Notes under the pieces: model-generated
Seen by the model: the letters and a program-made list of their open reading frames with translations, nothing else
Databases searched by the model: none
Told to the model about the DNA's origin: nothing
Assembly: GCA_902825965.1 (NCBI GenBank)
Contig: CADEDA010000001.1
Location: 1-64,000, forward strand
Reading direction: 5' to 3'
Source of the DNA: an uncultured Gemmatimonadota bacterium
Lineage (GTDB): Bacteria; Gemmatimonadota; Gemmatimonadetes; Gemmatimonadales; Gemmatimonadaceae
Length of the DNA stretch: 64,000 bases
Position numbers and translations under genes: made by a program
Shown here: positions 1-64,000 of the stretch, piece by piece
Position numbering within the stretch: position 1 is the first letter of the stretch
How the letters are laid out: each line of letters starts with the position of its first letter

Positions 1-2024
1 CCGGTCACGGCCGACGGACCAGCGTTCGACGCGACGATGGTGTACGTGACCGTGCCGCCCTGGTTCACACCGGTCACACCGTCCGTCTTGGTGATCGAGA
101 GGTCCGACGTCGGCGTGATGACGGTGTTGTTGTCGGTCGCCGAGTTGTTGCCCGGCGTCGGGTCGGTCGCCCCGACCGGCACCGCGATGCTGGCCGTGTT
201 GCTGATCGTGCCCGCGCCACTCGCCGTCGCCGTCACGGTGAACGTCGCGCTGCCACCGTTCAACAGGTTCACGGACGCCGCGATGTTGCCCGTACCGCTC
301 GCCGGGCAGGACGAACCCGGGCTCGCGGTACAGGTCCAGCCCGATACGGTGATGTTGGCCGGGAAGTTGTCCGTCACCGTCGCGCCGGTCACCGCGTTGG
401 GGCCGGCGTTCGACGCCACGATGGTGTACGTGAGCCCGCTGCCTTGGTTCACCCCGGTGAGACCGTCCGACTTGGTGATGCCCAGGTTGGCCGAGGCGAT
501 CACCGTCGTCACGTCGTCGGTGCTGACGTTGTTGGTGTTCAGCGACGCCGGCTCGCCCCCGCCCGATACCCGCGCCCGATTCGTCACACTCGGCGCCGCC
601 GCAGCCGCCACGCCGACCGTCAGCGTGATCGTCGCCGTGCCCCCGTTCGCGGCGATCGCCGTCCCCGAGGTACAGGTCACCACCTGGCCCACGGCACCGC
701 AGGTGAAGCCACCACCCGTGCCCGACACGAAGCTCAACCCCGTGGGCAGCGTGTCCAGCACCGTCACCGTGCCGGCACTCGCCAGCCGTCCCTGATTGGT
801 GACGACGATCGAGTACACGCCGTTCACGTTCACCGTGAAGTTGCCCGTGTGCGACTTGGCGACCACCAGGTCCGTGCGCGCGTCGATCGTCGTGAGGTCG
901 GCGGCGACGTTGTTCGCGGTGAGCAGCGCGTTCGCGGCCGGTTCGCCACCGCCACTCACCCAAGCCCGGTTGGTCACGGTCGCGGGCGCCGTACCACTCA
1001 CCGTGGACGTGATGGTGATGTTGGGATAGGCCGCACCGGACGCAAGCACGCTCGCGCGCGTGCAGGTCACGATCTGGCCGGCGATGCCGCAGGTCCAGCC
1101 GGTGCCGGTGGCGGCCGTGGGCGTGAGACCGGCGGGCAACGTGTCGAGCACGGTCACCGTGCCGGACGTGGCGACGTTGCCCGAGTCGCGGACGGTGATC
1201 GTGTACTGCGCGTTCGTCTGGCCCTGCGTGAAGTTGCCGGTGTGCGACTTGCTGATCCGCAGGTCCACCGCGAGCATGCTCGCGAGGTCGCCGATGTCGA
1301 AGCCCTGCGCACCCAGGCTCGTGACGGCACCGCCGGCGACGGGCGCCACGTAGATCACCGAGCTGACGGCGGAGTTGGCAACCAGCAAGCGGCCCTGCCG
1401 GTCGAACGCCGAGCCCGTCACGGTGCCCGCCATGCCCGTGAGCGGGAACGCGGTCACGGCGCCACCGGCCAGGGGCACCTGGTAGACCGTGGTCCCGACC
1501 ACCGAGTAGAGGTTGCCGTTGGGGGCGAACGCCATGTCGCCGCCACCCGTCGGCATGCCGGTGATCACCGCACCCGCAGCCGTCGCCGCGCCGGTGGCTT
1601 GGTTGATCGTGTAGCGCTGCGTCGATCCGGTGTTGATGGCGTGCAGCGTGCCGGCGGCATCGAACGTCAGGCGCGGCAGGTACGGGATGCCGGCGCCGGT
1701 GCGGCCGAGGAACACCGGCGCGGTGGCCGGCGTGTTGGGGTTCCAGGTGAAGACCGAGTCGTTGCCGACGAGACCCGCGATGAAGAACAACACGCCGTCG
1801 GACGCGCGCTGCGCGATCGACGCCTTGTTGCCGCCGATCAGCGGGTTGTAGGCGGTGGCCGGCAGTCCGGCGCCAGGCCCGATGGTGCGGATGTTGTTCT
1901 GGTCCACGCTGTAGACCCAGAGCTGAGCCTGGGCGGTGGACGGCACACCAGTCACCACTGCCGTCAGCAGGACGGCAGCAGCGAACACCGAACGGGTACG
2001 CGTCAGTGCGCGAATCCCATTCAA
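1..2024 (-). CDS. Secreted DUF11-repeat (CARDB/Ig-like) protein, C-terminus beyond window edge
   Basis: Partial gene; about 674 codons are visible and the frame is still open at base 1. The frame starts at TTG 2024 (no ATG or GTG lies between it and the upstream in-frame stop; no clear ribosome site, so the start is uncertain). The N-terminus is a signal peptide (hydrophobic VFAAAVLLTAVV, cleavage near STAQAQ). Residues about 25-240 look like a beta-propeller-type region (repeated 'G..LYSV', 'G.LLVANS' strands). From about residue 245 come tandem domains of the DUF11 type ('DLRISKSHTGNF', 'DLVVAKSHTGNF', 'NLGITKSDG', 'DLSITKTDG' repeat starts). This suggests an extracellular or cell-surface stalk or adhesin. 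No enzymatic motif is seen. DUF11 proteins usually end in a sorting signal, which would lie outside the window. Confidence 0.85.
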   Translation of the reverse strand, partial: MNGIRALTRTRSVFAAAVLLTAVVTGVPSTAQAQLWVYSVDQNNIRTIGPGAGLPATAYNPLIGGNKASIAQRASDGVLFFIAGLVGNDSVFTWNPNTPATAPVFLGRTGAGIPYLPRLTFDAAGTLHAINTGSTQRYTINQATGAATAAGAVITGMPTGGGDMAFAPNGNLYSVVGTTVYQVPLAGGAVTAFPLTGMAGTVTGSAFDRQGRLLVANSAVSSVIYVAPVAGGAVTSLGAQGFDIGDLASMLAVDLRISKSHTGNFTQGQTNAQYTITVRDSGNVATSGTVTVLDTLPAGLTPTAATGTGWTCGIAGQIVTCTRASVLASGAAYPNITITSTVSGTAPATVTNRAWVSGGGEPAANALLTANNVAADLTTIDARTDLVVAKSHTGNFTVNVNGVYSIVVTNQGRLASAGTVTVLDTLPTGLSFVSGTGGGFTCGAVGQVVTCTSGTAIAANGGTATITLTVGVAAAAAPSVTNRARVSGGGEPASLNTNNVSTDDVTTVIASANLGITKSDGLTGVNQGSGLTYTIVASNAGPNAVTGATVTDNFPANITVSGWTCTASPGSSCPASGTGNIAASVNLLNGGSATFTVTATASGAGTISNTASIAVPVGATDPTPGNNSATDNNTVITPTSDLSITKTDGVTGVNQGGTVTYTIVASNAGPSAVT

Positions 2025-2173
2025 TAGAAAGGGACGAGCCGTCAGGCTACGCCCCCGAGATCGAGATAGGGAAAGTTCACGTCTGGAATCTCACAGGACC
2101 CAGACGACCAAAAAAGTCACGGTGTCACAAAATTCGCCATCGTGCCACTGTGACTCACATCACAATCACCCGC

Positions 2174-3166
2174 TCAAAGCTTGGGCATCCGGATTTCGGC
2201 GTGGTCGCCGAGCGTCACGGATCCGGTCACCCCCTCCACCACCACGGAGTCGCCGATCATCGACTCCGTCAGGATGCACGAGCTCAACGTGGTCCGGTCC
2301 CCGACGATGGTGTCGCGCAGGGTGCAGTTCGTCACCACGCAGTCCTTCCCGATCACGACGTTGGGGCCGAGGATGCAATCCGAGACCGTCGCGCCGTCCT
2401 CGATGCGCACCGGGTCGAGCACCTCGACGTTCTTGAGCCCGCGCGTCGGCAGCGAGGCCCGTCCCTGCTCCAGCATCACCGCGTTGGTCTCGAGCAGGGT
2501 GTCGAGCTTGCCGGCGTCGTACCACCCCGCCACGTCGATCACGCGGATCTTCGCGCCGTGCTCGATCATGTACTGGAACGCGTCGGTGAGGTAGTACTCG
2601 CCCTTGTTCGTCGGCTGCCGCAGCACGTGGTCGATGCCCTCGAACAGCAGCTTCCAGTTCCGGATGTAGTACAGGCCGATGTTCGCCCGCTTGGAGATCG
2701 GCGTGCTCGGCTTCTCCACGATCCTCGTCATGTGGCCGTTGGCGTCGGTCACCACCACGCCGAAGCGCTGGTAGTCCTCGACCTCCTTGGTCCAGATGAT
2801 CCCGTCGTCTTCGGACGTGCTGATCACCGAGAGGTCGGCATCGAAGATGGTATCGACGAAGATGATGAGCACCGGGGCGTCGACGTAGTCGCGCGCGAGG
2901 GCCACGGCGCCCGCGGTGCCGTCCTGCACCTTCTGCTCCACGAACACGCCCGGGATCGCGTAGGCGCTGCGCGCGTGCTTCTCCACCGCCTCCTTCAGGT
3001 GCCCGGTGATGTACACCACCTGGTCCACGTTCCCCAGCGTGGCGACGTCATCCATCACGTAGTCCATGACCGGTTTCCCGGCGACCTTGAGCATCGGCTT
3101 GGGCACGGTGTGCGTGTGCGGGCGGAGGCGGGTGCCCTTGCCGGCCAACGGGATGATCACCTTCAT
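2174..3166 (-). CDS. Sugar-1-phosphate nucleotidyltransferase with left-handed beta-helix tail
   Basis: 330 aa. The N-terminal nucleotidyltransferase fold has the signature AGKGTRLRP (residues 8-16) followed by PKPM (22-25), as in enzymes that make NDP-sugars from a sugar 1-phosphate and an NTP. From about residue 245 the sequence changes to hexapeptide-like repeats ('VRIEDGATVSDCILGPNVVIG'-type pattern), a left-handed beta-helix, as in long glucose-1-phosphate thymidylyl/uridylyl- and mannose-1-phosphate guanylyltransferases. Sugar and base cannot be decided from the sequence. The start ATG overlaps the cupin stop (ATGA), so the two are translationally coupled; together they point to nucleotide-sugar supply for envelope glycans. 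A 149-base gap separates its stop from the DUF11 gene start. Confidence 0.9.
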   Translation of the reverse strand: MKVIIPLAGKGTRLRPHTHTVPKPMLKVAGKPVMDYVMDDVATLGNVDQVVYITGHLKEAVEKHARSAYAIPGVFVEQKVQDGTAGAVALARDYVDAPVLIIFVDTIFDADLSVISTSEDDGIIWTKEVEDYQRFGVVVTDANGHMTRIVEKPSTPISKRANIGLYYIRNWKLLFEGIDHVLRQPTNKGEYYLTDAFQYMIEHGAKIRVIDVAGWYDAGKLDTLLETNAVMLEQGRASLPTRGLKNVEVLDPVRIEDGATVSDCILGPNVVIGKDCVVTNCTLRDTIVGDRTTLSSCILTESMIGDSVVVEGVTGSVTLGDHAEIRMPKL

Positions 3167-3516
3167 GGCGTCGTCTTCCCCTCTCGACCGTAGCGGTCGG
3201 ACAGTCGCACCACGTCATCGAGGTGCGGGGTGGATGCTTCCAGCACGTCGCAATCGGTCACCGCTTCCATCTGGTGGATCATGCCGGGGGTGTTCCGGAA
3301 GCTCTGGCCCTCCTCCAGCGTGACCTCCACCAGGCCATCGCCCTGGTCCACGCGATAGATCATGCGCCCGCGCAGCAGGTGCAGCGTCTCGTCCTTGATG
3401 TTGTGGTACTGCGTCGAGAGGGCATGCCCCGCCTTGATGTGCAGGACCTTCCCGACGTACTGGTCGGTGTGCGCCCAGATCATCTCGTGGCCCCACGGCT
3501 TCGGCACGATGCGCAC
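3163..3516 (-). CDS. Single-domain cupin, mannose-6-phosphate isomerase-like
   Basis: 117 aa from the GTG at 3516, chosen because AGGAGG lies ten bases upstream and the protein then begins MRIVPKPWGHE, the usual start of this family; a GTG at 3543 overlapping the ferredoxin stop (GTGA) is an alternative. The single beta-barrel carries the cupin metal-site pattern (G30-H31...Q36-Y-H38...E43, and a later H in 'GMIHQM'). Such proteins resemble the isomerase half of bifunctional ManC/phosphomannose isomerases and often sit beside sugar nucleotidyltransferases, as here. Whether it isomerises a sugar phosphate or only binds one is not decidable. Middle gene of a three-gene minus-strand operon. Confidence 0.85.
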   Translation of the reverse strand: MRIVPKPWGHEMIWAHTDQYVGKVLHIKAGHALSTQYHNIKDETLHLLRGRMIYRVDQGDGLVEVTLEEGQSFRNTPGMIHQMEAVTDCDVLEASTPHLDDVVRLSDRYGREGKTTP

Positions 3517-3539
3517 CGCGACCCGTCCTCCTGCTCCTG

Positions 3540-4163
3540 TCACGCGAACTCCTCCGATGGTGAAGCGACCAGGCTCGACGGGGTCGTCACGCAGGCGCCG
3601 AGGCACTGCCCGCATCCCGTACAGGCCGCACCGATCACCGGCCGGCCACGCGCATCCAGTCGCAGGGCGTCCTCCCCGATGGGGCAGACGCGCACGCAGA
3701 TCCCGCACTCCACGTCGCGCCAGGTGATGCAGCGCTCCGCCTCCACAACGACCTTCGCCATCTTGACGTCACGCCATCCCCACGGCGGCACCTCGAGCGC
3801 CGGGGTCGGACAGGCGCTCGCGCAGGGCATGGTCTCGCACATCACACAGGCGGTCACGTCCACCGACAGCACCGGCGTGCCCGACGCCAACCCCGCACTC
3901 GGCGGCAGCACGTGGATCGCCTGCACCGGGCAGGCCTTCACGCAGTCGCCGCAGCGCGTGCAGGCCGCGATGAACGCCGGTTCCGGCAGCGCCCCCGGCG
4001 GGCGCACATACGCCACCGGCGCGACCCGCTCGCTGAACGCCCCCACGGCCTCGCGCAGCGCGCGTTTCCACCCGGTGGTGAAGAACCCACGCCGGTCGAG
4101 CCGCCCGCCCCCCGCGTCACCCTGCCCCCCCGCCTCGGAGTGACCCCCCGCATCCTCCGTCAT
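3540..4163 (-). CDS. NapG/NapF-type ferredoxin with four [4Fe-4S] motifs
   Basis: 207 aa from ATG 4163 (MTEDAGG); the open frame extends further but upstream sequence overlaps the terminator hairpin. After a Gly/Asp-rich leader and a twin-arginine-like RRGFF comes no long hydrophobic stretch, so export is doubtful. Four cysteine clusters follow: CTRCGDCVKACP, CVMCETMPCASACP, CITWRDVECGICVRVCP and CTGCGQCLGAC, the third with the long C-x7-C-x2-C spacing of NapG-type proteins. Likely an electron-transfer ferredoxin. No nitrate reductase or other obvious partner is in the window; the downstream cupin and nucleotidyltransferase are unrelated in function, so the operon grouping is odd. Confidence 0.85.
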   Translation of the reverse strand: MTEDAGGHSEAGGQGDAGGGRLDRRGFFTTGWKRALREAVGAFSERVAPVAYVRPPGALPEPAFIAACTRCGDCVKACPVQAIHVLPPSAGLASGTPVLSVDVTACVMCETMPCASACPTPALEVPPWGWRDVKMAKVVVEAERCITWRDVECGICVRVCPIGEDALRLDARGRPVIGAACTGCGQCLGACVTTPSSLVASPSEEFA

Positions 4164-4199
4164 CCGCCAAACTTCGCCCTTCTCGGCCCCAAACAGTAG

Positions 4200-4225
4200 A
4201 GGGCCATCCGCATTCGGATGACCCT
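4200..4225 (-). terminator. Hairpin closing the ATP-synthase operon
   Basis: An 11-bp stem (AGGGCCATCCG with CGGATGACCCT, one G-T wobble) around the loop CATT lies 45 bases after the atpH stop and just before the ferredoxin start. The run of T after it on the minus strand is poor (CTACTGTTTGG), so it may act as an mRNA 3' stabiliser or a moderate terminator. Confidence 0.65.
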
Positions 4226-4269
4226 CATTGCGCGCTCGCCGCGGTCCGCTATCCACCCTCCGGCGCGAC

Positions 4270-4815
4270 TCAGCGCGCCGTCACCAACGCCGTCCGCAGC
4301 CGCTCCAGCCTCCGCTTCACCGACCCGTCCATCACGGTGTCGCCGACTCGGACCACCACACCGCCCAGGATCCGCGGGTCCACGGTCACGTGCGGCACCA
4401 CGACCTTCTTGAGTGCCTTGGTGAGCGAGGCCGTCAGCGACTCCCGCGCCGCAGCGTCGTACTCGCGGCTCACCGTCACCCGCGCGTGTACGCGGCCCTC
4501 GGCGGCATCGAGCAGGTTGTGGTACTCCACCGCGATCGCAGGCAGCAGCATCTGCCGACGGTTGCTCACCAGCTTCTGCACGAAACGCACGAAGTTCGGC
4601 GCCGCCTTGCCGGCCAGTGCCTTGCCGAGCACGACGTTCTTCTCGCCGGCGCTCACCTGGGGCGCCTCGAGGAAGTGCCGGAGCGTCGCGTCCTGCGCCA
4701 CCGCGTCGCCGAGCGCACTCACGAGTGCCCCCCACCCGGCGGTGTCGCTCGCCTTGCGGGCGAGCGCGAGCAACGCCTCGGCGTAGTTGCGCGCGATGGA
4801 GACGTCGCGCATCAC
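4270..4815 (-). CDS. atpH: ATP synthase F1 subunit delta (OSCP-like)
   Basis: 181 aa, normal length for the delta subunit that links the F1 head to the peripheral stalk. The N-terminus MMRDVSIARNYAEALLALA is the helical bundle start typical of the family ('A..YA.ALL.LA'), and the C-terminal part has 'VDPRILGGVVVRVGD', the conserved 'D..l.GG..i..gd' signature. The start ATG overlaps the atpF stop (4812-4815, ATGA). It is the last gene of this ATP-synthase operon; atpA, atpG, atpD and atpC do not follow. Confidence 0.97.
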   Translation of the reverse strand: MMRDVSIARNYAEALLALARKASDTAGWGALVSALGDAVAQDATLRHFLEAPQVSAGEKNVVLGKALAGKAAPNFVRFVQKLVSNRRQMLLPAIAVEYHNLLDAAEGRVHARVTVSREYDAAARESLTASLTKALKKVVVPHVTVDPRILGGVVVRVGDTVMDGSVKRRLERLRTALVTAR

Positions 4816-5381
4816 TTGCCCCCGAGCGAGCTCAGGTACTGCTCGACGATCGCCCGGTCGGCGGCGGCATCGAGCTTCTGCCCGATGAGCTTGCCGGCGC
4901 CGGCGAGCGCCAGGTCCACCGCCTCGCGGCGGAGCTCGTCGATCGCCTTCGCCTTCTCGCTCTCGATCTCCTTGCGGGCCCGGTCGAGCAGATCGGCCTG
5001 CTGCGTCCGCGTCTGCTCGAGCATCTCGCCGCGCATCGACTCGGCCGTCGCACGCCCCTCGGCGATGAAGCGCTGCGCCTCGCTGCGGGCGGCCTCGATC
5101 GCCGACTTCTGCTCGGCCAGCAGCTTCGCGGCCTCGTTGCGGTCCCGCTCCGCCGCCGCCATCGCGTCGGTGAGCGCCTGCTCACGCGAGCGCACCGCCT
5201 CCGTGATCGGGCCGAAGGCGAACTTGGCCAGGAGCACCATGAGGACGACGAAGATGAGCAGCGTCCACGTCATCAATCCGAGGTGCGGATCGAGCAGCCC
5301 GGGCTTCGCAGCGCCCTCGGCGGCAGAAGCCGGCGCGGCGGTCAGGGCGAGCAGGGCGAAAGCAATCAAAGAGCGGGACAT
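4812..5381 (-). CDS. atpF: ATP synthase Fo subunit b, with signal peptide
   Basis: 189 aa from ATG 5381. A signal peptide-like N-terminus (MSRSLIAFALLALTAAPASA) precedes the usual b-subunit transmembrane helix (about residues 35-55, 'MTWTLLIFVVLMVLLAKFAF'), then a long charged coiled coil rich in Ala, Glu, Arg and Lys to the C-terminus ('ESEKAKAIDELRREAVDLAL'). The b subunit is the peripheral stalk. The extra cleavable signal is unusual compared with Escherichia coli and is shared with AtpB here. The 177-base gap to atpE is filled by a G-rich/C-rich element. Confidence 0.95.
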   Translation of the reverse strand: MSRSLIAFALLALTAAPASAAEGAAKPGLLDPHLGLMTWTLLIFVVLMVLLAKFAFGPITEAVRSREQALTDAMAAAERDRNEAAKLLAEQKSAIEAARSEAQRFIAEGRATAESMRGEMLEQTRTQQADLLDRARKEIESEKAKAIDELRREAVDLALAGAGKLIGQKLDAAADRAIVEQYLSSLGGK

Positions 5382-5387
5382 GTGAAA

Positions 5388-5516
5388 TGAGGTGTGAGGT
5401 GGGAGGTGGGAGGTGTGAGGGACTGCCTCAAACCCTCCATCCCCTCGGGAGGATCGTGGATCCCGCATCGCAGGACCTCCACCATCCCCCGTCCAGCATC
5501 TACCATCGCAGCGTCA
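5388..5516. repeat. G-rich/C-rich bipartite intergenic element, copy 1 (atpE-atpF gap)
   Basis: On the plus strand, runs of the type GGTGGGAGGTGGGAGGTGTG are followed about 55-100 bases later by C-rich runs (CCTCCACCATCCCCCGTCC). The same two-arm layout recurs at 5944-6015 and 20147-20263, always between minus-strand genes. The arms are imperfectly complementary and the G-arm could form G-quadruplex DNA. Confidence 0.6.
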
Positions 5517-5558
5517 CGCGCGGGCCGCGGCGACGCCGCGACCCGCGCATGGCGATGC

Positions 5559-5837
5559 TCAGTTGAACTTGCCCTGGATCTGGAACGCGACGACGACGCC
5601 GAACAGCGCGGCGCCTTCGATGAAGGCCGCAAGGATCAGCGCAGCCGTCTGGATCTTGCCGGCGGCCTCGGGCTGACGCGCCATGCCCTCGACAGCCTGA
5701 CCGCCGATGCGGCCGATGCCCATGCCCGCACCGATCACGGCGAGGCCGGCGCCGAGACCGGCACCGATGAGGGACAGACCCTGGTTGTTGTTGGCGACCG
5801 TCTCAGCGGCAGCCTGGAAGAACGGGAAGATCGTCAT
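5559..5837 (-). CDS. atpE: ATP synthase Fo subunit c, proton type
   Basis: 92 aa. Two transmembrane helices joined by the polar loop ARQPEAAGK; helix 2 carries the ion-binding Glu in AAFIEGAALF. The carboxylate is followed by Gly, not Ser/Thr, and helix 1 lacks the Gln of sodium-binding rings (it reads MGIGRIGG), so proton coupling is expected. The gene is separated from both atpB and atpF by about 180 bases, unlike the other overlapping genes of the operon, and a G-rich/C-rich element lies in each gap. Since the ring needs many c copies per enzyme, these gaps are plausible sites for differential expression. Confidence 0.97.
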   Translation of the reverse strand: MTIFPFFQAAAETVANNNQGLSLIGAGLGAGLAVIGAGMGIGRIGGQAVEGMARQPEAAGKIQTAALILAAFIEGAALFGVVVAFQIQGKFN

Positions 5838-5943
5838 CGAATGAACCCTGAAGTGTGTGTACTGCCGTTGAACCGCGCGCCGTCCCGGCCGCTACCCGCC
5901 AACGAGCCGAGGCTCAGCGGGAATCCCTCAGCACTCGCCGAGG

Positions 5944-6015
5944 TACATGGAGAGGTGGAAGGTGTGAGGCGGGAGGTGTGAGGAACCACCATCCCCCATC
6001 CACCATCCACCATCT
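5944..6015. repeat. G-rich/C-rich bipartite intergenic element, copy 2 (atpB-atpE gap)
   Basis: Plus-strand arm GAGGTGGAAGGTGTGAGG then GCGGGAGGTGTGAGG is followed directly by CCACCATCCCCCATCC and further CCACCATC units. The composition and order match copies at 5388 and 20147. It lies just after the atpB stop. Confidence 0.6.
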
Positions 6016-6016
6016 C

Positions 6017-7015
6017 TCAATGGTGTGCCTCTCTGATCTGCCCGATGAAGACAGACGAAAGGAGCGTGAAGATGAACGCCTGCAGGAACGCCACGAGCAG
6101 CTCGAGCAGCATCACGAGCGTGGCCATCACGAACGGCCCCACGCTGATGACGTTGCCGAACGTGAAGATCAGGCCGACGAACGCGAGCACCACGATGTGG
6201 CCCGCAGTCATGTTCGCGAAGAGACGGATCGCCAGCGCGAACGGCTTGGTGAACTTCCCGATGATCTCCACCGGGCTCATGATCAGGAACAGCAGCGGCC
6301 GCATGAGGATCGGCAACTCGTTGTTCCAGTAGAAGATCGTGTTGAGGTAGCCGAGTCCCTGAGCGCGGATGCCGGCGAGCTCCACCGTGATGAACGTGAG
6401 GATCGCCAGCGTCGCGGTGACCGAGATGTTGCCGGTGGCCGTGGACCCGTAGGGCACGAGGCCCAGCAGGTTGAGCGTGAGGATGAAGAAGAACGCGGTG
6501 AGCAGGTAGGGCACGAAGCCCTCGCCATGATGCCCCACGTTCGGCAGGATGACCTCGTTGCGGATGTAGAGGATCATCGCTTCGATCGCGTTGGCCGCGC
6601 CCTTGGGCGCCACGCCCGCCCGCGAGGCACGCTGGTGCGCACCGGCCACCAGCAGCATCACGACGAACAGCACCGTCGCGCCGAGCAGCAGCATCACCAC
6701 GTGCTTGGACGGCGACATGTCGAGCGTCAGCGGCCCCACATGGATCGGCTCCCACTTGGGGAGATGCACTTCCTTGAAGAACGGGAACACCGGCCACGGC
6801 ACTTCCATGTGGTCGGAGTTCGTGATGTGCGGCGTGATGATGTCCACGGGGCCGGCGGCATGCTCCGCCTCGGGCGCGGCGTGCTGCGCCTGCGCCGCCA
6901 CCGCCGCGCTGTCCTGCACCGTGCTGTCGGTCGGCGCCGCGTGGTCCTGCGCCGCAAGCGGCGCAGCGAGCAACAACGTGGCAGCGAGGAGGGACTTGAA
7001 CATTCCGGGCTTCAT
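6017..7015 (-). CDS. atpB: ATP synthase Fo subunit a, with signal peptide and periplasmic extension
   Basis: 332 aa from ATG 7015, overlapping the upstream stop (ATGA). The membrane part has the hallmark helix with the essential arginine (LAIRLFANMTAGH) and the conserved 'NEVILPNVGHHGEGFVPYLLT' type segment, with five to six membrane helices. Before it lie a signal peptide (MKPGMFKSLLAATLLLAAPLAAQ) and a roughly 80-residue Ala/His/Glu-rich extension ('HAAPEAEHAAG') that should face the periplasm. A long N-terminal extension with a signal is known in some Bacteroidota-type a subunits. The proton channel itself appears intact. Confidence 0.96.
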   Translation of the reverse strand: MKPGMFKSLLAATLLLAAPLAAQDHAAPTDSTVQDSAAVAAQAQHAAPEAEHAAGPVDIITPHITNSDHMEVPWPVFPFFKEVHLPKWEPIHVGPLTLDMSPSKHVVMLLLGATVLFVVMLLVAGAHQRASRAGVAPKGAANAIEAMILYIRNEVILPNVGHHGEGFVPYLLTAFFFILTLNLLGLVPYGSTATGNISVTATLAILTFITVELAGIRAQGLGYLNTIFYWNNELPILMRPLLFLIMSPVEIIGKFTKPFALAIRLFANMTAGHIVVLAFVGLIFTFGNVISVGPFVMATLVMLLELLVAFLQAFIFTLLSSVFIGQIREAHH

Positions 7016-7356
7016 GATCGCAGAAAGAGAGGCTCGAGCATCATCGTGACGAAAAGGAACGCGACCAGGCTCATCAACGCCGGCCCCGACTCCAGGCCCA
7101 ACGCCGGGATCCCGACGAGGGCGTGCAACACCACCACCGCGAACCGCAGCAGCGATCCCAATCCCCACCCGGCGATCGGGTTCGACTTCACGAACGGTCG
7201 CGCGATCGCGAAGGCCAGCAGCTGCACCCCGAACGCGATCACCGCACTGCTCCACACCGACGGCGCCAACCCGGGCTTGAGCGTCGTGATCCCCCAGGCC
7301 CCACCGAAGATCACCACCGCCGCGAGCAGCGCGAACCAGAGCCATCCGAGCTTCAC
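7012..7356 (-). CDS. Small membrane protein of the ATP-synthase operon (AtpI-like)
   Basis: 114 aa from the GTG at 7356, which overlaps the atpZ stop (GTGA); its stop overlaps atpB. Three to four hydrophobic segments (e.g. LWFALLAAVVIFGGAWGI; SLVAFLFVTMMLEPLF) and no other motif. The position between atpZ and atpB, the size and the topology are those of the poorly conserved AtpI/subunit-I proteins thought to help c-ring assembly or ion supply. The assignment rests mainly on position. A longer open frame upstream of this start is antisense to the 7816 and 8690 genes and is not coding. Confidence 0.75.
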   Translation of the reverse strand: MKLGWLWFALLAAVVIFGGAWGITTLKPGLAPSVWSSAVIAFGVQLLAFAIARPFVKSNPIAGWGLGSLLRFAVVVLHALVGIPALGLESGPALMSLVAFLFVTMMLEPLFLRS

Positions 7357-7676
7357 CGGTCCTTCCGCCGTTCGCGTTCGTCCCGCCGTTGGTCGGCCAT
7401 CAGCATCCGATACATCGAGTAGAAGGCCGCGCCGGCACCGGTGAACACCCCCAGGTACAGGAACAGCGGTGCCGTGCCGAACCTTCGGTCCAACCATTGC
7501 CCAGCATACAGGAAGAGGAGGATCGAGGCGACGAACTGCAGCCCCAGACCCGCGTACTTCCCACCCGCCCCCAGCGAACCCCCGCTCCCCTCCCGTCGGA
7601 GCCCTGCCAACGCCTCGGGCAACGGCTTCTCTGGGCGGGTTTCTGGCCCGTCGGGTGACTGCGGCGCTTCGGGCAT
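7353..7676 (-). CDS. atpZ: AtpZ/AtpI-family Fo assembly protein
   Basis: 107 aa. A Pro/Glu-rich cytoplasmic N-terminus, then two transmembrane helices (GLGLQFVASILLFLYAGQWLD; FLYLGVFTGAGAAFYSMY) and a basic tail. The glycine-rich first helix followed by 'G.wLDrrfgt.Pl...G...G...g.y' is the signature of the ATPase gene 1 (AtpZ) family, which usually opens ATP-synthase operons. It is the first gene of this operon; the 139-base divergent gap to the 7816 gene should hold its promoter. Confidence 0.88.
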   Translation of the reverse strand: MPEAPQSPDGPETRPEKPLPEALAGLRREGSGGSLGAGGKYAGLGLQFVASILLFLYAGQWLDRRFGTAPLFLYLGVFTGAGAAFYSMYRMLMADQRRDERERRKDR

Positions 7677-7815
7677 TTCCGAGCCAAAAATTAGGCGCTT
7701 GTGAAAAAAAGCGCAAGCGAAGGCGTCTGCCTATCACCGTGGCTCCTAAGGACCTGTCCGTCCGGTCCGATACTAGGCGTACATCCCGCCAATGTGTCCC
7801 CGCCGGAGCCCCGCC

Positions 7816-8604
7816 ATGACCGTGTTCGTCCGCCGCACGTCGCTCGCGATCGTCCTCGCCGCCATGGCCGTCGCCTGCGCGCCCGCACGACAGCCGCTCG
7901 ACCTCGGCCCGCTCGTCACCGACCGCCCGGACTTCACCGAGAGCGCGCTCACCATCCCCAAGGGCTATTCCCAGCTCGAAGTCGGTGCCACCGTCGACGA
8001 AGGCGATGGCGTCCGCAGCGTCTCCGCCGGCGAGACCCTGCTCCGCAGCGGCATCAACGAGCACGTCGAACTGCGGCTCACCATGGCGAACTACGCCACC
8101 CAGCGCGACGGCAGCGGCACCCAGCAGGGATTCGAGGATGCCGGCATCGGCGTGAAGGTCGCGCTGTTCGAGGGACCCGATCGGCCCTCGCTGGTGCCCA
8201 CCGTGGCCTTCATCGCCGGCACCTCGCTCCCCACCGGTGCGACCCCGTTCCGCAGCCGCAGCGCGCTGCCCGAGTTCAAGTTGCTCGGCGCCTGGTCCGT
8301 CAGCGAGCGCGTCGCCTTCTCGTCCAACCTCAACTGGGCCCGCGCCGAGGACGCCGTCAGCGCCCACGACGAATGGTCCGGGTCCGCGTCGTTCGGCTTC
8401 TCGCTCTCGGAGCGTGTGGGCGCCTATACCGAGTACTTCGCGTTCGGCGAGCGCGCGCCCACCTGGCAGCGCCGCGAGTACGTGAACGGCGGCCTCACGT
8501 ACCTGTTGCACGATGCCCTGCAGCTCGACGTCCGCTACGGCGTCCGCACCGACGCGCCCCGCGACGCGCACTTCGTGGGACTCGGCCTCAGCCGCCGCTT
8601 CTGA
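7816..8604 (+). CDS. Lipoprotein-signal outer-membrane beta-barrel (transporter/MetA-pathway type)
   Basis: 262 aa from ATG 7816. The signal peptide ends with a lipobox-like AMAVAC. The mature part begins with LVTDRPDFTESALTIPKG, the start motif of the 'putative MetA-pathway of phenol degradation' / transporter outer-membrane family, followed by alternating beta-strands ('EVGATVD', 'VELRLTMANY', 'GIGVKVALF', 'HVGLGLSRRF'-like end) and a terminal Phe typical of outer-membrane barrels. A lipid anchor together with a barrel is unusual, so the Cys may not be used. Role: probably an outer-membrane protein of unknown substrate. Divergent from atpZ. Confidence 0.75.
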   Translation: MTVFVRRTSLAIVLAAMAVACAPARQPLDLGPLVTDRPDFTESALTIPKGYSQLEVGATVDEGDGVRSVSAGETLLRSGINEHVELRLTMANYATQRDGSGTQQGFEDAGIGVKVALFEGPDRPSLVPTVAFIAGTSLPTGATPFRSRSALPEFKLLGAWSVSERVAFSSNLNWARAEDAVSAHDEWSGSASFGFSLSERVGAYTEYFAFGERAPTWQRREYVNGGLTYLLHDALQLDVRYGVRTDAPRDAHFVGLGLSRRF

Positions 8605-8689
8605 TCCACCGCACGGTTCTCCCCCCGCACTCTCTCCCCCCGACCACCACCCCCGCTCTCTCACTTCGCCGCAGCGCAGGAGCAGTACC

Positions 8690-10693
8690 ATGCAGTGGAC
8701 CCTTCGTCGCAAGTTGCTCGCGCTCACCGCCGTCGGCCTGTCCGGGACGCTGATCGTCGCCCTCGTGGGTGGCGTGGGGCTCCGCAGCGGGAAACAGAGT
8801 GCGCGTGCGCTCGTCGCGACGAACATCCTGCAGCGGCTGCAGATGGACGCCGACATGATGCACGACGCCGTACGGGCGGACGTGCTCGCCGCCGTGCTCG
8901 GTGCCAAGGCCGGCCACCCGGATGACGTGAAGGCGGCGCAGGTCTCGCTGGTGGAGCACGGGGACCGCATCCGCGCCAACGTGCGCACGCTCAGCGACTC
9001 CGCACACGGGAGCGTCGCCGAGGCCGTCACCCGCGTCGGCCCGGACCTCGAGGCCTACCTCACCACCGCGGCCGACGTGGTGGCGCAGTCACTCTACGCC
9101 AAGCCGGACGACGCCCTCTTCGCGGTGTTCATGGAACGCTTCAGCGTGCTCGAGGGCAGCATGGAGCACATGGGCGACGAGATCGCCGCCGTGGCCGCGA
9201 GCACCGAGCGGGACATGAACGTGAGCTTCGCCCGCCTCACCTGGCTGATGCTGCTCGTGAGTGTGCTCATCCCGGTCGCCGTGCTCGTCATCGAGGCGCG
9301 CATGGCCGGACGCATCACGCGCACCGTGCGGGACGTCGCCGATCGCGTGGACGCCCTCGAGCGCGATGCCATCCGCCCGCTCGGGCACGCCATGGAGGCA
9401 CTGGCCAAGGGCCAGGTCGACCAGCAGGTCCATGTGGACCTGCTGGCCACCGCCGTCAGCGGGGACGACGAGATCGCCCAGATGGCCCGCAAGGTGAACT
9501 CCATCGTCGAGCACTCGCGCGCGACCGTCGCGTCGTTCGAGAACGCCCGGCGCGCCATCGCCGACATCTGCGACTCGGCCACGCGCCTCGCGCGTGCGGC
9601 CCGCGACGGCGACCTGACGCATCGCGGCGACGCGTCGGCGTTCGCCGGTGCGTACTCCGAGCTGATGACCACCATCAACGGCACCCTCGACGCCGTGGTG
9701 CAGCCGGTCGTCCATGCCACCGAGACCCTCGAGCGCATCGCCGCCAAGGACCTCTCGGCCCGGGTCATCGCCGAGTACGTCGGCGACCACCGCCGCGTGC
9801 AGGACGCCGTGAACGCCACCGCCGATTCGCTCGCCGACGCCCTCACCCAGGTGCGTTCGGCCACCGAGCAGGTCTCCCTCGCGGCGGAGCAGATCGCCGC
9901 CGGCAGCCAGTCGCTGGCGTCGGCCGCGTCCGAGCAGGCCGCCGGCCTCGAGGAGATCTCGGCCGGCGTCTACGAGTCGTCCGCCACGGCGGGCACCATC
10001 GCCGAGGAGACCAAGACCGCACGCAGCGCCGCCGAGGTGGCGCGGCAGGCCAGCGTGGACGGCCACATCGCGATGGAGCGCCTCGCGACCGCCGTGAAGG
10101 AGATCGAGACCTCGTCGCTGGCCTCGGCCAAGATCGTGAAGACGATCGACGAGATCGCCTTCCAGACCAACCTGCTCGCGCTCAACGCCGCGGTGGAAGC
10201 CGCGCGCGCGGGCGACGCGGGTCGCGGCTTCGCCGTGGTCGCGGACGAGGTGCGTGCACTCGCACTGCGGGCCGCCGAGGCGGCGCGGCAGACGGGCGAG
10301 ATGATCGAGACGAGCGTGCAGAAGGTCGCCGTCGGCACGACGATCACCTCGGAGGCCGTGCAGCGCTTCGACGCGATCGGTCGGCAGGTGAAGGCGCTCG
10401 ACGAGGCTGTGGCGCAGATCGCGTCGGCGAGTGCCGAGCAGGCCATCGGGATCCAGGGCCTGACGACGGGTCTCGACCGCCTGAACCAGACCACGCAATC
10501 CGCGGCAGCGCACGCGGAGGAGTCGGCGGCGGCGGCTGAGGAGCTGAGCAGCCAGTCCGAACTCACACGGGCGATGGTGGCGACCTTCGCGCTGCCGGGT
10601 GAGGCGCCGAGCAGCCGCGGCGGTCGGCTTTCGGCCCCGATGCACGAGAAATCGACCTGGCGGTCCGCGAAAAGCCGAACACAGGCCGAATAG
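8690..10693 (+). CDS. Methyl-accepting chemotaxis protein
   Basis: 667 aa from ATG 8690, preceded by AGGAG. TM1 (about 12-30), a helical periplasmic sensor (about 31-182, no Cys or metal motif), TM2 (183-201), a HAMP region, then a second HAMP-like linker ('AVVQPVVHATETLERIAAKDLSARV'), and the cytoplasmic signalling hairpin around residues 485-525 (EIAFQTNLLALNAAVEAARAG...GRGFAVVADEVR), the CheA/CheW contact tip. The helical bundle contains Glu/Gln pairs suitable for methylation. The C-terminus ends in a Ser/Arg-rich tail without a CheR-tethering pentapeptide. No che genes are near, so it is an orphan receptor feeding a pathway encoded elsewhere. Confidence 0.95.
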   Translation: MQWTLRRKLLALTAVGLSGTLIVALVGGVGLRSGKQSARALVATNILQRLQMDADMMHDAVRADVLAAVLGAKAGHPDDVKAAQVSLVEHGDRIRANVRTLSDSAHGSVAEAVTRVGPDLEAYLTTAADVVAQSLYAKPDDALFAVFMERFSVLEGSMEHMGDEIAAVAASTERDMNVSFARLTWLMLLVSVLIPVAVLVIEARMAGRITRTVRDVADRVDALERDAIRPLGHAMEALAKGQVDQQVHVDLLATAVSGDDEIAQMARKVNSIVEHSRATVASFENARRAIADICDSATRLARAARDGDLTHRGDASAFAGAYSELMTTINGTLDAVVQPVVHATETLERIAAKDLSARVIAEYVGDHRRVQDAVNATADSLADALTQVRSATEQVSLAAEQIAAGSQSLASAASEQAAGLEEISAGVYESSATAGTIAEETKTARSAAEVARQASVDGHIAMERLATAVKEIETSSLASAKIVKTIDEIAFQTNLLALNAAVEAARAGDAGRGFAVVADEVRALALRAAEAARQTGEMIETSVQKVAVGTTITSEAVQRFDAIGRQVKALDEAVAQIASASAEQAIGIQGLTTGLDRLNQTTQSAAAHAEESAAAAEELSSQSELTRAMVATFALPGEAPSSRGGRLSAPMHEKSTWRSAKSRTQAE

Positions 10694-10783
10694 ACCTGGC
10701 GTTCAGTGACCGATAGGTCAGCATCAGATTCGTGACTTGTCACCAAGTGATTCGGGCTGAGCCACTTACGCGTTACGCGTGAT

Positions 10784-10834
10784 TTGACGAATCGTCTGGG
10801 TGTTGATAAGTTCGTGTCGAAATCTTGGACACGA
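10784..10834 (+). promoter_or_regulatory. Candidate sigma-70-type promoter and inverted repeat
   Basis: In an unusually AT-rich stretch after the chemoreceptor gene, TTGACG (10784-10789) is followed 15 bases later by TGTTGATAAG-type extended -10 (GATAAG 10805-10810). Just downstream is the inverted repeat TCGTGTC (10812-10818) / GACACGA (10828-10834), which may be an operator or a leader hairpin. It would serve the BsuPI lipoprotein gene at 10880. Confidence 0.4.
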
Positions 10835-10879
10835 CAGAAACTTGATTTTTCCGTCCAAACGATTCCTGAGCGCTCACGG

Positions 10880-11353
10880 ATGAACGCGAAGATCCCACTC
10901 ACATTGGTTTGCTCAGCGGCGTTGGCGTTCGCGTGTGGTCCTCGCGCGCGCAATGATGCGGCGGCGGCGACGCGCAACGATGCGGCGCGCGTCGCGCGAG
11001 TGGACGAGAGCACGCCGCTCGCGCCGGCGCTCGATGTGACGGTGGATCGGGCGGTGCATTTCTCCTTCCAGGTGGTGAACCACGGGAAGAAGCGGCTCGA
11101 GGTGTCGTTCCCGGATGGACGCACGCACGACGTGGTGGTGCTCGACACGCTCGGGCGCGAGGTGTGGCGCTGGAGCGAGGGGCGCATGTTCACGCAGGCG
11201 ATGCAGAATCGCGTGCTGCGGACGAGTGACCTGCTCCTGTACGAGGAGGAGTGGGAGACGCCGACGCCCGGCAAGTACGTCGCGGTGGCGACGCTGGCGA
11301 GTCGGAACTTCCCGGTGGAGCGCCGGGTGGAGTTCGTGGTCCCGCAGATGTGA
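10880..11353 (+). CDS. BsuPI-domain lipoprotein
   Basis: 157 aa. Lipoprotein signal MNAKIPLTLVCSAALAFAC with the lipid-acceptor Cys at residue 19. The mature protein has the BsuPI (intracellular proteinase inhibitor) beta-sandwich pattern: 'HFSFQVVNHGKKRLEVSFPDGRTHDVVVLD...G.EVWRWSEGRMFTQA' and 'LLLYEEEWETPTPGKYVA'. The family was named for a Bacillus protease inhibitor, but most members are of unknown role. Expected in the periplasm, attached to a membrane. Single gene with its own likely promoter. Confidence 0.85.
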   Translation: MNAKIPLTLVCSAALAFACGPRARNDAAAATRNDAARVARVDESTPLAPALDVTVDRAVHFSFQVVNHGKKRLEVSFPDGRTHDVVVLDTLGREVWRWSEGRMFTQAMQNRVLRTSDLLLYEEEWETPTPGKYVAVATLASRNFPVERRVEFVVPQM

Positions 11354-11488
11354 GCCGGTGGCGGGCGGCGGGTGGAGGTCCGGGGCGGTCCCTGCGCGGG
11401 GTCGCCCTTTGTCGTTCTCCGAACGTTATCTTTTCGGTCGCCGTAAGGAGGTCATTCTCCGAGCGGCGTTTTCTTCAACCCCTGAGAC

Positions 11489-12487
11489 GTGACCCAGACC
11501 GACTCACGCGACCTCGAGCTCCTTGCCCAGTTGAAGCGTGCCCGCGGCGAGATCGCCGCGCAGATCGGCCGCCGCATCGTCGGGCAGCATGAGGTCGTCG
11601 ACAACCTCATCTCGGCCATCCTCGCCGGCGGCCACGTGCTGCTGGTGGGTGTGCCCGGGCTCGCGAAGACGTTGCTGATCCAGACGGTGAGCGAGGCGCT
11701 GGACATGGAGTTCTCGCGCATCCAGTTCACGCCGGACCTCATGCCCAGCGACATCACGGGCACCGAGTTGCTGGAGGAGGATCACGGCACGGGCAAGCGG
11801 GCGTTCACCTTCGCGCGCGGCCCGGTGTTCGGCAACATCGTGCTCTCGGACGAGATCAACCGCGCGCCGCCGAAGACGCAGGCGGCGCTGCTGCAGGCCA
11901 TGCAGGAGAAGACGGTGACGGTCGCGGGCAAGACGTACACCCTGCCCGACCCGTTCTTCGTGCTCGCGACGCAGAACCCCATCGAGCAGGAAGGCACGTA
12001 CCACCTGCCCGAGGCGCAGCTCGACCGCTTCATGTACGAGTTGCGGATCGGGTACCCGACGGTGGAGGAGGAGGAGGCGATCGTCTCGCAGACCACCGGC
12101 GTGAAGAACGACGCGATCAAGCCGGTGATGTCGGCGGACACGCTGCGGGAGATGCAGCGGCTGGTGCGCCGGATGCCGGCGCCGCCATCGCTGGTGAGTT
12201 ATGCCGTGGGCCTGGCGCGCGCGACGCGTCCCCACGAGGCGGGCGCCTCGCCGACCGTGAAGAAGTACGTGAGCTTCGGCGCCGGCCCGCGCGCCGGCCA
12301 GAACCTGGTGCTGGGCGCCAAGTCGCGTGCGGCGATGGATGGCCGCAGCGTGCCGGACCTCGAGGACGTGGATGCCGTGGCGTTCAGCGTGTTGCGGCAC
12401 CGCGTGGTGCTGAACTTCCAGGCCGAGGCCGAGGGGATGGGCATCGAGAAGATCCTGCAGCTGGGTGGGCGGGCCAAGGCCCGCTGA
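11489..12487 (+). CDS. MoxR-family AAA+ ATPase
   Basis: 332 aa from GTG 11489 (the first in-frame start after a TGA). Walker A GVPGLAKT at 54-61, Walker B IVLSDEINRAPPKTQAALLQAM near 117, sensor motif FVLATQNPIEQEGTYHLPEAQLDRF, and a C-terminal lid: a textbook MoxR chaperone-like ATPase. MoxR proteins usually precede a DUF58 protein and von Willebrand-type genes; here the gene is followed at once by a strong terminator, so it is an orphan. A strong AAGGAGG lies 37 bases upstream of the start, too far to serve it. Confidence 0.95.
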   Translation: MTQTDSRDLELLAQLKRARGEIAAQIGRRIVGQHEVVDNLISAILAGGHVLLVGVPGLAKTLLIQTVSEALDMEFSRIQFTPDLMPSDITGTELLEEDHGTGKRAFTFARGPVFGNIVLSDEINRAPPKTQAALLQAMQEKTVTVAGKTYTLPDPFFVLATQNPIEQEGTYHLPEAQLDRFMYELRIGYPTVEEEEAIVSQTTGVKNDAIKPVMSADTLREMQRLVRRMPAPPSLVSYAVGLARATRPHEAGASPTVKKYVSFGAGPRAGQNLVLGAKSRAAMDGRSVPDLEDVDAVAFSVLRHRVVLNFQAEAEGMGIEKILQLGGRAKAR

Positions 12488-12533
12488 GGCCACCCGCGGG
12501 AGTCACGCACCGTGACCAGCCGCAGCGCGGGAC

Positions 12534-12570
12534 CGGGCGGGGCGCCATATGGCGCCCCGCCCGTTTCGTT
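12534..12570 (+). terminator. Strong intrinsic terminator of the MoxR gene
   Basis: A perfect 13-bp stem, CGGGCGGGGCGCC / GGCGCCCCGCCCG, around ATAT, followed by TTTCGTT, starts 46 bases after the MoxR stop. It insulates the regulator gene that starts at 12709. Confidence 0.93.
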
Positions 12571-12708
12571 CTGCTCCCCCGGGCAACGGATCGGTTGCCC
12601 TGCGGGATGCGCCGAGCGAGAATAGCGCCGCCGCGTGTGCGTGGTCGGCCCTGGTGACGGTGGGGTGACGGCGCGGCGTCAGGTTGGAACGGTCCGAACG
12701 GCGAGGCG

Positions 12709-15700
12709 ATGGTGGCGCGAATCGAGGTCCGGGGCATCGGCGCGAGTGAGATCCGCATCGGTCGGCGTCGCATCACGCCGGCGACGGAGGTCGTGTTCGC
12801 GCTGGCGTTCTACATGTGCATGCGGGCCGGCGAGCGCGTGACGCGCGACGAGGTGGTGGAGCTGTTCTGGGGCACGGCCGACGTCGTGCGGGGCCGCCAC
12901 TCGCTGCGGCAGATGTTGTACAAGCTCCGGCAGCGCGGCTTTGCGCTGGACGAGGAGGGCGAGGAGCTCTTCGTGGACGCCGGGCGCGTGGTGAGCGACG
13001 TGGCGGCGGTGTTGCGGGAGTCATGGGTGGAGGAGGTCCCGCTCGTCCAGCTGGAGGCGGCGTACGAGCTGATCCCCGGCTACACGCGGGCGATCTCGCT
13101 GCCGTTCGAGGGCTGGCTGGGCGCGCAGCGTGCGGCCTTGGGCGCCCAGCACCGCCGCGCCTGCCTGCGCCACCTCGCCCATGCGCGGCGCGAGGGCCGT
13201 TGGGCGGACCTCGACCGCATCGCGCTCCTGATGCTGCGCTCGGACCCGTTGAACGAGGAGGCGACACTCGCGCGGGCCGAGAGTGCGGCGATGATCGGGT
13301 CGAAGGCGTTGGCGCTGGAGATCCTGGATCAGTACATGGAGGAGCTGGGGGACAAGGCGGTGAAGATCGGGTTGCCGGCGACGGTGTTGCGGAGGCGGAT
13401 ATCGGAGACGACTCCGCACTGGGCTGCCAACTTGAACAAGGACGCTGTCTTGGTGGGGCGCATGCGAGAGATGCTGACCCTCGGGCAGTCTCTCGAATCG
13501 GTCTCGAGCGGAAACGGTCGTTCCGCGCTGGTGGTTGGCCCTCCCGGGGTTGGAAAAACACGACTCGCCTCCGAAGTACTCTCATTCGCGCGGCTCCGGG
13601 GATTCACTGTGGTGGGCACGCGGTCGTCCGTTCAACATCGATTGCAGCCATACGCGACCGCAGTCGCACTATTGCTCTCATTGGTAGATGTTCGGGGAGC
13701 CGCCTCGTGCTCCCCCGAGGCGATGGCTCTCGCGAGGAGAATCTCGACGGTTCCAGATCGATTGCGGCCGAATGCACTCGCAGCTCCGTCAATATCCTCG
13801 GATGAACTTGTATGGGCGTTGACCGCCATCATCGTCGCCATCGCCGAAGAGTCGCGACTGTGCTTGCTCGTTGACGACCTTCACAATTGCGATTCGGAAT
13901 CTCTTCCGATCCTCGTTAGATGTGTCCACGCCACGGCCGAAGCGCGCTGTCAGTGGATCTTCACAAGTCGGAGGCGTTCGGACACAAGTCAACTGACGGA
14001 GTCGACGGTGCTCTCGCTCGCTCCTCTCGCGCCAGCGGATAGTCTCGAGCTGGCGACAGCGTTCGTGTCCCGGAACCCGGTCGGCGCGAAGACTCGATCC
14101 GCGGGAGAGATCGCCCGAGCAAGCGGTGGCAATCCACTCTTTATCCGCGAACTCTCAGGAACACTCGATTCCCGGATCGATGAACCGATTCCTGCGACCC
14201 TTCGGTCCACGTTAGCGAGCAGACTCGCCCGGCTCAATCCGACTTCAACGCGCTTGCTTCGCGCCAGCGCGCTACTGGGCCCCCACGCGACGGTGGCCCG
14301 CCTCTTGCGCGTGAGATCCATACCAAGTGCAGAGGTCACAGACTGCATCGAGGGGTTGGAACACGAGGGAATCGTTTCGTCAACATGCCTCGGCGCGATT
14401 GAACTGCACGATTGCTGGACCGCGGCAGTTACAGACGGATTCGGCGGCGCCTCACTCGCGGCCCTGGCTCATGACTGCGCCGACGCGCTTCGAGAGGAGA
14501 GCCGCGAGGACAATCCACTTCTCGCTCTCGCAACAGCGAACCTCTTCCTTCGCGCAGGTGACTCCCAGAAGGCAGCCCAAGCGCTCCTATCAGTCGCTCC
14601 GCACCTTCTTGAAGTTGGACTCTCTGAGCTCGCACGCGAAGTCTTGAGAGAAACGCTCGCTCGCAATCGCAGCAGAGTGGACGCTGCGAAGCTCACGCTC
14701 ATGGCAGCAACGAGTGAGCACGCGGCCGGACGCATTCAAGAGTGCGCTCACGTCTGCGATGCGTTTCTACAGAATATCTCAAGTGAGAGCTACAAGTTGC
14801 TGAATGAGCGTGCGCAGATTCGGGCGCTGCGCGCTGACTGCGCTTGGAGGTTGGGCGAGCGCATGGCTCCACATGCCGCCGCTCTACTGCACGATGCACA
14901 GTTGGACGACCTGCTACCTTCCGTCCGACATCGCGCCTGCTTCTGGGGATTGCGCGTCGCTCTCGTGGACTCGTCTGATAGCTGGGCGGAACGTTTCATT
15001 GAGGTAGTTCGAGCGCAATCTAGACAAGAGGCACCTACTGTCTACTCTTGTCTCACGGAACTGCTGTTCGCAGCAGAGCGAGGAACCATCGACGAGATTA
15101 TTGCCGCAGAGGTCGCCGTTAGGGCATCGACCACTGAAGTGTGCTCAGCCTTCGAGCGGGTACTTGCGACTCGACTCCGTGCCACGGCTCTACGCTTCGC
15201 CGGCCTCTCCGATCAAGTCTTTGAGTTAGCTGAGCGTGCCACTGACGAAGCCGCAGCCTGCGGCTTCACGCACGAGGCAATAGGAGCTGCACTATCCGCC
15301 TGCTTCCACGCTCTGGACCTTGACGAACGCGCCGAATCTACTCGGTGGCTCGACCGTCTATCTATGTTCCAAGCAGACAACCATCCAAGCGGCACCAGGC
15401 GATCGATGTTACACGCTCGAGCTCGCGCGCTCGCGCAGGCTGGCGATTTTGAACAGTGCCACGAACTGCTGGAAGAGACACATGAGCTGATCCTCGATGA
15501 CGACCTACGTACGAGGCGCTCAGCGGAGGCTGCCCTTGTTCATTGGTGCGCGGCGGAGACTGGTCGAAGAGAGCTGGCGGAACGCTTCCTTTCTGTCTCA
15601 CTCGAAGAGATCGACAATCTGCAGCCGTCGCTGCAAATGGATTTCGTCGCAGAGCTCGGAGTTCGGACACTTCGATTGCTTGCGAACCCGCAACGTGCGA

Positions 15701-15795
15701 ATGAGCTGCACAAGCGGTACCTCAGTCGCCGCGGGCAGAGACGCGCGCTACCAGCCTTCTATAGCTGTTTGGCCTCAAGCCCACGCTTGGGCTGA
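12709..15795 (+). CDS. BTAD/AAA-ATPase/TPR transcriptional regulator with internal composition break
   Basis: 1028 aa from ATG 12709. The N-terminus (1-95) is an OmpR-like winged helix ('GRRRITPATEVVFALAFYMCMRAGERVTRDEVVELFWG...HSLRQMLYKLR'); 100-230 is a bacterial transcriptional activator domain ('P.e..LARAES...AL.ILDQYMEEL'); an AAA/NTPase module follows with Walker A GPPGVGKT near 276-283 and Walker B-like LCLLVDDLH; the last 500 residues are TPR-like helices. This is the plan of large SARP/MalT-like signal-integrating activators. Up to about 13.4 kb codons end almost always in G/C; beyond that the same frame uses many A/T-ending codons, as in the next gene. The stop overlaps the convergent HD-GYP gene by 37 bases. 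Its ligand and targets are unknown; the neighbouring HD-GYP and peptide genes are candidates. Confidence 0.88.
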   Translation: MVARIEVRGIGASEIRIGRRRITPATEVVFALAFYMCMRAGERVTRDEVVELFWGTADVVRGRHSLRQMLYKLRQRGFALDEEGEELFVDAGRVVSDVAAVLRESWVEEVPLVQLEAAYELIPGYTRAISLPFEGWLGAQRAALGAQHRRACLRHLAHARREGRWADLDRIALLMLRSDPLNEEATLARAESAAMIGSKALALEILDQYMEELGDKAVKIGLPATVLRRRISETTPHWAANLNKDAVLVGRMREMLTLGQSLESVSSGNGRSALVVGPPGVGKTRLASEVLSFARLRGFTVVGTRSSVQHRLQPYATAVALLLSLVDVRGAASCSPEAMALARRISTVPDRLRPNALAAPSISSDELVWALTAIIVAIAEESRLCLLVDDLHNCDSESLPILVRCVHATAEARCQWIFTSRRRSDTSQLTESTVLSLAPLAPADSLELATAFVSRNPVGAKTRSAGEIARASGGNPLFIRELSGTLDSRIDEPIPATLRSTLASRLARLNPTSTRLLRASALLGPHATVARLLRVRSIPSAEVTDCIEGLEHEGIVSSTCLGAIELHDCWTAAVTDGFGGASLAALAHDCADALREESREDNPLLALATANLFLRAGDSQKAAQALLSVAPHLLEVGLSELAREVLRETLARNRSRVDAAKLTLMAATSEHAAGRIQECAHVCDAFLQNISSESYKLLNERAQIRALRADCAWRLGERMAPHAAALLHDAQLDDLLPSVRHRACFWGLRVALVDSSDSWAERFIEVVRAQSRQEAPTVYSCLTELLFAAERGTIDEIIAAEVAVRASTTEVCSAFERVLATRLRATALRFAGLSDQVFELAERATDEAAACGFTHEAIGAALSACFHALDLDERAESTRWLDRLSMFQADNHPSGTRRSMLHARARALAQAGDFEQCHELLEETHELILDDDLRTRRSAEAALVHWCAAETGRRELAERFLSVSLEEIDNLQPSLQMDFVAELGVRTLRLLANPQRANELHKRYLSRRGQRRALPAFYSCLASSPRLG

Positions 15796-17120
15796 GACAG
15801 AGGTGACAGCGCATCAAGAGTTTCGCGGCGCGTTACCACGGGGTATTCGCCGGTTGCCAGCTGGACTTCCCCCATCAGCTCCTTCCATGCTTCCGGGCGA
15901 AGAATAGCATCGCAGAGGAACGGGTCGAACTGCCGACCGCTCTCCGAGGCGATCTCGGCGCGCACCGTCTCGGCATTGAGCGCGCCACGGTACGGCCGCG
16001 ATGTGCTCATGGCGTCGACGGTATCCGCCAACGCGATGATGCGCGCCCCAAGCGGAATTTGCGTACCACCGATCTGATGAGGGTATCCCCCAGCATCCCA
16101 CGCCTCGTGATGATGGAGAATCATCGGCACCAGGTCCTCAAAATGTGTCACCTTGCCCACGAGAGCGGCGCCGCGCGCGGAATGACTCTTCATCACTTCA
16201 AACTCAGCGTCCGTGAGGCGACCTGGTTTCCGAAGAATGGGGCCAAACTCGAGATAGATCTTGCCCACGTCGTGCAAGAGAGCCGCGGTCGCGATTCGCT
16301 CCGCCGCTCGATCCTTCACGCCGGACAGCCTAGCGATTACGCGCGCATACCTAGCCACTCGCTGCGAGTGACCGGATGTGTATGGATCCTGAGCCTCGAC
16401 TGTCGCTACCATCAACTGAAGCAACTCTTCATTGATTCTCTGTAGCGACACATTCGTCTTGTACATCTGGCGAATGCCCAGCATCGGGAGTGCTAGCGCC
16501 GATGTGATTCCCAGGCCAAAGCGTGCGTATGCTTCGGCGAAGAAGTAGATGAGGGGAAACGCCAGCAGGTCGTTGAGCGCCGACAGGCGCATGCTGCTGA
16601 TCCAATGCGCTCGTGTGTCGCGGCCGGTGGAGACAGCGACCACCGTGCTAACGGCGAGCTTGTTGACCACTTGCCACGCCGATACCATCGCCACGAAGGC
16701 CCAGAAGTTGGGCCGCGCTGTCGAGTCGATTAGCAGCGACTCACCACCTAGCGCGCGGTAGATGCCAACCGCGACTGCCTCCGCAAAGATGAACTGGGAT
16801 ACGTTGAAGACCGCCTTGAGTGGAACCCGGCGTGCCAGCAGTTCCGTGCCGAGAACGCTCGCAAAGACAGTGCAGATCGCAGCAATGTTCGGAGAAATAA
16901 CGACGATGCTTAGAAACGGCAGGAATCCGATACTGCCGCCGGTGGCCGTCGACGTCTTGTATCCGAGCGCGGTCGCGATGAGCCCGAACCCCGCGAAGTA
17001 GACCGCTGCGCGCCACTCGGGGTCCGTAGGAGTGGGTGCAAATACAAGCATCGCCAGCGACGCAATGATTGCGCCGACGGCGACCGTTTCCACAACGCGC
17101 TGGACTCGCTGTGCACTCAT
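15759..17120 (-). CDS. Membrane-anchored HD-GYP cyclic-di-GMP phosphodiesterase
   Basis: 453 aa. The first 215 residues are six to eight hydrophobic helices forming a membrane sensor I do not recognise. A short helical linker leads to an HD-GYP domain (about 225-430): HSQRVARYARV, HDVGK near 282, HHHEAWDAGGYP near 343 (the canonical DGSGYP reads DAGGYP, GYP intact) and DTVDAMSTSRPYR. Metal ligands and the GYP motif are present, so it should hydrolyse c-di-GMP. The gene has lower GC than its surroundings, overlaps the BTAD regulator tail to tail, and follows a 23-codon gene by 35 bases. No good ribosome site precedes the ATG; instead a hairpin (17132-17148) lies there, suggesting coupled or attenuated expression. 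Confidence 0.9.
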   Translation of the reverse strand: MSAQRVQRVVETVAVGAIIASLAMLVFAPTPTDPEWRAAVYFAGFGLIATALGYKTSTATGGSIGFLPFLSIVVISPNIAAICTVFASVLGTELLARRVPLKAVFNVSQFIFAEAVAVGIYRALGGESLLIDSTARPNFWAFVAMVSAWQVVNKLAVSTVVAVSTGRDTRAHWISSMRLSALNDLLAFPLIYFFAEAYARFGLGITSALALPMLGIRQMYKTNVSLQRINEELLQLMVATVEAQDPYTSGHSQRVARYARVIARLSGVKDRAAERIATAALLHDVGKIYLEFGPILRKPGRLTDAEFEVMKSHSARGAALVGKVTHFEDLVPMILHHHEAWDAGGYPHQIGGTQIPLGARIIALADTVDAMSTSRPYRGALNAETVRAEIASESGRQFDPFLCDAILRPEAWKELMGEVQLATGEYPVVTRRETLDALSPLSQPKRGLEAKQL

Positions 17121-17131
17121 GATAGAAAGAG

Positions 17132-17148
17132 GAGGACCCCCCGTCCTC
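17132..17148 (-). promoter_or_regulatory. Hairpin between the peptide gene and the HD-GYP start
   Basis: On the minus strand GAGGAC and GTCCTC pair around five G, followed by CTCTTTCT and then the HD-GYP ATG. It resembles a short terminator or attenuator and also sits where the ribosome site should be. Function inferred from position only. Confidence 0.45.
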
Positions 17149-17155
17149 GCAACAA

Positions 17156-17227
17156 CTAGATCCAGCTCGCCGCGTCACCCAACACAAGTGCGCAGATCGC
17201 GCTCACCAGCGACGTGATGATGGACAT
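17156..17227 (-). CDS. Putative 23-aa hydrophobic peptide upstream of the HD-GYP gene
   Basis: Reading frame ATG 17227 to TAG 17156. It is preceded by GGGAGGTGAG, a near-ideal ribosome site, about seven bases upstream, far better than that of the HD-GYP gene. The peptide begins MSIITSLVSAICALVLG and ends in DAASWI: a mostly hydrophobic stretch with one Cys (residue 12) and no basic residues. It may be a leader peptide controlling the gene behind it, a small membrane protein, or a secreted signal. I do not recognise the family, and at 23 codons chance cannot be excluded; the ribosome site and spacing are the support. Confidence 0.5.
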   Translation of the reverse strand: MSIITSLVSAICALVLGDAASWI

Positions 17228-17459
17228 TGAGACTCACCTCCCTTCGTGAGATGGCCTGGCCTCTCGACCAAGCATTCAGCAAAGTTCGGCTCCGCTCATG
17301 CGTCCTGATTGACGCTTCCGCTCTGTTCTCTCCGCTTGGAGAGAACGGGGGGTACCCTTTCCGCTTCCTCTCTGTTCAGGTCAGACTGCACCCTACGCGT
17401 ATCACCTTGACTACCAACCACTTGCCTGCTTTCGCGTACTGAACCGCCTCCCTGCACCA
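17228..17459 (-). promoter_or_regulatory. Structured leader/promoter region of the peptide-HD-GYP transcript
   Basis: Low-GC intergenic stretch with no gene on either strand. It contains a perfect 9-bp hairpin GTTCTCTCC / GGAGAGAAC with a 4-base loop (17325-17346) and a CGTC/GACG hairpin just beyond. I compared it by eye with c-di-GMP-I riboswitches and found no conserved core. The leader could still be regulatory. Confidence 0.45.
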
Positions 17460-17491
17460 ACGCGGCGAAGGGATGACTCCCAACGCCGCGT
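17460..17491 (-). terminator. Hairpin at the right edge of the low-GC segment
   Basis: ACGCGGCG (17460-17467) pairs with CGCCGCGT (17484-17491); an AA/AA mismatch and an inner GGGA/TCCC stem close on TGAC. It lies 84 bases beyond the stop of the 17575 gene. No T-tract follows on either strand, so it may be a factor-dependent or bidirectional terminator. Confidence 0.5.
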
Positions 17492-17574
17492 CACGTCACA
17501 TCCTGACATCCGGACCGCCAGGGACCGACAGGGACCCGTTCCGGTCCGCTGCCCGCCCCTGCCAACCGCCATCC

Positions 17575-18363
17575 CTATCTCCCCGGCACCCGCCGCTCCT
17601 CGCCCGACACATGCGGGGCCGAGCCGTTCGCCACCGCCGGCGCCATCCACCGGTTGGTCGCGTCCAGCACCGCCAGCACCGCCGCGGTCTCCGCGCTGTC
17701 CCGCACCTCGCAGCTCCCGGTCAACAGGATCTGCTCCCGGCCCTGACGCGCCATCACGGCGGCGAACACGAACTCCCGCTCGAAGGCCGTCATCACCTTG
17801 GCTCCCTCGAGCGAGAACATCCCCGCCACCGGGCCCGCCATCGACAGGGCCATCAGCGCCGCCCGCGCCGCCACCTCCACCCGGCCGCGATCGCTCTGCA
17901 GCCCCTCCTCCGCCTCACCCGCGAAATGCTCCGCCCCGATCCGCAGCGTGACCTTGCAGGTCACCCCGCGCGCCCGAGACCCACGCACCTCGACGTCCTC
18001 GAAATACACGGGACGGCCGATCTTGCCCATCACCGCCCCCTCGTTCGGCGTGGCCACGACTCCTGGCGATGGCGTCGGACGCTTCGACGTCGCCGCGATT
18101 GACACCTTGCGATGATCCACGCGCAGCCCCAGCTGCGCCATCAACGCACTCTCGATGTTCCGCACCACCTGCTTGGGAGGCGTGTCGCCCGTCACCAGCA
18201 CGTGGATCGCGTCCACCGACCCCGACTCGGTCGCGGTGATCCGCACCGACACCACGTCGGTCAACGATGCAATCAACTCCTCCGCCCGCTGCAGCGGCAG
18301 CACGGAACCCGCGATCGGGGACACCGGTGTCGACGGCTGGGGCTGCGGCTGCGGCGGATTCAC
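17575..18363 (-). CDS. Conserved-looking hypothetical protein, two-domain
   Basis: 262 aa if started at the GTG 18363, with AAGG five bases upstream; an in-frame ATG at 18444 would add 27 low-complexity residues. After a Pro/Gln-rich leader, residues about 25-95 form a compact alpha/beta domain ('SLTDVVSVRITATESGSVDAIHVLV...PKQVVRNIESALMAQLGLRVDHRKVSIA'), and about 125-245 a second domain with repeated beta strands and 'AAALMALSMA'-like helices. The first domain pattern (strand, 'D.IHVL', 'V..IESAL....G...D.rk..i') occurs in many bacterial proteins of unknown role. No catalytic motif or signal peptide is seen. Neighbour of the sigma-54 activator on the same strand, 215 bases downstream of it. 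Confidence 0.75.
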   Translation of the reverse strand: MNPPQPQPQPSTPVSPIAGSVLPLQRAEELIASLTDVVSVRITATESGSVDAIHVLVTGDTPPKQVVRNIESALMAQLGLRVDHRKVSIAATSKRPTPSPGVVATPNEGAVMGKIGRPVYFEDVEVRGSRARGVTCKVTLRIGAEHFAGEAEEGLQSDRGRVEVAARAALMALSMAGPVAGMFSLEGAKVMTAFEREFVFAAVMARQGREQILLTGSCEVRDSAETAAVLAVLDATNRWMAPAVANGSAPHVSGEERRVPGR

Positions 18364-18578
18364 AGAACCTTGTGCGAAACGGTGAGTGCTCGGAACCGAC
18401 GAGAATCTATCCACTTTGGATCGCCTCGAACCCGGCCGAGGCACGGGCTACTCGCTGACTGTCGATAAACTTGCCAACCACGGGACGCCACCGCAACGCA
18501 ACACGATGTCGCAACTCTGCATCAGCCAACCTGCGGGTGCTTCACCCATCCAGCATCCCGCGTCCCTCGCCCGCAACC

Positions 18579-20144
18579 CTACTCCCCGAACCGATCCGGC
18601 ACGTCGTACTCCTTCAACTTCCGGTACAACGTCCGCTCGCCGATGTCCAGAATCTCTGATGCCTTTCGACGATTCCCGCGCGTCTCCCGCAACGCTGCGA
18701 GGATCGCGGCCTTCTCGATCTCCGCCATCGTCATCCCCGGCGTGATCGTCACGGCATTGGACGGTGGCGCGATCCCGGGCGGTTCGATCCGCCCCGGCAG
18801 CGACTCCACTGCACCGAACGTGCCGCCGACCCCCATCGCCGCCATCCCGCCGGTCAGGCGTTCGAACATCGCACGGTCATCGTCCTGGCGACGGCGAAGC
18901 TCCTCCAGCTGCAGCTTCACCTCCACCAGACTGCGCACGATGAACTCGAGCTCGCGGCCCTCGGCCCGACCCTCCTCGCGCACGATCGGGCCGATCGGCA
19001 CCGGCAGCAGCCGGTCGGTCGCGTTGTTCTCCCGGATCCCGCGCGGGATGTCGTCGATCCCGATCTCCCGACCAGTGGCCAACACCACCATCGACTCGAT
19101 CAGGTTCCGCAGCTCCCGCACATTGCCCGGCCACGGGTAGTCCACGAGCGCCTGCAGTGCCTCGGCCGAGATGCCGTGGAACGTGCGGTCGTGCTGCTCG
19201 GCGAACTCCTGCACGAAGCGACGGACCAGCAACGGGATGTCGCTCCGGCGTTCCCGGAGCGGCGGCAGGTAGATGCGCAGCACGTTCAGCCGATAGTAGA
19301 GGTCGGCCCGGAAATGCCCGCGCTCGACGCTCTCGCGCAGCGGTCGGTTGGTCGCCGCCACCACGCGCACGTCCATGGGGATGGTCTGCGTCCCGCCGAC
19401 ACGCGTCAGTTCCCGCTCCTCGAGCACGCGCAGCAGCTTCACCTGCGTACTCGACGGGATCTCGCCGATCTCGTCGAGGAAGAGGGTGCCGCCGTCAGCC
19501 AGCTCGAAGCGCCCGATGCGCCGCTCGGCCGCCCCGGTGAACGAGCCCTTCTCGTGGCCGAAGAGCTCGCTCTCCAGCAGCGTCTCGGGCAAGGCACCCA
19601 CGTTCACGGCGATGAACGGCTTGTTGCGCCGCGGCGAGAGCCTCGCGATGGCACGCGCGACGAGCTCCTTGCCCGTGCCACTCTCGCCCTCGATGAGCAC
19701 CGTGCTGGTCACCGGCGCCATCTGCTTGATGGCGACGAGCACCTGGCGCACGGCCTCGCTCTCGCCCCAAAGTCCGGTCTCCCGCGTGATGCGCTGGCGG
19801 TCGAGCAGGCCGTGCACACTCGCCCGCAGCGCGTCGGCCGTCACCGGCTTGGTGAGGACCTCGGCGAACCCCACCGACTTGAGCCGTGCCTCGAGCGCCG
19901 CGTCACCCACATCGGCCAGGCCGATCACACTCGCACCACCCCAGAGCTGGTCGCGCACGAGTCCCAGCGTCTGCTGATCGAGCAACGCGCCGGTGAACAC
20001 GATCACGTCGGGCTTGGCCCGGCGGATCTCGCTCGGCACGTCGTCCATCGGCGACACGAGGTGCGTCTTGACGCCGTCCGCTTCGAGCAGGGCGTTGAGA
20101 CGGACGGCGGGCTCGACGTCGGTCAGGGTGATGAGAACGGACAA
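18579..20144 (-). CDS. Sigma-54 activator with a degenerate receiver domain
   Basis: About 521 aa from a TTG at 20144 (SVLITLTDVEP...); the frame stays open upstream but runs into the repeat element. The N-terminal receiver-like domain (1-115) keeps the terminal KP motif but the phosphoacceptor position reads PDVIVFTG, with Thr for Asp. The AAA+ domain has Walker A GESGTGKE (near 151), the sigma-54 contact loop as GSFTGA (usually GAFTGA), Walker B GGTLFLDEIGE and the arginine finger region. The C-terminus is a Fis-type helix-turn-helix ('NRRKASEILDIGERTLYRKLKEY'). Activity is therefore likely set by something other than phosphorylation. Targets unknown. Confidence 0.93.
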   Translation of the reverse strand: MSVLITLTDVEPAVRLNALLEADGVKTHLVSPMDDVPSEIRRAKPDVIVFTGALLDQQTLGLVRDQLWGGASVIGLADVGDAALEARLKSVGFAEVLTKPVTADALRASVHGLLDRQRITRETGLWGESEAVRQVLVAIKQMAPVTSTVLIEGESGTGKELVARAIARLSPRRNKPFIAVNVGALPETLLESELFGHEKGSFTGAAERRIGRFELADGGTLFLDEIGEIPSSTQVKLLRVLEERELTRVGGTQTIPMDVRVVAATNRPLRESVERGHFRADLYYRLNVLRIYLPPLRERRSDIPLLVRRFVQEFAEQHDRTFHGISAEALQALVDYPWPGNVRELRNLIESMVVLATGREIGIDDIPRGIRENNATDRLLPVPIGPIVREEGRAEGRELEFIVRSLVEVKLQLEELRRRQDDDRAMFERLTGGMAAMGVGGTFGAVESLPGRIEPPGIAPPSNAVTITPGMTMAEIEKAAILAALRETRGNRRKASEILDIGERTLYRKLKEYDVPDRFGE

Positions 20145-20146
20145 GC

Positions 20147-20263
20147 GATGGACGGTGGAAGGTGGATGTGGGATGTGGGAAGGTGGAAGGTGCGGCGGTG
20201 CGGGAGGTTGCTGGCGCGCCTGCACAGGCGCGCCCCTCACTCCTCCCACCTCCCACCTCCCAC
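20147..20263. repeat. G-rich/C-rich bipartite intergenic element, copy 3, with central palindrome
   Basis: G-rich arm (units like GGTGGAAGGTGGATGTGGG) at 20151-20208, a perfect palindromic hairpin GGCGCGCCTG-CA-CAGGCGCGCC at 20213-20234, and a C-rich arm (CTCCCACCTCCCACCTCCC) up to the gcvT stop. Same order of arms as the copies beside atpE, so the three may share an origin. Confidence 0.65.
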
Positions 20264-21373
20264 CTATCGCTTCACGGTGCCCTTCTTCCAGAACGGGAAC
20301 CCCGTGATCGTCCCGAGCACCCGCTTCCCGCGGATCTCGACCTCCAGCGTGTTGCCTTCCTTCGCGTGTGCGGTCGGCACGTACGCCGTGCCGAGTCCGA
20401 CGCCGACGCTGGGGCTCATCACACCGGACATCACCACGCCGCTCGGTGCGCCGTTGACGAACACCGGATACCCGTGCCGTGGGATCGCCTTCTCGGTGAA
20501 CGTGAAGCCCACGAGCTTCTTCGGCACGCCGGCGGCCTTCTGCGCCTCGAGCGCGGCACGGCCGACGAAGTCGCCCTTCTTCATCTTCACGAGCCAGGCG
20601 AGGCCGGCCTCGAGCGGCGTGACGGTGTCGTCGATGTCGTTGCCGTAGAGCGCCATGCCCATCTCCAGCCGCAGCGAGTCACGGCAGCCGAGGGCGGTGG
20701 GCGTGATGCGGCCGGTGTCCATCAACGCCTTCCAGAGCTGCGTCGAGTACTTGGCGTCGTGGTACAGCTCGAATCCGTCCTCGCCGGTGTAGCCCGTGCG
20801 CGAGAGCGTCATGGGGATGCCGGCCACGGTCGTCTCGGTGAACCAGTAGTACTTGATGTCGTCGAGGCGATACGGCGTGAGCGCCTGCAGGATCTCCTGC
20901 GCCTTGGGTCCCTGCACCGCCAGCAATCCGATGTCATCGCTCACATCGGTGAGCTTGCAGTCGAACCTGGAGAGGTACCGGGAGATGTGCGCGAAGTCCT
21001 TGTCCTTGTTCGACCCGTTCACGACCATCATCAGGAAGTCGGCGTAGCGATACACGAGACAGTCGTCCACGAAGGTGCCCTGCTCGGTGAGGATGGCCGA
21101 GTAGTGGACCTGGCCGACCGCGAGCGCGGCGACGTCGTTGGAGGTGACGTAGGTGACGAAGTCGATCGCCTGCGGGCCGGTGATGAGGAACTCACCCATG
21201 TGGCTCACGTCGAACACGCCGCAGCCGGTACGCACCGCGTTGTGCTCGGCGGTGATGCCCCCCGGATACTGGATGGGCATCTCGAAGCCGGCGAAGGAGA
21301 CCATCTTTGCGCCCGCGGCGACGTGGATATCGTAGAAGGGGGTCCGCTTGAGCGGCCCGGTAGTCTCGGACAT
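20264..21373 (-). CDS. gcvT: Aminomethyltransferase, glycine-cleavage T protein
   Basis: 369 aa, full length. It starts [17 protein letters not shown] and has the family segments '[41 protein letters not shown]', '[11 protein letters not shown]', '[18 protein letters not shown]' and '[20 protein letters not shown]'. It transfers the methylene group of the aminomethyl-H protein to tetrahydrofolate, releasing ammonia. gcvH and gcvP are not in the window. No glycine-riboswitch core is visible upstream. Its start faces the UbiB-family gene across a 138-base divergent gap with a short inverted repeat (TGCCG AAA CGGCA, 21435-21447). Confidence 0.97.
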
Positions 21374-21511
21374 GGGGTGGTCGCGTCGGGGGAGGTCTGG
21401 CAGGAGGCCGTCAGGGTGACGGCACTTCGTAATATGCCGAAACGGCAGACAGGGGTCTAGCGTTTACAATTGAAGTAGGCCCCTTCCGGCCCCGTTCCTT
21501 ACGGATCCTCG

Positions 21512-22894
21512 GTGCACACCCTCCGCGTCGTCCTCGCGCTCGGCCCGTTCGTCATCTCCCTGCTCCGTGACCAGCGACGCTGGTTGTGGTGGGGTGCACC
21601 GATCGTGCGTACAGCGACGTTCCACCGGAAGCGGGCCGAGGCGCTGGTCGAGCGCATCGCGGACCTCGGACCCACGTTCGTGAAGCTGGCGCAGGTCTTC
21701 GCGGCACGCGCAGACCTGATCCCGGAGCCCTATCTCTCGCAGTTGGGCACACTCACCGACCAGGTGCCGCCGGTACCGTGGGAGGCGATCCGCGACGAGA
21801 TCGTGCGGTCGTACGGCGAGCAGCCGGAGGAACTGTTCCAGACCATCGACCGCGTCCCTGTCGCGGCCGCGTCGCTGGGCCAGGTGCATCGCGCGCGATG
21901 GATGGGACACGATGTCGCGGTGAAGGTGCTGCGTCCCGGGATCGAGCACATGGTCGCGCGGGACCTGCGTTCGGCGCGCAAGATCACGGCGTGGGCGGCG
22001 CGGCGCTGGCCGGTGCCGCATGTACAGGGGTTCCAGGCGCTGGTGGAGGAGTTCGCGGCGCGCATCGGCGAGGAGATGGACTTCCGTATCGAGGCCGACT
22101 ACGCGACCGAGGTGCGTTCCCACTTCGCCGGCAATCCGCGCGTGGTGATCCCGGCGGTCCATCGCGAGCTCACGCGGCAGCGCGTGCTGGTGCTCGAGTA
22201 CATCGAGGGCAAGCGTGTGGACCGGCTGACCCCCGGTGGTGTGGACTCGACCCGGCTCGCGGGCCTCGTGATGGAGGTCTACGTGCAGATGATGCTCGTG
22301 GACGGCCTGTTCCACGCCGACCCGCACCCCGGCAACCTGTTGCTCGCCCCGGACGGTCGCTTGGTGCTGCTGGACTTCGGCATGATGGTGCGCGTGGCGC
22401 CGGAGCTGCGCATGAAGCTCATCCGCACGGTGTTCGCGAGCATCCGTCGCGACCCGAAGGCCGTGGCGCAGGGCTTCCGCGACCTCGGCTTGTTCACGCC
22501 CACGGCGGATCCCGCGCAGGTGGAGCGCCTGAGCGAGTTGCTGGTGGCGATGGCGAGCACCAAGTCGACGACGCAGCAGCGCATCGAGACGATGCTCGCC
22601 GACCGCGTGATGCAGTCGCTGTACGACTTCCCGGTGATCCTGCCGCGCGACCTCGTCTACTTCGCACGCACGGCAGCACTCATCGAAGGCATCGGCACCA
22701 AGTACGACCCGTACTTCAATGCCGTCGAGGTGGGCACGCCGGTGGTGATGCGGATGCGGAGCCGGATCCTCCGCTCGCTGGGCGAGCAGGCGGAACCAAG
22801 CCTGGAGGAGATGGCGGCGGTGGCCGGGTTCGCGGCGGGGCGGGCGTGGCGGTCGGCGCGGGATTGGATCGGCGACCGGCTGGCACTGCGGTAG
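21512..22894 (+). CDS. UbiB/ABC1 (ADCK)-family atypical kinase-like protein
   Basis: 460 aa from GTG 21512. Family landmarks are present: the N-terminal extension with KxGQ-type motif (here GPTFVKLAQVFAARADLIP), the Ala-rich nucleotide loop (VAAASLGQVHRA), the lysine in DVAVKVLRPG, HADPHPGN catalytic loop and DFGMM metal site. There is a likely C-terminal membrane-associated region. Members support quinone or other isoprenoid-lipid metabolism through ATPase activity. The Gly of KxGQ is Ala here, an unusual change. No ubi/men genes are nearby. A small YdeI-family gene follows after 11 bases. Confidence 0.93.
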   Translation: MHTLRVVLALGPFVISLLRDQRRWLWWGAPIVRTATFHRKRAEALVERIADLGPTFVKLAQVFAARADLIPEPYLSQLGTLTDQVPPVPWEAIRDEIVRSYGEQPEELFQTIDRVPVAAASLGQVHRARWMGHDVAVKVLRPGIEHMVARDLRSARKITAWAARRWPVPHVQGFQALVEEFAARIGEEMDFRIEADYATEVRSHFAGNPRVVIPAVHRELTRQRVLVLEYIEGKRVDRLTPGGVDSTRLAGLVMEVYVQMMLVDGLFHADPHPGNLLLAPDGRLVLLDFGMMVRVAPELRMKLIRTVFASIRRDPKAVAQGFRDLGLFTPTADPAQVERLSELLVAMASTKSTTQQRIETMLADRVMQSLYDFPVILPRDLVYFARTAALIEGIGTKYDPYFNAVEVGTPVVMRMRSRILRSLGEQAEPSLEEMAAVAGFAAGRAWRSARDWIGDRLALR

Positions 22895-22905
22895 ATTCTG
22901 CGTCG

Positions 22906-23520
22906 ATGTCCCCCGCCACGCCACGCGCGCCCACCAGCGGTGCGACGCCGACGTTCTTCACGTCGCCGGCGAAGTTCCGCGCGTGGCTCGAGAAGCACCA
23001 CGCGACGGCGACCGAACTCTGGGTGGCCTACTACAAGAAGCACACCGGCAAGCGGACCATCGTGTGGGCCGAGGCGGTGGTGGAGGCGCTGTGCTTCGGC
23101 TGGATCGACGGGATCGCCAAGTCGCTCGGCGAGGACGCACACATGAACCGCTTCACGCCGCGCAAGCGCGGCAGCATCTGGAGCGAGATCAACGTGCGCT
23201 CGGCCGAGCGGCTGATCGCCGAGGGGCGGATGCACCCGGCGGGGCTGGCGGCGTTCGAGGCGCGGACCGCGAACCGCACCGGCATTTACGCGTTCGAGGG
23301 CAAGGCCGCGGCGTTCACCGCGGTGGAGGAGCGGCGGTTCAAGCGGGACAAGGCCGCGTGGGCGTACTGGACCGCCGCACCGCCGGGCTACAAGCGCACG
23401 GCGATGCACTGGGTGATGAGCGCCAAGCGCGAGGAGACCCGCGCGAAGCGGCTGGCGACCTTGATCGCGGATTCCGCCGCAGGGCTGCGGATCGCGCAGC
23501 TACGTCCACGCGCCAAGTGA
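22906..23520 (+). CDS. YdeI/OmdA-family protein
   Basis: 204 aa from ATG 22906. Typical family pattern: 'FFTSPAKFRAWLEKHHATATELWVAYYKKHTGKRTIVWAEAVVEALCFGWIDGIAKSL', 'RFTPRKRGSIWSEINVRSAERLI', then a C-terminal helical region ('PGYKRTAMHWVMSAKREETRAKRLA'). The family (bacteriocin-protection/OmpD-associated) is linked to envelope stress and peptide resistance, but its biochemistry is unclear. No signal peptide, so cytoplasmic. It probably shares the UbiB-family transcript. Confidence 0.9.
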   Translation: MSPATPRAPTSGATPTFFTSPAKFRAWLEKHHATATELWVAYYKKHTGKRTIVWAEAVVEALCFGWIDGIAKSLGEDAHMNRFTPRKRGSIWSEINVRSAERLIAEGRMHPAGLAAFEARTANRTGIYAFEGKAAAFTAVEERRFKRDKAAWAYWTAAPPGYKRTAMHWVMSAKREETRAKRLATLIADSAAGLRIAQLRPRAK

Positions 23521-23524
23521 CGTC

Positions 23525-23977
23525 CTACCGACTGACCGGGTCGAACTCCAACGGGGCGCCCGTCTCGAGCAGGGACTTGAGACTGGAGAGCACGGACGCC
23601 CAGCCGCGCGCGACGCTGTCGGCGTACCCGGGCGTGATCCGCGCGTGCTCGAGCGTCAGCAGCACCACACCCGGGCCGGACCGCTCGATGCGCCACGTCA
23701 GCAGCTCGGGCGGTCGATCGCCTTGTTCGGCAGGCGGATTGGGCCACGTATAGGAGAGTGTACGCGGCGGATCTGCCTCGACGATTCGCCCCTCGCTGAA
23801 GAAGCTGCCGTCGGCGTTGGAGAAACGGAGCGCAGCACCGGAGACCCATGTGGATTCCACGTGCCACACGTTTCCCCAGTACTGCTGCCAGAACTCGTCC
23901 TCGGTAAGCGCCGCCCAGAGCCTCTCGGGCGTGGTCTTGATGTGTGTCGCATAGAGGAAGGCGGGTTCACTGCTCAT
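23525..23977 (-). CDS. SRPBCC (AHSA1-type) domain protein
   Basis: 150 aa. The START-like fold is shown by 'FLYATHIKTTPERLWAALTEDEFWQQYWG', 'GAALRFSNADG', 'GRIVEADPPRTLSYTW' and the C-terminal helix 'GWASVLSSLKSLLETG'. These small hydrophobic-ligand-binding proteins commonly form a two-gene unit with an ArsR-type repressor, exactly as here; the start lies inside the end of the ArsR gene (11-base overlap, translational coupling). Ligand unknown. Confidence 0.93.
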   Translation of the reverse strand: MSSEPAFLYATHIKTTPERLWAALTEDEFWQQYWGNVWHVESTWVSGAALRFSNADGSFFSEGRIVEADPPRTLSYTWPNPPAEQGDRPPELLTWRIERSGPGVVLLTLEHARITPGYADSVARGWASVLSSLKSLLETGAPLEFDPVSR

Positions 23978-24284
23978 CGATGGCCTCCAGTCGGCGTTTG
24001 AGGTCTCGCAGCGCGTCCAGGCGCCGGCGTTCGAACGGTGCGATCCAGCGCGTGGCGACTTCGTGGATCGGCCCAGGGTCCAGGTAATGCCGCTTCTCGC
24101 GCCCGACGCGTCGCGTCACCACGAGCCCGGCCTCCTCGAGGACGGCGAGGTGCTTGGCCGCCGCCTGGCGACTCGCGCCGAGCCGCACGGCGAGCCGCAC
24201 GAGCGTCTGTCCGTTCTCGCCCCGCAGCAAGTCGAGGATCGCGCGGCGCGTCGGATCGGCCAGGGCACGGAAGACGAGGTCCAC
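23967..24284 (-). CDS. ArsR-family winged-helix repressor
   Basis: 105 aa from GTG 24284. The signature 'VFRALADPTRRAILDLLRGENGQTLVRLAVRLGASRQAAAKHLAVLEEAGLVVTRRVGREKRHYLDPGPI' is the classic ArsR/SdpR winged helix; there are no metal-binding cysteines, so it is of the metal-independent type found with SRPBCC partners. A perfect palindrome lies 11 bases upstream of the start, so autoregulation is likely. The C-terminus pairs with 'WIAPFERRRLDALRDLKRRL', usual for this subfamily. Confidence 0.93.
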   Translation of the reverse strand: MDLVFRALADPTRRAILDLLRGENGQTLVRLAVRLGASRQAAAKHLAVLEEAGLVVTRRVGREKRHYLDPGPIHEVATRWIAPFERRRLDALRDLKRRLEAIDEQ

Positions 24285-24294
24285 GCGGGCAATT

Positions 24295-24314
24295 AGGCAA
24301 CCGCATGGTTGCCT
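24295..24314. promoter_or_regulatory. Palindromic operator upstream of the ArsR gene
   Basis: AGGCAACC-GCAT-GGTTGCCT: perfect 8-bp arms around a 4-base centre, in the 102-base divergent gap. GCAACC-N4-GGTTGC-type sites are characteristic of ArsR/SRPBCC units, so this is the probable autoregulatory site; it could also affect the gene at 24387. Confidence 0.8.
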
Positions 24315-24386
24315 GTCAAGTTGGGGTTCGCCGCCGACGGCCGCCGAGCGCTTGCCTGACGGGTAACGCCGGGGCAGGTTCGGGGC

Positions 24387-25358
24387 ATGTCGAACGCATA
24401 CGTCGGGCACCGCACGCTCCGCTCCGTCGGCCGCATGGCCCTTGTGGCGATCGCCTTCGCGCCCGCGGCACTCGCGCCGGTGGCAGTCGAAGCACAAGGC
24501 ACCGAGTGCCTCCAGGCGCTGCACGGGCGCTGGGTGGGACCCGGCACCGTGCTCGGCCGCAGCATCTCCATGGAGCAGGACTGGTCGCCGGCGCTCCGCG
24601 GGGCGTTCACGGAGCTCCGGTTGCGACACTTCGCGCCGGACAGCTCGGCGCGCGTGTCGTTCGAGGGACGTGGGCTCTATCGGGCGACGCGGGACAGCGT
24701 GACCGGCAGCTGGCACGACCTGCGCGGGATCACGTTCGGCGTCGCGGGGCGCTGTGCCGGCGACACCTTCACGAGCACCTGGAGCGGTGTCGAACGCGGC
24801 CGCACCACCTACATCCGTCGCGGGGACACGCTGGTGGTGATCGACAGCGTGTGGCCGGCGGCATCGGCGAGCGCGGCGGGTACGGCCGCACCGGGGCCCA
24901 CGCGCGAGTTCGGCCGCAGCGTGCTGCGGCGGGATGCGCTGCACGCGCAGGAGCGGATCGCCGTGCAGGCGTTGGTCGATTCGGCGCTGACCGCGATCAC
25001 CCGCCGGGACTTCGTCGCCCTCACCGATCTCATGCTCGATGAGGCCGTGACGTTCTCGGCGCGCGAGCGATCGGGCGCGGTGGTCTACAACTCGCGCACC
25101 AAGGCGCAGGAACGCGCGTCGGCGCCCAGCGGAAGCATCAGCGAGCGCGGCTTCGACGCGACCGTGTTGGTCTCCGGTCCGCTGGCCATGGCCTGGGTGC
25201 CGTACGACCTCTACCGGAACGGTGCCTGGTCGCACTGCGGCGTGGATGCGTTCTCGCTGCTCAAGGTCGCGGGTCGCTGGCGCATCGCGACCCTGGTGTG
25301 GAGCGTGGAACAGCCACCGGCGTGCCGGAAGCATCCGGCGGGTCCGCCGGCGCCCTGA
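24387..25358 (+). CDS. Secreted two-domain protein with C-terminal SnoaL/NTF2-like fold
   Basis: 323 aa. Signal peptide with cleavage near VAVEAQG. Residues about 40-160 form a beta-rich domain ('LHGRWVGPGTVLGRSISMEQDW', 'GLYRATRDSVTGSWHDLRG') resembling lipocalin-like DUF1579-type barrels. From about 195, 'HAQERIAVQALVDSALTAITRRDFVALTDLMLDEAVTFSARER...RWRIATLVWSVE' is an NTF2/SnoaL-like cone fold. Exported, role unknown. Divergent from the ArsR gene. Confidence 0.8.
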   Translation: MSNAYVGHRTLRSVGRMALVAIAFAPAALAPVAVEAQGTECLQALHGRWVGPGTVLGRSISMEQDWSPALRGAFTELRLRHFAPDSSARVSFEGRGLYRATRDSVTGSWHDLRGITFGVAGRCAGDTFTSTWSGVERGRTTYIRRGDTLVVIDSVWPAASASAAGTAAPGPTREFGRSVLRRDALHAQERIAVQALVDSALTAITRRDFVALTDLMLDEAVTFSARERSGAVVYNSRTKAQERASAPSGSISERGFDATVLVSGPLAMAWVPYDLYRNGAWSHCGVDAFSLLKVAGRWRIATLVWSVEQPPACRKHPAGPPAP

Positions 25359-25407
25359 CGCGCGGCGACGCAGCACCCTTCCCCGTTCGCGCGTCGATCG
25401 CGTGCCG

Positions 25408-26481
25408 ATGACCCTCAACGACCTCCGCGGGTTCGCGCTCGCGCGCAGCCTGTTCGCCCCCACCTCGCTGTCGCGGGCCATCGCGCGCCTGGGCTTCGTG
25501 CAGGCCGACCCCATCCGTGCGCCGGCCCGCGCCCAGGACCTCACGCTGCGGCATCGCGTGAAGGACTATCGCGCCGGCGACCTCGAACGCCGGTATCCGA
25601 CGCTGGACGTCGAGGAGGATTTCTTCGTCAACTACGGATTCCTCCCGCGCGCGACGCAGGCCTTGATGCACCCGCGACAGGCGCGCACGCCGTTCACGGC
25701 GGCGCGGCGTCGGCAAGCGGAGGCAGTGCTGGAGTTCGTGCGCGCGCGCGGCGTGGTGCACCCGCGCGAAGTGGACGCGGCGTTCGCGCATGGCAAGACC
25801 CGGAACTGGTTCGGCGGGTCGAGCAACGCGAGCACCCAGTTGCTCGACGCGATGCACTACCGTGGCATGCTGCGGATCGCGCGACGGGAGAGTGGCGTGC
25901 GTACCTACGCGCTGCGCGAGCCGACGCCCGCGCCGGACGATCCGGCCGCCGCCTTCGACGCACTCTTCGACGTGGCCGTCGCGAAGTACGCGCCCATGCC
26001 TTCAGCGACACTCGGCTGGCTGGCGAGCGGGCTCGTGGTGGGAGCGCCGCAGTGGCGCAGTGCACGCTCCGCGGCGCTGCGACGCGTGCGGGCGCGGCTC
26101 TCGACGGCGCGCATCGATGGCGTGGACTGGTATTGGCCGGCGGCGGAACGCCTGACGGGGCGCGAGCCCGAGGAACGTGTGCGGCTGCTGGCACCGTTCG
26201 ATCCCGTGGTCTGGGACCGACGCCGGTTCGAGCGATTCTGGGGTTGGGCGTACCGCTTCGAGGCCTACACACCCGCGCCCAAGCGGGTGCGCGGGTACTA
26301 TGCGCTGCCGCTGCTCTGGCGCGACGCGGTGATCGGGTGGGCGAACCTCGCGGTGCGCGACGGGCGTCTCGACCACGAGCTGGGCTTCGTGTCGGGACGC
26401 GCGCCGCGCGAGCCGGTGTTCCGGAGGGCGCTGGAAGCCGAACTGCAGGCGATGCGGGAGTTCCTCGGACTCGGCGGCTGA
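25408..26481 (+). CDS. YcaQ/AlkX-type winged-helix DNA glycosylase-like protein
   Basis: 357 aa from ATG 25408. The HTH_42 (YcaQ) family pattern is clear: N-terminal 'LSRAIARLGFVQADPIRAPARAQDLTLRHR', middle winged helices, and the C-terminal block 'LLAPFDPVVWDRRRFERFWGWAYRFEAYTPAPKRVRGYYALPLLWRD'. Family members (E. coli YcaQ, Streptomyces AlkZ) unhook DNA interstrand crosslinks and other bulky N-alkyl lesions. The QxQ-type catalytic motif is not obvious; only VQAD is seen in its place. Function assigned by family. Confidence 0.9.
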   Translation: MTLNDLRGFALARSLFAPTSLSRAIARLGFVQADPIRAPARAQDLTLRHRVKDYRAGDLERRYPTLDVEEDFFVNYGFLPRATQALMHPRQARTPFTAARRRQAEAVLEFVRARGVVHPREVDAAFAHGKTRNWFGGSSNASTQLLDAMHYRGMLRIARRESGVRTYALREPTPAPDDPAAAFDALFDVAVAKYAPMPSATLGWLASGLVVGAPQWRSARSAALRRVRARLSTARIDGVDWYWPAAERLTGREPEERVRLLAPFDPVVWDRRRFERFWGWAYRFEAYTPAPKRVRGYYALPLLWRDAVIGWANLAVRDGRLDHELGFVSGRAPREPVFRRALEAELQAMREFLGLGG

Positions 26482-26496
26482 GCGGCGCGGCCCGAC

Positions 26497-26982
26497 TCAG
26501 CGGCGGTTCGAGTTGTCGATGTCGCCGGCGATCAACCAGCGCCCGGTCGCGTCGCGGCTGAGTGCGAGCACGAACTTGCCGGCATCGACGGTCTGCGAGC
26601 CCCAGCGGTACCCACCGATGATCCAGCCGCTGTTGCCGTCGGTGGAGAACTCCAGCGCACGCAGATGCAGCGTGTCCCCGGGCGTGAGCGCCTTGGCGAT
26701 CGCCGCGCGGCCGCGCACGGGCCGCTGGCCGTTCTGCAGGGCGATGCCATCGGACGTGAACAGCGCGGCGAGCGCGCTGGCGTCCTTGGCGAGCCAGTGG
26801 CGCTCATAGTCACGGAGCACACGGTCGAGCGCCGGAGGGAGCGTAACGGAAGGGAGGTCGCGCGCACCGGTGGGTGCGGGAGCGTCCTGCGCGAGCAGGA
26901 CACGCGCCGGCGTGGTGATCGCGGAAGTGAGGGCGACCCCCAGTACCATCAGGGTGATCCGTGCAGTCCCAGGCAGCGCCAT
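26497..26982 (-). CDS. Secreted SgcJ/NTF2-like protein
   Basis: 161 aa from ATG 26982, with GGAG six bases upstream. Signal peptide (ITLMVLGVALTSAITTPARVLLAQ). The mature part is an NTF2-like cone fold of the SgcJ/EcaC type: 'LDRVLRDYERHWLAKDASALAALFTSDGIALQNGQRPVRGRAAIAKAL' and 'GWIIGGYRWGSQTVDAGKFVLALSRDATGRWLIAGDIDNSN'. Such domains bind small ligands or act as secreted stress proteins; no catalytic claim is possible. It converges on the YcaQ-type gene, 15 bases apart. Confidence 0.88.
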   Translation of the reverse strand: MALPGTARITLMVLGVALTSAITTPARVLLAQDAPAPTGARDLPSVTLPPALDRVLRDYERHWLAKDASALAALFTSDGIALQNGQRPVRGRAAIAKALTPGDTLHLRALEFSTDGNSGWIIGGYRWGSQTVDAGKFVLALSRDATGRWLIAGDIDNSNRR

Positions 26983-27215
26983 GCTGGTCTCCGTCTCGAT
27001 GGGTTCCTCTTGCGCCGTACGTCCTCGCAGCCCGCAAAGTTTAGCATCGGCCTCGGGGGGACAGAACCCCGACACGGTGGGGCCGGACTCCGGCACCTCC
27101 TAGAGAACCGGTCGATCCTTAGGCGTGGGCGATCCACGGTCGCAACGACCGCTGTGCCCGCAGTGACCGCACCCCCGACGACACCGCCGGCACGCGCCCG
27201 CCGTACGCCAAGACG

Positions 27216-28340
27216 ATGACCATCGCGACCCCGAGTGCGACCACTCCACTGCGCCCATCGCTCCGACCGCAGCACACGCTGCTCCGAGCGCTGCTGGCGA
27301 ACCTCGCCGTGTGGACGGCGGTCGCGGGGGTGCATGCGGCGTCCGTCTGGAGCGATGCGCTCCGCCGCGGGCGCACACCCGACGCGCTGGGGCTACTCGG
27401 GGGCTACTTGATGGCGTACGCGCCCTGGGTGCTGCTGGGCGCATGGCTGTACGTGGTGCACCAGCACGCGGCTCGCCCGTGGCGGGGCGCGCTGGTTGCC
27501 TCGACAGGGTTCCTGATCCTCGAGCTCGTGTATCAGGCGGCGCTGATCGCTGCGGATGAAGGGCTGCGCGTGGCCAGCGTCGCTGCGGCGCTGCGCGAGA
27601 TGCCGATGATCTTCCGTCTCATCGACCTTGCCCTGCTGCTCGCGACCAACGCGGTAGTATACGCGGCCGTGGCGATCCGCCGGCAGCGCGAAGCCGCCGA
27701 GCAGGAACGCCGCCTGCACGCCGACAATCTGCGCCTGCGCCTCGAGCTCGAGCAGCAGCGCCTGCAGGGACTGCGCGCACAACTCGAGCCGCACTTCCTG
27801 TACAACGCGCTGAACGCGATCAGCGGCCTGGTGCGCGGCGAGGACCGCAGCCTGGCGCTCACCGCCTTGCAGCAGCTGAGCCGTCTGCTGCGATATGCCA
27901 CGACCGCCGTGTCCCGGGAGTGGGTCCCGCTCGGCGACGAGGTCACCTTTCTGCAGGAGTACCTCGCGCTCCAGCAGCTGCGGTTCGGTTCACGCCTGGC
28001 AGTCGTCTACGAAGGCCTCGACGCGCTCCGCCCGGAGCAGGAGTCCCCGCCACTGCTGCTGCAACCGCTCGCCGAGAACGCGATCCGCCACGGCCTCGAG
28101 CGCAGCGAGGCCACCGCCCGCATTCGTGTGCGCATCGCGGCAGGCGACGGCGTCACGACGGTCCTCGTCTCCAACAGCGTGCCCACCGACGCCGCGCCGA
28201 ATCCGGGACTTGGCGTCGGCCTCGGCACCCTGCGCGACCGGCTCGTCGTCGCCTACGGCGGGCGTGCCACGCTGACCACTGTCGCGGCGCAGGACCGCTT
28301 CGACGTACACCTGGCACTTCCGCTGCACCCCGATGACTGA
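27216..28340 (+). CDS. LytS-type sensor histidine kinase
   Basis: 374 aa. Four hydrophobic segments in the first 155 residues form a membrane sensor; a coiled coil ('RRQREAAEQERRLHADNLRLRLELEQQ') leads to the His_kinase box LEPHFLYNALNAI (phosphoacceptor His) and an ATP-binding lobe ('LLLQPLAENAIRHGLE', 'GLGVGLGTLRDRL'). This is the LytS/YehU class paired with LytTR regulators; the partner overlaps it by 8 bases. Signal unknown. Confidence 0.95.
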   Translation: MTIATPSATTPLRPSLRPQHTLLRALLANLAVWTAVAGVHAASVWSDALRRGRTPDALGLLGGYLMAYAPWVLLGAWLYVVHQHAARPWRGALVASTGFLILELVYQAALIAADEGLRVASVAAALREMPMIFRLIDLALLLATNAVVYAAVAIRRQREAAEQERRLHADNLRLRLELEQQRLQGLRAQLEPHFLYNALNAISGLVRGEDRSLALTALQQLSRLLRYATTAVSREWVPLGDEVTFLQEYLALQQLRFGSRLAVVYEGLDALRPEQESPPLLLQPLAENAIRHGLERSEATARIRVRIAAGDGVTTVLVSNSVPTDAAPNPGLGVGLGTLRDRLVVAYGGRATLTTVAAQDRFDVHLALPLHPDD

Positions 28341-29181
28341 ACCCCGACGACCCGGCGAGCCCGCCCGCGCCTCGCTGCCGCAGCCCGTGCGCGCCCTCAT
28401 CGTGGACGACGAGCCGCTCGCGCGGCTCAACCTGCAACGCGCTCTCGAGCCGTTCCCGCACTGGCGGCTGCAGGCTGCCTGCGCCGACGCGGCGGCCGCG
28501 CTCGTCGAGGTGGCCCGTGAGATGCCGCAGGTCGTCTTCCTCGACATCCGTATGCCGCGCACTTCGGGACTGGTGCTGGCACGCCGACTGTCGGAGTTCC
28601 CGGCCCCGCCGCTCGTCGTGTTCGTTACGGCGTATGAGAACCACGCGGTCGAGGCGTTCGAGCTGCATGCCCTCGACTACCTCATCAAGCCCTTCGACGA
28701 CGCGCGGTTCGCGATGGGACTCCAGCGCATCGAGGCGCTGCTCGCGCTGCGTGCGGAGGCGGCCTACGGTGACGCGCTGCGCGGCTTCCTCGCCGACGCC
28801 GCGCCGGATGCCGCCCTGCCGGCGGAGGGGCTGCCGCACACGACCCGCTATCTCCGGCAGTTCAGCGTCAAGTCGGTCGGGCGGATCGATCTTGTCCGCG
28901 TGGCGGACGTCCGCTGGATCACGGCCGCTGGCAACTACGTGGAGCTGCATCTCGAGAAGGGCAGCCTGCTGCATCGCGTCACGCTCACGGCGCTCGAGGC
29001 ACGATTGGACCCTGCGGAGTTCCTTCGTGTGCATCGCCGAGTGATCGTGCGGCGCACGGAGTGCCGCTCGCTCGCGGTCACGGGCGACGGCACCTACTCC
29101 CTCAGGCTGCACAGCGGCCCGCGTGTCTCGGTCAGCGAGCGATACGTCGACCAGCTGCGCGCCTCGATGGCCGACCGCTGA
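28333..29181 (+). CDS. LytTR response regulator
   Basis: 282 aa. The receiver domain (about 16-130) has the acidic pocket 'IVDDEPLA', phosphoacceptor Asp in VVFLDIRMPR and the KP motif in YLIKPFDD. The C-terminal LytTR DNA-binding domain (about 180-280) shows 'VGRIDLVRVADVRWITAAGNYVELHLEKGSLLHR' and 'LDPAEFLRVHRRVIVR'. Overlaps its kinase gene by 8 bases. It may control the convergent permease gene or genes elsewhere. Confidence 0.95.
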   Translation: MTEPRRPGEPARASLPQPVRALIVDDEPLARLNLQRALEPFPHWRLQAACADAAAALVEVAREMPQVVFLDIRMPRTSGLVLARRLSEFPAPPLVVFVTAYENHAVEAFELHALDYLIKPFDDARFAMGLQRIEALLALRAEAAYGDALRGFLADAAPDAALPAEGLPHTTRYLRQFSVKSVGRIDLVRVADVRWITAAGNYVELHLEKGSLLHRVTLTALEARLDPAEFLRVHRRVIVRRTECRSLAVTGDGTYSLRLHSGPRVSVSERYVDQLRASMADR

Positions 29182-29193
29182 CGGCGCGCGCGG

Positions 29194-31614
29194 TCACTCG
29201 CTGCGCAGCGCGACGGCCGGGTCGACGCGCGCCGCGCGGCGGGCCGGCAGCAGCGTGGCCACCAGCGCAACACCCAGAATCAGCGACGCGACCGCCACGT
29301 AGGTGATCGCGTCGTTGCCGCCGCCCCCATACAGGAGATGCCGGAGCGCGCGCGCGGCGAGCATCGCCGCCGCGAGGCCGAGCGCGATGCCTATGGCCAC
29401 GAGGACCAGCGCCTCGCGCACCAGCGCACCAAGCACCTGACCGGTCGACGCGCCGATCGCGAGACGGATGCCGATCTCCCGCGTGCGCTGGGCCACGGTA
29501 TGCGACGCGACCCCGTAGATGCCGATCGCCGCCAGCAGCAGTCCGATGATGCCGAAGGCGCCCAGCGCACCCGCCGTGATGCGTGCGGGCAGCATCGCGA
29601 ACCCGAGATGCGAGTCCATCGTGCGCGGCGCCGAGAGGGGAAGGTTCGGATCGAGCGCTGCCATCTCGCGTCGCAGCAGGCCGATGGCGGCCTCTGCCTC
29701 ACCGCTGCTCCGCAACACCAGGGTCATCGCCGAGCGCCAGTGCTGCGCTTGGGGCAACCAGAGGTGGGCCGTTGGGTCCTCGCCCAGCGAACGATACTTC
29801 CCCGTCGGCACGACGCCGATGATCGTCCGCTCCACCTCGGCGAAGCGCAGGGTCCGACCGAGCCCGTCCTCGCCGGGGAAGAAGCGTTCGACGAACCGCT
29901 GGTTGACGATGACCACCGGCAGCGACGCGGAGTCGTCCTGCGCGGTGAAGTCGCGACCGCGCAACGGGATGCCCATCGTGGCGAAGTACCCCGGCGTGGC
30001 CGCAGCATAGTAGATCGCCATCGACTCCTGCGGTTCTGGCACGTACCCTGGCACGTCGACGTCATCCTCGCTGCTGCCCACGCCGAGCGGCACGTCGGCG
30101 ACGAGCGCGGCCGAGGTCACGAGCGCTGAACCCCGCAGTCGTTCCAGCAGCTGGTCCTGCAGTTCGCGCACTGCGGCCCTGGTGTAGCCCTGCAGCGACG
30201 GGTCCAGACCGGCCAGCACGATCCCGTCGCCGACGAATCCCTTGTCGAGGGTGGTGGCGTGCCTGAGGTTCGTGAGGAAGAACCCGGCGCCGGTAAGCAG
30301 GAGCATGGACAGCGCCGCCTGTGCCACCACCATCAGGCGCCTGGCGCGCGAGCGGCTGCCGCCGGCGGCGGGTTCGCCCTTCAACGCCGGCACCAGGGAG
30401 GGACGCGTGGCGCGCAGTGCGGGCCAGAGCCCGAAGAGTAGAGTGGTCAGCAGCGTCAGCAGCGCGGTCCAGGCGAGCACCGGCGCGCGCAGGCCGAGGT
30501 CGGGACGCGTGGTGATGCCTATGGGGATCGCGACGCGGTTCACCACGCCGATCGCGACCCACGCCAGGCAGAGCCCGACCAGCGCGGCGACCACCGCGTA
30601 GAGCAGACTCTCCACGAGCAACTGTCGCAGAAGCGCTCGCCGCCCGGCGCCGAGCGCGATGCGTGTCGCCATCTCGCGCGAGCGATCCGTGGCGCGCGCC
30701 AGGAAGAGATTCGCGACGTTCACGCAGGCGAGGAGGAGCAAGAGGCCCACCACCACCATCACCACGGTGAACAGTCCGACCTCGGCTGCACGCATGCCCG
30801 GGGTGATGCCTGCCGCGCGAGCCGCGATCGCCGCCATCCCGCGGTCGCGATACTCCTCTGGCTGCTCGGCGCGTTGGGCGACCGCAATCGCGTCGAGCCG
30901 GGCGAGGGCTTGCGCCGGCGTCACGCCCTCGCGGAGGCGCGCGACTACGTCAAGGAAGTTCACGGCCCACGTCGTCGGCTCGCCGGACAGCGACGGCCAG
31001 ACCTGCGGCAGTTGCGTGAGCGGGATCCACAGCGCCGGTTCGATCACCGGCACGAGACCGCGAAATCCCGGGGGCGCGACGCCGACGATGGTCACTTGCT
31101 GCCCGTTCACGGGGACCACGCGGCCGATCACCGTCGAATCCGCGCCGAACGCGTCGCGCCAGAACCCGTCGCTCAGCACGATCACCGGATGTGCGCGCCA
31201 GCCCTGCTCCTCCTCCGGCAGGAACAGCCTCCCACGCGCCGCCTGCACGCCGAGCACCTCGAAGTAGTTGGCCGACGCCACTTGGGCGAACACCGTGCGT
31301 GGAGCGCCGCCGACCGTGACGTGCATGCTGCGCCACGCGGTCGCCGCGACTCCACTGAACACGTCCGTGGTGCGTTCACGCAGCGCATGGAAGTGCCGGA
31401 CGGACGTGGATCCCCAAGACTGCCCGGGCGCCGTCCTATATACGCGGAGCAAGGCGTCGACATCCCGGACGCCGGGCGGCGGCCGGAGGAGTTCGGATTC
31501 CACCGCGGAGAATGCGGCGGTGTTGAGCCCGATCGCCAGCCCCAGCGTGAGGACCACGACGACCGAGAACAGCGGTTGCTTCACGAAGATGCGCCACGCG
31601 AGGCGAATGGACAT
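29194..31614 (-). CDS. Duplicated orphan FtsX/MacB-type permease (ADOP family)
   Basis: 806 aa from ATG 31614. Two tandem units, each a MacB-type periplasmic domain plus an FtsX permease core: 'MFAQVASANYFEVLGVQAARGRLF'-like text with 'ANLFLARATDRSREMATRIALGAGRRALLRQLLVES' in the first half and 'YFATMGIPLRGRDFT' with 'QRTREIGIRLAIGASTGQVLGALVREALVL' in the second; about eight membrane helices. No ABC ATPase gene is adjacent, as is usual for the acidobacterial duplicated orphan permeases. Such proteins may move lipids or peptides or act mechanically with a distant ATPase. Convergent with the LytTR gene (12 bases). Confidence 0.93.
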   Translation of the reverse strand: MSIRLAWRIFVKQPLFSVVVVLTLGLAIGLNTAAFSAVESELLRPPPGVRDVDALLRVYRTAPGQSWGSTSVRHFHALRERTTDVFSGVAATAWRSMHVTVGGAPRTVFAQVASANYFEVLGVQAARGRLFLPEEEQGWRAHPVIVLSDGFWRDAFGADSTVIGRVVPVNGQQVTIVGVAPPGFRGLVPVIEPALWIPLTQLPQVWPSLSGEPTTWAVNFLDVVARLREGVTPAQALARLDAIAVAQRAEQPEEYRDRGMAAIAARAAGITPGMRAAEVGLFTVVMVVVGLLLLLACVNVANLFLARATDRSREMATRIALGAGRRALLRQLLVESLLYAVVAALVGLCLAWVAIGVVNRVAIPIGITTRPDLGLRAPVLAWTALLTLLTTLLFGLWPALRATRPSLVPALKGEPAAGGSRSRARRLMVVAQAALSMLLLTGAGFFLTNLRHATTLDKGFVGDGIVLAGLDPSLQGYTRAAVRELQDQLLERLRGSALVTSAALVADVPLGVGSSEDDVDVPGYVPEPQESMAIYYAAATPGYFATMGIPLRGRDFTAQDDSASLPVVIVNQRFVERFFPGEDGLGRTLRFAEVERTIIGVVPTGKYRSLGEDPTAHLWLPQAQHWRSAMTLVLRSSGEAEAAIGLLRREMAALDPNLPLSAPRTMDSHLGFAMLPARITAGALGAFGIIGLLLAAIGIYGVASHTVAQRTREIGIRLAIGASTGQVLGALVREALVLVAIGIALGLAAAMLAARALRHLLYGGGGNDAITYVAVASLILGVALVATLLPARRAARVDPAVALRSE

Positions 31615-31777
31615 GGGACGGTGGAGAGAGGGGGAGCCGGGCGCCACGTCGGGCGGGCACGTCCACGTTACGGCCGCTCCGGCGTCCCGTGTCGACGGCC
31701 ATCCCGCGCGGACGGTACTTCATCCCTCGGCGTCGGAAACGTGAGATCGCGGCGTGTGTCGACGCGTAGAACTCGGC

Positions 31778-32815
31778 ATGCCGACCTCGAATCGTATTGC
31801 CCAACTCGTCACCGTCGTCGCGGCGCTGGTGTTGCTCGCCACGACGCGCCTCCGGGCGCAGGCCGCGCCGGACTCGCTCGCGGATATCCGCGCCTCACCC
31901 GCCACGATACGGGCGCTGCTCCGCGCGCACATCTTCGACCCGCGAGCCCTCGAGTCGCCGGCGGCCGTCGCCGCGCTGCGTGCAGTCGACTCCCTCGCCG
32001 GCAGTGCGTCGACGCGACGCGAGTTCTTCTCGGGCTTCAACCGGATCTGGGCTGCGGGACCGGTCTCGCACGTGCGGGTGGGCCGTGCGCCGATGCCGGC
32101 CCGCGCGATGATGGCCTTTGTGGACACCATGCGTGCGGGCCAGGAGGCGCTCTCCCTGCGCTGGGACGGCCGCGTCGCCATCCTCGAGTTGCGCACGATG
32201 AACGGCGTCGACACCCGCGAACGGATCAGCCGCGCCTACGGCACGATCGTCGCGCAGGGCGCGGAAGGACTCATCATCGACCTCCGCGCCAATGAAGGTG
32301 GTGCGTTCGCCGTGGTCCCGCTGGTCGGGCACCTCATCGCGCGCCCCGTGGAAGGCGGCGTGTTCCTTGGCCGCAAGTGGAATGCCGCGCACACGCGCGT
32401 GCCGAACGCGACGGAGCTCGACGCCATGGTGCCCTGGACGGGATGGTCGCTCACGCGCTTCTGGGGCGACGTGGACTCCTCGGGAGTCCTCCGGATCCGC
32501 TTCACGCCCATGGCACCGCACTTCGCGGGCCCGGTGATGCTCCTCACGAGCCGGACCACGGCGAGCGCGGCCGAACTCGCGACCGATGTGCTGCTCAACG
32601 ACGCGCGCGTCACCGTGATGGGGGAACGCAGCGCCGGCGCGATGCTGTCCCAGCGCATGTTCGACCTCTTCCCCGGCACACACCTGTACGTGCCGATCGC
32701 CGACTACCACTCGGCGCGGATGGGCCGGATCGAGGGCGTCGGGGTGGCACCGACCGTGGAGCTACCGGCGGCGGTAGCACTCGATTCGGCGTTGGCACGG
32801 CTGCGGAGGCGCTGA
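31778..32815 (+). CDS. Secreted S41-family peptidase-like protein
   Basis: 345 aa from ATG 31778. Signal peptide ending near RLRAQA. The central region has the tail-specific-protease core: 'VAILELRTMNGVDTRERI', 'AEGLIIDLRANEGG', and the nucleophile region LLTSRTTASAAELATDVL with the family Ser. The usual catalytic Lys segment (G-x-x-x-x-G-K) reads MGERSAGAMLSQR, so the Lys/Ser dyad seems lost or replaced, and no PDZ domain is evident. Possibly an interphotoreceptor-retinoid-binding-type or inactive S41 protein. Followed after 4 bases by the serine hydrolase. Confidence 0.85.
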   Translation: MPTSNRIAQLVTVVAALVLLATTRLRAQAAPDSLADIRASPATIRALLRAHIFDPRALESPAAVAALRAVDSLAGSASTRREFFSGFNRIWAAGPVSHVRVGRAPMPARAMMAFVDTMRAGQEALSLRWDGRVAILELRTMNGVDTRERISRAYGTIVAQGAEGLIIDLRANEGGAFAVVPLVGHLIARPVEGGVFLGRKWNAAHTRVPNATELDAMVPWTGWSLTRFWGDVDSSGVLRIRFTPMAPHFAGPVMLLTSRTTASAAELATDVLLNDARVTVMGERSAGAMLSQRMFDLFPGTHLYVPIADYHSARMGRIEGVGVAPTVELPAAVALDSALARLRRR

Positions 32816-32819
32816 ACCC

Positions 32820-33905
32820 ATGCCACTCCGACGGCGACTCCTCTCGGCCGCGAGGCTGGCCGCGACGCTGGCCGCGACGCTGGCCGCAACGCTGGCCACA
32901 ACGGCCTGTGGCGAGCAGACGCCGGCAGCGCCGTTCCCCGACGGCCTGGACCGCATCGCCGTGGAAGCCCTCGTCGCGGACGTGCGGGCAGGACACTACG
33001 GGAACTTGCGGAGCCTGCTGCTCGCACACGGCGAGGACCCGCCGGTGGAGTACTACTTCGGCGGCACGCGCCGGGAGGACCTCGTGCCGGTGTACTCCGT
33101 GACCAAGAGCGTCACCGCACTGCTCACGGGCATCGCACTCGACCGGGGTTCGCTGACGGACGTGCGGCAACCCATTGGCCCGCTCTTCCCCGCGCATGCG
33201 GATGCGTTCGCGGACGAGCGTCGCGCGCGCATCACGGTCGAGGACCTGCTGACCATGCGCGCGGGGATCTCCTGGAACGAGTTTGTCCCGCCGTACGAGG
33301 CACCGACGAACGTGTTCACCGCCATGCTCGCGAGTCCCGACTGGATCCGGACGCTCCTCGCACGTCCCATGGCGAGCGACCCCGGCAGCGCCCACGTGTA
33401 CAACAGCGGCGCATCCGTCCTGCTCGGCGCCTCCGTGTCCGCGGCAACCGCAGTGTCACTGCCGGCCTTCGCGCGGTCCGCGTTGTTCGGCCCGCTGCGA
33501 GTCGGTCCCGTGGACTGGCACGTCGGCCCGCAGGGTGTCGCAAACAGCGGCAGCGGCCTGCGGCTGCGGCCGTCCGACCTCCTCGCGCTTGGGCTGCTCG
33601 TGCGGGACAGCGGACACGTGAACGGCACGGTGGTGGTGTCGGCGGCGTGGATCGACCGCATGCTCACCCGCGCGACCTCGGCGCCACTCGGCACCGGCTA
33701 TGGGTACCAGTGGTGGCTGCTCGGGCCCACGGGTCCCTATGATGCCGCGCATCCGATCGCCGTCGCGTTGGGCTGGGGAGGGCAAGTGATCGCCGTCGAT
33801 CGCCGCAGCGGGTTGGTGCTGGCAGTGACGTCGCACAACTTCGACCGCGACGCACTGGCGTTCGCGCAGTCACTCGTACGTCGCATGGAGGGCTTGCGCC
33901 GATGA
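32820..33905 (+). CDS. Beta-lactamase-class serine hydrolase, lipoprotein signal with 12-bp repeat
   Basis: 361 aa. The signal peptide contains four in-frame 12-bp units (32855-32902) encoding LAAT-type repeats and ends at a lipobox-like ATTAC. The hydrolase has SVTK (SxxK) near residue 93, YNSG (YxN) near 196 and GWGGQ (HxG equivalent) near 319: the class C beta-lactamase/esterase fold. Substrate unknown; likely a periplasmic esterase or peptidase. Its stop overlaps the next start (ATGA). Confidence 0.93.
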   Translation: MPLRRRLLSAARLAATLAATLAATLATTACGEQTPAAPFPDGLDRIAVEALVADVRAGHYGNLRSLLLAHGEDPPVEYYFGGTRREDLVPVYSVTKSVTALLTGIALDRGSLTDVRQPIGPLFPAHADAFADERRARITVEDLLTMRAGISWNEFVPPYEAPTNVFTAMLASPDWIRTLLARPMASDPGSAHVYNSGASVLLGASVSAATAVSLPAFARSALFGPLRVGPVDWHVGPQGVANSGSGLRLRPSDLLALGLLVRDSGHVNGTVVVSAAWIDRMLTRATSAPLGTGYGYQWWLLGPTGPYDAAHPIAVALGWGGQVIAVDRRSGLVLAVTSHNFDRDALAFAQSLVRRMEGLRR

Positions 33906-34240
33906 TCGATCTCGACGGTGTGGTCATGCACGTCTCGGCCACCGCGGCGAACGGTGTGGTGGACAGCTCGACGCTCCTGCGGTTCCGCCAGCGCGGGGGA
34001 CGCGTGTGGGCGACGTACGGTGGCGGGCGGGTCCGGCGTGGTTGGCTCGTGGGCCGGTTCGCGGACGATCGACTGCGGTTCCGCTACGCGCAATCGGAGG
34101 TCGACGGTTCGATTCACGGAGGACGGTCGCAGTGCGAGGTCCGGCGCATGGAGACCGGACTGGTCCGCATCGTCGAGCACTTCGCGTGGAGCACGCGCAC
34201 CGGTCACGGAATCAATGTCTTCGACGAGCTCGTCCTGTGA
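33902..34240 (+). CDS. Small conserved protein of the family annotated 'N-acetylglutamate synthase'
   Basis: 112 aa. Beta-rich, with 'DSSTLLRFRQRGGRVWATYGGGRVRRGWLVGRFADDRLRFRYAQSEVDGSIHGGRSQCEVRRMETGLVRIVEHFAWST'. This small 'W.eY.GG.i..G.l.g' family is often labelled N-acetylglutamate synthase in databases; nothing here resembles the GNAT enzyme ArgA, so I do not accept that name. Cytoplasmic. Its start overlaps the serine-hydrolase stop. Confidence 0.8.
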   Translation: MIDLDGVVMHVSATAANGVVDSSTLLRFRQRGGRVWATYGGGRVRRGWLVGRFADDRLRFRYAQSEVDGSIHGGRSQCEVRRMETGLVRIVEHFAWSTRTGHGINVFDELVL

Positions 34241-34380
34241 CGCACGACAACGGCGCCGCTGCGCCGCACGGCCGTCCCGACCACGTCGCGTCGGTCCCCC
34301 ATCCCTCGCGCCTCGCGTTGCCGACCGGTGCACCTAGCGTTCGGGTGCCGGTCCTCACTCACTCCTCCGAGACCCGTCAT

Positions 34381-35865
34381 ATGCCGAGCTTTTCCTCCCC
34401 GAAGTCCACTGCGTGGCGGCGCGTCGCCGTGGTCGCTGCCACTACGGTCGCCGCCGCGGCGGGCGCGGTCCCCGTCCTCGCGGACGTCGCCTCGGCCCAA
34501 GGCGCCGTTCCACCAGCGGCATCCGTCGCGCCGGCGGCGCCGCCCGTCCCGAGGGTCACGCTGCACCGCGCCGTGGCGACCGAGCGCGGCTTCGATGCGA
34601 ACGCGTGGTGGATCCAGTCGCCCGATGGGCTGATCCTCATCGACGCCCTCATGCTGCGCTCCGACGCGCGCGCGCTCGTGGCCGCACTCAAGTCCACGGG
34701 CAAGCCGTTGCGCGCCGTGTTCATCACGCACGCGCACGCCGACCACTTCGGCGGCCTCTCGACGATCCGCGCGGCGTACCCCGGAGTACCGATCGTGGCC
34801 ACGCGTGCGACGGCGCAGGGCATGCGCGAGGTGCACGACCAAGGCATGGTGCCGAACGGCTGGCTCCGGGCCTTCGGCTCCGAATACGACAGTGCCTTCG
34901 TGGCCCCCGACCGCATCGTCAGCTCCGGCGACACCCTGCGACTTGCCGGAGTCACGTTGATCGTCCGCGACTACGGTCCCGTGGAGTCGCACAACAACAG
35001 CGTCATCCAGGTACCGGAGCTCAAGGCGCTGTTCACCGGCGACGCGACGGTCCACGGCGCGTCGTTCTACGTCGGCCCCATCGACGCGAAGCGCGCCTTG
35101 ACCGCGCTGCCGCAGATCCTGGCGGACCATCCGGGCGAGGTCACGGCGTACGCCGGACATTACGGCCCCCGCCCGCTGGACCGCAGCGTCGCGGACAACC
35201 TCGACCAGGTGCGTCGACTGCATGCGATCACGGCGCTGGTGGGATCGGACCCGGGGAACCGGACAGCCAACGGCGATCTCACCTTGGCGGCCAAGCGACA
35301 GGTGTTGTTGCTGGTGGCGCTCGAGGCGGCCGGACGCGCGGACTACGGTGTCGGTGCCGTGGGCTTCGCACGCTACCAGTTGCCCGCGACCATTGCCGCG
35401 TTCGTCGCGGACTCCGCACGGCGGACGTCGCCGATGACGAAGGCGGTGCGTGATGCGATGCGCCCCCTGCTCTTCATGGCCGGTCACTACGACAACGGCG
35501 ACATCACGGTCGGGCTCGGCGGGCTGTATCTCGACGCGACCGTCGAGTCGAAGTCCGGCCATCGCTACCAGTTGATGTTCTCATACGACCACGCACAGCA
35601 GCGCTACCGCGTCGTCTCCCGCGACCAGATCTCCGGGCTGCTGGATGTGTTCGTGGGAGCGCGCGAGGCGGACGGCTCACTGCTGGTGTCGAACCTGGAG
35701 CCGGGGACGCACTACCTCGACGCCTCGGGCGCCAAGGTGTTCAACCGCATGCGGTTCTCGCCCAAGGAGGACGGGACTTGGGTGTGGCGCGTGGAGTCCG
35801 GGCGCGGCGACGGGGTGTGGACGGATCCGTTCGAGCAGACGATGCGGCGGCGGGCGCTGCGATGA
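34381..35865 (+). CDS. Exported metallo-beta-lactamase-fold hydrolase with C-terminal barrel domain
   Basis: 494 aa from ATG 34381. Signal peptide with cleavage near ASAQG. The hydrolase domain carries the metal motif THAHADHFGG and later 'GDATVHGASFYVGP' and 'AGHYGPRP' ligands. From about 365, 'MAGHYDNGDITVGLGGLYLDATVESKSGHRYQLMFSYDHAQQRYRVVSRD' is a beta-barrel resembling DUF1579 and like the protein encoded next. Likely a periplasmic hydrolase; substrate unknown. The stop overlaps the next start (ATGA). Confidence 0.88.
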   Translation: MPSFSSPKSTAWRRVAVVAATTVAAAAGAVPVLADVASAQGAVPPAASVAPAAPPVPRVTLHRAVATERGFDANAWWIQSPDGLILIDALMLRSDARALVAALKSTGKPLRAVFITHAHADHFGGLSTIRAAYPGVPIVATRATAQGMREVHDQGMVPNGWLRAFGSEYDSAFVAPDRIVSSGDTLRLAGVTLIVRDYGPVESHNNSVIQVPELKALFTGDATVHGASFYVGPIDAKRALTALPQILADHPGEVTAYAGHYGPRPLDRSVADNLDQVRRLHAITALVGSDPGNRTANGDLTLAAKRQVLLLVALEAAGRADYGVGAVGFARYQLPATIAAFVADSARRTSPMTKAVRDAMRPLLFMAGHYDNGDITVGLGGLYLDATVESKSGHRYQLMFSYDHAQQRYRVVSRDQISGLLDVFVGAREADGSLLVSNLEPGTHYLDASGAKVFNRMRFSPKEDGTWVWRVESGRGDGVWTDPFEQTMRRRALR

Positions 35866-36380
35866 GCCCGCGGCGTCTCCGTCGATGGTCAACATGGCTC
35901 GTCGTCGCAGCGACGTCAGGGGTCCTCGCCTCGACCGGGGCCGCGCAGGCGTCGGACACCGGCGGGCGCGTGACGGGCGCCCGTGAACGCCTCCGCGCGT
36001 TCGAGGGCAGCTACCGCGTCGGCACCGACACCGTCACGGGCGCTGCAGTCATCTGGCGGTGGCGCTCGGTGCTCGGCGGCAAGTACGTCGAACTCGAGGA
36101 GACGATGAACGTCGCGTTCCGGGTCACCATCGGGTTCGACTCCACGGCGCAGCGTTACCGCTTGAGCCTGCTCGACGCCGGATCCGGCGCCGTCGACATC
36201 TACGAAGGCGACTTCGATGCCACCGGTGCGCTGGTGATGCAGAACCCGCAGTTCTGGCGACTCACGCTGCGCCCCACCGAGCGCGGCTTGGTGTGGCAGG
36301 GCTCGCGCTCCACCGATCGAGGGGCGACGTGGCGCGAGCGGCCTCCGTCGGAGTTCGTCCGCGTGCCGGCATTGCCTTAA
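35862..36380 (+). CDS. Secreted DUF1579-like lipocalin-type barrel
   Basis: 172 aa. Signal peptide (cleavage near GAAQAS). 'LRAFEGSYRVGTDTVTGAAVIWRWRSVLGGKYVELEETMNVAFRVTIGFDSTAQRYRLSLLDAGSG' matches the DUF1579-type ten-strand barrel. Function unknown; probably binds a small or lipidic ligand in the periplasm. Coupled to the upstream hydrolase. Its TAA stop shares the TTAA palindrome with the stop of the convergent DinB gene (36377-36380). Confidence 0.83.
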   Translation: MSPRRLRRWSTWLVVAATSGVLASTGAAQASDTGGRVTGARERLRAFEGSYRVGTDTVTGAAVIWRWRSVLGGKYVELEETMNVAFRVTIGFDSTAQRYRLSLLDAGSGAVDIYEGDFDATGALVMQNPQFWRLTLRPTERGLVWQGSRSTDRGATWRERPPSEFVRVPALP

Positions 36381-36850
36381 CTCGACGGCGGGGTGAGCCC
36401 CATCGTCCGGAGATAGGTGACGAGATTTCCGTAGTGCAGCGTGGCGTGCGTGATGTTGTGCAGCAGCGGCAGCGGTGCGCCGCGTTGATACGCCGTGGCG
36501 CAGGTCTCCGTCGCGGCCTTGAGCTTGGGTTGCAGCGTCACCTTGTCATGCGGTCCCTGCTTCTCGGTCGCCGGGGTCCACGCGGTCCGCTGGCCCGCCG
36601 CGTTGGCACAGTAGTAGTGATACGCGTCGGTGATGTGCGCCAGCAGCTCGCCGACCGTACGCACGCCGGCGGTCGGACGATAAGTGTAGCGTTCCGCCGG
36701 AACGATCTCGGCGGTCTGGAGGATCCAGCCGCTGACCTCGGCGAAGCTGTCCTGGAGCAGCTTCGCCGAGCTGTCGGGGACGGACTGGGCTGGGAGGGAC
36801 GCCGCAGCGAGCGACAGCGTCGCCGCCGCGAGAGTTCGGGATACGCGCAT
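36377..36850 (-). CDS. Exported DinB-family protein
   Basis: 157 aa from ATG 36850, with GGAG six bases upstream. Signal peptide MRVSRTLAAATLSLAAASLPAQS, then the DinB/YfiT-like four-helix bundle: 'GWILQTAEIVPAERYTYRPTAGVRTVGELLAHITDAYHYY' and 'LPLLHNITHATLHYGNLVTYLRTMGLTPP'. The three His of the metal site are present. Cytoplasmic DinB proteins include thiol transferases (bacillithiol, mycothiol); an exported one must do something else. Family clear, role unknown. Confidence 0.92.
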   Translation of the reverse strand: MRVSRTLAAATLSLAAASLPAQSVPDSSAKLLQDSFAEVSGWILQTAEIVPAERYTYRPTAGVRTVGELLAHITDAYHYYCANAAGQRTAWTPATEKQGPHDKVTLQPKLKAATETCATAYQRGAPLPLLHNITHATLHYGNLVTYLRTMGLTPPSS

Positions 36851-37086
36851 GATGACTCCGGTGAGAGATTTCGGAGCTTCGCGGACCGCTGGCGACGACA
36901 CCAGTCCCGGGACGCGGGTCGCCGCTTCCGTGACGTGACGACCGCACGCTGCCCCGAGGTCTCGCCGACGGCGAGCCCTTGCGTGTGACGGGACCACCGG
37001 ATGGCGGGAGGAATCGCCGCTTCGTGACCTGCCGCTGCGGCCCAGCCCGGCGATCTTCCGGGCACTCGCCACTCAAGGAACACCGC

Positions 37087-37698
37087 ATGTCACCTCACCG
37101 AATGCAGCGCAGGGTTCTGCTGGCCCCGGCGGCCGCGCTGGCGGCACTCTCTGCAGGACCCTTGGTCGCCGCGCCGTTGCACGCGCAGGCGGTGGAGATC
37201 ACCCGCTCGCCGGATCGCGACAGTTCCAGTCGCAACGCGGCCGGCCCGGTGCAGCTGTCAGAGTACGACTTCCTTGTGGGCGACTGGGACGTGACGGTGA
37301 CGATGCCAAGGTCGGGGGGCCAGCCGCTGGTGTACCACGCTACGTGGCGCAATCGCTGGATTGCCAACGGCTACGTGCTCATGCAGGAGTGGCGCGACCC
37401 CTACTCCACGGGCATCGAATTGCGGTCGTTCAATACGGAGACGCACCGTTGGGACGGCCACAACCTCTACGTGCCGGAACCGGGGACCTGGTACCTCAAC
37501 GAAGCCGTGCGCGTGGGCAACAACATGGTCGTGACGACCCGTTCCCGAGCGCCCGACGGCGCGCCCATCGTCAAGCGCGAGATCTACTTCGCCATCGAAG
37601 CCAGCCGGTTCGAGATTCGGACCGAGGTGTCGCTGGACGGGGGCGCGACGTGGAAACCGGGAGGCTACAGTCTGGTCGCGACGCGCAGCGGCCGGTAG
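37087..37698 (+). CDS. Secreted DUF1579-like protein
   Basis: 203 aa from ATG 37087, with AAGGA seven bases upstream. Signal peptide ending near LHAQA. 'SEYDFLVGDWDVTVTMPRSGGQPLVYHATWRNRWIANGYVLMQEWRDPYSTGIELRSFNTETHRWDGHNLYVPEPG' fits a DUF1579-type barrel. Third such barrel within 2 kb. Divergent from the DinB gene across 236 bases; I see no clear promoter motif there. Confidence 0.83.
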   Translation: MSPHRMQRRVLLAPAAALAALSAGPLVAAPLHAQAVEITRSPDRDSSSRNAAGPVQLSEYDFLVGDWDVTVTMPRSGGQPLVYHATWRNRWIANGYVLMQEWRDPYSTGIELRSFNTETHRWDGHNLYVPEPGTWYLNEAVRVGNNMVVTTRSRAPDGAPIVKREIYFAIEASRFEIRTEVSLDGGATWKPGGYSLVATRSGR

Positions 37699-37780
37699 CA
37701 CTCCGGTCATTCGTCGGTCGGCGAACGCCCCACGCGCCACACGGCTATCCCGCGCCCCATCTCCAATCACTTGGCCTCGA

Positions 37781-38185
37781 CTACGTCCCCCGCGCCGCGA
37801 ACGCGATCAACGGCGACACGATCGCATAGTGCACGACTGTGAAGGCCGTTTCCAGCCGAAGGAAGCCAGCGACCGACGCGGTCCGATACTTGGCCGCGAC
37901 CGGTAACACGGCCAACGACCACGCCAACAGTCCGAACAGCGCGCCGAACCGGAGCGCGCTCCCGAGCCAAGCCTCGGCCGCGGTGTCGAAGAGCCTCGGA
38001 TAGAGCCAGGCGTACACGAGTGCCTGGATGATCATCGTCGCGAGGCCCAGCGGGATGATCACGTCCGAGCGATACATCTCAAGCCGCTCATAGTGCGCGC
38101 CGAAGATCCTGAGGTGCCAGAAGTACCCCAAGGGAAAGGTCGGCACGAGGTACGCGGCGACGATGAGCCAGTAGGTGGTGGTCAC
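37781..38185 (-). CDS. Four-helix integral membrane protein of unknown function
   Basis: 134 aa from the GTG at 38185 (VTTTYWLIVAAYLVPTFPLGYFWHLRIFG); a start at 38272 would add 29 residues without membrane character. Four hydrophobic segments are seen: 5-20, about 45-65, about 80-100 and about 115-130. The 'YlwHl.iF...Y..l..yr.d....lG' pattern occurs in small membrane proteins of unknown function. No catalytic residues are evident. Converges on the 37087 gene with an 82-base gap. Confidence 0.72.
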   Translation of the reverse strand: MTTTYWLIVAAYLVPTFPLGYFWHLRIFGAHYERLEMYRSDVIIPLGLATMIIQALVYAWLYPRLFDTAAEAWLGSALRFGALFGLLAWSLAVLPVAAKYRTASVAGFLRLETAFTVVHYAIVSPLIAFAARGT

Positions 38186-38344
38186 GGCACGGGGAAAGTG
38201 ATCGGGTGGTGAGTCGACCAAGGCGGCGCGCAACGGGGCAGAATGTAGCTCCCGCTGGAGCATCCGTGCCAACCGCCGGGCGACTTCGTGCCGTTTGCTT
38301 CGCGTCGATGGCTCCCACCCCAGCGACCGTCTAGTTTTCGCGCC

Positions 38345-39028
38345 ATGCGTCGCGTTCCTTCCGGACTCGCACTGGCCCTATCCCTCGCCGTTGCCACGGC
38401 GCGTGCCGCTGCGCAAGCGCCGAACCCGGTCCAGGCCGAACTGCAGATCGCCCGCATGGCGATCGCCGACGCGTTCATCGCGAGTGCGCGGGACACCGTG
38501 GACGGACACATCGACCGGGCGATCACACACGCCCGGCGCGCGGTGTCCCTGGCCCCCGACGCGGCCGAGCCGCACTACTGGCTGGCCGCGGCCCTCGGAC
38601 GCCGCGCATTGCGGACGTCGTTCCGCACCGCGCTCCGTGCGGCGACCGAGTCGTACCGCGAGGCGCAGCAGGCCCTGCGGCTCGACTCGCTGCACGCCGG
38701 GGCACACGCGGTGGTGGGCCGTTTCCACGAGGAGCTCTCGCGGTACTCTCGCCCCACGCGGATGGTCCTGTCCGCCATGAGCGGCGAACCGGACGTACGC
38801 GGCGTCTCGCGGGAGGCGGCGGAGCGCCGGTACCGTCGCGCGATCGCCCTCGACACGGGCGCGGTGCTCTATCGGCATGACTACGGCCGGTTCCTCGTGG
38901 GCTCCGGCCGGCTCGCGGAGGCGAAGGAACAGGAACGCATCGCCCGCAACCTTCCTGATCGCACACCCGCCGACCGCTGGCTCCGCAACGACCTCAGCGC
39001 CTTGATCGCGCGGACGGAACCGCGATGA
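38345..39028 (+). CDS. Secreted TPR-like helical repeat protein
   Basis: 227 aa from ATG 38345. Signal peptide with cleavage near ARAAAQA. The rest is alpha-helical with TPR-like pairs: 'DRAITHARRAVSLAPDAAEPHYWLAAALGRRAL', 'YREAQQALRLDSLHAGAHAVVGRFHEEL', 'AERRYRRAIALDTGAVLYRHDYGRFLVGSGRLAEAKEQERIA'. Probably a periplasmic scaffold. Its stop overlaps the start of the phosphatase-superfamily transferase (ATGA), which suggests that the two act together. Confidence 0.87.
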   Translation: MRRVPSGLALALSLAVATARAAAQAPNPVQAELQIARMAIADAFIASARDTVDGHIDRAITHARRAVSLAPDAAEPHYWLAAALGRRALRTSFRTALRAATESYREAQQALRLDSLHAGAHAVVGRFHEELSRYSRPTRMVLSAMSGEPDVRGVSREAAERRYRRAIALDTGAVLYRHDYGRFLVGSGRLAEAKEQERIARNLPDRTPADRWLRNDLSALIARTEPR

Positions 39029-41094
39029 ACGCCCCCGCTCCTCACCGCGCCGCGTCGGCCATCGTCAGGCGATTCGGCGGCGCGACGTTGCGCACACTCG
39101 CCATCGCCGCACTCGTGCTCGGCACCGCCGTGGTGGCCCTGCTCTCCGTCGACCGCGTGAATCGACCCGCTCCGGCGGGGGATCCCGGCATCGCGTGGGT
39201 GGACAGCACGGCGCGGCACCGTCGCCTGCTCATCCTGCATGTGGACAGCTGGCGCGACAGCAGCGCGCGCGACAGCACGCTCTTCCCGCTCACCACCGCG
39301 CTCCGTCGCCAGGGCGCCTCGGGCACACTGCAGGGCGTCTACGAGGGATTCACGGTGCCGGCGGTGCGCGCCGCCTTCACCGGGGTGGCCGAGACGCAGT
39401 TGGTGAACCTCATCCAGAACTTCCATTTCACGGCGCTGCCCCTCTCGTCGTTCTTCCGCGATGCACATCGCCTGGGGCGCCGGACGTTGGTGGTGGCCCG
39501 TGAGCCGTTCGTGCAGTTCGGGCCCGTGCTGGAGATCCGATACGACAGCACGCCCGGGCAGGACATGTACCAGACGGACGCCCAGCGTCCGCGGATCGCA
39601 CTCGACGCCTACGCCGCCGGCTACGACGTCGTGGTCTGCCAGTGGGAGACCTTCGACTGGGTCGCGCACGAGGACGGTGTCACCACGGCCCGCTATCGCG
39701 TGGCCGCACGGCAGTCCGATTCCGTGGTCGCCGCCTTCGCCGCCGCGCGCGCGCCGGAGGACTACCTCCTGGTCTATGGCGACCATGGGCACACGTGGAG
39801 CGGCGAGCACAAGACCGGCTACGACATCCCCGGCTTCGTGTTGCTGATCGGGCCCGACGTGACTCCGGGCGCGTCGCTGGACGACCTCTCGATCACGAAC
39901 CTGCGCTACCTCTCCTCGCATGCGTTGGGGATCGCTCTGCGCGGGGCGCCCTACGACATCGCGACGATCCGCCGCGCGGTGCCGGTGCGCAGTGATACCC
40001 TGGCCGGGTCGCCCACCACGACCGATGCCACGACCGATGCCACGACGGATGCCGCGACCTCGGATGCCGCGACCTCGGATGCCGCGACCTCGGATGCCGC
40101 GACACGCGAGCCCCACGGCTGGAGCACGCGCCCGCTCGATTACGCGCTGGTCCTCGGTCTCCTGCTGGGCGTCGTCGGAGTGGCCACGCTCTGCCTGCGG
40201 TTGCTCGATGGCCCGTCCCACTCGGCAGGAGCGCTCGTGCCGGCGTTCGCGTTGCTCGTGGTGGCCATGCTCGTGGCGCCGCGCATCCCGCCGGTGGACG
40301 TGTGGCTCCGGCCGGCGGGGCTGCCGGCCGTTATCGGGCTCTACGCGATCGGCGTCGTGGCCAAGCTATGGTTGTTCGTGCGGACCGCCGAGGGTCGGTG
40401 GCCAGCGGCGCTGCTCGCGACCGCCGGTGTAGCGGCATTCCAGTTCTGGAACGTGATCTACGAGCAACCGTTGCTCGTCGGCGCGCTGATCCTCCTGGCG
40501 CTCGGCGGCGCGACGCTGCCGCGTGCCGTCGGTGATCGCACGGTCGCGCGGCTCGCGTTGCTGCAGATCCTCGTGTTCGCGACGCTCCGCGTGCCGTTGT
40601 ACCTGTTCGCGTGGCTCGACATGGTGCTGCTCGGCACCGTCCTCCTGGCGTCGCAGCCGTGGGTGCGTGCGCGCTCCGCGCTGCGCGATGCGGGCCTCGT
40701 GCTCGTGGCGTACGGTTGCACGATCGGCTGGGTGCCGGGCGGCCTCGAGTGGGGCTTCCTCTACTCGGTGTTCCCCGCCCACCTGGTGGAGCTCGAGGTG
40801 CAGCGATTCCTCCCCCTGATCCTCGCCAAGATCCCGCTGGTCCTCGTCCTCTTCCTCGTGGCGACGCGGCGCGCGCCGGACCGCGGATTCGCGCAGGTGC
40901 TCCTGCTGATGGTCGGCCTGCGATTCGTCGCCGTCTGGGTGCTCAGCCTCGCCGGTGCACCGACGGTCGAGATCTGGCCGCTGGCCGAACACGGCGGGTA
41001 TCTCGCGGCGTTCGTCGCCGCGGTGGTCGCCTGGGGATGGCAGCGCCGCGTTACGACGACCCTCGTGCCAGCGATCGCAACAAGTCGGTCGTGA
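39025..41094 (+). CDS. Alkaline-phosphatase-superfamily membrane transferase (PIG-N/O-like)
   Basis: 689 aa. TM near 22-43, then a periplasmic alkaline-phosphatase-superfamily domain: LLILHVDSWRDSS (first metal Asp), the candidate nucleophile Thr in EGFTVPAVRAAFTG, FDWVAHEDG (metal Asp/His) and GDHGHTWSGEHK. A Thr/Asp/Ala-rich linker made of short DNA repeats (about 40018-40107) leads to about ten transmembrane helices (365-680). The layout matches GPI ethanolamine-phosphate transferases (PIG-N/G/O), which move phosphoethanolamine between lipid and glycan. With LicD and a CDP-alcohol transferase next door, a head-group transferase for an ethanolamine-like group is plausible. The gene's 3' end overlaps LicD by 44 bases. 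Confidence 0.82.
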   Translation: MNAPAPHRAASAIVRRFGGATLRTLAIAALVLGTAVVALLSVDRVNRPAPAGDPGIAWVDSTARHRRLLILHVDSWRDSSARDSTLFPLTTALRRQGASGTLQGVYEGFTVPAVRAAFTGVAETQLVNLIQNFHFTALPLSSFFRDAHRLGRRTLVVAREPFVQFGPVLEIRYDSTPGQDMYQTDAQRPRIALDAYAAGYDVVVCQWETFDWVAHEDGVTTARYRVAARQSDSVVAAFAAARAPEDYLLVYGDHGHTWSGEHKTGYDIPGFVLLIGPDVTPGASLDDLSITNLRYLSSHALGIALRGAPYDIATIRRAVPVRSDTLAGSPTTTDATTDATTDAATSDAATSDAATSDAATREPHGWSTRPLDYALVLGLLLGVVGVATLCLRLLDGPSHSAGALVPAFALLVVAMLVAPRIPPVDVWLRPAGLPAVIGLYAIGVVAKLWLFVRTAEGRWPAALLATAGVAAFQFWNVIYEQPLLVGALILLALGGATLPRAVGDRTVARLALLQILVFATLRVPLYLFAWLDMVLLGTVLLASQPWVRARSALRDAGLVLVAYGCTIGWVPGGLEWGFLYSVFPAHLVELEVQRFLPLILAKIPLVLVLFLVATRRAPDRGFAQVLLLMVGLRFVAVWVLSLAGAPTVEIWPLAEHGGYLAAFVAAVVAWGWQRRVTTTLVPAIATSRS
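40018..40107 (+). repeat. Short tandem repeats in the linker of the PIG-like transferase
   Basis: Two or three 12-base units (GACCGATGCCAC type) are followed by three 15-base units (GATGCCGCGACCTCG). They encode TDAT and SDAAT repeats between the catalytic domain and the membrane helices; all stay in frame. Confidence 0.85.
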
Positions 41095-41851
41095 GCCAGT
41101 GCGCGCGGTTGGCGAAATGCCAGCCCGCACCGAGGAGCTGCATGAGCTGGAATCGTGGGCTGCGCGCGCGCGCCGTGAAGCGCGCACTGATGCGTGCCCA
41201 ATCGGTGGGCCCCTCCAGCGGCCGTGCCGCGCGCCAGAACGCGTCCACCTCCCCGGCGACGGCGGGCGCGCGGAATCGGCCCATCACCGCCGGCGCGGCG
41301 ATGGCCCCGTACATGCGCTCCATGGCCACCTCGGGTGCGGCCGGCCCGGGCACCCAGGATCCGTAGAACGGCACACGCTGCAGCGGCAGCAGTTCGCGCT
41401 CGTGCAGGTGCCGCTGCGGTTCGTGCGCATCGAAGTGCGCGCCGTCCGACCCCGCCGTGCGCGTGAGCAGGCCGAGTTCGGTGAGTCCGGCATGCGCGAA
41501 CGGCACGAGTGTCGTGGGGAAGGCGAAGAAGTACCCGTGCTGCCGCCGGAACCGCAGCGTGAAGCCATGCGCGCGAAAGGTCGCGGCGAGGCGCGCCTCG
41601 AGCTCCGCCGGGGACGTGTCGAGCAGGAACGCATCGGCGTCGTCATCCCAGGGCAGCAGCCCGCGCAGGCGGAGTGCGCCCAGCAGCAGGCCCTTGTGTG
41701 CCACCGGCGTGAACCCGTGCTGCTCGAGCGCCGAGAGGACGAAGAGGAGGTTCTCGACGGCGTCGGAGGCGAACCACGACGGCATCATGAGGATGCGTGG
41801 TCGATTGCTGGGCCGGAGCTCGCGGAGTCGGTCGCGTAGCCGTCGGAGCAT
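41051..41851 (-). CDS. LicD-family phospho(no)alcohol transferase
   Basis: 266 aa from ATG 41851. The LicD signature is clear: AHKGLLLGALRLRGLLPWDDDADAF (residues 51-75; the acidic DDDAD is the catalytic centre), with upstream 'ALEQHGFTPV'. LicD/FKTN-type proteins transfer phosphocholine, phosphoethanolamine or related groups from CDP-activated donors to glycans. It starts 2 bases after the CDP-alcohol transferase stop, so they form an operon, divergent from the phosphonate genes; CMP-activated AEP is an attractive donor. The end overlaps the convergent PIG-like gene by 44 bases. Confidence 0.88.
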   Translation of the reverse strand: MLRRLRDRLRELRPSNRPRILMMPSWFASDAVENLLFVLSALEQHGFTPVAHKGLLLGALRLRGLLPWDDDADAFLLDTSPAELEARLAATFRAHGFTLRFRRQHGYFFAFPTTLVPFAHAGLTELGLLTRTAGSDGAHFDAHEPQRHLHERELLPLQRVPFYGSWVPGPAAPEVAMERMYGAIAAPAVMGRFRAPAVAGEVDAFWRAARPLEGPTDWARISARFTARARSPRFQLMQLLGAGWHFANRAHWLTTDLLRSLARGSS

Positions 41852-41853
41852 CG

Positions 41854-42867
41854 CTAGGCGCGGTCCGGGTCGGCGTTGACCCACACCCAGTGGTGCCGCC
41901 ATCCCAGCACGATGCGCCAGAGCGTGACCGCGTAGCGGCCGCCGAGCCAGACGCCCAGCACGATCGCGGCGGTGGACGCCTGCGCGGCGGGCAGCAGCCA
42001 GAGGAGGCCGGCGCCGAGCACGGCGCTCCAGGTGGGTGCGGGATTCCCGCCATCCGTGGTGTGGGCGTGCATGAGCCGCGCGACCATCTCCGCGCCCGCA
42101 CCAGCGACGAGCAGCCATCCCCAGAGCGGGTGCGATGCATGCTGCTGGGCCCACGCGGCCAGGGAGAGGAGCGCCACGAGTTGCAGCGCCACTTGCCAGG
42201 GCAGACCGCGCAGCTGCCGCATGATGGTCACACTCACACTCGCGGCCATCACGCAGCCGAGTGCCGTGACGGCGGCGTGGCGCGGCCAGGCGCCGCTCCA
42301 GAGTGGTGCGGACCACCAGGCGCGCGCCGCCGGCAAAGCCCAGCTGCCGTAGAACAGCGTGGCGATGATGATCGCCTCGAGTGTGCCCCAGCGGGTGAAG
42401 TGCAGCCGACGCTGCAGGGCCCGCTGCGCATAGGTGATCGTGAACCCCGCGACCATGAGGAGCGTCATCAGTGGCGTGAGCGGGGTCGCCAGGCTGCCGA
42501 GCATCGCACCCCAGCCGAAGACGAGGATGCAGCCCGCCCAATAGTCGCAGTGGTGGTCGAGGAAGTCCCCCAGCGGCGAGGTGGTCCCCGTCGCCTTGGC
42601 CTGCATGCCGTCCAGGTGGTCCCCTGCCACGTACAGCTGGATGCAGAGCAGCTGCAGCAGGGCGAACCCGGTGGCGCCGATGCGCTCCACCACCAGGGCC
42701 GCCGCCAGCACCGCCAGCAGCGATCCCGTGGAGAGCAGCGTGAGCACGTTCGCCGCGAGCCAGCCCGGCACCAGCGGGAACAGGCGCTCGAACCACAGGC
42801 GCGTGAGCCACGGCCGCGCCACCGACGCGTCGGAGAACTCGTAGCGATTGTCGGGCAGCGAGGGCAT
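41854..42867 (-). CDS. CDP-alcohol phosphotransferase, choline/ethanolamine-phosphotransferase type
   Basis: 337 aa with about ten membrane helices. The CDP-alcohol motif D-x2-D-G-x2-A-x-(n)-G-x3-D-x3-D appears near residues 84-110 as DHLDGMQAK ... SPLGDFLDHHCD. The 'DG.QA...SPLG..(F/L)DH.CD' form is that of eukaryotic choline/ethanolamine phosphotransferases rather than bacterial PgsA/PssA; Lys replaces the usual Arg. Expected reaction: transfer of a phospho(no)alcohol from a CDP- or CMP-linked donor to a lipid hydroxyl (diacylglycerol or ceramide). It is divergent from the AEP operon through 172 bases carrying 11-bp repeats. Substrate is inferred, not shown. Confidence 0.88.
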   Translation of the reverse strand: MPSLPDNRYEFSDASVARPWLTRLWFERLFPLVPGWLAANVLTLLSTGSLLAVLAAALVVERIGATGFALLQLLCIQLYVAGDHLDGMQAKATGTTSPLGDFLDHHCDYWAGCILVFGWGAMLGSLATPLTPLMTLLMVAGFTITYAQRALQRRLHFTRWGTLEAIIIATLFYGSWALPAARAWWSAPLWSGAWPRHAAVTALGCVMAASVSVTIMRQLRGLPWQVALQLVALLSLAAWAQQHASHPLWGWLLVAGAGAEMVARLMHAHTTDGGNPAPTWSAVLGAGLLWLLPAAQASTAAIVLGVWLGGRYAVTLWRIVLGWRHHWVWVNADPDRA

Positions 42868-42917
42868 GGGAGGAAACTAGCGCAGGCATCAACAGGCGGC
42901 CGATGGATGGCCGTTTG

Positions 42918-42972
42918 GTGCCCGTCGGGTGCCCGTCGGGTGCCCGGTGGGTGCCCGTTGCGTGCCGGGTGG
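42918..42972. repeat. Five 11-bp direct repeats in the divergent phosphonate/CDP-transferase promoter
   Basis: Units start at 42918, 42929, 42940, 42951 and 42962: two GTGCCCGTCGG, then GTGCCCGGTGG, GTGCCCGTTGC and GTGCCGGGTGG. The exact 11-base period keeps all copies near one face of the helix, as expected for a multi-copy regulator site; slippage is the alternative origin. Confidence 0.85.
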
Positions 42973-43039
42973 GCGGCCGCGGCGGGAGGGGACGCGCGGG
43001 AGCGCCGCCTGCGGAGGCGCCACTAGATTGTCCTCCGTG

Positions 43040-44620
43040 ATGACCCACGAATCCCCTGCCGCACGCCTGCGCGCCCTGTGGGCCGCGGGCGACGTCGTCC
43101 GTACCGCGGGCGCCCACGACGTGCTCGGCGCCCGATTGGCCGTACGCGCCGGCGTCGATGCCATCTGGGCCTCCGGCTTCGAGCTGTCCACGGCCCACGG
43201 CGTGCCGGATGCCAGCATCCTCACCATGACCGACATGTGGAGCGCCGCGCAGAGCATCGCGCACGGGGTCGCGCCGGTGCCGGTGATCGCGGACTGCGAC
43301 ACGGGGTTCGGCTCGTCGGCCAACGTGATTCGGATGGTGCAGCTGTTCGAGGCAGCCGGTGTGGCGGCCGTGTGCCTGGAGGACAAGCAGTATCCCAAGC
43401 TCAACAGCTTCATCGCCGGCAAGCAGGAACTCGCGTCGATCGCGGAGTTCGTGGGGAAGCTGCTGGCCGCCAAGAATGCCCAGCGCAATCCCGACTTCGC
43501 GGTCATCGCGCGCACCGAGGCGCTGATCGCCGGCTGGGGGGTGGACGAGGCCATCCGTCGCGGCCAGGCCTATGTGCGTGCCGGGGCGGATGCACTCCTC
43601 ATCCATGACAAGTCGCCCAACGGCGAGGGCGTACGCGAGGTGCTCGCGCGCTGGCGTCCCGGTGTGCCGGTGGTCGTCGTGCCCACCACCTACCCCGCGT
43701 TCGGCGTGGACACCTGCCGGGCACTCGGCATCTCGACGGTCATCTGGGCCAACCAGGGGATCCGGGCGGCGGCGCAGGCCATCGAGGCGACCTGGGAGCG
43801 GATCCTGCGCGACGGGCATGCCGCCGACGTCGAACGCACGATCGTGCCGATGCGCACGCTGTTCGACCTGCAGGGCATGACGGCGCACACGGCGGCCGAG
43901 AAGACGTACGATCGCGCGGGGGTGGTGCCGACGCGCGCGGTGCTGCTGCATGCCGGGTCGCACGCCGACGAGCAGACGCTCGCGCCGCTCACTGCCGGCG
44001 CGCCCCTCGCGGCGCTCGACATCAACGGGGCCTCGCTGCTGGAGCGCCAGCTCACCGCACTGCGGCAATGCGGCGTGACGGACATCACGGTGGTGGCGGG
44101 CTTCCGCGCCGAGGGGCTGCCGGAGAGCGATGCGCGCGTCGTGGTCAACACGGACTGGGCGAGCACCGGCGAGATGGGATCGCTGCAGTGCGCCGGCCGT
44201 GATGATCGGCGCACGCTGGTGTGCTACGGCGACATCATCGTGCAGCCGGAACTGCTCCGGCGCCTCCTCCGCTGCGACGACCCGGCGGTCATCGTCGTGG
44301 ATCGCACGCCCTCGGCGGACTCGCGCGACCCGGTGCGCATGCCCGGCGAGCGGAACGGCCCGCGCTTCCTGTCGCCGGAGGCCCCCACGCCGGTGGAAGC
44401 CATCGGCGAGGGCGTCGCGCGTGCCAATGCCGAGTTCACGGGGCTCGCCCTGCTCGACGCCGAGCACTTCGACCGGCTCGTCGCATCGGCCAACCCGCGG
44501 CAATCGCTTCCGGCGGCACTCGCCGGCATCCCGCTCGTCGCGCTCGAGGTGACCAGCGGCTGGCTCGAGCTCCGGTCGTTCGCACACTACGAGACGGCCT
44601 GCCGCCAGACGGTGCGATGA
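43040..44620 (+). CDS. pepM: Phosphoenolpyruvate mutase with C-terminal nucleotidyltransferase-like domain
   Basis: 526 aa from ATG 43040 (a GTG directly before is possible). Residues 1-285 are an isocitrate-lyase-superfamily barrel with the PEP-mutase signature EDKQYPKLNSF and the Mg site ADCDTGFG; the enzyme rearranges PEP to phosphonopyruvate, the entry step of nearly all phosphonate biosynthesis. Residues 300-526 resemble a nucleotidyltransferase ('LLERQLTALRQCGVTDITVVAGFRAE', 'VVVNTDWASTGEMGSL', 'LVCYGDIIV') but the GxGxR...PK nucleotide loop is replaced (HAGSHADEQTLAPLTAGAPL). First gene of a four-gene overlapping operon; stop overlaps ppd (ATGA). Confidence 0.96.
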   Translation: MTHESPAARLRALWAAGDVVRTAGAHDVLGARLAVRAGVDAIWASGFELSTAHGVPDASILTMTDMWSAAQSIAHGVAPVPVIADCDTGFGSSANVIRMVQLFEAAGVAAVCLEDKQYPKLNSFIAGKQELASIAEFVGKLLAAKNAQRNPDFAVIARTEALIAGWGVDEAIRRGQAYVRAGADALLIHDKSPNGEGVREVLARWRPGVPVVVVPTTYPAFGVDTCRALGISTVIWANQGIRAAAQAIEATWERILRDGHAADVERTIVPMRTLFDLQGMTAHTAAEKTYDRAGVVPTRAVLLHAGSHADEQTLAPLTAGAPLAALDINGASLLERQLTALRQCGVTDITVVAGFRAEGLPESDARVVVNTDWASTGEMGSLQCAGRDDRRTLVCYGDIIVQPELLRRLLRCDDPAVIVVDRTPSADSRDPVRMPGERNGPRFLSPEAPTPVEAIGEGVARANAEFTGLALLDAEHFDRLVASANPRQSLPAALAGIPLVALEVTSGWLELRSFAHYETACRQTVR

Positions 44621-45750
44621 GCGACCGCGTGTCCTCGGCCGGATTCGTGGATGCCTGCACCGCCCGGGGATTCGGGCCGTGGATGGGAGTGCCCTGTTCG
44701 TTCCTGCGGCCGTTCATCGACTACGTGATCGACCGTCCCGACCTCGACTACATCGCCGCCACCAACGAAGGCGAGGCGCTGGCGATCGCCGCGGGCAGCT
44801 GGCTCGCGGGGCGCCATCCGGTGGTGATGCTGCAGAACTCGGGGCTGGGCAACCTCGTCAACCCGCTCGCATCGCTCAACCACCCGTTCCGCATCCCCGC
44901 GCTGATCATCGTGACCTGGCGTGGCGAGCCCGGCCGACCCGACGAACCGCAGCACGAGCTCATGGGGCAGGTCACCTCGCAGCTGCTCGAGGTGCTGCGC
45001 GTCCGTCACGAACCGTTCCCGACGCAGGACGCGGAGGTCCCCGCCGCGGTCGCGCGCGCGGCGGCGCACATGGCGGAGACCGGCCTTCCGTTCGCGTTCG
45101 TGCTGAGCAAGGGCACGGTGACGGAATACGAGCGCCGACCAGACGCCGCGGCGCCTGCGGACGCTGCGCCGCGCCCGGGTCGGCGGGCCGCGCTCGAAGC
45201 GATCGCCGCGGCCATCACCGACGACACGATCGTCGTCGCGACGACCGGGAAGACGGGGCGCGAGTGGTTCGAACTGGGCGATCGCGGCCGCAACCTGTAC
45301 CTCGTGGGTTCCATGGGCTGCGCGCCGAGCGTCGCGCTGGGGCTGGCCCGGGAGCAGCGCTCGCCGGTGCTCGTGATCGACGGCGACGGGGCCGCGTTGA
45401 TGCGGCTGGAGGCCTGGGCGTCGATCGGGCACCAGCGTCCCGCGCACCTGGTGCACGTGCTGCTCGACAACGCGGCCTATGATTCCACCGGCGCACAGGC
45501 GAGCATCAGCCCGCACGTCGATTTCCCGGCGGTCGCGCGCGCACTCGGCTATCGCAGCGCTTGCACCGTGCCGGACACGGCGGCCCTCGGCGCGGCGCTG
45601 CGCGCCGCGCGCACGAGCGTCGGTCCGCACCTGATCCACTTCCGCATCGGGCTGGGCGCGGCCGCCGACCTCGGACGGCCCTCCGTGGCCCCGCGGGACG
45701 TGGCGCAGCGGCTGCGGTCCGCGCTCACCCCAGCGGAGCCCACCCGATGA
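44617..45750 (+). CDS. ppd: Phosphonopyruvate decarboxylase
   Basis: 377 aa. Thiamine-diphosphate enzyme: the N-terminal domain starts 'GFGPWMGVPCSFLRPFIDYVI' and 'YIAATNEGEALAIAAGSWLAGRHPVVMLQNSGLGNLVNPLASL' (the Glu of the cofactor site), and the C-terminal domain has the ThDP motif GDGAALMRLEAWASIG...LLDNAAYDSTG. It makes phosphonopyruvate to phosphonoacetaldehyde, the step that pulls the unfavourable mutase reaction forward. Overlaps both neighbours by 4 bases. Confidence 0.96.
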   Translation: MSDRVSSAGFVDACTARGFGPWMGVPCSFLRPFIDYVIDRPDLDYIAATNEGEALAIAAGSWLAGRHPVVMLQNSGLGNLVNPLASLNHPFRIPALIIVTWRGEPGRPDEPQHELMGQVTSQLLEVLRVRHEPFPTQDAEVPAAVARAAAHMAETGLPFAFVLSKGTVTEYERRPDAAAPADAAPRPGRRAALEAIAAAITDDTIVVATTGKTGREWFELGDRGRNLYLVGSMGCAPSVALGLAREQRSPVLVIDGDGAALMRLEAWASIGHQRPAHLVHVLLDNAAYDSTGAQASISPHVDFPAVARALGYRSACTVPDTAALGAALRAARTSVGPHLIHFRIGLGAAADLGRPSVAPRDVAQRLRSALTPAEPTR

Positions 45751-46808
45751 TCCTCTTCTCCCCCGGTCCGTCCAACATCAGCGAGCGCGTGCGGCGGGCG
45801 CTGCTGCATCCGGATATCGGGCATCGTGAACCGGAGTTCGGCGTGGTGCTGCAGGGCCTCCGCGACGGACTGCGCGAGGTCTGCGCCGTACCCGCCGGGC
45901 ATGAGATCGTGTTCCTCGGCGGATCGGGCTCGGTGGGGATCGAGTCCGTCGTTGCGGCGGCGCGGCCGCTGGGGACCTGCCTCGTGATCACCAACGGCCC
46001 CTATGGGGAGCGGGCTGCCGCGATGGCCCGACACCACGGCACTGTCACCGACGAGTGGCGCCTGCCCTGGGGCGCGGCGATCCCGTTGGACGTCCTCGAG
46101 TCCAAGCTCCGCGCCGGCGGCCACGGCGCCGTGTACCTGGTCCACCACGAGACAGCGACCGGCCGCCTGAATCCGCTCGCGGACATCGCGGCCGTGGTGC
46201 ATCGGCACGGGGCGCAGCTGCTCGCGGACACCATCAGCTCCATCGGCGGCGAGGTGCTTGACCTCGAGGGTTGGGGACTGGACGCGGTGATCGGCAGCGC
46301 GAACAAGTGCCTGCGCGGTGTACCGGGCGCGGCGTTCGTCATCGCGTCGCCACGCTTCGCGGCGGCGGCCCGCGCGCAGAAAGGGCCACACTACAGCAAC
46401 TACGCCGCACACGCCGACGCCCAGCGCAACGGCGAGTTCCCGTTCACGCCGCCGCTGCACGCGCTGTTCGCCTTGCACGAGGCGGTGGCCGAGACGCGCG
46501 ACGAAGGTCCGGCGCGGCGCATCGCGCACTACGCCTCGCTGATGGGGCACCTCCGGACGGGCCTCGAGGCGCTCGGGCTCCCGCCGATCATCACGCGGGC
46601 GGACGGCGGGCACACGATCGCGGCGATGGCTCTGCCGAGTGGCTGGAGCTACACGCGGCTGCACGACGCGCTCAAGGCCGACGGCCTCGTGATCTACGCC
46701 GCACAGGGTCCCTTGGCCGCGACACATTTCCGGGTCGGGCTCATCGGTCACTACGGGCTCGACGCGGTGGAGCGGCTGCTCGCGGCACTGCAGCGGCAGC
46801 TCGCGTGA
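45747..46808 (+). CDS. 2-Aminoethylphosphonate-type aminotransferase (PhnW-like)
   Basis: 353 aa. Class V PLP fold: 'MILFSPGPSNISERVRRALLHPDIGHREPEFGVVLQGLR' (family start), 'FLGGSGSVGIESVVAAA' and the cofactor Lys in GSANKCLRGVPGAAF. PhnW-type enzymes interconvert AEP and phosphonoacetaldehyde; behind PEP mutase and the decarboxylase the biosynthetic direction, forming 2-aminoethylphosphonate, is expected. Its TGA overlaps the next ATG by one base. There are no phosphonate-degradation genes (phnX, phnJ, phnA) nearby, which supports biosynthesis. Confidence 0.94.
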   Translation: MILFSPGPSNISERVRRALLHPDIGHREPEFGVVLQGLRDGLREVCAVPAGHEIVFLGGSGSVGIESVVAAARPLGTCLVITNGPYGERAAAMARHHGTVTDEWRLPWGAAIPLDVLESKLRAGGHGAVYLVHHETATGRLNPLADIAAVVHRHGAQLLADTISSIGGEVLDLEGWGLDAVIGSANKCLRGVPGAAFVIASPRFAAAARAQKGPHYSNYAAHADAQRNGEFPFTPPLHALFALHEAVAETRDEGPARRIAHYASLMGHLRTGLEALGLPPIITRADGGHTIAAMALPSGWSYTRLHDALKADGLVIYAAQGPLAATHFRVGLIGHYGLDAVERLLAALQRQLA

Positions 46809-47512
46809 TGCAGGCGCTGATCCTCGCGGCCGGCGTCGGGTCGCGGCTCGCACTGGCGGATGACCGTCCGAAGTGTCTGGTGGAGATCGGCGGTCGGGCC
46901 CTGCTCGATCGCTATCTCGATGCCCTCGCCGGACTCGGGATCCCGGTGACGATCGGCGTGGGCCATCAGGCCGACCGGATCGCGGCGCAAGTGGGCACGC
47001 GTGCGCAGTTGGTGTTCAATCCCGACTATCGGCGCGGTTCGATCACCACGCTGCTGCGGTCGCTGCAGCAGCTGCCGGCGGTCGACGGACTGCTGCTGCT
47101 CGATGGCGACGTCTTCGCGCCCAGCGCGTTCTTCTCCACACTCGCCGCACACGACGGGAACGCATTGCTGGTGGACCTAGGCACCGAGTTCACCGACGAG
47201 CAGTACATGGCCGGTGTCGATGCCGGTCGGGTGCGTGCACTCCGGCGCGGACCCGTGCCGGGGCACGAACGACACGGCGAATGGGTGGGCTTCGCCCGAC
47301 TGACGGCTCCGGCCATCCGCGCACTGCAGCTCGGGGTGGAGGCGCAGGTGGGGCGCGGCGAGGACGGCGGTGGCTACGAGGATGCGCTCGCGGCACTGCT
47401 GCCCACGCAGGACTTCACGGCGCTCCCGACGCACGGCGCACCGTGGGTGGAGATCGATTTCCCTGCGGACCTGGCGCGGGCGACCTCACTGACGCGGGCG
47501 GACGAGCGCTGA
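46808..47512 (+). CDS. Nucleotidyltransferase, candidate CTP:aminoethylphosphonate cytidylyltransferase
   Basis: 234 aa. Starts MQALILAAGVGSRLALADDRPKCLVEIGG, an intact GxGxR...PK nucleotide loop of the LicC/RmlA type, then 'RAQLVFNPDYRRGSITTLLRSLQ' and the catalytic-metal motif LLLLDGDVFAP, with a terminal 'WVEIDFPADLARA'. Placed fourth in the AEP operon, and since PntC-type enzymes activate AEP as CMP-AEP, this is the likely activating enzyme that supplies the CDP-alcohol transferase and LicD. A sugar-1-phosphate substrate cannot be excluded. The 3' end overlaps the convergent glycosyltransferase by 27 bases. Confidence 0.87.
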   Translation: MQALILAAGVGSRLALADDRPKCLVEIGGRALLDRYLDALAGLGIPVTIGVGHQADRIAAQVGTRAQLVFNPDYRRGSITTLLRSLQQLPAVDGLLLLDGDVFAPSAFFSTLAAHDGNALLVDLGTEFTDEQYMAGVDAGRVRALRRGPVPGHERHGEWVGFARLTAPAIRALQLGVEAQVGRGEDGGGYEDALAALLPTQDFTALPTHGAPWVEIDFPADLARATSLTRADER

Positions 47513-48463
47513 CGCATCATCCCGTTTCGGCCGGCCGCTCCAGCGCAGGCCGAGCGCGCGCAGGGGGATCGCGGTCGCGTGGGCCGAGAGACCGACGAGG
47601 TGCAGCAGCGTGATGCGAAGGTGCGCCGCCGGGGAGCGGTCGCTGGCGCGCTTGAGCTTCCCCCGTGCGAGCCACAGCGCAGCGCCCAGGAGCAGTCCCG
47701 CGCCTGCGGCGCTCAGCGACCAGCGGCTCGGCCCTGGCCAGAGGGCGGCGGTGAGCAGGGCGAGATAGGCGACGAGCGTGACGATCGAGGGACCGAACGT
47801 CGCACGCGGGATGCCGGCGCGGAACAGCGTCCATGCCTCGAAGCCGTGCCAGAGTTGCTGCCGCGCGAACGCGCCGAGTGTGCGCGGGCCGCCGATGTGC
47901 GTGACACGGACGCGGGGATCGCAGTGCAGCGCACCGTACCGACCCAGGGCGTGTGAGAGCACCACGTCCTCGGAGCTCACGAGCGAACCGTCGAATCCGC
48001 CGCTGCGCTCGAAGGCGTCGCGTCGGACGACCATGTTGCCCGACCAGAGCTCCGTGGTGCGCCAGCGCTGGGGCGCCACGTCGCCGAGCCAGACGCGCTC
48101 GATCCACCCGGCGTCCGCCGGCAGGTCATAGACGTTGCCGACCGCGACGTCCGTGTCCGTCATCGCGGCACGGGCACCAGCGAGCCAGGACGGACTGGCG
48201 ACGCAATCCGCGTCGAGGAACGCGAGGAGGTCGCCCCGGGCATGGAGGACGCCGAGGTTCCGCAGCGCCCCCACCGTCCCCTGCGGCGCGCTGATCACCT
48301 GCGCGCCGGCGCCAGCAGCGATGGCGGCGGTGTCATCGATGGATGCGTTGTCGATGACCAGGACCTCGAACGCGCCGGCCTCCGGCGTCTGCGCCGCGAG
48401 CGCGGCGAGGCAGCGTCCGATCCGCGGGCCTTCGTTGCGCGCCGGGACGATGACGGAGATCAC
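47486..48463 (-). CDS. Family-2 glycosyltransferase with C-terminal membrane helices
   Basis: 325 aa from the GTG at 48463, overlapping the upstream stop (GTGA). GT-A fold: 'VISVIVPARNEGPRIGRCLAALAAQT', 'FEVLVIDNASIDDTAAIA', the DxD-type AFLDADC, and 'GGFDGSLVSSEDVVLSHALGRYG'. Two or three hydrophobic segments follow (about 215-275), so it acts at the inner membrane. Donor and acceptor unknown. Operon with the next glycosyltransferase; convergent with the AEP operon. Confidence 0.9.
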   Translation of the reverse strand: MISVIVPARNEGPRIGRCLAALAAQTPEAGAFEVLVIDNASIDDTAAIAAGAGAQVISAPQGTVGALRNLGVLHARGDLLAFLDADCVASPSWLAGARAAMTDTDVAVGNVYDLPADAGWIERVWLGDVAPQRWRTTELWSGNMVVRRDAFERSGGFDGSLVSSEDVVLSHALGRYGALHCDPRVRVTHIGGPRTLGAFARQQLWHGFEAWTLFRAGIPRATFGPSIVTLVAYLALLTAALWPGPSRWSLSAAGAGLLLGAALWLARGKLKRASDRSPAAHLRITLLHLVGLSAHATAIPLRALGLRWSGRPKRDDASALVRPRQ

Positions 48464-49242
48464 GACTCGGGTGGCGCGATCCACCCCGCCAGCCGGCGGC
48501 GCAGGGCCGCGAAGCGGACCGGCCGATCCATGTGCTGCGTGTACGCGCTCCACTTGCGCTTGAACTTCGCGTAGTTGGCCTCGTAGAGGTCCAGCCGCTC
48601 CTGCGTCCCGAGGATGCGGTTGCCGGTGGAGCCCCACTCGTGGTACACGAACACGCGATGATGGACGTAGATGTCGAGTCCGGCCGCGAAGACCTTGAAG
48701 CACATGTCGAGGTCCTCGCCGCCGGCGATCTCGAACTCCTCGGAGAAGCCGCCGATCCGCGCGAGCGCCTCGCGCGAGAAGAGCATGAAGGCGCCGACGA
48801 TGAAGCGGTCGAAGCGCGGCAGCTTCTCCGGCCCGAGCAGGTGCAGGTGCGAGCTCTTGCCGCGGGCCATCTGGTCCGGCCCGGCGTGGTTCATGACCGG
48901 TGCCACGAGGCCGACGTCGGGATGGGTGAGGAAGACGTCACGCATCTCCTCGAACCAGCGGCGCGGCACCACGACGTCGTCATTGGAGACGAGTACGTAG
49001 CGTCCGCTCGCCGCGGCCATGCCGAGGTTCCACGCGGCCCCCACCGTCATGCGGGTGTCGAGCCGGAGGTAGCGGTCGGCGTTGGCCCGCAGGAACTCCG
49101 AGGTGCTTGCGGTCGCGCCCGCGTTGTCCACCACGATGAGTTCGTGGTCCACGGCGGTGTACTGTCGGAGGCTCGAGAGGAACCGCTCGAGGATCGGCCG
49201 GTCAGGGTCGATGCAGATCACGACGATGCTGAGTTCTTTCAC
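48460..49242 (-). CDS. Family-2 glycosyltransferase (rhamnosyltransferase-like)
   Basis: 260 aa from GTG 49242, preceded by GAGG. Soluble GT-A enzyme: 'LSIVVICIDPDRPILERFLSSLRQY', 'HELIVVDNAGATASTSEFLR', donor site VLVSNDDVVVPRRWFEEM and 'IVGAFMLFSREALARIGGFSEEFEIAGGEDLDMCFKVFAAG'. Most likely adds a sugar to an envelope glycan or lipid-linked acceptor. First gene of a two-gene minus-strand operon, divergent from the Wzi-like gene across 75 bases. Confidence 0.9.
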   Translation of the reverse strand: MKELSIVVICIDPDRPILERFLSSLRQYTAVDHELIVVDNAGATASTSEFLRANADRYLRLDTRMTVGAAWNLGMAAASGRYVLVSNDDVVVPRRWFEEMRDVFLTHPDVGLVAPVMNHAGPDQMARGKSSHLHLLGPEKLPRFDRFIVGAFMLFSREALARIGGFSEEFEIAGGEDLDMCFKVFAAGLDIYVHHRVFVYHEWGSTGNRILGTQERLDLYEANYAKFKRKWSAYTQHMDRPVRFAALRRRLAGWIAPPES

Positions 49243-49317
49243 GCCTCAAGCTAAGGCGCGCGGGGCGCGCGCGTCGAGTGGTGGATTTGCCCTCCGCGCC
49301 CGAGTATCCTCCCTGCC

Positions 49318-50952
49318 ATGCGGATCGCACTCGTGATGCTCCTGGGCAGCGTGGTCGCCGGCGGCAGCCCGCTCGCAGCGCAGCGGACACCCGTGGGCAG
49401 CTGGGTCGAGGACTACGCCCGGATGATGCAGCTCACCGGCCGGATCCCGGTGACACCCGTGACGCTGCGCCCGGTGTCGGACGCGGACGTGCGCGCCCTC
49501 AGCACCTCAAGCGCCGCGCACGTGTGGCGCGCGGCGCTTGAGGCGCGGCGACCCGTGCCGCTCGCCTGGGGCGGACTCCGCATCGACGCGCAGCCGCTCG
49601 AGCTGCGAAGCTACGCCAACACCAGCCGTCCGTGGGGTTGGAACGACGGCGCGGTGTGGCAGGGCAAGGGCGTCACGGTCGCCGCGCAGGCCGGCGCGGA
49701 CCTGCGCTGGGGCCCGGTCACGCTGACGTTGGCGCCGATGCTCACCCGCAGCAGCAACGGCGACTTCGACCTCTCGCCGCTCCAGGTGCCACCTGGGTTG
49801 TCGCCGTATGCCTACCCGGTGATCAGCGGCGGCACGATGGACGCCCCGCAGCGATTCGGCAGCTCTCCCGTGCAGCGAGCCGACTGGGGGAACTCGGGCG
49901 TGCGCGCGGACCTCGGGCCCGTCGCGTTCGGTCTCACGCACGAGAGCCTCTGGTGGGGCCCCGGCCTGCGCAACGATGTGCTGCTGACGAACAACGCCCC
50001 GGGCTTCTGGCACGCCCACCTGTCGCTGGCGCGGCCGGTGTCGATCGGCATCGGGACGCTGAGCGGACGCTGGATCTGGGGCAGCCTTCGCGAATCGGAG
50101 TACTTCGACACGCTGCGCGCGAACGACCGGCGCTACGTGACCGGTGCGGTGGTGTCGTTCACACCGCGCTGGGCCCCGGGACTTGAGCTCGGGGCCGCGC
50201 GACTCTTCCAGGAGACCTGGCCAGAGGGGTTCGGCGCGGACGACGTCCTACGTTTAATTCGCCCCGTCTTCAAGAACTCGCAGGTGAGCGCGAACAACCC
50301 GACGGGGGACGACGGGCAGGATCAGGTGGCGGCGGTCTTCGCCCGCTGGGCGCTGCCGGCCTCAGGCCTCGAGCTCTACGGCGAGTGGGCCAAGGGCGAC
50401 CACAGCGCGGACCTCCGTGACCTCTTCGTGGAACCCGAGCACGCCAGCGGCTACCTCATGGGCCTCAGCAAGATCCTCTCGCAGGGCCCCGATCGCCTCT
50501 GGCGGCTCTCGAGCGAGCTCACGCTGCTCGGCGCGCCGCGGACCTCACCGTTGCGCAGCCCGGGCGCGGGCTTCTTCTACGTCCACACCGCGATCCCGCA
50601 GGGTTATACGCACCGCGGCCAAGTCCTGGGCGCCGGCATCGGCCCGGGCTCGTCGCAACTCTCCCTCTCGGTGGACCGGTTCGCCCCCTGGGGTCGCGCG
50701 GGACTCAGCGTGCTCCGCACGGTGTACGACAATGATCGCTACTACCGGCGTACCGACCTTGGCTCGGATTTCCGCTCCCACGAGGTGGAACCCAGCGTGC
50801 GGGCGGAGGCGATGGTCTTCCGCGGCCCCTGGGACCTCACGGCCTCGCTGACCGGCAGTATCTTGTTCAACGAGTGGTACATCGAAGGCAACGACCCGCG
50901 CAACCTGAACGTGAGCCTCAGTGCGCGGTACCATCCCGCGGGGAGACGGTGA
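49318..50952 (+). CDS. Wzi/capsule-assembly-family outer-membrane protein
   Basis: 544 aa. Signal peptide ending near PLAAQR. An N-terminal helical part is followed by a long series of beta-strands. The family hallmark 'LTHESLWWGPGLRNDVLLTNNAPGFWHAHLSLARPVSIGIG' is clear (Caps_assemb_Wzi). Wzi is an outer-membrane barrel that helps attach or organise capsular polysaccharide at the surface. Translationally coupled to the fatty-acid-hydroxylase gene (GTGA), which hints at joint work on a surface glycolipid. Confidence 0.92.
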   Translation: MRIALVMLLGSVVAGGSPLAAQRTPVGSWVEDYARMMQLTGRIPVTPVTLRPVSDADVRALSTSSAAHVWRAALEARRPVPLAWGGLRIDAQPLELRSYANTSRPWGWNDGAVWQGKGVTVAAQAGADLRWGPVTLTLAPMLTRSSNGDFDLSPLQVPPGLSPYAYPVISGGTMDAPQRFGSSPVQRADWGNSGVRADLGPVAFGLTHESLWWGPGLRNDVLLTNNAPGFWHAHLSLARPVSIGIGTLSGRWIWGSLRESEYFDTLRANDRRYVTGAVVSFTPRWAPGLELGAARLFQETWPEGFGADDVLRLIRPVFKNSQVSANNPTGDDGQDQVAAVFARWALPASGLELYGEWAKGDHSADLRDLFVEPEHASGYLMGLSKILSQGPDRLWRLSSELTLLGAPRTSPLRSPGAGFFYVHTAIPQGYTHRGQVLGAGIGPGSSQLSLSVDRFAPWGRAGLSVLRTVYDNDRYYRRTDLGSDFRSHEVEPSVRAEAMVFRGPWDLTASLTGSILFNEWYIEGNDPRNLNVSLSARYHPAGRR

Positions 50953-51578
50953 CACCACGTCGGTTCGTATCGAATCGGGATGAATCGCCCCAGCTCTTCA
51001 CGACGCCGTGGATGGAGCGGCTCTCGCACGTCCATCCCGTCGTACCGGTGCTGCTCTATTCGCCGGTGGTCGCGACCTTCGGCTGGCGCGCCCTCGCGAC
51101 GCACGGTGCGACAACGGCCCTGGGCCTCATGCTCGGCGGCGTGCTGCTCTGGACCTTCGTGGAGTACGCGCTGCATCGCTGGGTCTTCCACTACGAGCCG
51201 CGCTCGACCTGGGGGAAGCGGATCCACTTCCTCTCCCACGGCGTGCACCACGACTACCCGCGGGACAGCACCCGACTCGTGATGCCGCCGGCGGTCAGCG
51301 TGCCGCTGGCCCTGTTGTTCTGGGGCGCGTTCACGCTGCTGGCCGCGTCCGCAGCGGACGGACTCTTCGCGGGCTTCGTGCTCGGGTACCTGCTGTACGA
51401 CATGATCCATTTCGCCACGCACCACTGGTCGATGGACAGCCGCATCGGCCGGGCGCTCAAGCGCTACCACAGCCTGCATCACTACGACGACGAGCACCGC
51501 GGATTCGGCGTCAGCTCGCCGCTCTGGGACCTGGTGTTCGGGACCTTGCCCCGCGCGCGTCGCGACGCGGCGCGCTGA
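50949..51578 (+). CDS. Fatty-acid 2-hydroxylase / sterol-desaturase-superfamily enzyme
   Basis: 209 aa from GTG 50949 with GGGGAG just upstream. Four or so membrane helices and the complete set of His clusters for a di-metal centre: HRWVFH, HFLSHGVHHDYP, HFATHH and YHSLHHYDDEH. 'HFLSHGVHHDYPRDSTRLVMPP' closely follows the eukaryotic Scs7/FA2H pattern, enzymes that 2-hydroxylate the N-acyl chain of ceramides. With the sphingoid genes just downstream on the other strand (convergent, 18-base gap), hydroxylation of a ceramide fatty acid or base is the favoured guess; carotenoid-type hydroxylation is the alternative. Confidence 0.9.
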   Translation: MTPRRFVSNRDESPQLFTTPWMERLSHVHPVVPVLLYSPVVATFGWRALATHGATTALGLMLGGVLLWTFVEYALHRWVFHYEPRSTWGKRIHFLSHGVHHDYPRDSTRLVMPPAVSVPLALLFWGAFTLLAASAADGLFAGFVLGYLLYDMIHFATHHWSMDSRIGRALKRYHSLHHYDDEHRGFGVSSPLWDLVFGTLPRARRDAAR

Positions 51579-51596
51579 GGGTTCGCGGGCACGCGG

Positions 51597-52712
51597 CTAA
51601 CGAACCGCGAAGCGGTCGCTGTAGCCCTCACCGCGCCAGTGGATCGGCCGGCGACTCAGCAGCGAGACGGCGAGGACCGGCAGCATCACGACCTGCAGCA
51701 GCTGGAGGAGCACCGGCTCGTACCAGCGCAGTCGGCTGCCCGCACGGCGCGCCTGCACCGCCAGCAGCAGCGTATCGGCCGCCCACTTCGCCGCGAAGAC
51801 CGCCGCCCACGCCACGGGCGCCAGCCGCCAACCGAACAGCATCAGTGTCGCGACCATGGTGCCCCAGAGGATCACCACCGCGAGTCCGAGGGCGTAGTGC
51901 CAGCCCTGCGCCACGCCGCCGCCGAGGAATCGACGCATCTGGCTGACGAGATGCGCCGGGCTCGGGACCGGCGTAAGGACCGCCGCCGTCTCGGCGTCGA
52001 GGAAGTTGTGCATGCGGCCGCCGTCCGCGCTCGCCATGCGGAAGAGCGTGAGGTCCTCCGCGACCCGTCGCGGGGCGGCCTCCAGCCCGCCGGCGCGTTG
52101 GTACGCGCTGCGGCGGATGCCCATGTTCGGACCCACTGCCGCGACCGCGGCGCCCCAACCGGCGAGACCATGGTTGACGGGCTGCAGGAAGAGGTTCAGC
52201 ACGCGTTCGGTCGCACCCCACCAGCGCCGTGGCTCGACGAGCAGCGTGCCACCGACGACGGTGACGTCCGGCGTGACGGCGCCGAGCATGTGCCGGGCCC
52301 ACGTGGGCGGCACCGCGGCGTCGGCATCGGTGATCAACACCCAGTCCCCGGTGGCACGCGCGAACCCGTGTGCGATCCCCCGGGCCTTCGCCGCGAGTCC
52401 GTTGTCCGGCAGGTCCGCCGTGTGCAGGGCGGTCACGTGCGCATCCGCGCGTGCTGCCGCATCGATCAACGCGCCGGTGCCGTCGGTCGAACGATCGTCC
52501 ACGAGCACCAGCTGCAGCTTCCCTGCGGGGTAGTCCAGCGCCAGCAGCGAGGCGATGCAGCGCGGCAGGTCGCGTTCCTCGTTGCGCGCGCTGACGATGA
52601 CCGAGACCGTCGGCACGTGAACGTCCGCCCCGCGCCGTGAACGCGCGAGCCGGTGGATGCCGAGCACCAGAGCCGCCACGGCGAGCGGATAGACGCCTAC
52701 ACAGGCCAGCAT
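51597..52712 (-). CDS. Family-2 membrane glycosyltransferase, ceramide-glucosyltransferase-like layout
   Basis: 371 aa from ATG 52712, five bases after the reductase stop. N-terminal TM ('VYPLAVAALVLGIHRL'), GT-A domain with 'VSVIVSARNEERDLPRCIASLLALDYP', 'LVLVDDRSTDGT', the metal site LITDADAAVPPTW and 'VAEDLTLFRMASADGG', and C-terminal membrane helices (about 275-345). TM-GT2-TM enzymes of this layout include GT21-like glycosyltransferases and those acting on diacylglycerol or hydroxylated carotenoids. As last gene of the sphingoid operon it could glycosylate a ceramide or another lipid. Confidence 0.88.
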   Translation of the reverse strand: MLACVGVYPLAVAALVLGIHRLARSRRGADVHVPTVSVIVSARNEERDLPRCIASLLALDYPAGKLQLVLVDDRSTDGTGALIDAAARADAHVTALHTADLPDNGLAAKARGIAHGFARATGDWVLITDADAAVPPTWARHMLGAVTPDVTVVGGTLLVEPRRWWGATERVLNLFLQPVNHGLAGWGAAVAAVGPNMGIRRSAYQRAGGLEAAPRRVAEDLTLFRMASADGGRMHNFLDAETAAVLTPVPSPAHLVSQMRRFLGGGVAQGWHYALGLAVVILWGTMVATLMLFGWRLAPVAWAAVFAAKWAADTLLLAVQARRAGSRLRWYEPVLLQLLQVVMLPVLAVSLLSRRPIHWRGEGYSDRFAVR

Positions 52713-52717
52713 GGCGA

Positions 52718-53698
52718 CTACGCGCGGATCCACTGCGCCTCCCGATACCACGCGTAGGTCCGCGCCCATGCCTCCGCGCGCGACATGCTCGGCTGCCATT
52801 GCATGGCTTGCCGCAGTCCCGTGGCGGCACAGAGCCAGTACGGGTGTCGCGCGAGTTCGAGCTTGGCGTGCGTGAGCAGCGGCTCCACCCCGCGCAGACC
52901 GGCGAGGAGTTCGCTCGCCGTTGCACCGAGCCGGAGCGCGGCGCCGGGGACCGTGAGGCGCGGCGGCGAACGCTGCAGCACCGCGGCGACTTCGTCGTAG
53001 ACCGTACCCCAGGTCGCGGGGGCACCGTCCTCGACGAAGAACGTCCGTCCCAGCGCGTCGTCGCGTTGGGCGAGCACGCGCAGGGCCGCCACCACGTCGA
53101 ACACCGAGACGAGCGACAGGCGATGCCAGGCCGGCGAGGCCTGCAGCGCGAGCGGGCGCGCCAGCTGCCGGAACACCTGCAGGAAGTCCCGGTCGCGCGG
53201 GCCGAACACGGATGCCGGCCGAACGATGACCGCGGGCACCGACGTCGCCAGCACGGCGATCTCTGCGTCGCGTTTGCTGCGGCCGTACGGCTCCACCGGA
53301 CGCGCCTCGTCCGTGTCCGTCAGCGGCGCATCGGCCGACTGCGCCGGTCCTGCCGCGGCCTGGGACGAAACGAACAGCAGGCGCGGTCCCGCCTCGAGTC
53401 GCATGACCAACTGCGCGAGTGCAGCGGTGGGGGCGACGTTGGCGGCGCCGAAGGCGCGGGGGTCCCGCGCCCGCGTGCGCGCGGCCAGATGGAACACGTG
53501 GGTCACCCCCTGCCACAGCGCGGCGCGGTGTGCGTCGGGAGCGCTGAGCTCCAGGACGTGTTCGCGGCTGCCGCGGGGTGCCGGTGCCGCGGTCGCACCC
53601 GGGCGCCGCAGGACGCGCACCTCGATCCCGTCGGCGACCAACGACTGCACGAGGTGCCCGCCGATGAATCCCGAGGCGCCCGTGACGACGGCGATCAT
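52718..53698 (-). CDS. NAD-dependent epimerase-like reductase, candidate ceramide reductase (CerR)
   Basis: 326 aa. Extended short-chain dehydrogenase fold: TGASGFIGGHLVQSL at 7-21 binds NAD(P), and the catalytic pair is YGRSK with an upstream Ser in LFVSSQAA. In Caulobacter an epimerase-family protein (CerR) lies beside the serine palmitoyltransferase and reduces the 3-keto group of the sphingoid lipid; the same neighbour is present here, 10 bases downstream of the GNAT gene. Function by family and context; a nucleotide-sugar epimerase is the alternative. Confidence 0.88.
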   Translation of the reverse strand: MIAVVTGASGFIGGHLVQSLVADGIEVRVLRRPGATAAPAPRGSREHVLELSAPDAHRAALWQGVTHVFHLAARTRARDPRAFGAANVAPTAALAQLVMRLEAGPRLLFVSSQAAAGPAQSADAPLTDTDEARPVEPYGRSKRDAEIAVLATSVPAVIVRPASVFGPRDRDFLQVFRQLARPLALQASPAWHRLSLVSVFDVVAALRVLAQRDDALGRTFFVEDGAPATWGTVYDEVAAVLQRSPPRLTVPGAALRLGATASELLAGLRGVEPLLTHAKLELARHPYWLCAATGLRQAMQWQPSMSRAEAWARTYAWYREAQWIRA

Positions 53699-54834
53699 GC
53701 GCGCGACATCACTGCGGCGCGGTCGCGGACGGGGTGGCGCGCTCGTACAGCCGCCACCGCATGCACTCCGTGGCCTGGAGCGCGCGCATCGACTTCACGA
53801 TCAGATGGTTGTCCTCGAGCAGCCACGACGCCTCGGCGCGCTTGGTCACCGGGCTCGCGAGTCCGCGCCGCATGAGCTCGCGGGTGAAGAGCGGCAGGAT
53901 CGGCCGCGCCCGGAATGCCGCGCGCACGCCGAGGGCCATCACGCGGATGGACGGGGCGCGGCGCCGATGCCAGAGCAGCCGCAGCAGCCCCATCGGCAGG
54001 AGTCGGCCACTGCGGTGGTGTCGCAGGGTCTCGTTGAAGTCGAACACCGAGAGCAGGAACGCCACGGGGACGCCGTCCACCGAGGCGATGTAGCAGTAGC
54101 CCGGCGCGAGGAGGTGCCGCACGTCGGCGGCGAGGTGCCGGAACTCGGCCTTGGTGAACGGCACGAAGCCCCAGTTCGCTTCCCAGGCCTCGTTGTAGAT
54201 GTCCCAGAGGATCGCGACCTCGCGGTCGAAGTGCTGCGGCTCGATGTCCCGCAGCGTGATGCCGGCCCGCAACGCCCGCGCGCTGTGGCGCTCGAGGATC
54301 GGCGGCGGCACGAAGCCCGGGGTGCCCACGTCGAAGCGGAACCCGAGCAGGTCCTTCGCGCGCACGCATCCCGCGTCGGCGCAGAGCCGGTCGTAGTACG
54401 GTGGGTTCCACGCCGTCATGAACGTGGGGCGATGTTCGAACCCGTCGACGAGCAGGCCGCATTCGTAGTTGGTGCTCGGATTGAACGGCCCGCGCATGCT
54501 CGTGAGTCCACGCGCCGCGAGCCACGCGGCCGCCGCGGCGAACAGCGCCGTCGCGGCCTCCTGGTCGTCCTCGCACTCGAAGAAGCCGAAGAACCCGACC
54601 GTGTCGCCGTGGAATCGGTTGTGCGCGCGGTTCTCGATCGCCGCGATGCGTCCCACCACCCGGTCACCGCGCCGCGCGAGGAAGAGCTCGCGCGCGGCGT
54701 CGGCGTAGAACGGATGCCCGGGGCGCAGCACGTCGGCGACGGTCATGCGCAGCGGCGGGACCCAGTTGGGATGCTGCGACGGCTGGTACAGCTGCCACGC
54801 GAAGTCGATGAAGCGCGCGAGGTCGCGCCGGCCC

Positions 54835-58146
<3,312 letters not shown>

Positions 58147-58181
58147 CGTCTGTGCCAGCGCAGGACAACGGCGTGTGACGG

Positions 58182-59873
58182 TCAGTAGCGACCCGTGCGG
58201 TCACCGAAGAAGAGGCGGATCTCCTGCTGGCGGATCCCGGGGGGCGGGTTGATCGGCACGCCGACCTCGAGCGTGAGCATCTGCTTGGCCCCCGCCGGGA
58301 TGGCGACCATCACCGAGAACCCGACGGCGGAGTACCAGGGCGAGGAGACGCCGAACGGGGCGTCCCCGGCCCAGATGCGTCCGGCCTGCGACAGGAACGC
58401 CCACGCCACCTCGGCCCGGCGCGTCGTCAATGGGAGGCGGTGCCGCTCCTCAATGCCGACGACCATCCGACCGGCGCCGCCGAAGTCCGTGTTGCGGTAG
58501 CCCAGCAGTCCGGCGTCGAGGTCGCGCAGTGTGACCTGCGTGGGGATACGCGCGTTGCGCCGGGCCGTTCCCGCGAGGGTGAGTGCCGTGAGGTGGCCCT
58601 CGTGGCGCTTGAGCGAGAGCGCCGCGCGCCCGTTCACGCCAGCCTCGCCGATCTCCATGTCGCGACGCGCGGAGCTCCAGAGCGCACTCACGTTCCAGCG
58701 GAGCAGCGCGTGTTCGTTGCCCACGGCCCCCGTGTTCCCGACACCGTACACCTGGTCGGTCTCGTCCTGCTGGAGCGCGGCGATGCCCACCCGCGCACTG
58801 AACCAGGTGTCGTGCCCCAGCGTCACGTCCTCGGGCGCGCTGAGGGCGCCGAGGCCGCGGATGGGCTGGTAGCGGAGACGACGGTAGCTGAAGCCGGCCC
58901 CCACGCGCGCGGCGTCGAACACGGGGTAGCGCACGGCGACATCGGGCGGCGGCGGGATGTCCACGGGTCCGTCGTCCCGGATCTGCACGACGCGCCGCCG
59001 CTGCGCTCGCTCCCACTCGAGCGTGCCGCTCACGTGCCACGGCGCGTTGGCCGGCCCGAGGCGCCGGTGGCCGGAGAAGCTCGCGGTCCGCTGCTCGTAC
59101 TCCACGGTGACGCTGCGCAGGACCGGATCGAACAACGTGTAGAACTTCCGTCGCGACGCGAGCAGCGAATTCCACGAATCGCGCTGGAAGTTGGTGAGCG
59201 CCGGTCGCTGCAGCCCCAGCGACCACTCATCGACGAACGGGCGCGACGCGAACCCGACCTCGAGCGTGACGGGCCGCCCGAGGAACTGGGGGTCCTTGAA
59301 CCGGACACCCGACCCGATCTCCCCCCCGCGTCCCAGCTCGGAGAGCAAGCGGAATCCCTTCCCGGTGCCGCCCAGGCTGCCGGTGCCCAGCTCCAGTCCG
59401 GCCGGCAGACCTTCGACGCCCCAGGCCTCGGCGTACAGCACCCATTCGTCGATGGTCTCCACGCGGAGCAGCACGTCCTCGGCCGAGTGCGGGAGCACGC
59501 GGATCGCGACGTCGCTCAGGTAGGGCTGCGCGCGCAGCACGCGCTCGGACTCCACGCGCCGTTGCTCCTCGCAGACGTCGCCCTTCTTGAGCAGCAGGAA
59601 ACGCTCCACGAGGCGGGTCCGCGTGACCGGTTGCAGGGCGAACATAGTGCTGTTCACCGCACTCGCCACGGGGTCGAGCCGCGGGCCGAGCAGGGCCCGT
59701 CGGCTGCCGACGAACTCGATCGCGGCGATGGTGCGCCCGTCACAGCGTTCACCCGGCGCGATGGGGTCGAGCCGCTGGGCGCCGAGCGCGGAGGGCAGAC
59801 CCGCGGCCAGCAGCAGCGCCACACGCCGGACGGCGGCGGCGAGTCGGCACTGCGGGAACGGCGCGGGTCGCAT
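58182..59873 (-). CDS. Outer-membrane protein with POTRA-like N-terminus and beta-barrel
   Basis: 563 aa from ATG 59873 (an ATG at 59906 would add 11 residues; a GGAGG lies further upstream). Signal peptide ending near ALGAQRL. Residues about 45-150 look like one POTRA domain ('TIAAIEFVGSRRALLG', 'RTRLVERFLLLKKGDVCEEQRRVESERVLRAQPYLSDVAIRVLP', 'VLLRVETIDEW'). The rest is beta-barrel strands with surface-antigen-type pattern, ending in 'QEIRLFFGDRTGRY'. This is a short Omp85/TamA-like protein with a single POTRA. Divergent from the MsbA-like exporter and 35 bases from the synthase start; perhaps lipid or protein delivery to the outer membrane. Confidence 0.83.
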   Translation of the reverse strand: MRPAPFPQCRLAAAVRRVALLLAAGLPSALGAQRLDPIAPGERCDGRTIAAIEFVGSRRALLGPRLDPVASAVNSTMFALQPVTRTRLVERFLLLKKGDVCEEQRRVESERVLRAQPYLSDVAIRVLPHSAEDVLLRVETIDEWVLYAEAWGVEGLPAGLELGTGSLGGTGKGFRLLSELGRGGEIGSGVRFKDPQFLGRPVTLEVGFASRPFVDEWSLGLQRPALTNFQRDSWNSLLASRRKFYTLFDPVLRSVTVEYEQRTASFSGHRRLGPANAPWHVSGTLEWERAQRRRVVQIRDDGPVDIPPPPDVAVRYPVFDAARVGAGFSYRRLRYQPIRGLGALSAPEDVTLGHDTWFSARVGIAALQQDETDQVYGVGNTGAVGNEHALLRWNVSALWSSARRDMEIGEAGVNGRAALSLKRHEGHLTALTLAGTARRNARIPTQVTLRDLDAGLLGYRNTDFGGAGRMVVGIEERHRLPLTTRRAEVAWAFLSQAGRIWAGDAPFGVSSPWYSAVGFSVMVAIPAGAKQMLTLEVGVPINPPPGIRQQEIRLFFGDRTGRY

Positions 59874-59939
59874 AAGCTTCGTAAATCTAAAGCCGCGCCT
59901 GTTCATGCCAATGCGCGGACTCCTCCCCTCCCTTCCGTC

Positions 59940-61787
59940 GTGACCCCGACTCCACTCGGTGTGCTCCGCCACTACTGGCGGGTGGCGCGTGTCCAGCCGA
60001 TCCAGCTCTTCGTGCCGCTCGGGCTCAGCGTGCTGTCGGCCGCCTGCGAGGCCGCCTCGTTCGCGTTGCTGATCCCGCTCACCAAGTCCATCGGTCGGAA
60101 CTCGCTCGAGGCGCTGGAGACCTCCCCCGCGCTCGCGTGGATCGCCCGCGCGCTGCCGGAGGAGGTCCGCGACGCCGAGTCGCGCGTGATCGCGTTGATC
60201 CTCATCGTGCTGGGGCTGATCATCGCCGCGCGATCGGGCAAGTTGCTCCTCGACTACGCGCGCGCCGTCTACGTCGCCTCGCGCACCGAGCGCTACCGCG
60301 TGGACGTCGGCGCCGAGACGTTCCGCCGGGTGCTGAGCTTCGGCCGACAGTACTTCGACCGCAAGGCGATCGGCACCATCGACGCCGAGATCGGCTGGTC
60401 GAGCTCGGTCATCCGGATCCTGCTCGCGGCCGAGGAGTGCATCCGCTACACGCTCTTCCTGGCGGTGAAGGCCGTGGTGATGCTGGCGATCTCGCTGCCG
60501 CTGGCCATCGCCTTCACCTGCACGCTGCCGTTCGTGAGCTGGTTCATGCGGTGGATCGATGCGCGCGTGGGACGCATTGCGGTCGAGAGCATGGAAGCCG
60601 ACCGCAAGGTCCGCTCGCGCATCCTCGACATCCTGGGCTCGATCCCGCTCGTGAAGGTGAACTCGCAGGAACGCGAGGCCGCCAGCACCTACATCGACGC
60701 CCTGCACGAGGCGAAGGACATCACCATCCGGCGCGACCGCGTGACGAGCAGCCGGTATCCGATCGAGGAGATCTTCATCCTCCTCACCATGTTGCTGGTG
60801 CAGGCGGCCGTGATGGTCTCGGCCGGCAGCTTCTCGCCCGGCGACCTGGTCGGCTTCGCCGCCTTCCTGTTCATCGTCCAGCAGGCGCTCCCCGACTTCC
60901 GGTACCTGAGCCAGTTCCGGCTGCAGATCGCCGAGGAATGGCCGCGGCTCCGGGCGCTGGCGGGGCTGTTCTCCGACGAGGACAAGTGCATCGTCCCGTC
61001 CGGGCCGCGCCCCTTCACGCCGCCGACGCGCGGCATCGAGATCCGCGACCTCACGTTCGCGTACCAGCCGGGGGTGCCCGTGCTGCATGACGTGCGGGCG
61101 ACCATCGATGCGGGCAAGGTGACGGCGATCGTCGGCTACTCGGGCGCGGGCAAGACCAGCCTGGTCGACCTCATCGCGCGGCTCTACGACTGCCCCGCCG
61201 GCACCATCCGCGTGGACGGCGTGGACATCCGCGAGTTCGCGACCGACTCGCTGCACGCACGCATGGCGCTGGTGAGTCAGGATGTGTGGCTGCTCAACCG
61301 CTCGCTGCGGGACAACCTCACGTTCGGCCTCGACCGCGCCGTCTCCGACGACGACCTCCTCGAGGCACTCGGCGACGTGGAACTGCGACCGTTCTTCGAC
61401 GGGCTCCGCGAGGGCTTCGACACCAACATCGGCGACCGCGGCGTGCGCCTCTCGGGCGGCCAGCGGCAGCGCGTTGCACTCGCCCGCGCCCTGCTGCGCG
61501 ACCCGGACATCCTCATCCTCGACGAGGCGACCTCCGCACTCGACAGCGTCATCGAGCAGCGGGTCGCGCGGGCCATCCAGCGCCGGGCGGCGGGGCGGAC
61601 GCTGATCGTGATCGCACACCGCCTCTCGAGCATCCGCGACGCCGACACCATCCTCGTGATGGACAACGGCCGGATCGTGGAGCAGGGCTCCTGGGAGTCC
61701 CTCCTGCAGCGCGGCGGCCTCCTGCAGCGCCTGCACGCCGCGCAGGCGTCGGAGCCTACGGACGCACCGTCTGCCACGCGAACGTAA
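59940..61787 (+). CDS. MsbA-like ABC exporter (fused membrane and ATPase domains)
   Basis: 615 aa from GTG 59940. Six membrane helices (about 20-300), then an ATPase domain with Walker A GYSGAGKTS near 398-406, Q-loop, LSGGQRQR signature near 503, Walker B ILILDEATSALDS and H-loop IAHRLSS. Type IV exporter layout, as in lipid flippases such as MsbA and in polysaccharide or peptide exporters. Beside lipid-synthesis genes and a divergent outer-membrane protein (66-base gap, AT-richer, probably both promoters), transport of the lipid made here is the simplest guess. It converges on the next gene with a 32-base overlap. Confidence 0.93.
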   Translation: MTPTPLGVLRHYWRVARVQPIQLFVPLGLSVLSAACEAASFALLIPLTKSIGRNSLEALETSPALAWIARALPEEVRDAESRVIALILIVLGLIIAARSGKLLLDYARAVYVASRTERYRVDVGAETFRRVLSFGRQYFDRKAIGTIDAEIGWSSSVIRILLAAEECIRYTLFLAVKAVVMLAISLPLAIAFTCTLPFVSWFMRWIDARVGRIAVESMEADRKVRSRILDILGSIPLVKVNSQEREAASTYIDALHEAKDITIRRDRVTSSRYPIEEIFILLTMLLVQAAVMVSAGSFSPGDLVGFAAFLFIVQQALPDFRYLSQFRLQIAEEWPRLRALAGLFSDEDKCIVPSGPRPFTPPTRGIEIRDLTFAYQPGVPVLHDVRATIDAGKVTAIVGYSGAGKTSLVDLIARLYDCPAGTIRVDGVDIREFATDSLHARMALVSQDVWLLNRSLRDNLTFGLDRAVSDDDLLEALGDVELRPFFDGLREGFDTNIGDRGVRLSGGQRQRVALARALLRDPDILILDEATSALDSVIEQRVARAIQRRAAGRTLIVIAHRLSSIRDADTILVMDNGRIVEQGSWESLLQRGGLLQRLHAAQASEPTDAPSATRT

Positions 61788-63156
61788 GCAGCCCGACGCC
61801 GGCGAGCAGCGGAAGCAGGGCCACCCAGGGGGCGCCCGACGCGAGCGCCCACGTCGCACTCGCGAGTGAGGCCAGGCCCAACCCGGTCTCGACGAACACG
61901 ATCGGCGGCGCCTGGCCACGGGCCCGCGCCGACTTGGGCGTGCGCTTGAACTCGCCGCCGAACGAGCGCAGTCCGGTGAGGCCGGCGTGCAGCAGCATCG
62001 GCGCCATGCCGATCCCGATCGCCGCCGCCTCGATCTCAAGCCAGCCGCGACGCCATCCGTCGGTCCACGCCTTGAGCAGCGCGGTCGCGCCGAGCCCGAC
62101 GAAGAAGCCGGCCATCGGCAGGTCCGCGGCGAAGAACCCGAGCAGCGGGTGATAGACCCGCGCCCAGGCCGCCGCACCAGCCGTGAGCGCCAGCGCGAGC
62201 AGCAGGATGGGGAACGAGTATCCCGTGACCTGCAGCATCACCGTGATGCGGTCCCGCCATCCGGCGCTGCCCATCGCGGGCAGCGCCTTGCGCGCCATCT
62301 GGAAGGCGCCGCGCGACCACCGGCTCTGCTGGATCCGCAGGGCCGCGGCCGTCGCAGGGATCTCCGCCGGCACCACGGCGTCATGGTCGAACGCGAACCG
62401 CCAGCCGCGGAGCCAGGCCCGCAGCGAGAGGTCGAGGTCCTCGGCCAGCGTGTCGGCGGACCACCCGCCGGCATCGGCGATCACGCTGCGACGCCACACG
62501 CCACCCGAACCGTTGAAGTGGAAGAACTGCCCGGAGCGGCTGCGCGCCACCTGCTCGATGGCGAAGTGCCGGTCGATCCAGTGTCCGCCGGCGCGCTCGA
62601 TCAACGTCCGCGGCGGGGCCAGCGGCCCCCAGCGGCCCTGCACCATCGCGATCTTCGGGTCCGTGAACCAGGGGATGAGCCGCTTCAACAGGTCCGGCGC
62701 CGGCACGAAGTCGGCATCGAGGATCAGAATGAACTCGCCGGTGGCCGCCGTCACGGCCTCGTGCAGCGCACCGGCCTTGTAGCCCGTCCGCACCGTGCGC
62801 CGCAGGTGCGCCACGTCCAGTCCACGGGCGCGCAGGCGCGCGATGGTCGCCTCCGCCAGCACGGGGGTGGCGTCGGTGGAGTCGTCGAGCAGCTGGATCT
62901 GCAGGCGATCCGCCGGCCAGTCGAGCGCCCCCACGGCCTCGAGCAGGCGCTGGACCACCGCTTCCTCGTTGTAGACCGGGAGCTGCACGGTGACGCGTGG
63001 CAGCACCGCCGGCAGCGCCGGGCGCGTGGGCACCCTGCCCCGCAGCCGCCACGCCAGCCAGATCAGCCAGGTGTTGTAGTTGATCCAGCAGTTGAGCAGC
63101 AGCCAGATGCCCAGCACGAGGGCCAGGACAACGGCAGCGATGGTCGACGGATTCAC
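61756..63156 (-). CDS. Membrane-bound processive-type family-2 glycosyltransferase
   Basis: 466 aa. N-terminal TM (6-24), GT-A domain with 'VTVQLPVYNEEAVVQRLLEAVGALDWP', 'QLLDDSTD', ILDADFVPAPDLL, acceptor Asp in LAEDLDLSLRAWL and the QQSRW (QxxRW) motif near 275, and three or four C-terminal helices. The set D, DxD, D, QxxRW is that of cellulose-synthase/mannan-synthase-like (CslA-type) enzymes that polymerise or repeatedly transfer sugars. It could make a surface glucan or mannan or glycosylate lipid. No PilZ domain. Followed upstream by the methyltransferase gene with a 100-base gap. Confidence 0.92.
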   Translation of the reverse strand: MNPSTIAAVVLALVLGIWLLLNCWINYNTWLIWLAWRLRGRVPTRPALPAVLPRVTVQLPVYNEEAVVQRLLEAVGALDWPADRLQIQLLDDSTDATPVLAEATIARLRARGLDVAHLRRTVRTGYKAGALHEAVTAATGEFILILDADFVPAPDLLKRLIPWFTDPKIAMVQGRWGPLAPPRTLIERAGGHWIDRHFAIEQVARSRSGQFFHFNGSGGVWRRSVIADAGGWSADTLAEDLDLSLRAWLRGWRFAFDHDAVVPAEIPATAAALRIQQSRWSRGAFQMARKALPAMGSAGWRDRITVMLQVTGYSFPILLLALALTAGAAAWARVYHPLLGFFAADLPMAGFFVGLGATALLKAWTDGWRRGWLEIEAAAIGIGMAPMLLHAGLTGLRSFGGEFKRTPKSARARGQAPPIVFVETGLGLASLASATWALASGAPWVALLPLLAGVGLLTFAWQTVRP

Positions 63157-63256
63157 GGGGGGAGGTGCACGAGGTCACGGCGGGCGCTGCCGCGAGCGGC
63201 CGCGCGGCGAAAGCTATCGGGTCGCTGCCACGACCAGCAATCAGCGTCGACCGCGT

Positions 63257-63904
63257 TCACCGCCGCAGCGGCACGCGGGGGTCGTAGGCCGCGATGAAGC
63301 ACTCGCCGCCCGACCAGTGCGGGCTCACGTACGAGGCGAAGCGCACGGGCGGGTAGCGCTCGAGGAACCTCTCGTCGAAGCTGTGGAGGTGGTACGGCAG
63401 CCGCGTGGCCTCCGGTTCCTTCCACGGCGCGGCGATCACCACCAGGCGCCGCGCCAGCCCGAGCAACTTCTCGAGCAGGCGCCCCGGGTCCTCCGTGTGC
63501 TCGATGGTGTGCGAGCACACGACGACGTCGTACTGCTCCTCGAGGTCGAACACATCACCGACCCGATAGTCCACGCGCGGCAGCGACAACGCGGCCCGCG
63601 GGTACCAGGTCGGCTCCACGTCGATGGCCGTGACGGCGAAGTGCAAGCGGCTCCACGAGCGCGGATGGAAGACCCGCGCGATGAGGTCCGATCCCGCCGC
63701 GGTCCGGGCGCCGACGTCGAGCAGCGTGAGCGACTGCTGCGCCGGACTCGCCAGCTCCTCCTGCAACACCCGGCACACGTCCACCGCGAACCCGATGGAC
63801 TGCGAGTCGTCGCGGATGTGGCGCTGGCCCCGTGAAGTGTCGGCCACCGTCCGGTGCAGCAGGCGCGAGACCTGCCAGGCGGCGCGCAACAACGTGCGCG
63901 TCAT
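63257..63904 (-). CDS. Class I SAM-dependent methyltransferase
   Basis: 215 aa. The SAM-binding motif I reads LTLLDVGARTAAGSD, with AIDVEP and 'YRVGDVFDLEEQYDVVVCSHTIEHTEDPGRLLEKLLGLARRLVVIAAPWKEPE' for motifs II-III. Methyltransferases of this kind in glycan clusters often cap or modify sugars; the acceptor here is unknown. Its start overlaps the stop of the truncated gene at the right edge (ATGA), so the operon continues beyond the window. Confidence 0.9.
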   Translation of the reverse strand: MTRTLLRAAWQVSRLLHRTVADTSRGQRHIRDDSQSIGFAVDVCRVLQEELASPAQQSLTLLDVGARTAAGSDLIARVFHPRSWSRLHFAVTAIDVEPTWYPRAALSLPRVDYRVGDVFDLEEQYDVVVCSHTIEHTEDPGRLLEKLLGLARRLVVIAAPWKEPEATRLPYHLHSFDERFLERYPPVRFASYVSPHWSGGECFIAAYDPRVPLRR

Positions 63905-64000
63905 GGCGAACCCACGCGGTCGAAGAGCTCGGCCTCAGCGAGGTCCGGGGCCGCGGCATCGCTCGCCGACAGCAGCGGCGTGCCCGCCAGCGGCCAGGTG
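63901..64000 (-). CDS. C-terminal end of an unidentified gene, truncated by the window edge
   Basis: The last 32 codons and stop of a minus-strand frame (ends ...LAEAELFDRVGSP). It overlaps the methyltransferase start (ATGA), the same coupling as other real gene pairs here. Too little is visible to assign a family. Confidence 0.6.
   Translation of the reverse strand, partial: TWPLAGTPLLSASDAAAPDLAEAELFDRVGSP

Follow-up and report, generated by a model that had tools for sequence, protein, structure and literature searches.

In the window, by which we mean the whole 64,000-nucleotide stretch of DNA analysed here, a 23-codon peptide gene sits inside a structured RNA leader directly ahead of a gene for a membrane-bound HD-GYP protein. 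The C-terminal tail of the peptide and the membrane domain of the HD-GYP protein diversify together, whereas the flanking genes and the catalytic domain do not. On this comparative pattern we judge, with a probability of roughly 0.6, that the locus is a peptide-signal/receptor cassette resembling the pherotype quorum-sensing loci of Gram-positive bacteria, in which the putative receptor is a c-di-GMP phosphodiesterase. The genes concerned are as follows.

17156–17227, minus strand: 23-codon peptide gene, MSIITSLVSAICALVLGDAASWI; a homologous ORF occupies the matching position in loci that match the RNA model R1, with a third-position excess of changes
17233–17242, minus strand: Shine–Dalgarno (SD) sequence of the peptide gene, GGGAGGTGAG; an SD-like core is common to homologous starts
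15759–17120, minus strand: MASE9/HD-GYP gene, putative receptor, from Pfam domains and a predicted model
12709–15795, plus strand: convergent gene for a STAND ATPase regulator with a winged-helix-like N-terminus and a TPR-like C-terminus, co-varying third member
17575–18444, minus strand: conserved upstream gene UP289, used as flanking control

The peptide frame starts with the ATG at 17227–17225 and stops at 17158–17156, and the HD-GYP ATG at 17120 follows 35 nt past the stop. A sequence-only reading of this DNA had described a ribosome site at good distance from ATG 17227 and a hydrophobic peptide with one Cys. The site is present at 17242–17233, and the frame bears out the remainder: the product has a conserved hydrophobic N-terminal part, a single Cys and the variable tail D-A-A-S-W-I. 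Conservation of the frame in relatives had been put forward as a check. Among equal-length ORFs from 26 pairs chosen on the flanking gene (385 codons), differences at the three codon positions number 69, 60 and 124 (p = 6.6e-7), and the frame is kept. The dN/dS ratio is 0.24–0.29 in 27 pairs chosen for similar N-terminal parts, which makes this a biased choice. Because of the codon-position counts and the dN/dS values, we take the frame to be translated, and the short gene is conserved and translated-looking. The observation of a small ORF is confirmed and is not a chance one. An SD-like core precedes all 113 peptide starts, although this count is partly circular since the search model contains the SD.

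Once 12 loci that were truncated and one whose start was wrongly called (L153) are set aside, 112 loci yield 106 distinct peptides, mostly of 14–27 residues, with two longer. All except one (105/106) have a Trp within the last six residues; it is penultimate in 94 peptides and last in 13 (WW being entered in both). At the position four before the Trp, the 101 scored tails have Asp in 61 cases, Glu in 7 and Gly in 23, and 33 have no acidic residue there. Neither the Trp nor the acidic residue of the tail is therefore universal, and the commonest form is D/E/G-x-x-x-W-x following the conserved hydrophobic N-terminal part. Within one genus the N-terminal part is stable and the tail varies, as in MEFMAQLVNAMWSFVLADLKTWG, ...ADMKIWG and ...ADAKVWN. 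The tails have no conserved Cys.

The genome of the window groups with the Gemmatimonadaceae, the top named relatives of its HD-GYP protein being from metagenome-assembled Gemmatimonadaceae/Gemmatimonadetes genomes. The arrangement of ORF and leader recurs upstream of HD-GYP orthologues. R1, a covariance model of the 5' RNA domain built from 29 sequences, has hits in 37 of 61 relatives at E up to 0.1 and, at E up to 0.001, in 124 of 179 family genomes, or 83 of the 105 of good quality, nearly always in single copy. Elsewhere in the class, an SD-led ORF ending in Trp is present in 13 of 20 regions taken upstream of HD-GYP homologues from other families, a short ORF without terminal Trp in three, and neither in four. 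The element is thus conserved across the class Gemmatimonadetes. More distant families (L064–L069) and truncated genomes stand outside the family counts of peptides and pairs given here. In the genomes without the element that we compared, by eye and without a count, the HD-GYP orthologue is missing as well or the contig is interrupted at this place. We rejected a mobile or repeated element because there is usually one copy per genome.

Two copies on different contigs were seen in G151 (L148 and L151), G170 (L119 and L012) and G094 (L162 and L197); some of these genomes are cut exactly at the element, reflecting either mixed strains or two alleles. At L196 (G103) two consecutive copies are separated by a run of N, an apparent tandem that we leave uninterpreted.

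The leader had been described as structured, and it proved to be larger than a local hairpin: the whole RNA element spans 17359–17136. Its parts are as follows.

17225–17359, minus strand: 5' domain of the structured RNA (model R1), with conserved unpaired GAGCGGAGCCGAAC at 17297–17284
17345–17353, minus strand: 5' strand of long-range helix P1, ACCCCCCGT
17136–17144, minus strand: 3' strand of P1, ACGGGGGGT, shortly before the HD-GYP start
17325–17346, minus strand: hairpin P2 (GTTCTCTCC/GGAGAGAAC), predicted fold; covariation weak, 35/2000 permutations as good in the strand-swap test
17300–17315, minus strand: hairpin P3 (GCGTC/GACGC), 0/2000 in the strand-swap test
17251–17275, minus strand: hairpin P4, 0/2000 permutations as good in the strand-swap test
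17132–17148, minus strand: local hairpin GAGGAC/GTCCTC followed by CTCTTTCT, terminator-like and mutually exclusive with P1

P1 pairs a 5' C-run with a G-run ahead of the HD-GYP start and so spans and encloses the peptide ORF. RNAalifold recovers P1 from 27 sequences; it predicts 13 pairs, and for 5 of them at least one sequence carries a change in both partners. The native strands of 104 elements pair with −32.2 kcal/mol, compared with −24.2 kcal/mol for strands swapped between genomes, and none of 2000 permutations was as good. The swap tests for P4 and P3 used 44 and 42 sequences, respectively; P2 remains weak. Folded as a single sequence, the leader is unexceptional (z = −1.57; 13 of 200 shuffles as good), and the structure thus rests on covariation and not on energy. 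Local folds between the ORF and the HD-GYP gene in relatives have a median of −8.1 kcal/mol (84 loci). For the 5' domain alone, RNAalifold gives only five pairs, from the C-run to the peptide SD. The C-run (17353–17345) could accordingly pair, as an alternative, with the peptide's own ribosome site; this pairing is without covariation because the SD is nearly invariant. Rfam covariance models gave no match to the window leader at the gathering threshold, and a permissive search gave two chance-level matches. No known riboswitch or other Rfam RNA was thus detected, in agreement with the sequence-only reading, which had recognised no riboswitch core.

That reading had also noted a hairpin and CTCTTTCT in place of a ribosome site before the HD-GYP gene, and both are present. 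A terminator scan of the region found four sites, three of them overlapping at the local hairpin, where 0.2 would be expected from shuffles. Only 5 of 102 HD-GYP starts are preceded by a canonical SD; in 94 of 102, a G-run ends a median of 14 nt before the start, followed by a pyrimidine-rich spacer. P1 may therefore cover the ribosome site of the receptor gene. Together with the conserved structured leader and the terminator-like hairpin, the covered G-run and the scarcity of canonical SDs are points for a leader-peptide attenuator, in which translation of the ORF would sense a metabolite or the level of Trp-tRNA and set HD-GYP expression by a terminator/antiterminator switch or by covering the ribosome site. 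This possibility had been raised from the sequence, and it fits poorly. The leader ORFs have no run of control codons, and their last residues are variable and co-vary with the receptor protein (see below), which a cis-acting leader would not need. For these two reasons we reject attenuation as the main function, and we regard it as very unlikely. What stands of the proposal is that a second layer of control is possible, in which the RNA would occlude the start of the HD-GYP gene or the terminator-like hairpin would act.

The HD-GYP protein consists of a membrane domain (amino acids 1–216), a coil (217–244) and the HD-GYP domain (245–412). Pfam MASE9 scores 30.6 bits against a gathering cutoff of 24.3, and HD_5 is also above its cutoff. 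The conserved HD, H, HH and GYP motif, which we take to comprise the metal and active-site residues, is invariant in 86 aligned sequences. An AlphaFold2 model based on 86 sequences is confident (mean pLDDT 93.3), and its residues 228–423 align with the c-di-GMP phosphodiesterase 4mcw (Z = 25.9). Residues 3–205 align with the ECF S-components FolT (5d0y), a transition-metal one (4m5b) and RibU (5kbw) with Z up to 13.3 over 154–190 residues, values that can be unspecific in helical folds. The membrane domain is thus predicted to have an ECF S-component-like fold. No ECF energising module was found among the adjacent genes scanned. If the MASE9 membrane domain does share the S-component fold, as modelled, this may offer a lead to the ligands of MASE-type sensors.

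Most of the loci that we examined have UP289 ahead of the element; the gene is well conserved and has no family match in Pfam or NCBIfam. Between the genome of the window (G000, 4.07 Mb in 73 contigs) and its closest relative (L003/G016), the neighbouring GcvT is 97% identical, the NtrC-like protein 91%, UP289 91% and MoxR 94%, and in the same comparison the HD-GYP protein is 61% and the STAND regulator 42% identical. The loss of identity of the HD-GYP protein against its relatives sits in the membrane domain. Among close groups with different tails, divergence is 0.25–0.69 in the membrane segments, 0.09 in the coil and 0.14 in the HD-GYP domain, with loops 28–32 (0.69) and 124–138 (0.55) among the most variable segments.

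In a partial Mantel test with UP289 and the HD-GYP domain controlled, tail distance is correlated with membrane-domain distance (r = 0.345, 0 of 500 permutations as high), and there is no link between tail and catalytic domain (r = −0.09, 473/500). The set comprised 72 of 113 loci, 41 without a complete receptor, flank or Trp tail being left out, and the permutations do not fully remove shared ancestry. A correlation with the membrane domain is also seen for the N-terminal part of the peptide (r = 0.317), and the link is therefore not confined to the tail. In 26 non-overlapping close pairs, the membrane domain lags further behind the catalytic domain the more the tails differ (tail agreement against membrane-domain deficit, Spearman −0.60, p = 0.0013); the comparison of pairs having at least four of five tail positions alike with pairs having fewer gives p = 0.0035. 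Pairs with the same or nearly the same tail (G150/G146, G126/G100, G181/G031 and G186/G020) have membrane domains 85–96% identical, the same-tail pair G150/G146 reaching 96%. In G138/G022, G137/G139, G098/G095 and G120/G121, the membrane domain falls to 57–68%, with an HD-GYP domain at 85–95%; for G138/G022, with tails DSIVWN and DFMVWG, the values are 98% for UP289, 95% for the HD-GYP domain and 67% for the membrane domain. There are exceptions: G172/G028 has four of five tail positions alike, yet a membrane-domain identity of 48%, and G080/G092 and G091/G083 have small deficits despite only three of five.

In the window's genus, the UP289 tree joins G000 with G016 (99/99), and the membrane-domain tree places G000 with G009, G014 and G001 (89/90), G016 being outside. 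The tails of G000, G009, G014 and G001 are DAASWI, DSASWI, DAANWS and DAASWS, with the pattern D[AS]A[SN]W; that of G016 is DTLIWG. For the membrane domain, a G000+G016 clade is rejected (AU p = 0.020) in a test run after the pair was noticed. The 5' RNA domain is 96–100% alike in the swapped pairs G138/G022, G120/G121 and G016/G000, which places the break at or in the peptide gene.

Another explanation would be relaxed constraint and recombination only, with the membrane domain and the STAND gene evolving fast or being often replaced and the adjoining tail hitch-hiking. Physical adjacency and the strong divergence of the STAND gene in all pairs except some same-tail ones agree with it. However, the HD-GYP domain lies just 3' of the membrane domain and is linked too, yet it has no tail association; the RNA domain directly before the peptide is nearly unchanged in several swapped pairs; and the Trp and the frame are kept. 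We consider this explanation very unlikely. Much the same holds for a bacteriocin or toxin with matched immunity, in which the peptide would harm neighbours and the membrane protein would protect its own cell. Matched hypervariable pairs with a short hydrophobic peptide are what such a system would show, but immunity would need neither the catalytic HD-GYP residues, every one of which is kept, nor the nearly invariant coil and catalytic domain, and the genes are usually in single copy at one syntenic place.

The main rival is an intracellular microprotein: the peptide would never leave the cell and would be a small membrane subunit tuning the HD-GYP membrane domain, the two co-evolving as contact partners. 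The peptide is hydrophobic, of the size of a single helix and encoded beside a membrane enzyme; the spacing of the two genes is very close, and the N-terminal part co-varies as well as the tail does. Against this, alleles diverge fast between species with UP289 96–98% alike, and an internal subunit would not be expected to keep one Trp fixed while the rest of its tail varies. Contig breaks also suggest coexisting alleles. At 13 of 127 family element places the contig breaks off no more than 100 nt past the ATG, against 0.74 expected (from rounded contig numbers), and at 3 of 127 a contig end lies within 100 nt upstream; several ends fall where the conserved N-terminal part of the peptide stops. 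Assembly of mixed alleles would give such ends. A shared repeat as their cause is disfavoured by the single element copies in one-contig genomes. Overall, we think an internal subunit unlikely.

The convergent regulator would form a third member of the signal/receptor cassette that we favour. Its AAA_16 and NB-ARC matches are above cutoffs, the model has TPR-like helices, and Foldseek matches include 6mfv and MalT (8bob). A long antisense ORF follows the HD-GYP gene in 90 of 95 loci, and a STAND relative is detectable in 50 of 96. With 3 of 26 pairs left out for too short a STAND sequence, tail agreement is correlated with STAND identity (rho = 0.47, p = 0.022, 23 pairs). For the C-terminal part of the regulator, identity is 91% in G186/G020, 78% in G150/G146 and 66% in G126/G100, three pairs with the same or nearly the same tails; it is 58 and 44% in two pairs with four of five positions alike, and 24–50% where at most three are alike. 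For the same-tail pair G181/G031 the value is 28%, and G031 has no gene at this place. The second suggestion of the sequence-only reading had been that the peptide is a signal and that either the membrane domain of the HD-GYP protein or the adjacent regulator, then called BTAD, senses it; this is strongly supported by the co-diversification of the tail with both proteins. The variability of the STAND protein equals or exceeds that of the HD-GYP protein, and the latter may therefore not be the only or main receptor. At L046 and L056, MoxR directly follows the HD-GYP gene and the regulator is missing; the peptide/HD-GYP pair can thus stand alone. We identified no peptide exporter or protease at the locus.

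As a mechanism, we propose that the hydrophobic part would anchor the precursor in the membrane and that, as happens with streptococcal SHPs, a C-terminal piece of about six residues would be released. This tail would be bound from outside by the ECF S-component-like membrane domain, and binding would switch c-di-GMP hydrolysis by the HD-GYP domain through the conserved coil. The STAND/TPR regulator may either read the same peptide as well or be a matched output. Since P1 covers the region in which the HD-GYP ribosome site is expected, how much receptor is made probably depends on the state of the leader or on its translation. More tentatively, and with somewhat less than an even chance in our estimate, the comparisons point to a class-wide peptide language of the Gemmatimonadetes. 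In it, a short hydrophobic precursor would be cut to free a tail some six residues long, typically D-x-x-x-W-x. The reader of this tail would be a transporter-like ECF S-component fold fused directly to a c-di-GMP phosphodiesterase, with a matched STAND/TPR regulator probably reading it as well. Recombination would exchange pherotype alleles made up of peptide, receptor domain and regulator, the crossovers falling within the tiny gene beside a highly conserved RNA, and P1 would couple the synthesis of receptor and signal.

By analogy, the locus would function like ComX/ComP or SHP/Rgg systems; it is a member of neither, because no isoprenyl transferase, histidine kinase or Rgg is found among the adjacent genes. 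As described in PMC4008528, Bacillus ComQXPA has a variable pheromone with a Trp in the last 5–10 residues; the membrane receptor encoded beside it varies in its N-terminal multi-helix domain and is conserved in its cytoplasmic one. Here too, a C-terminal Trp stands in an otherwise variable peptide, and the putative receptor combines a variable membrane domain with a conserved cytoplasmic one. Unlike in ComQXPA, there is no ComQ among the six adjacent genes scanned, the receptor output is HD-GYP in place of a histidine kinase with response regulator, the peptide has mostly 14–27 residues against 52–73 for the precursor there, and structured RNA surrounds the ORF. In streptococcal SHP/Rgg systems, according to PMC3679016, the precursor is short and hydrophobic, and the mature form is its C-terminal part starting with Asp or Glu. 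For comparison, the position four before the Trp is acidic in 68 of 101 tails here and Gly in 23. Unlike in SHP/Rgg, there is no Rgg, the adjacent regulator is an AAA_16/NB-ARC STAND/TPR protein, and the coupled partner is a membrane c-di-GMP enzyme. The host phylum differs from that of the streptococci, and its cells have two membranes.

RNAIII of the Agr system is likewise a structured RNA holding a small ORF, and N-terminal parts such as MFSSLFDFFGSVLSLLGNG may resemble the amphipathic leader of AgrD. Unlike in Agr, the adjacent genes scanned include no AgrB-like gene, and the tails are without a conserved Cys. The domains above cutoff and the invariant catalytic residues are those of MASE9-HD-GYP phosphodiesterases; the differences here are the ligand-like peptide gene in front and a membrane domain predicted to be S-component-like. 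The regulator has the NB-ARC/AAA core and TPR-like arm of STAND/TPR and MalT-type regulators; unlike these, it is convergently encoded and co-varies with a peptide gene.

In the literature searched, which excluded most subscription papers, we found no description of a peptide/HD-GYP pair in this phylum; a term search of PMC11109978 gave no mention, and a review of c-di-GMP sensing (PMC8846402) uses the word 'peptide' once in the portion available. If our interpretation is correct, a peptide signal would be wired straight into c-di-GMP breakdown through a single membrane protein, and a phylum for which that literature describes no peptide signal would gain a testable one. It would also hint at what an ECF-S/MASE9-type sensor domain can bind and would add a new structured RNA. 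The pherotype alleles make receptor specificity testable by swaps of tails and domains. As a whole, the locus of this soil-type bacterium has the look of a bacterial peptide-signalling system that has so far escaped recognition and whose effect would be the destruction of the messenger c-di-GMP.
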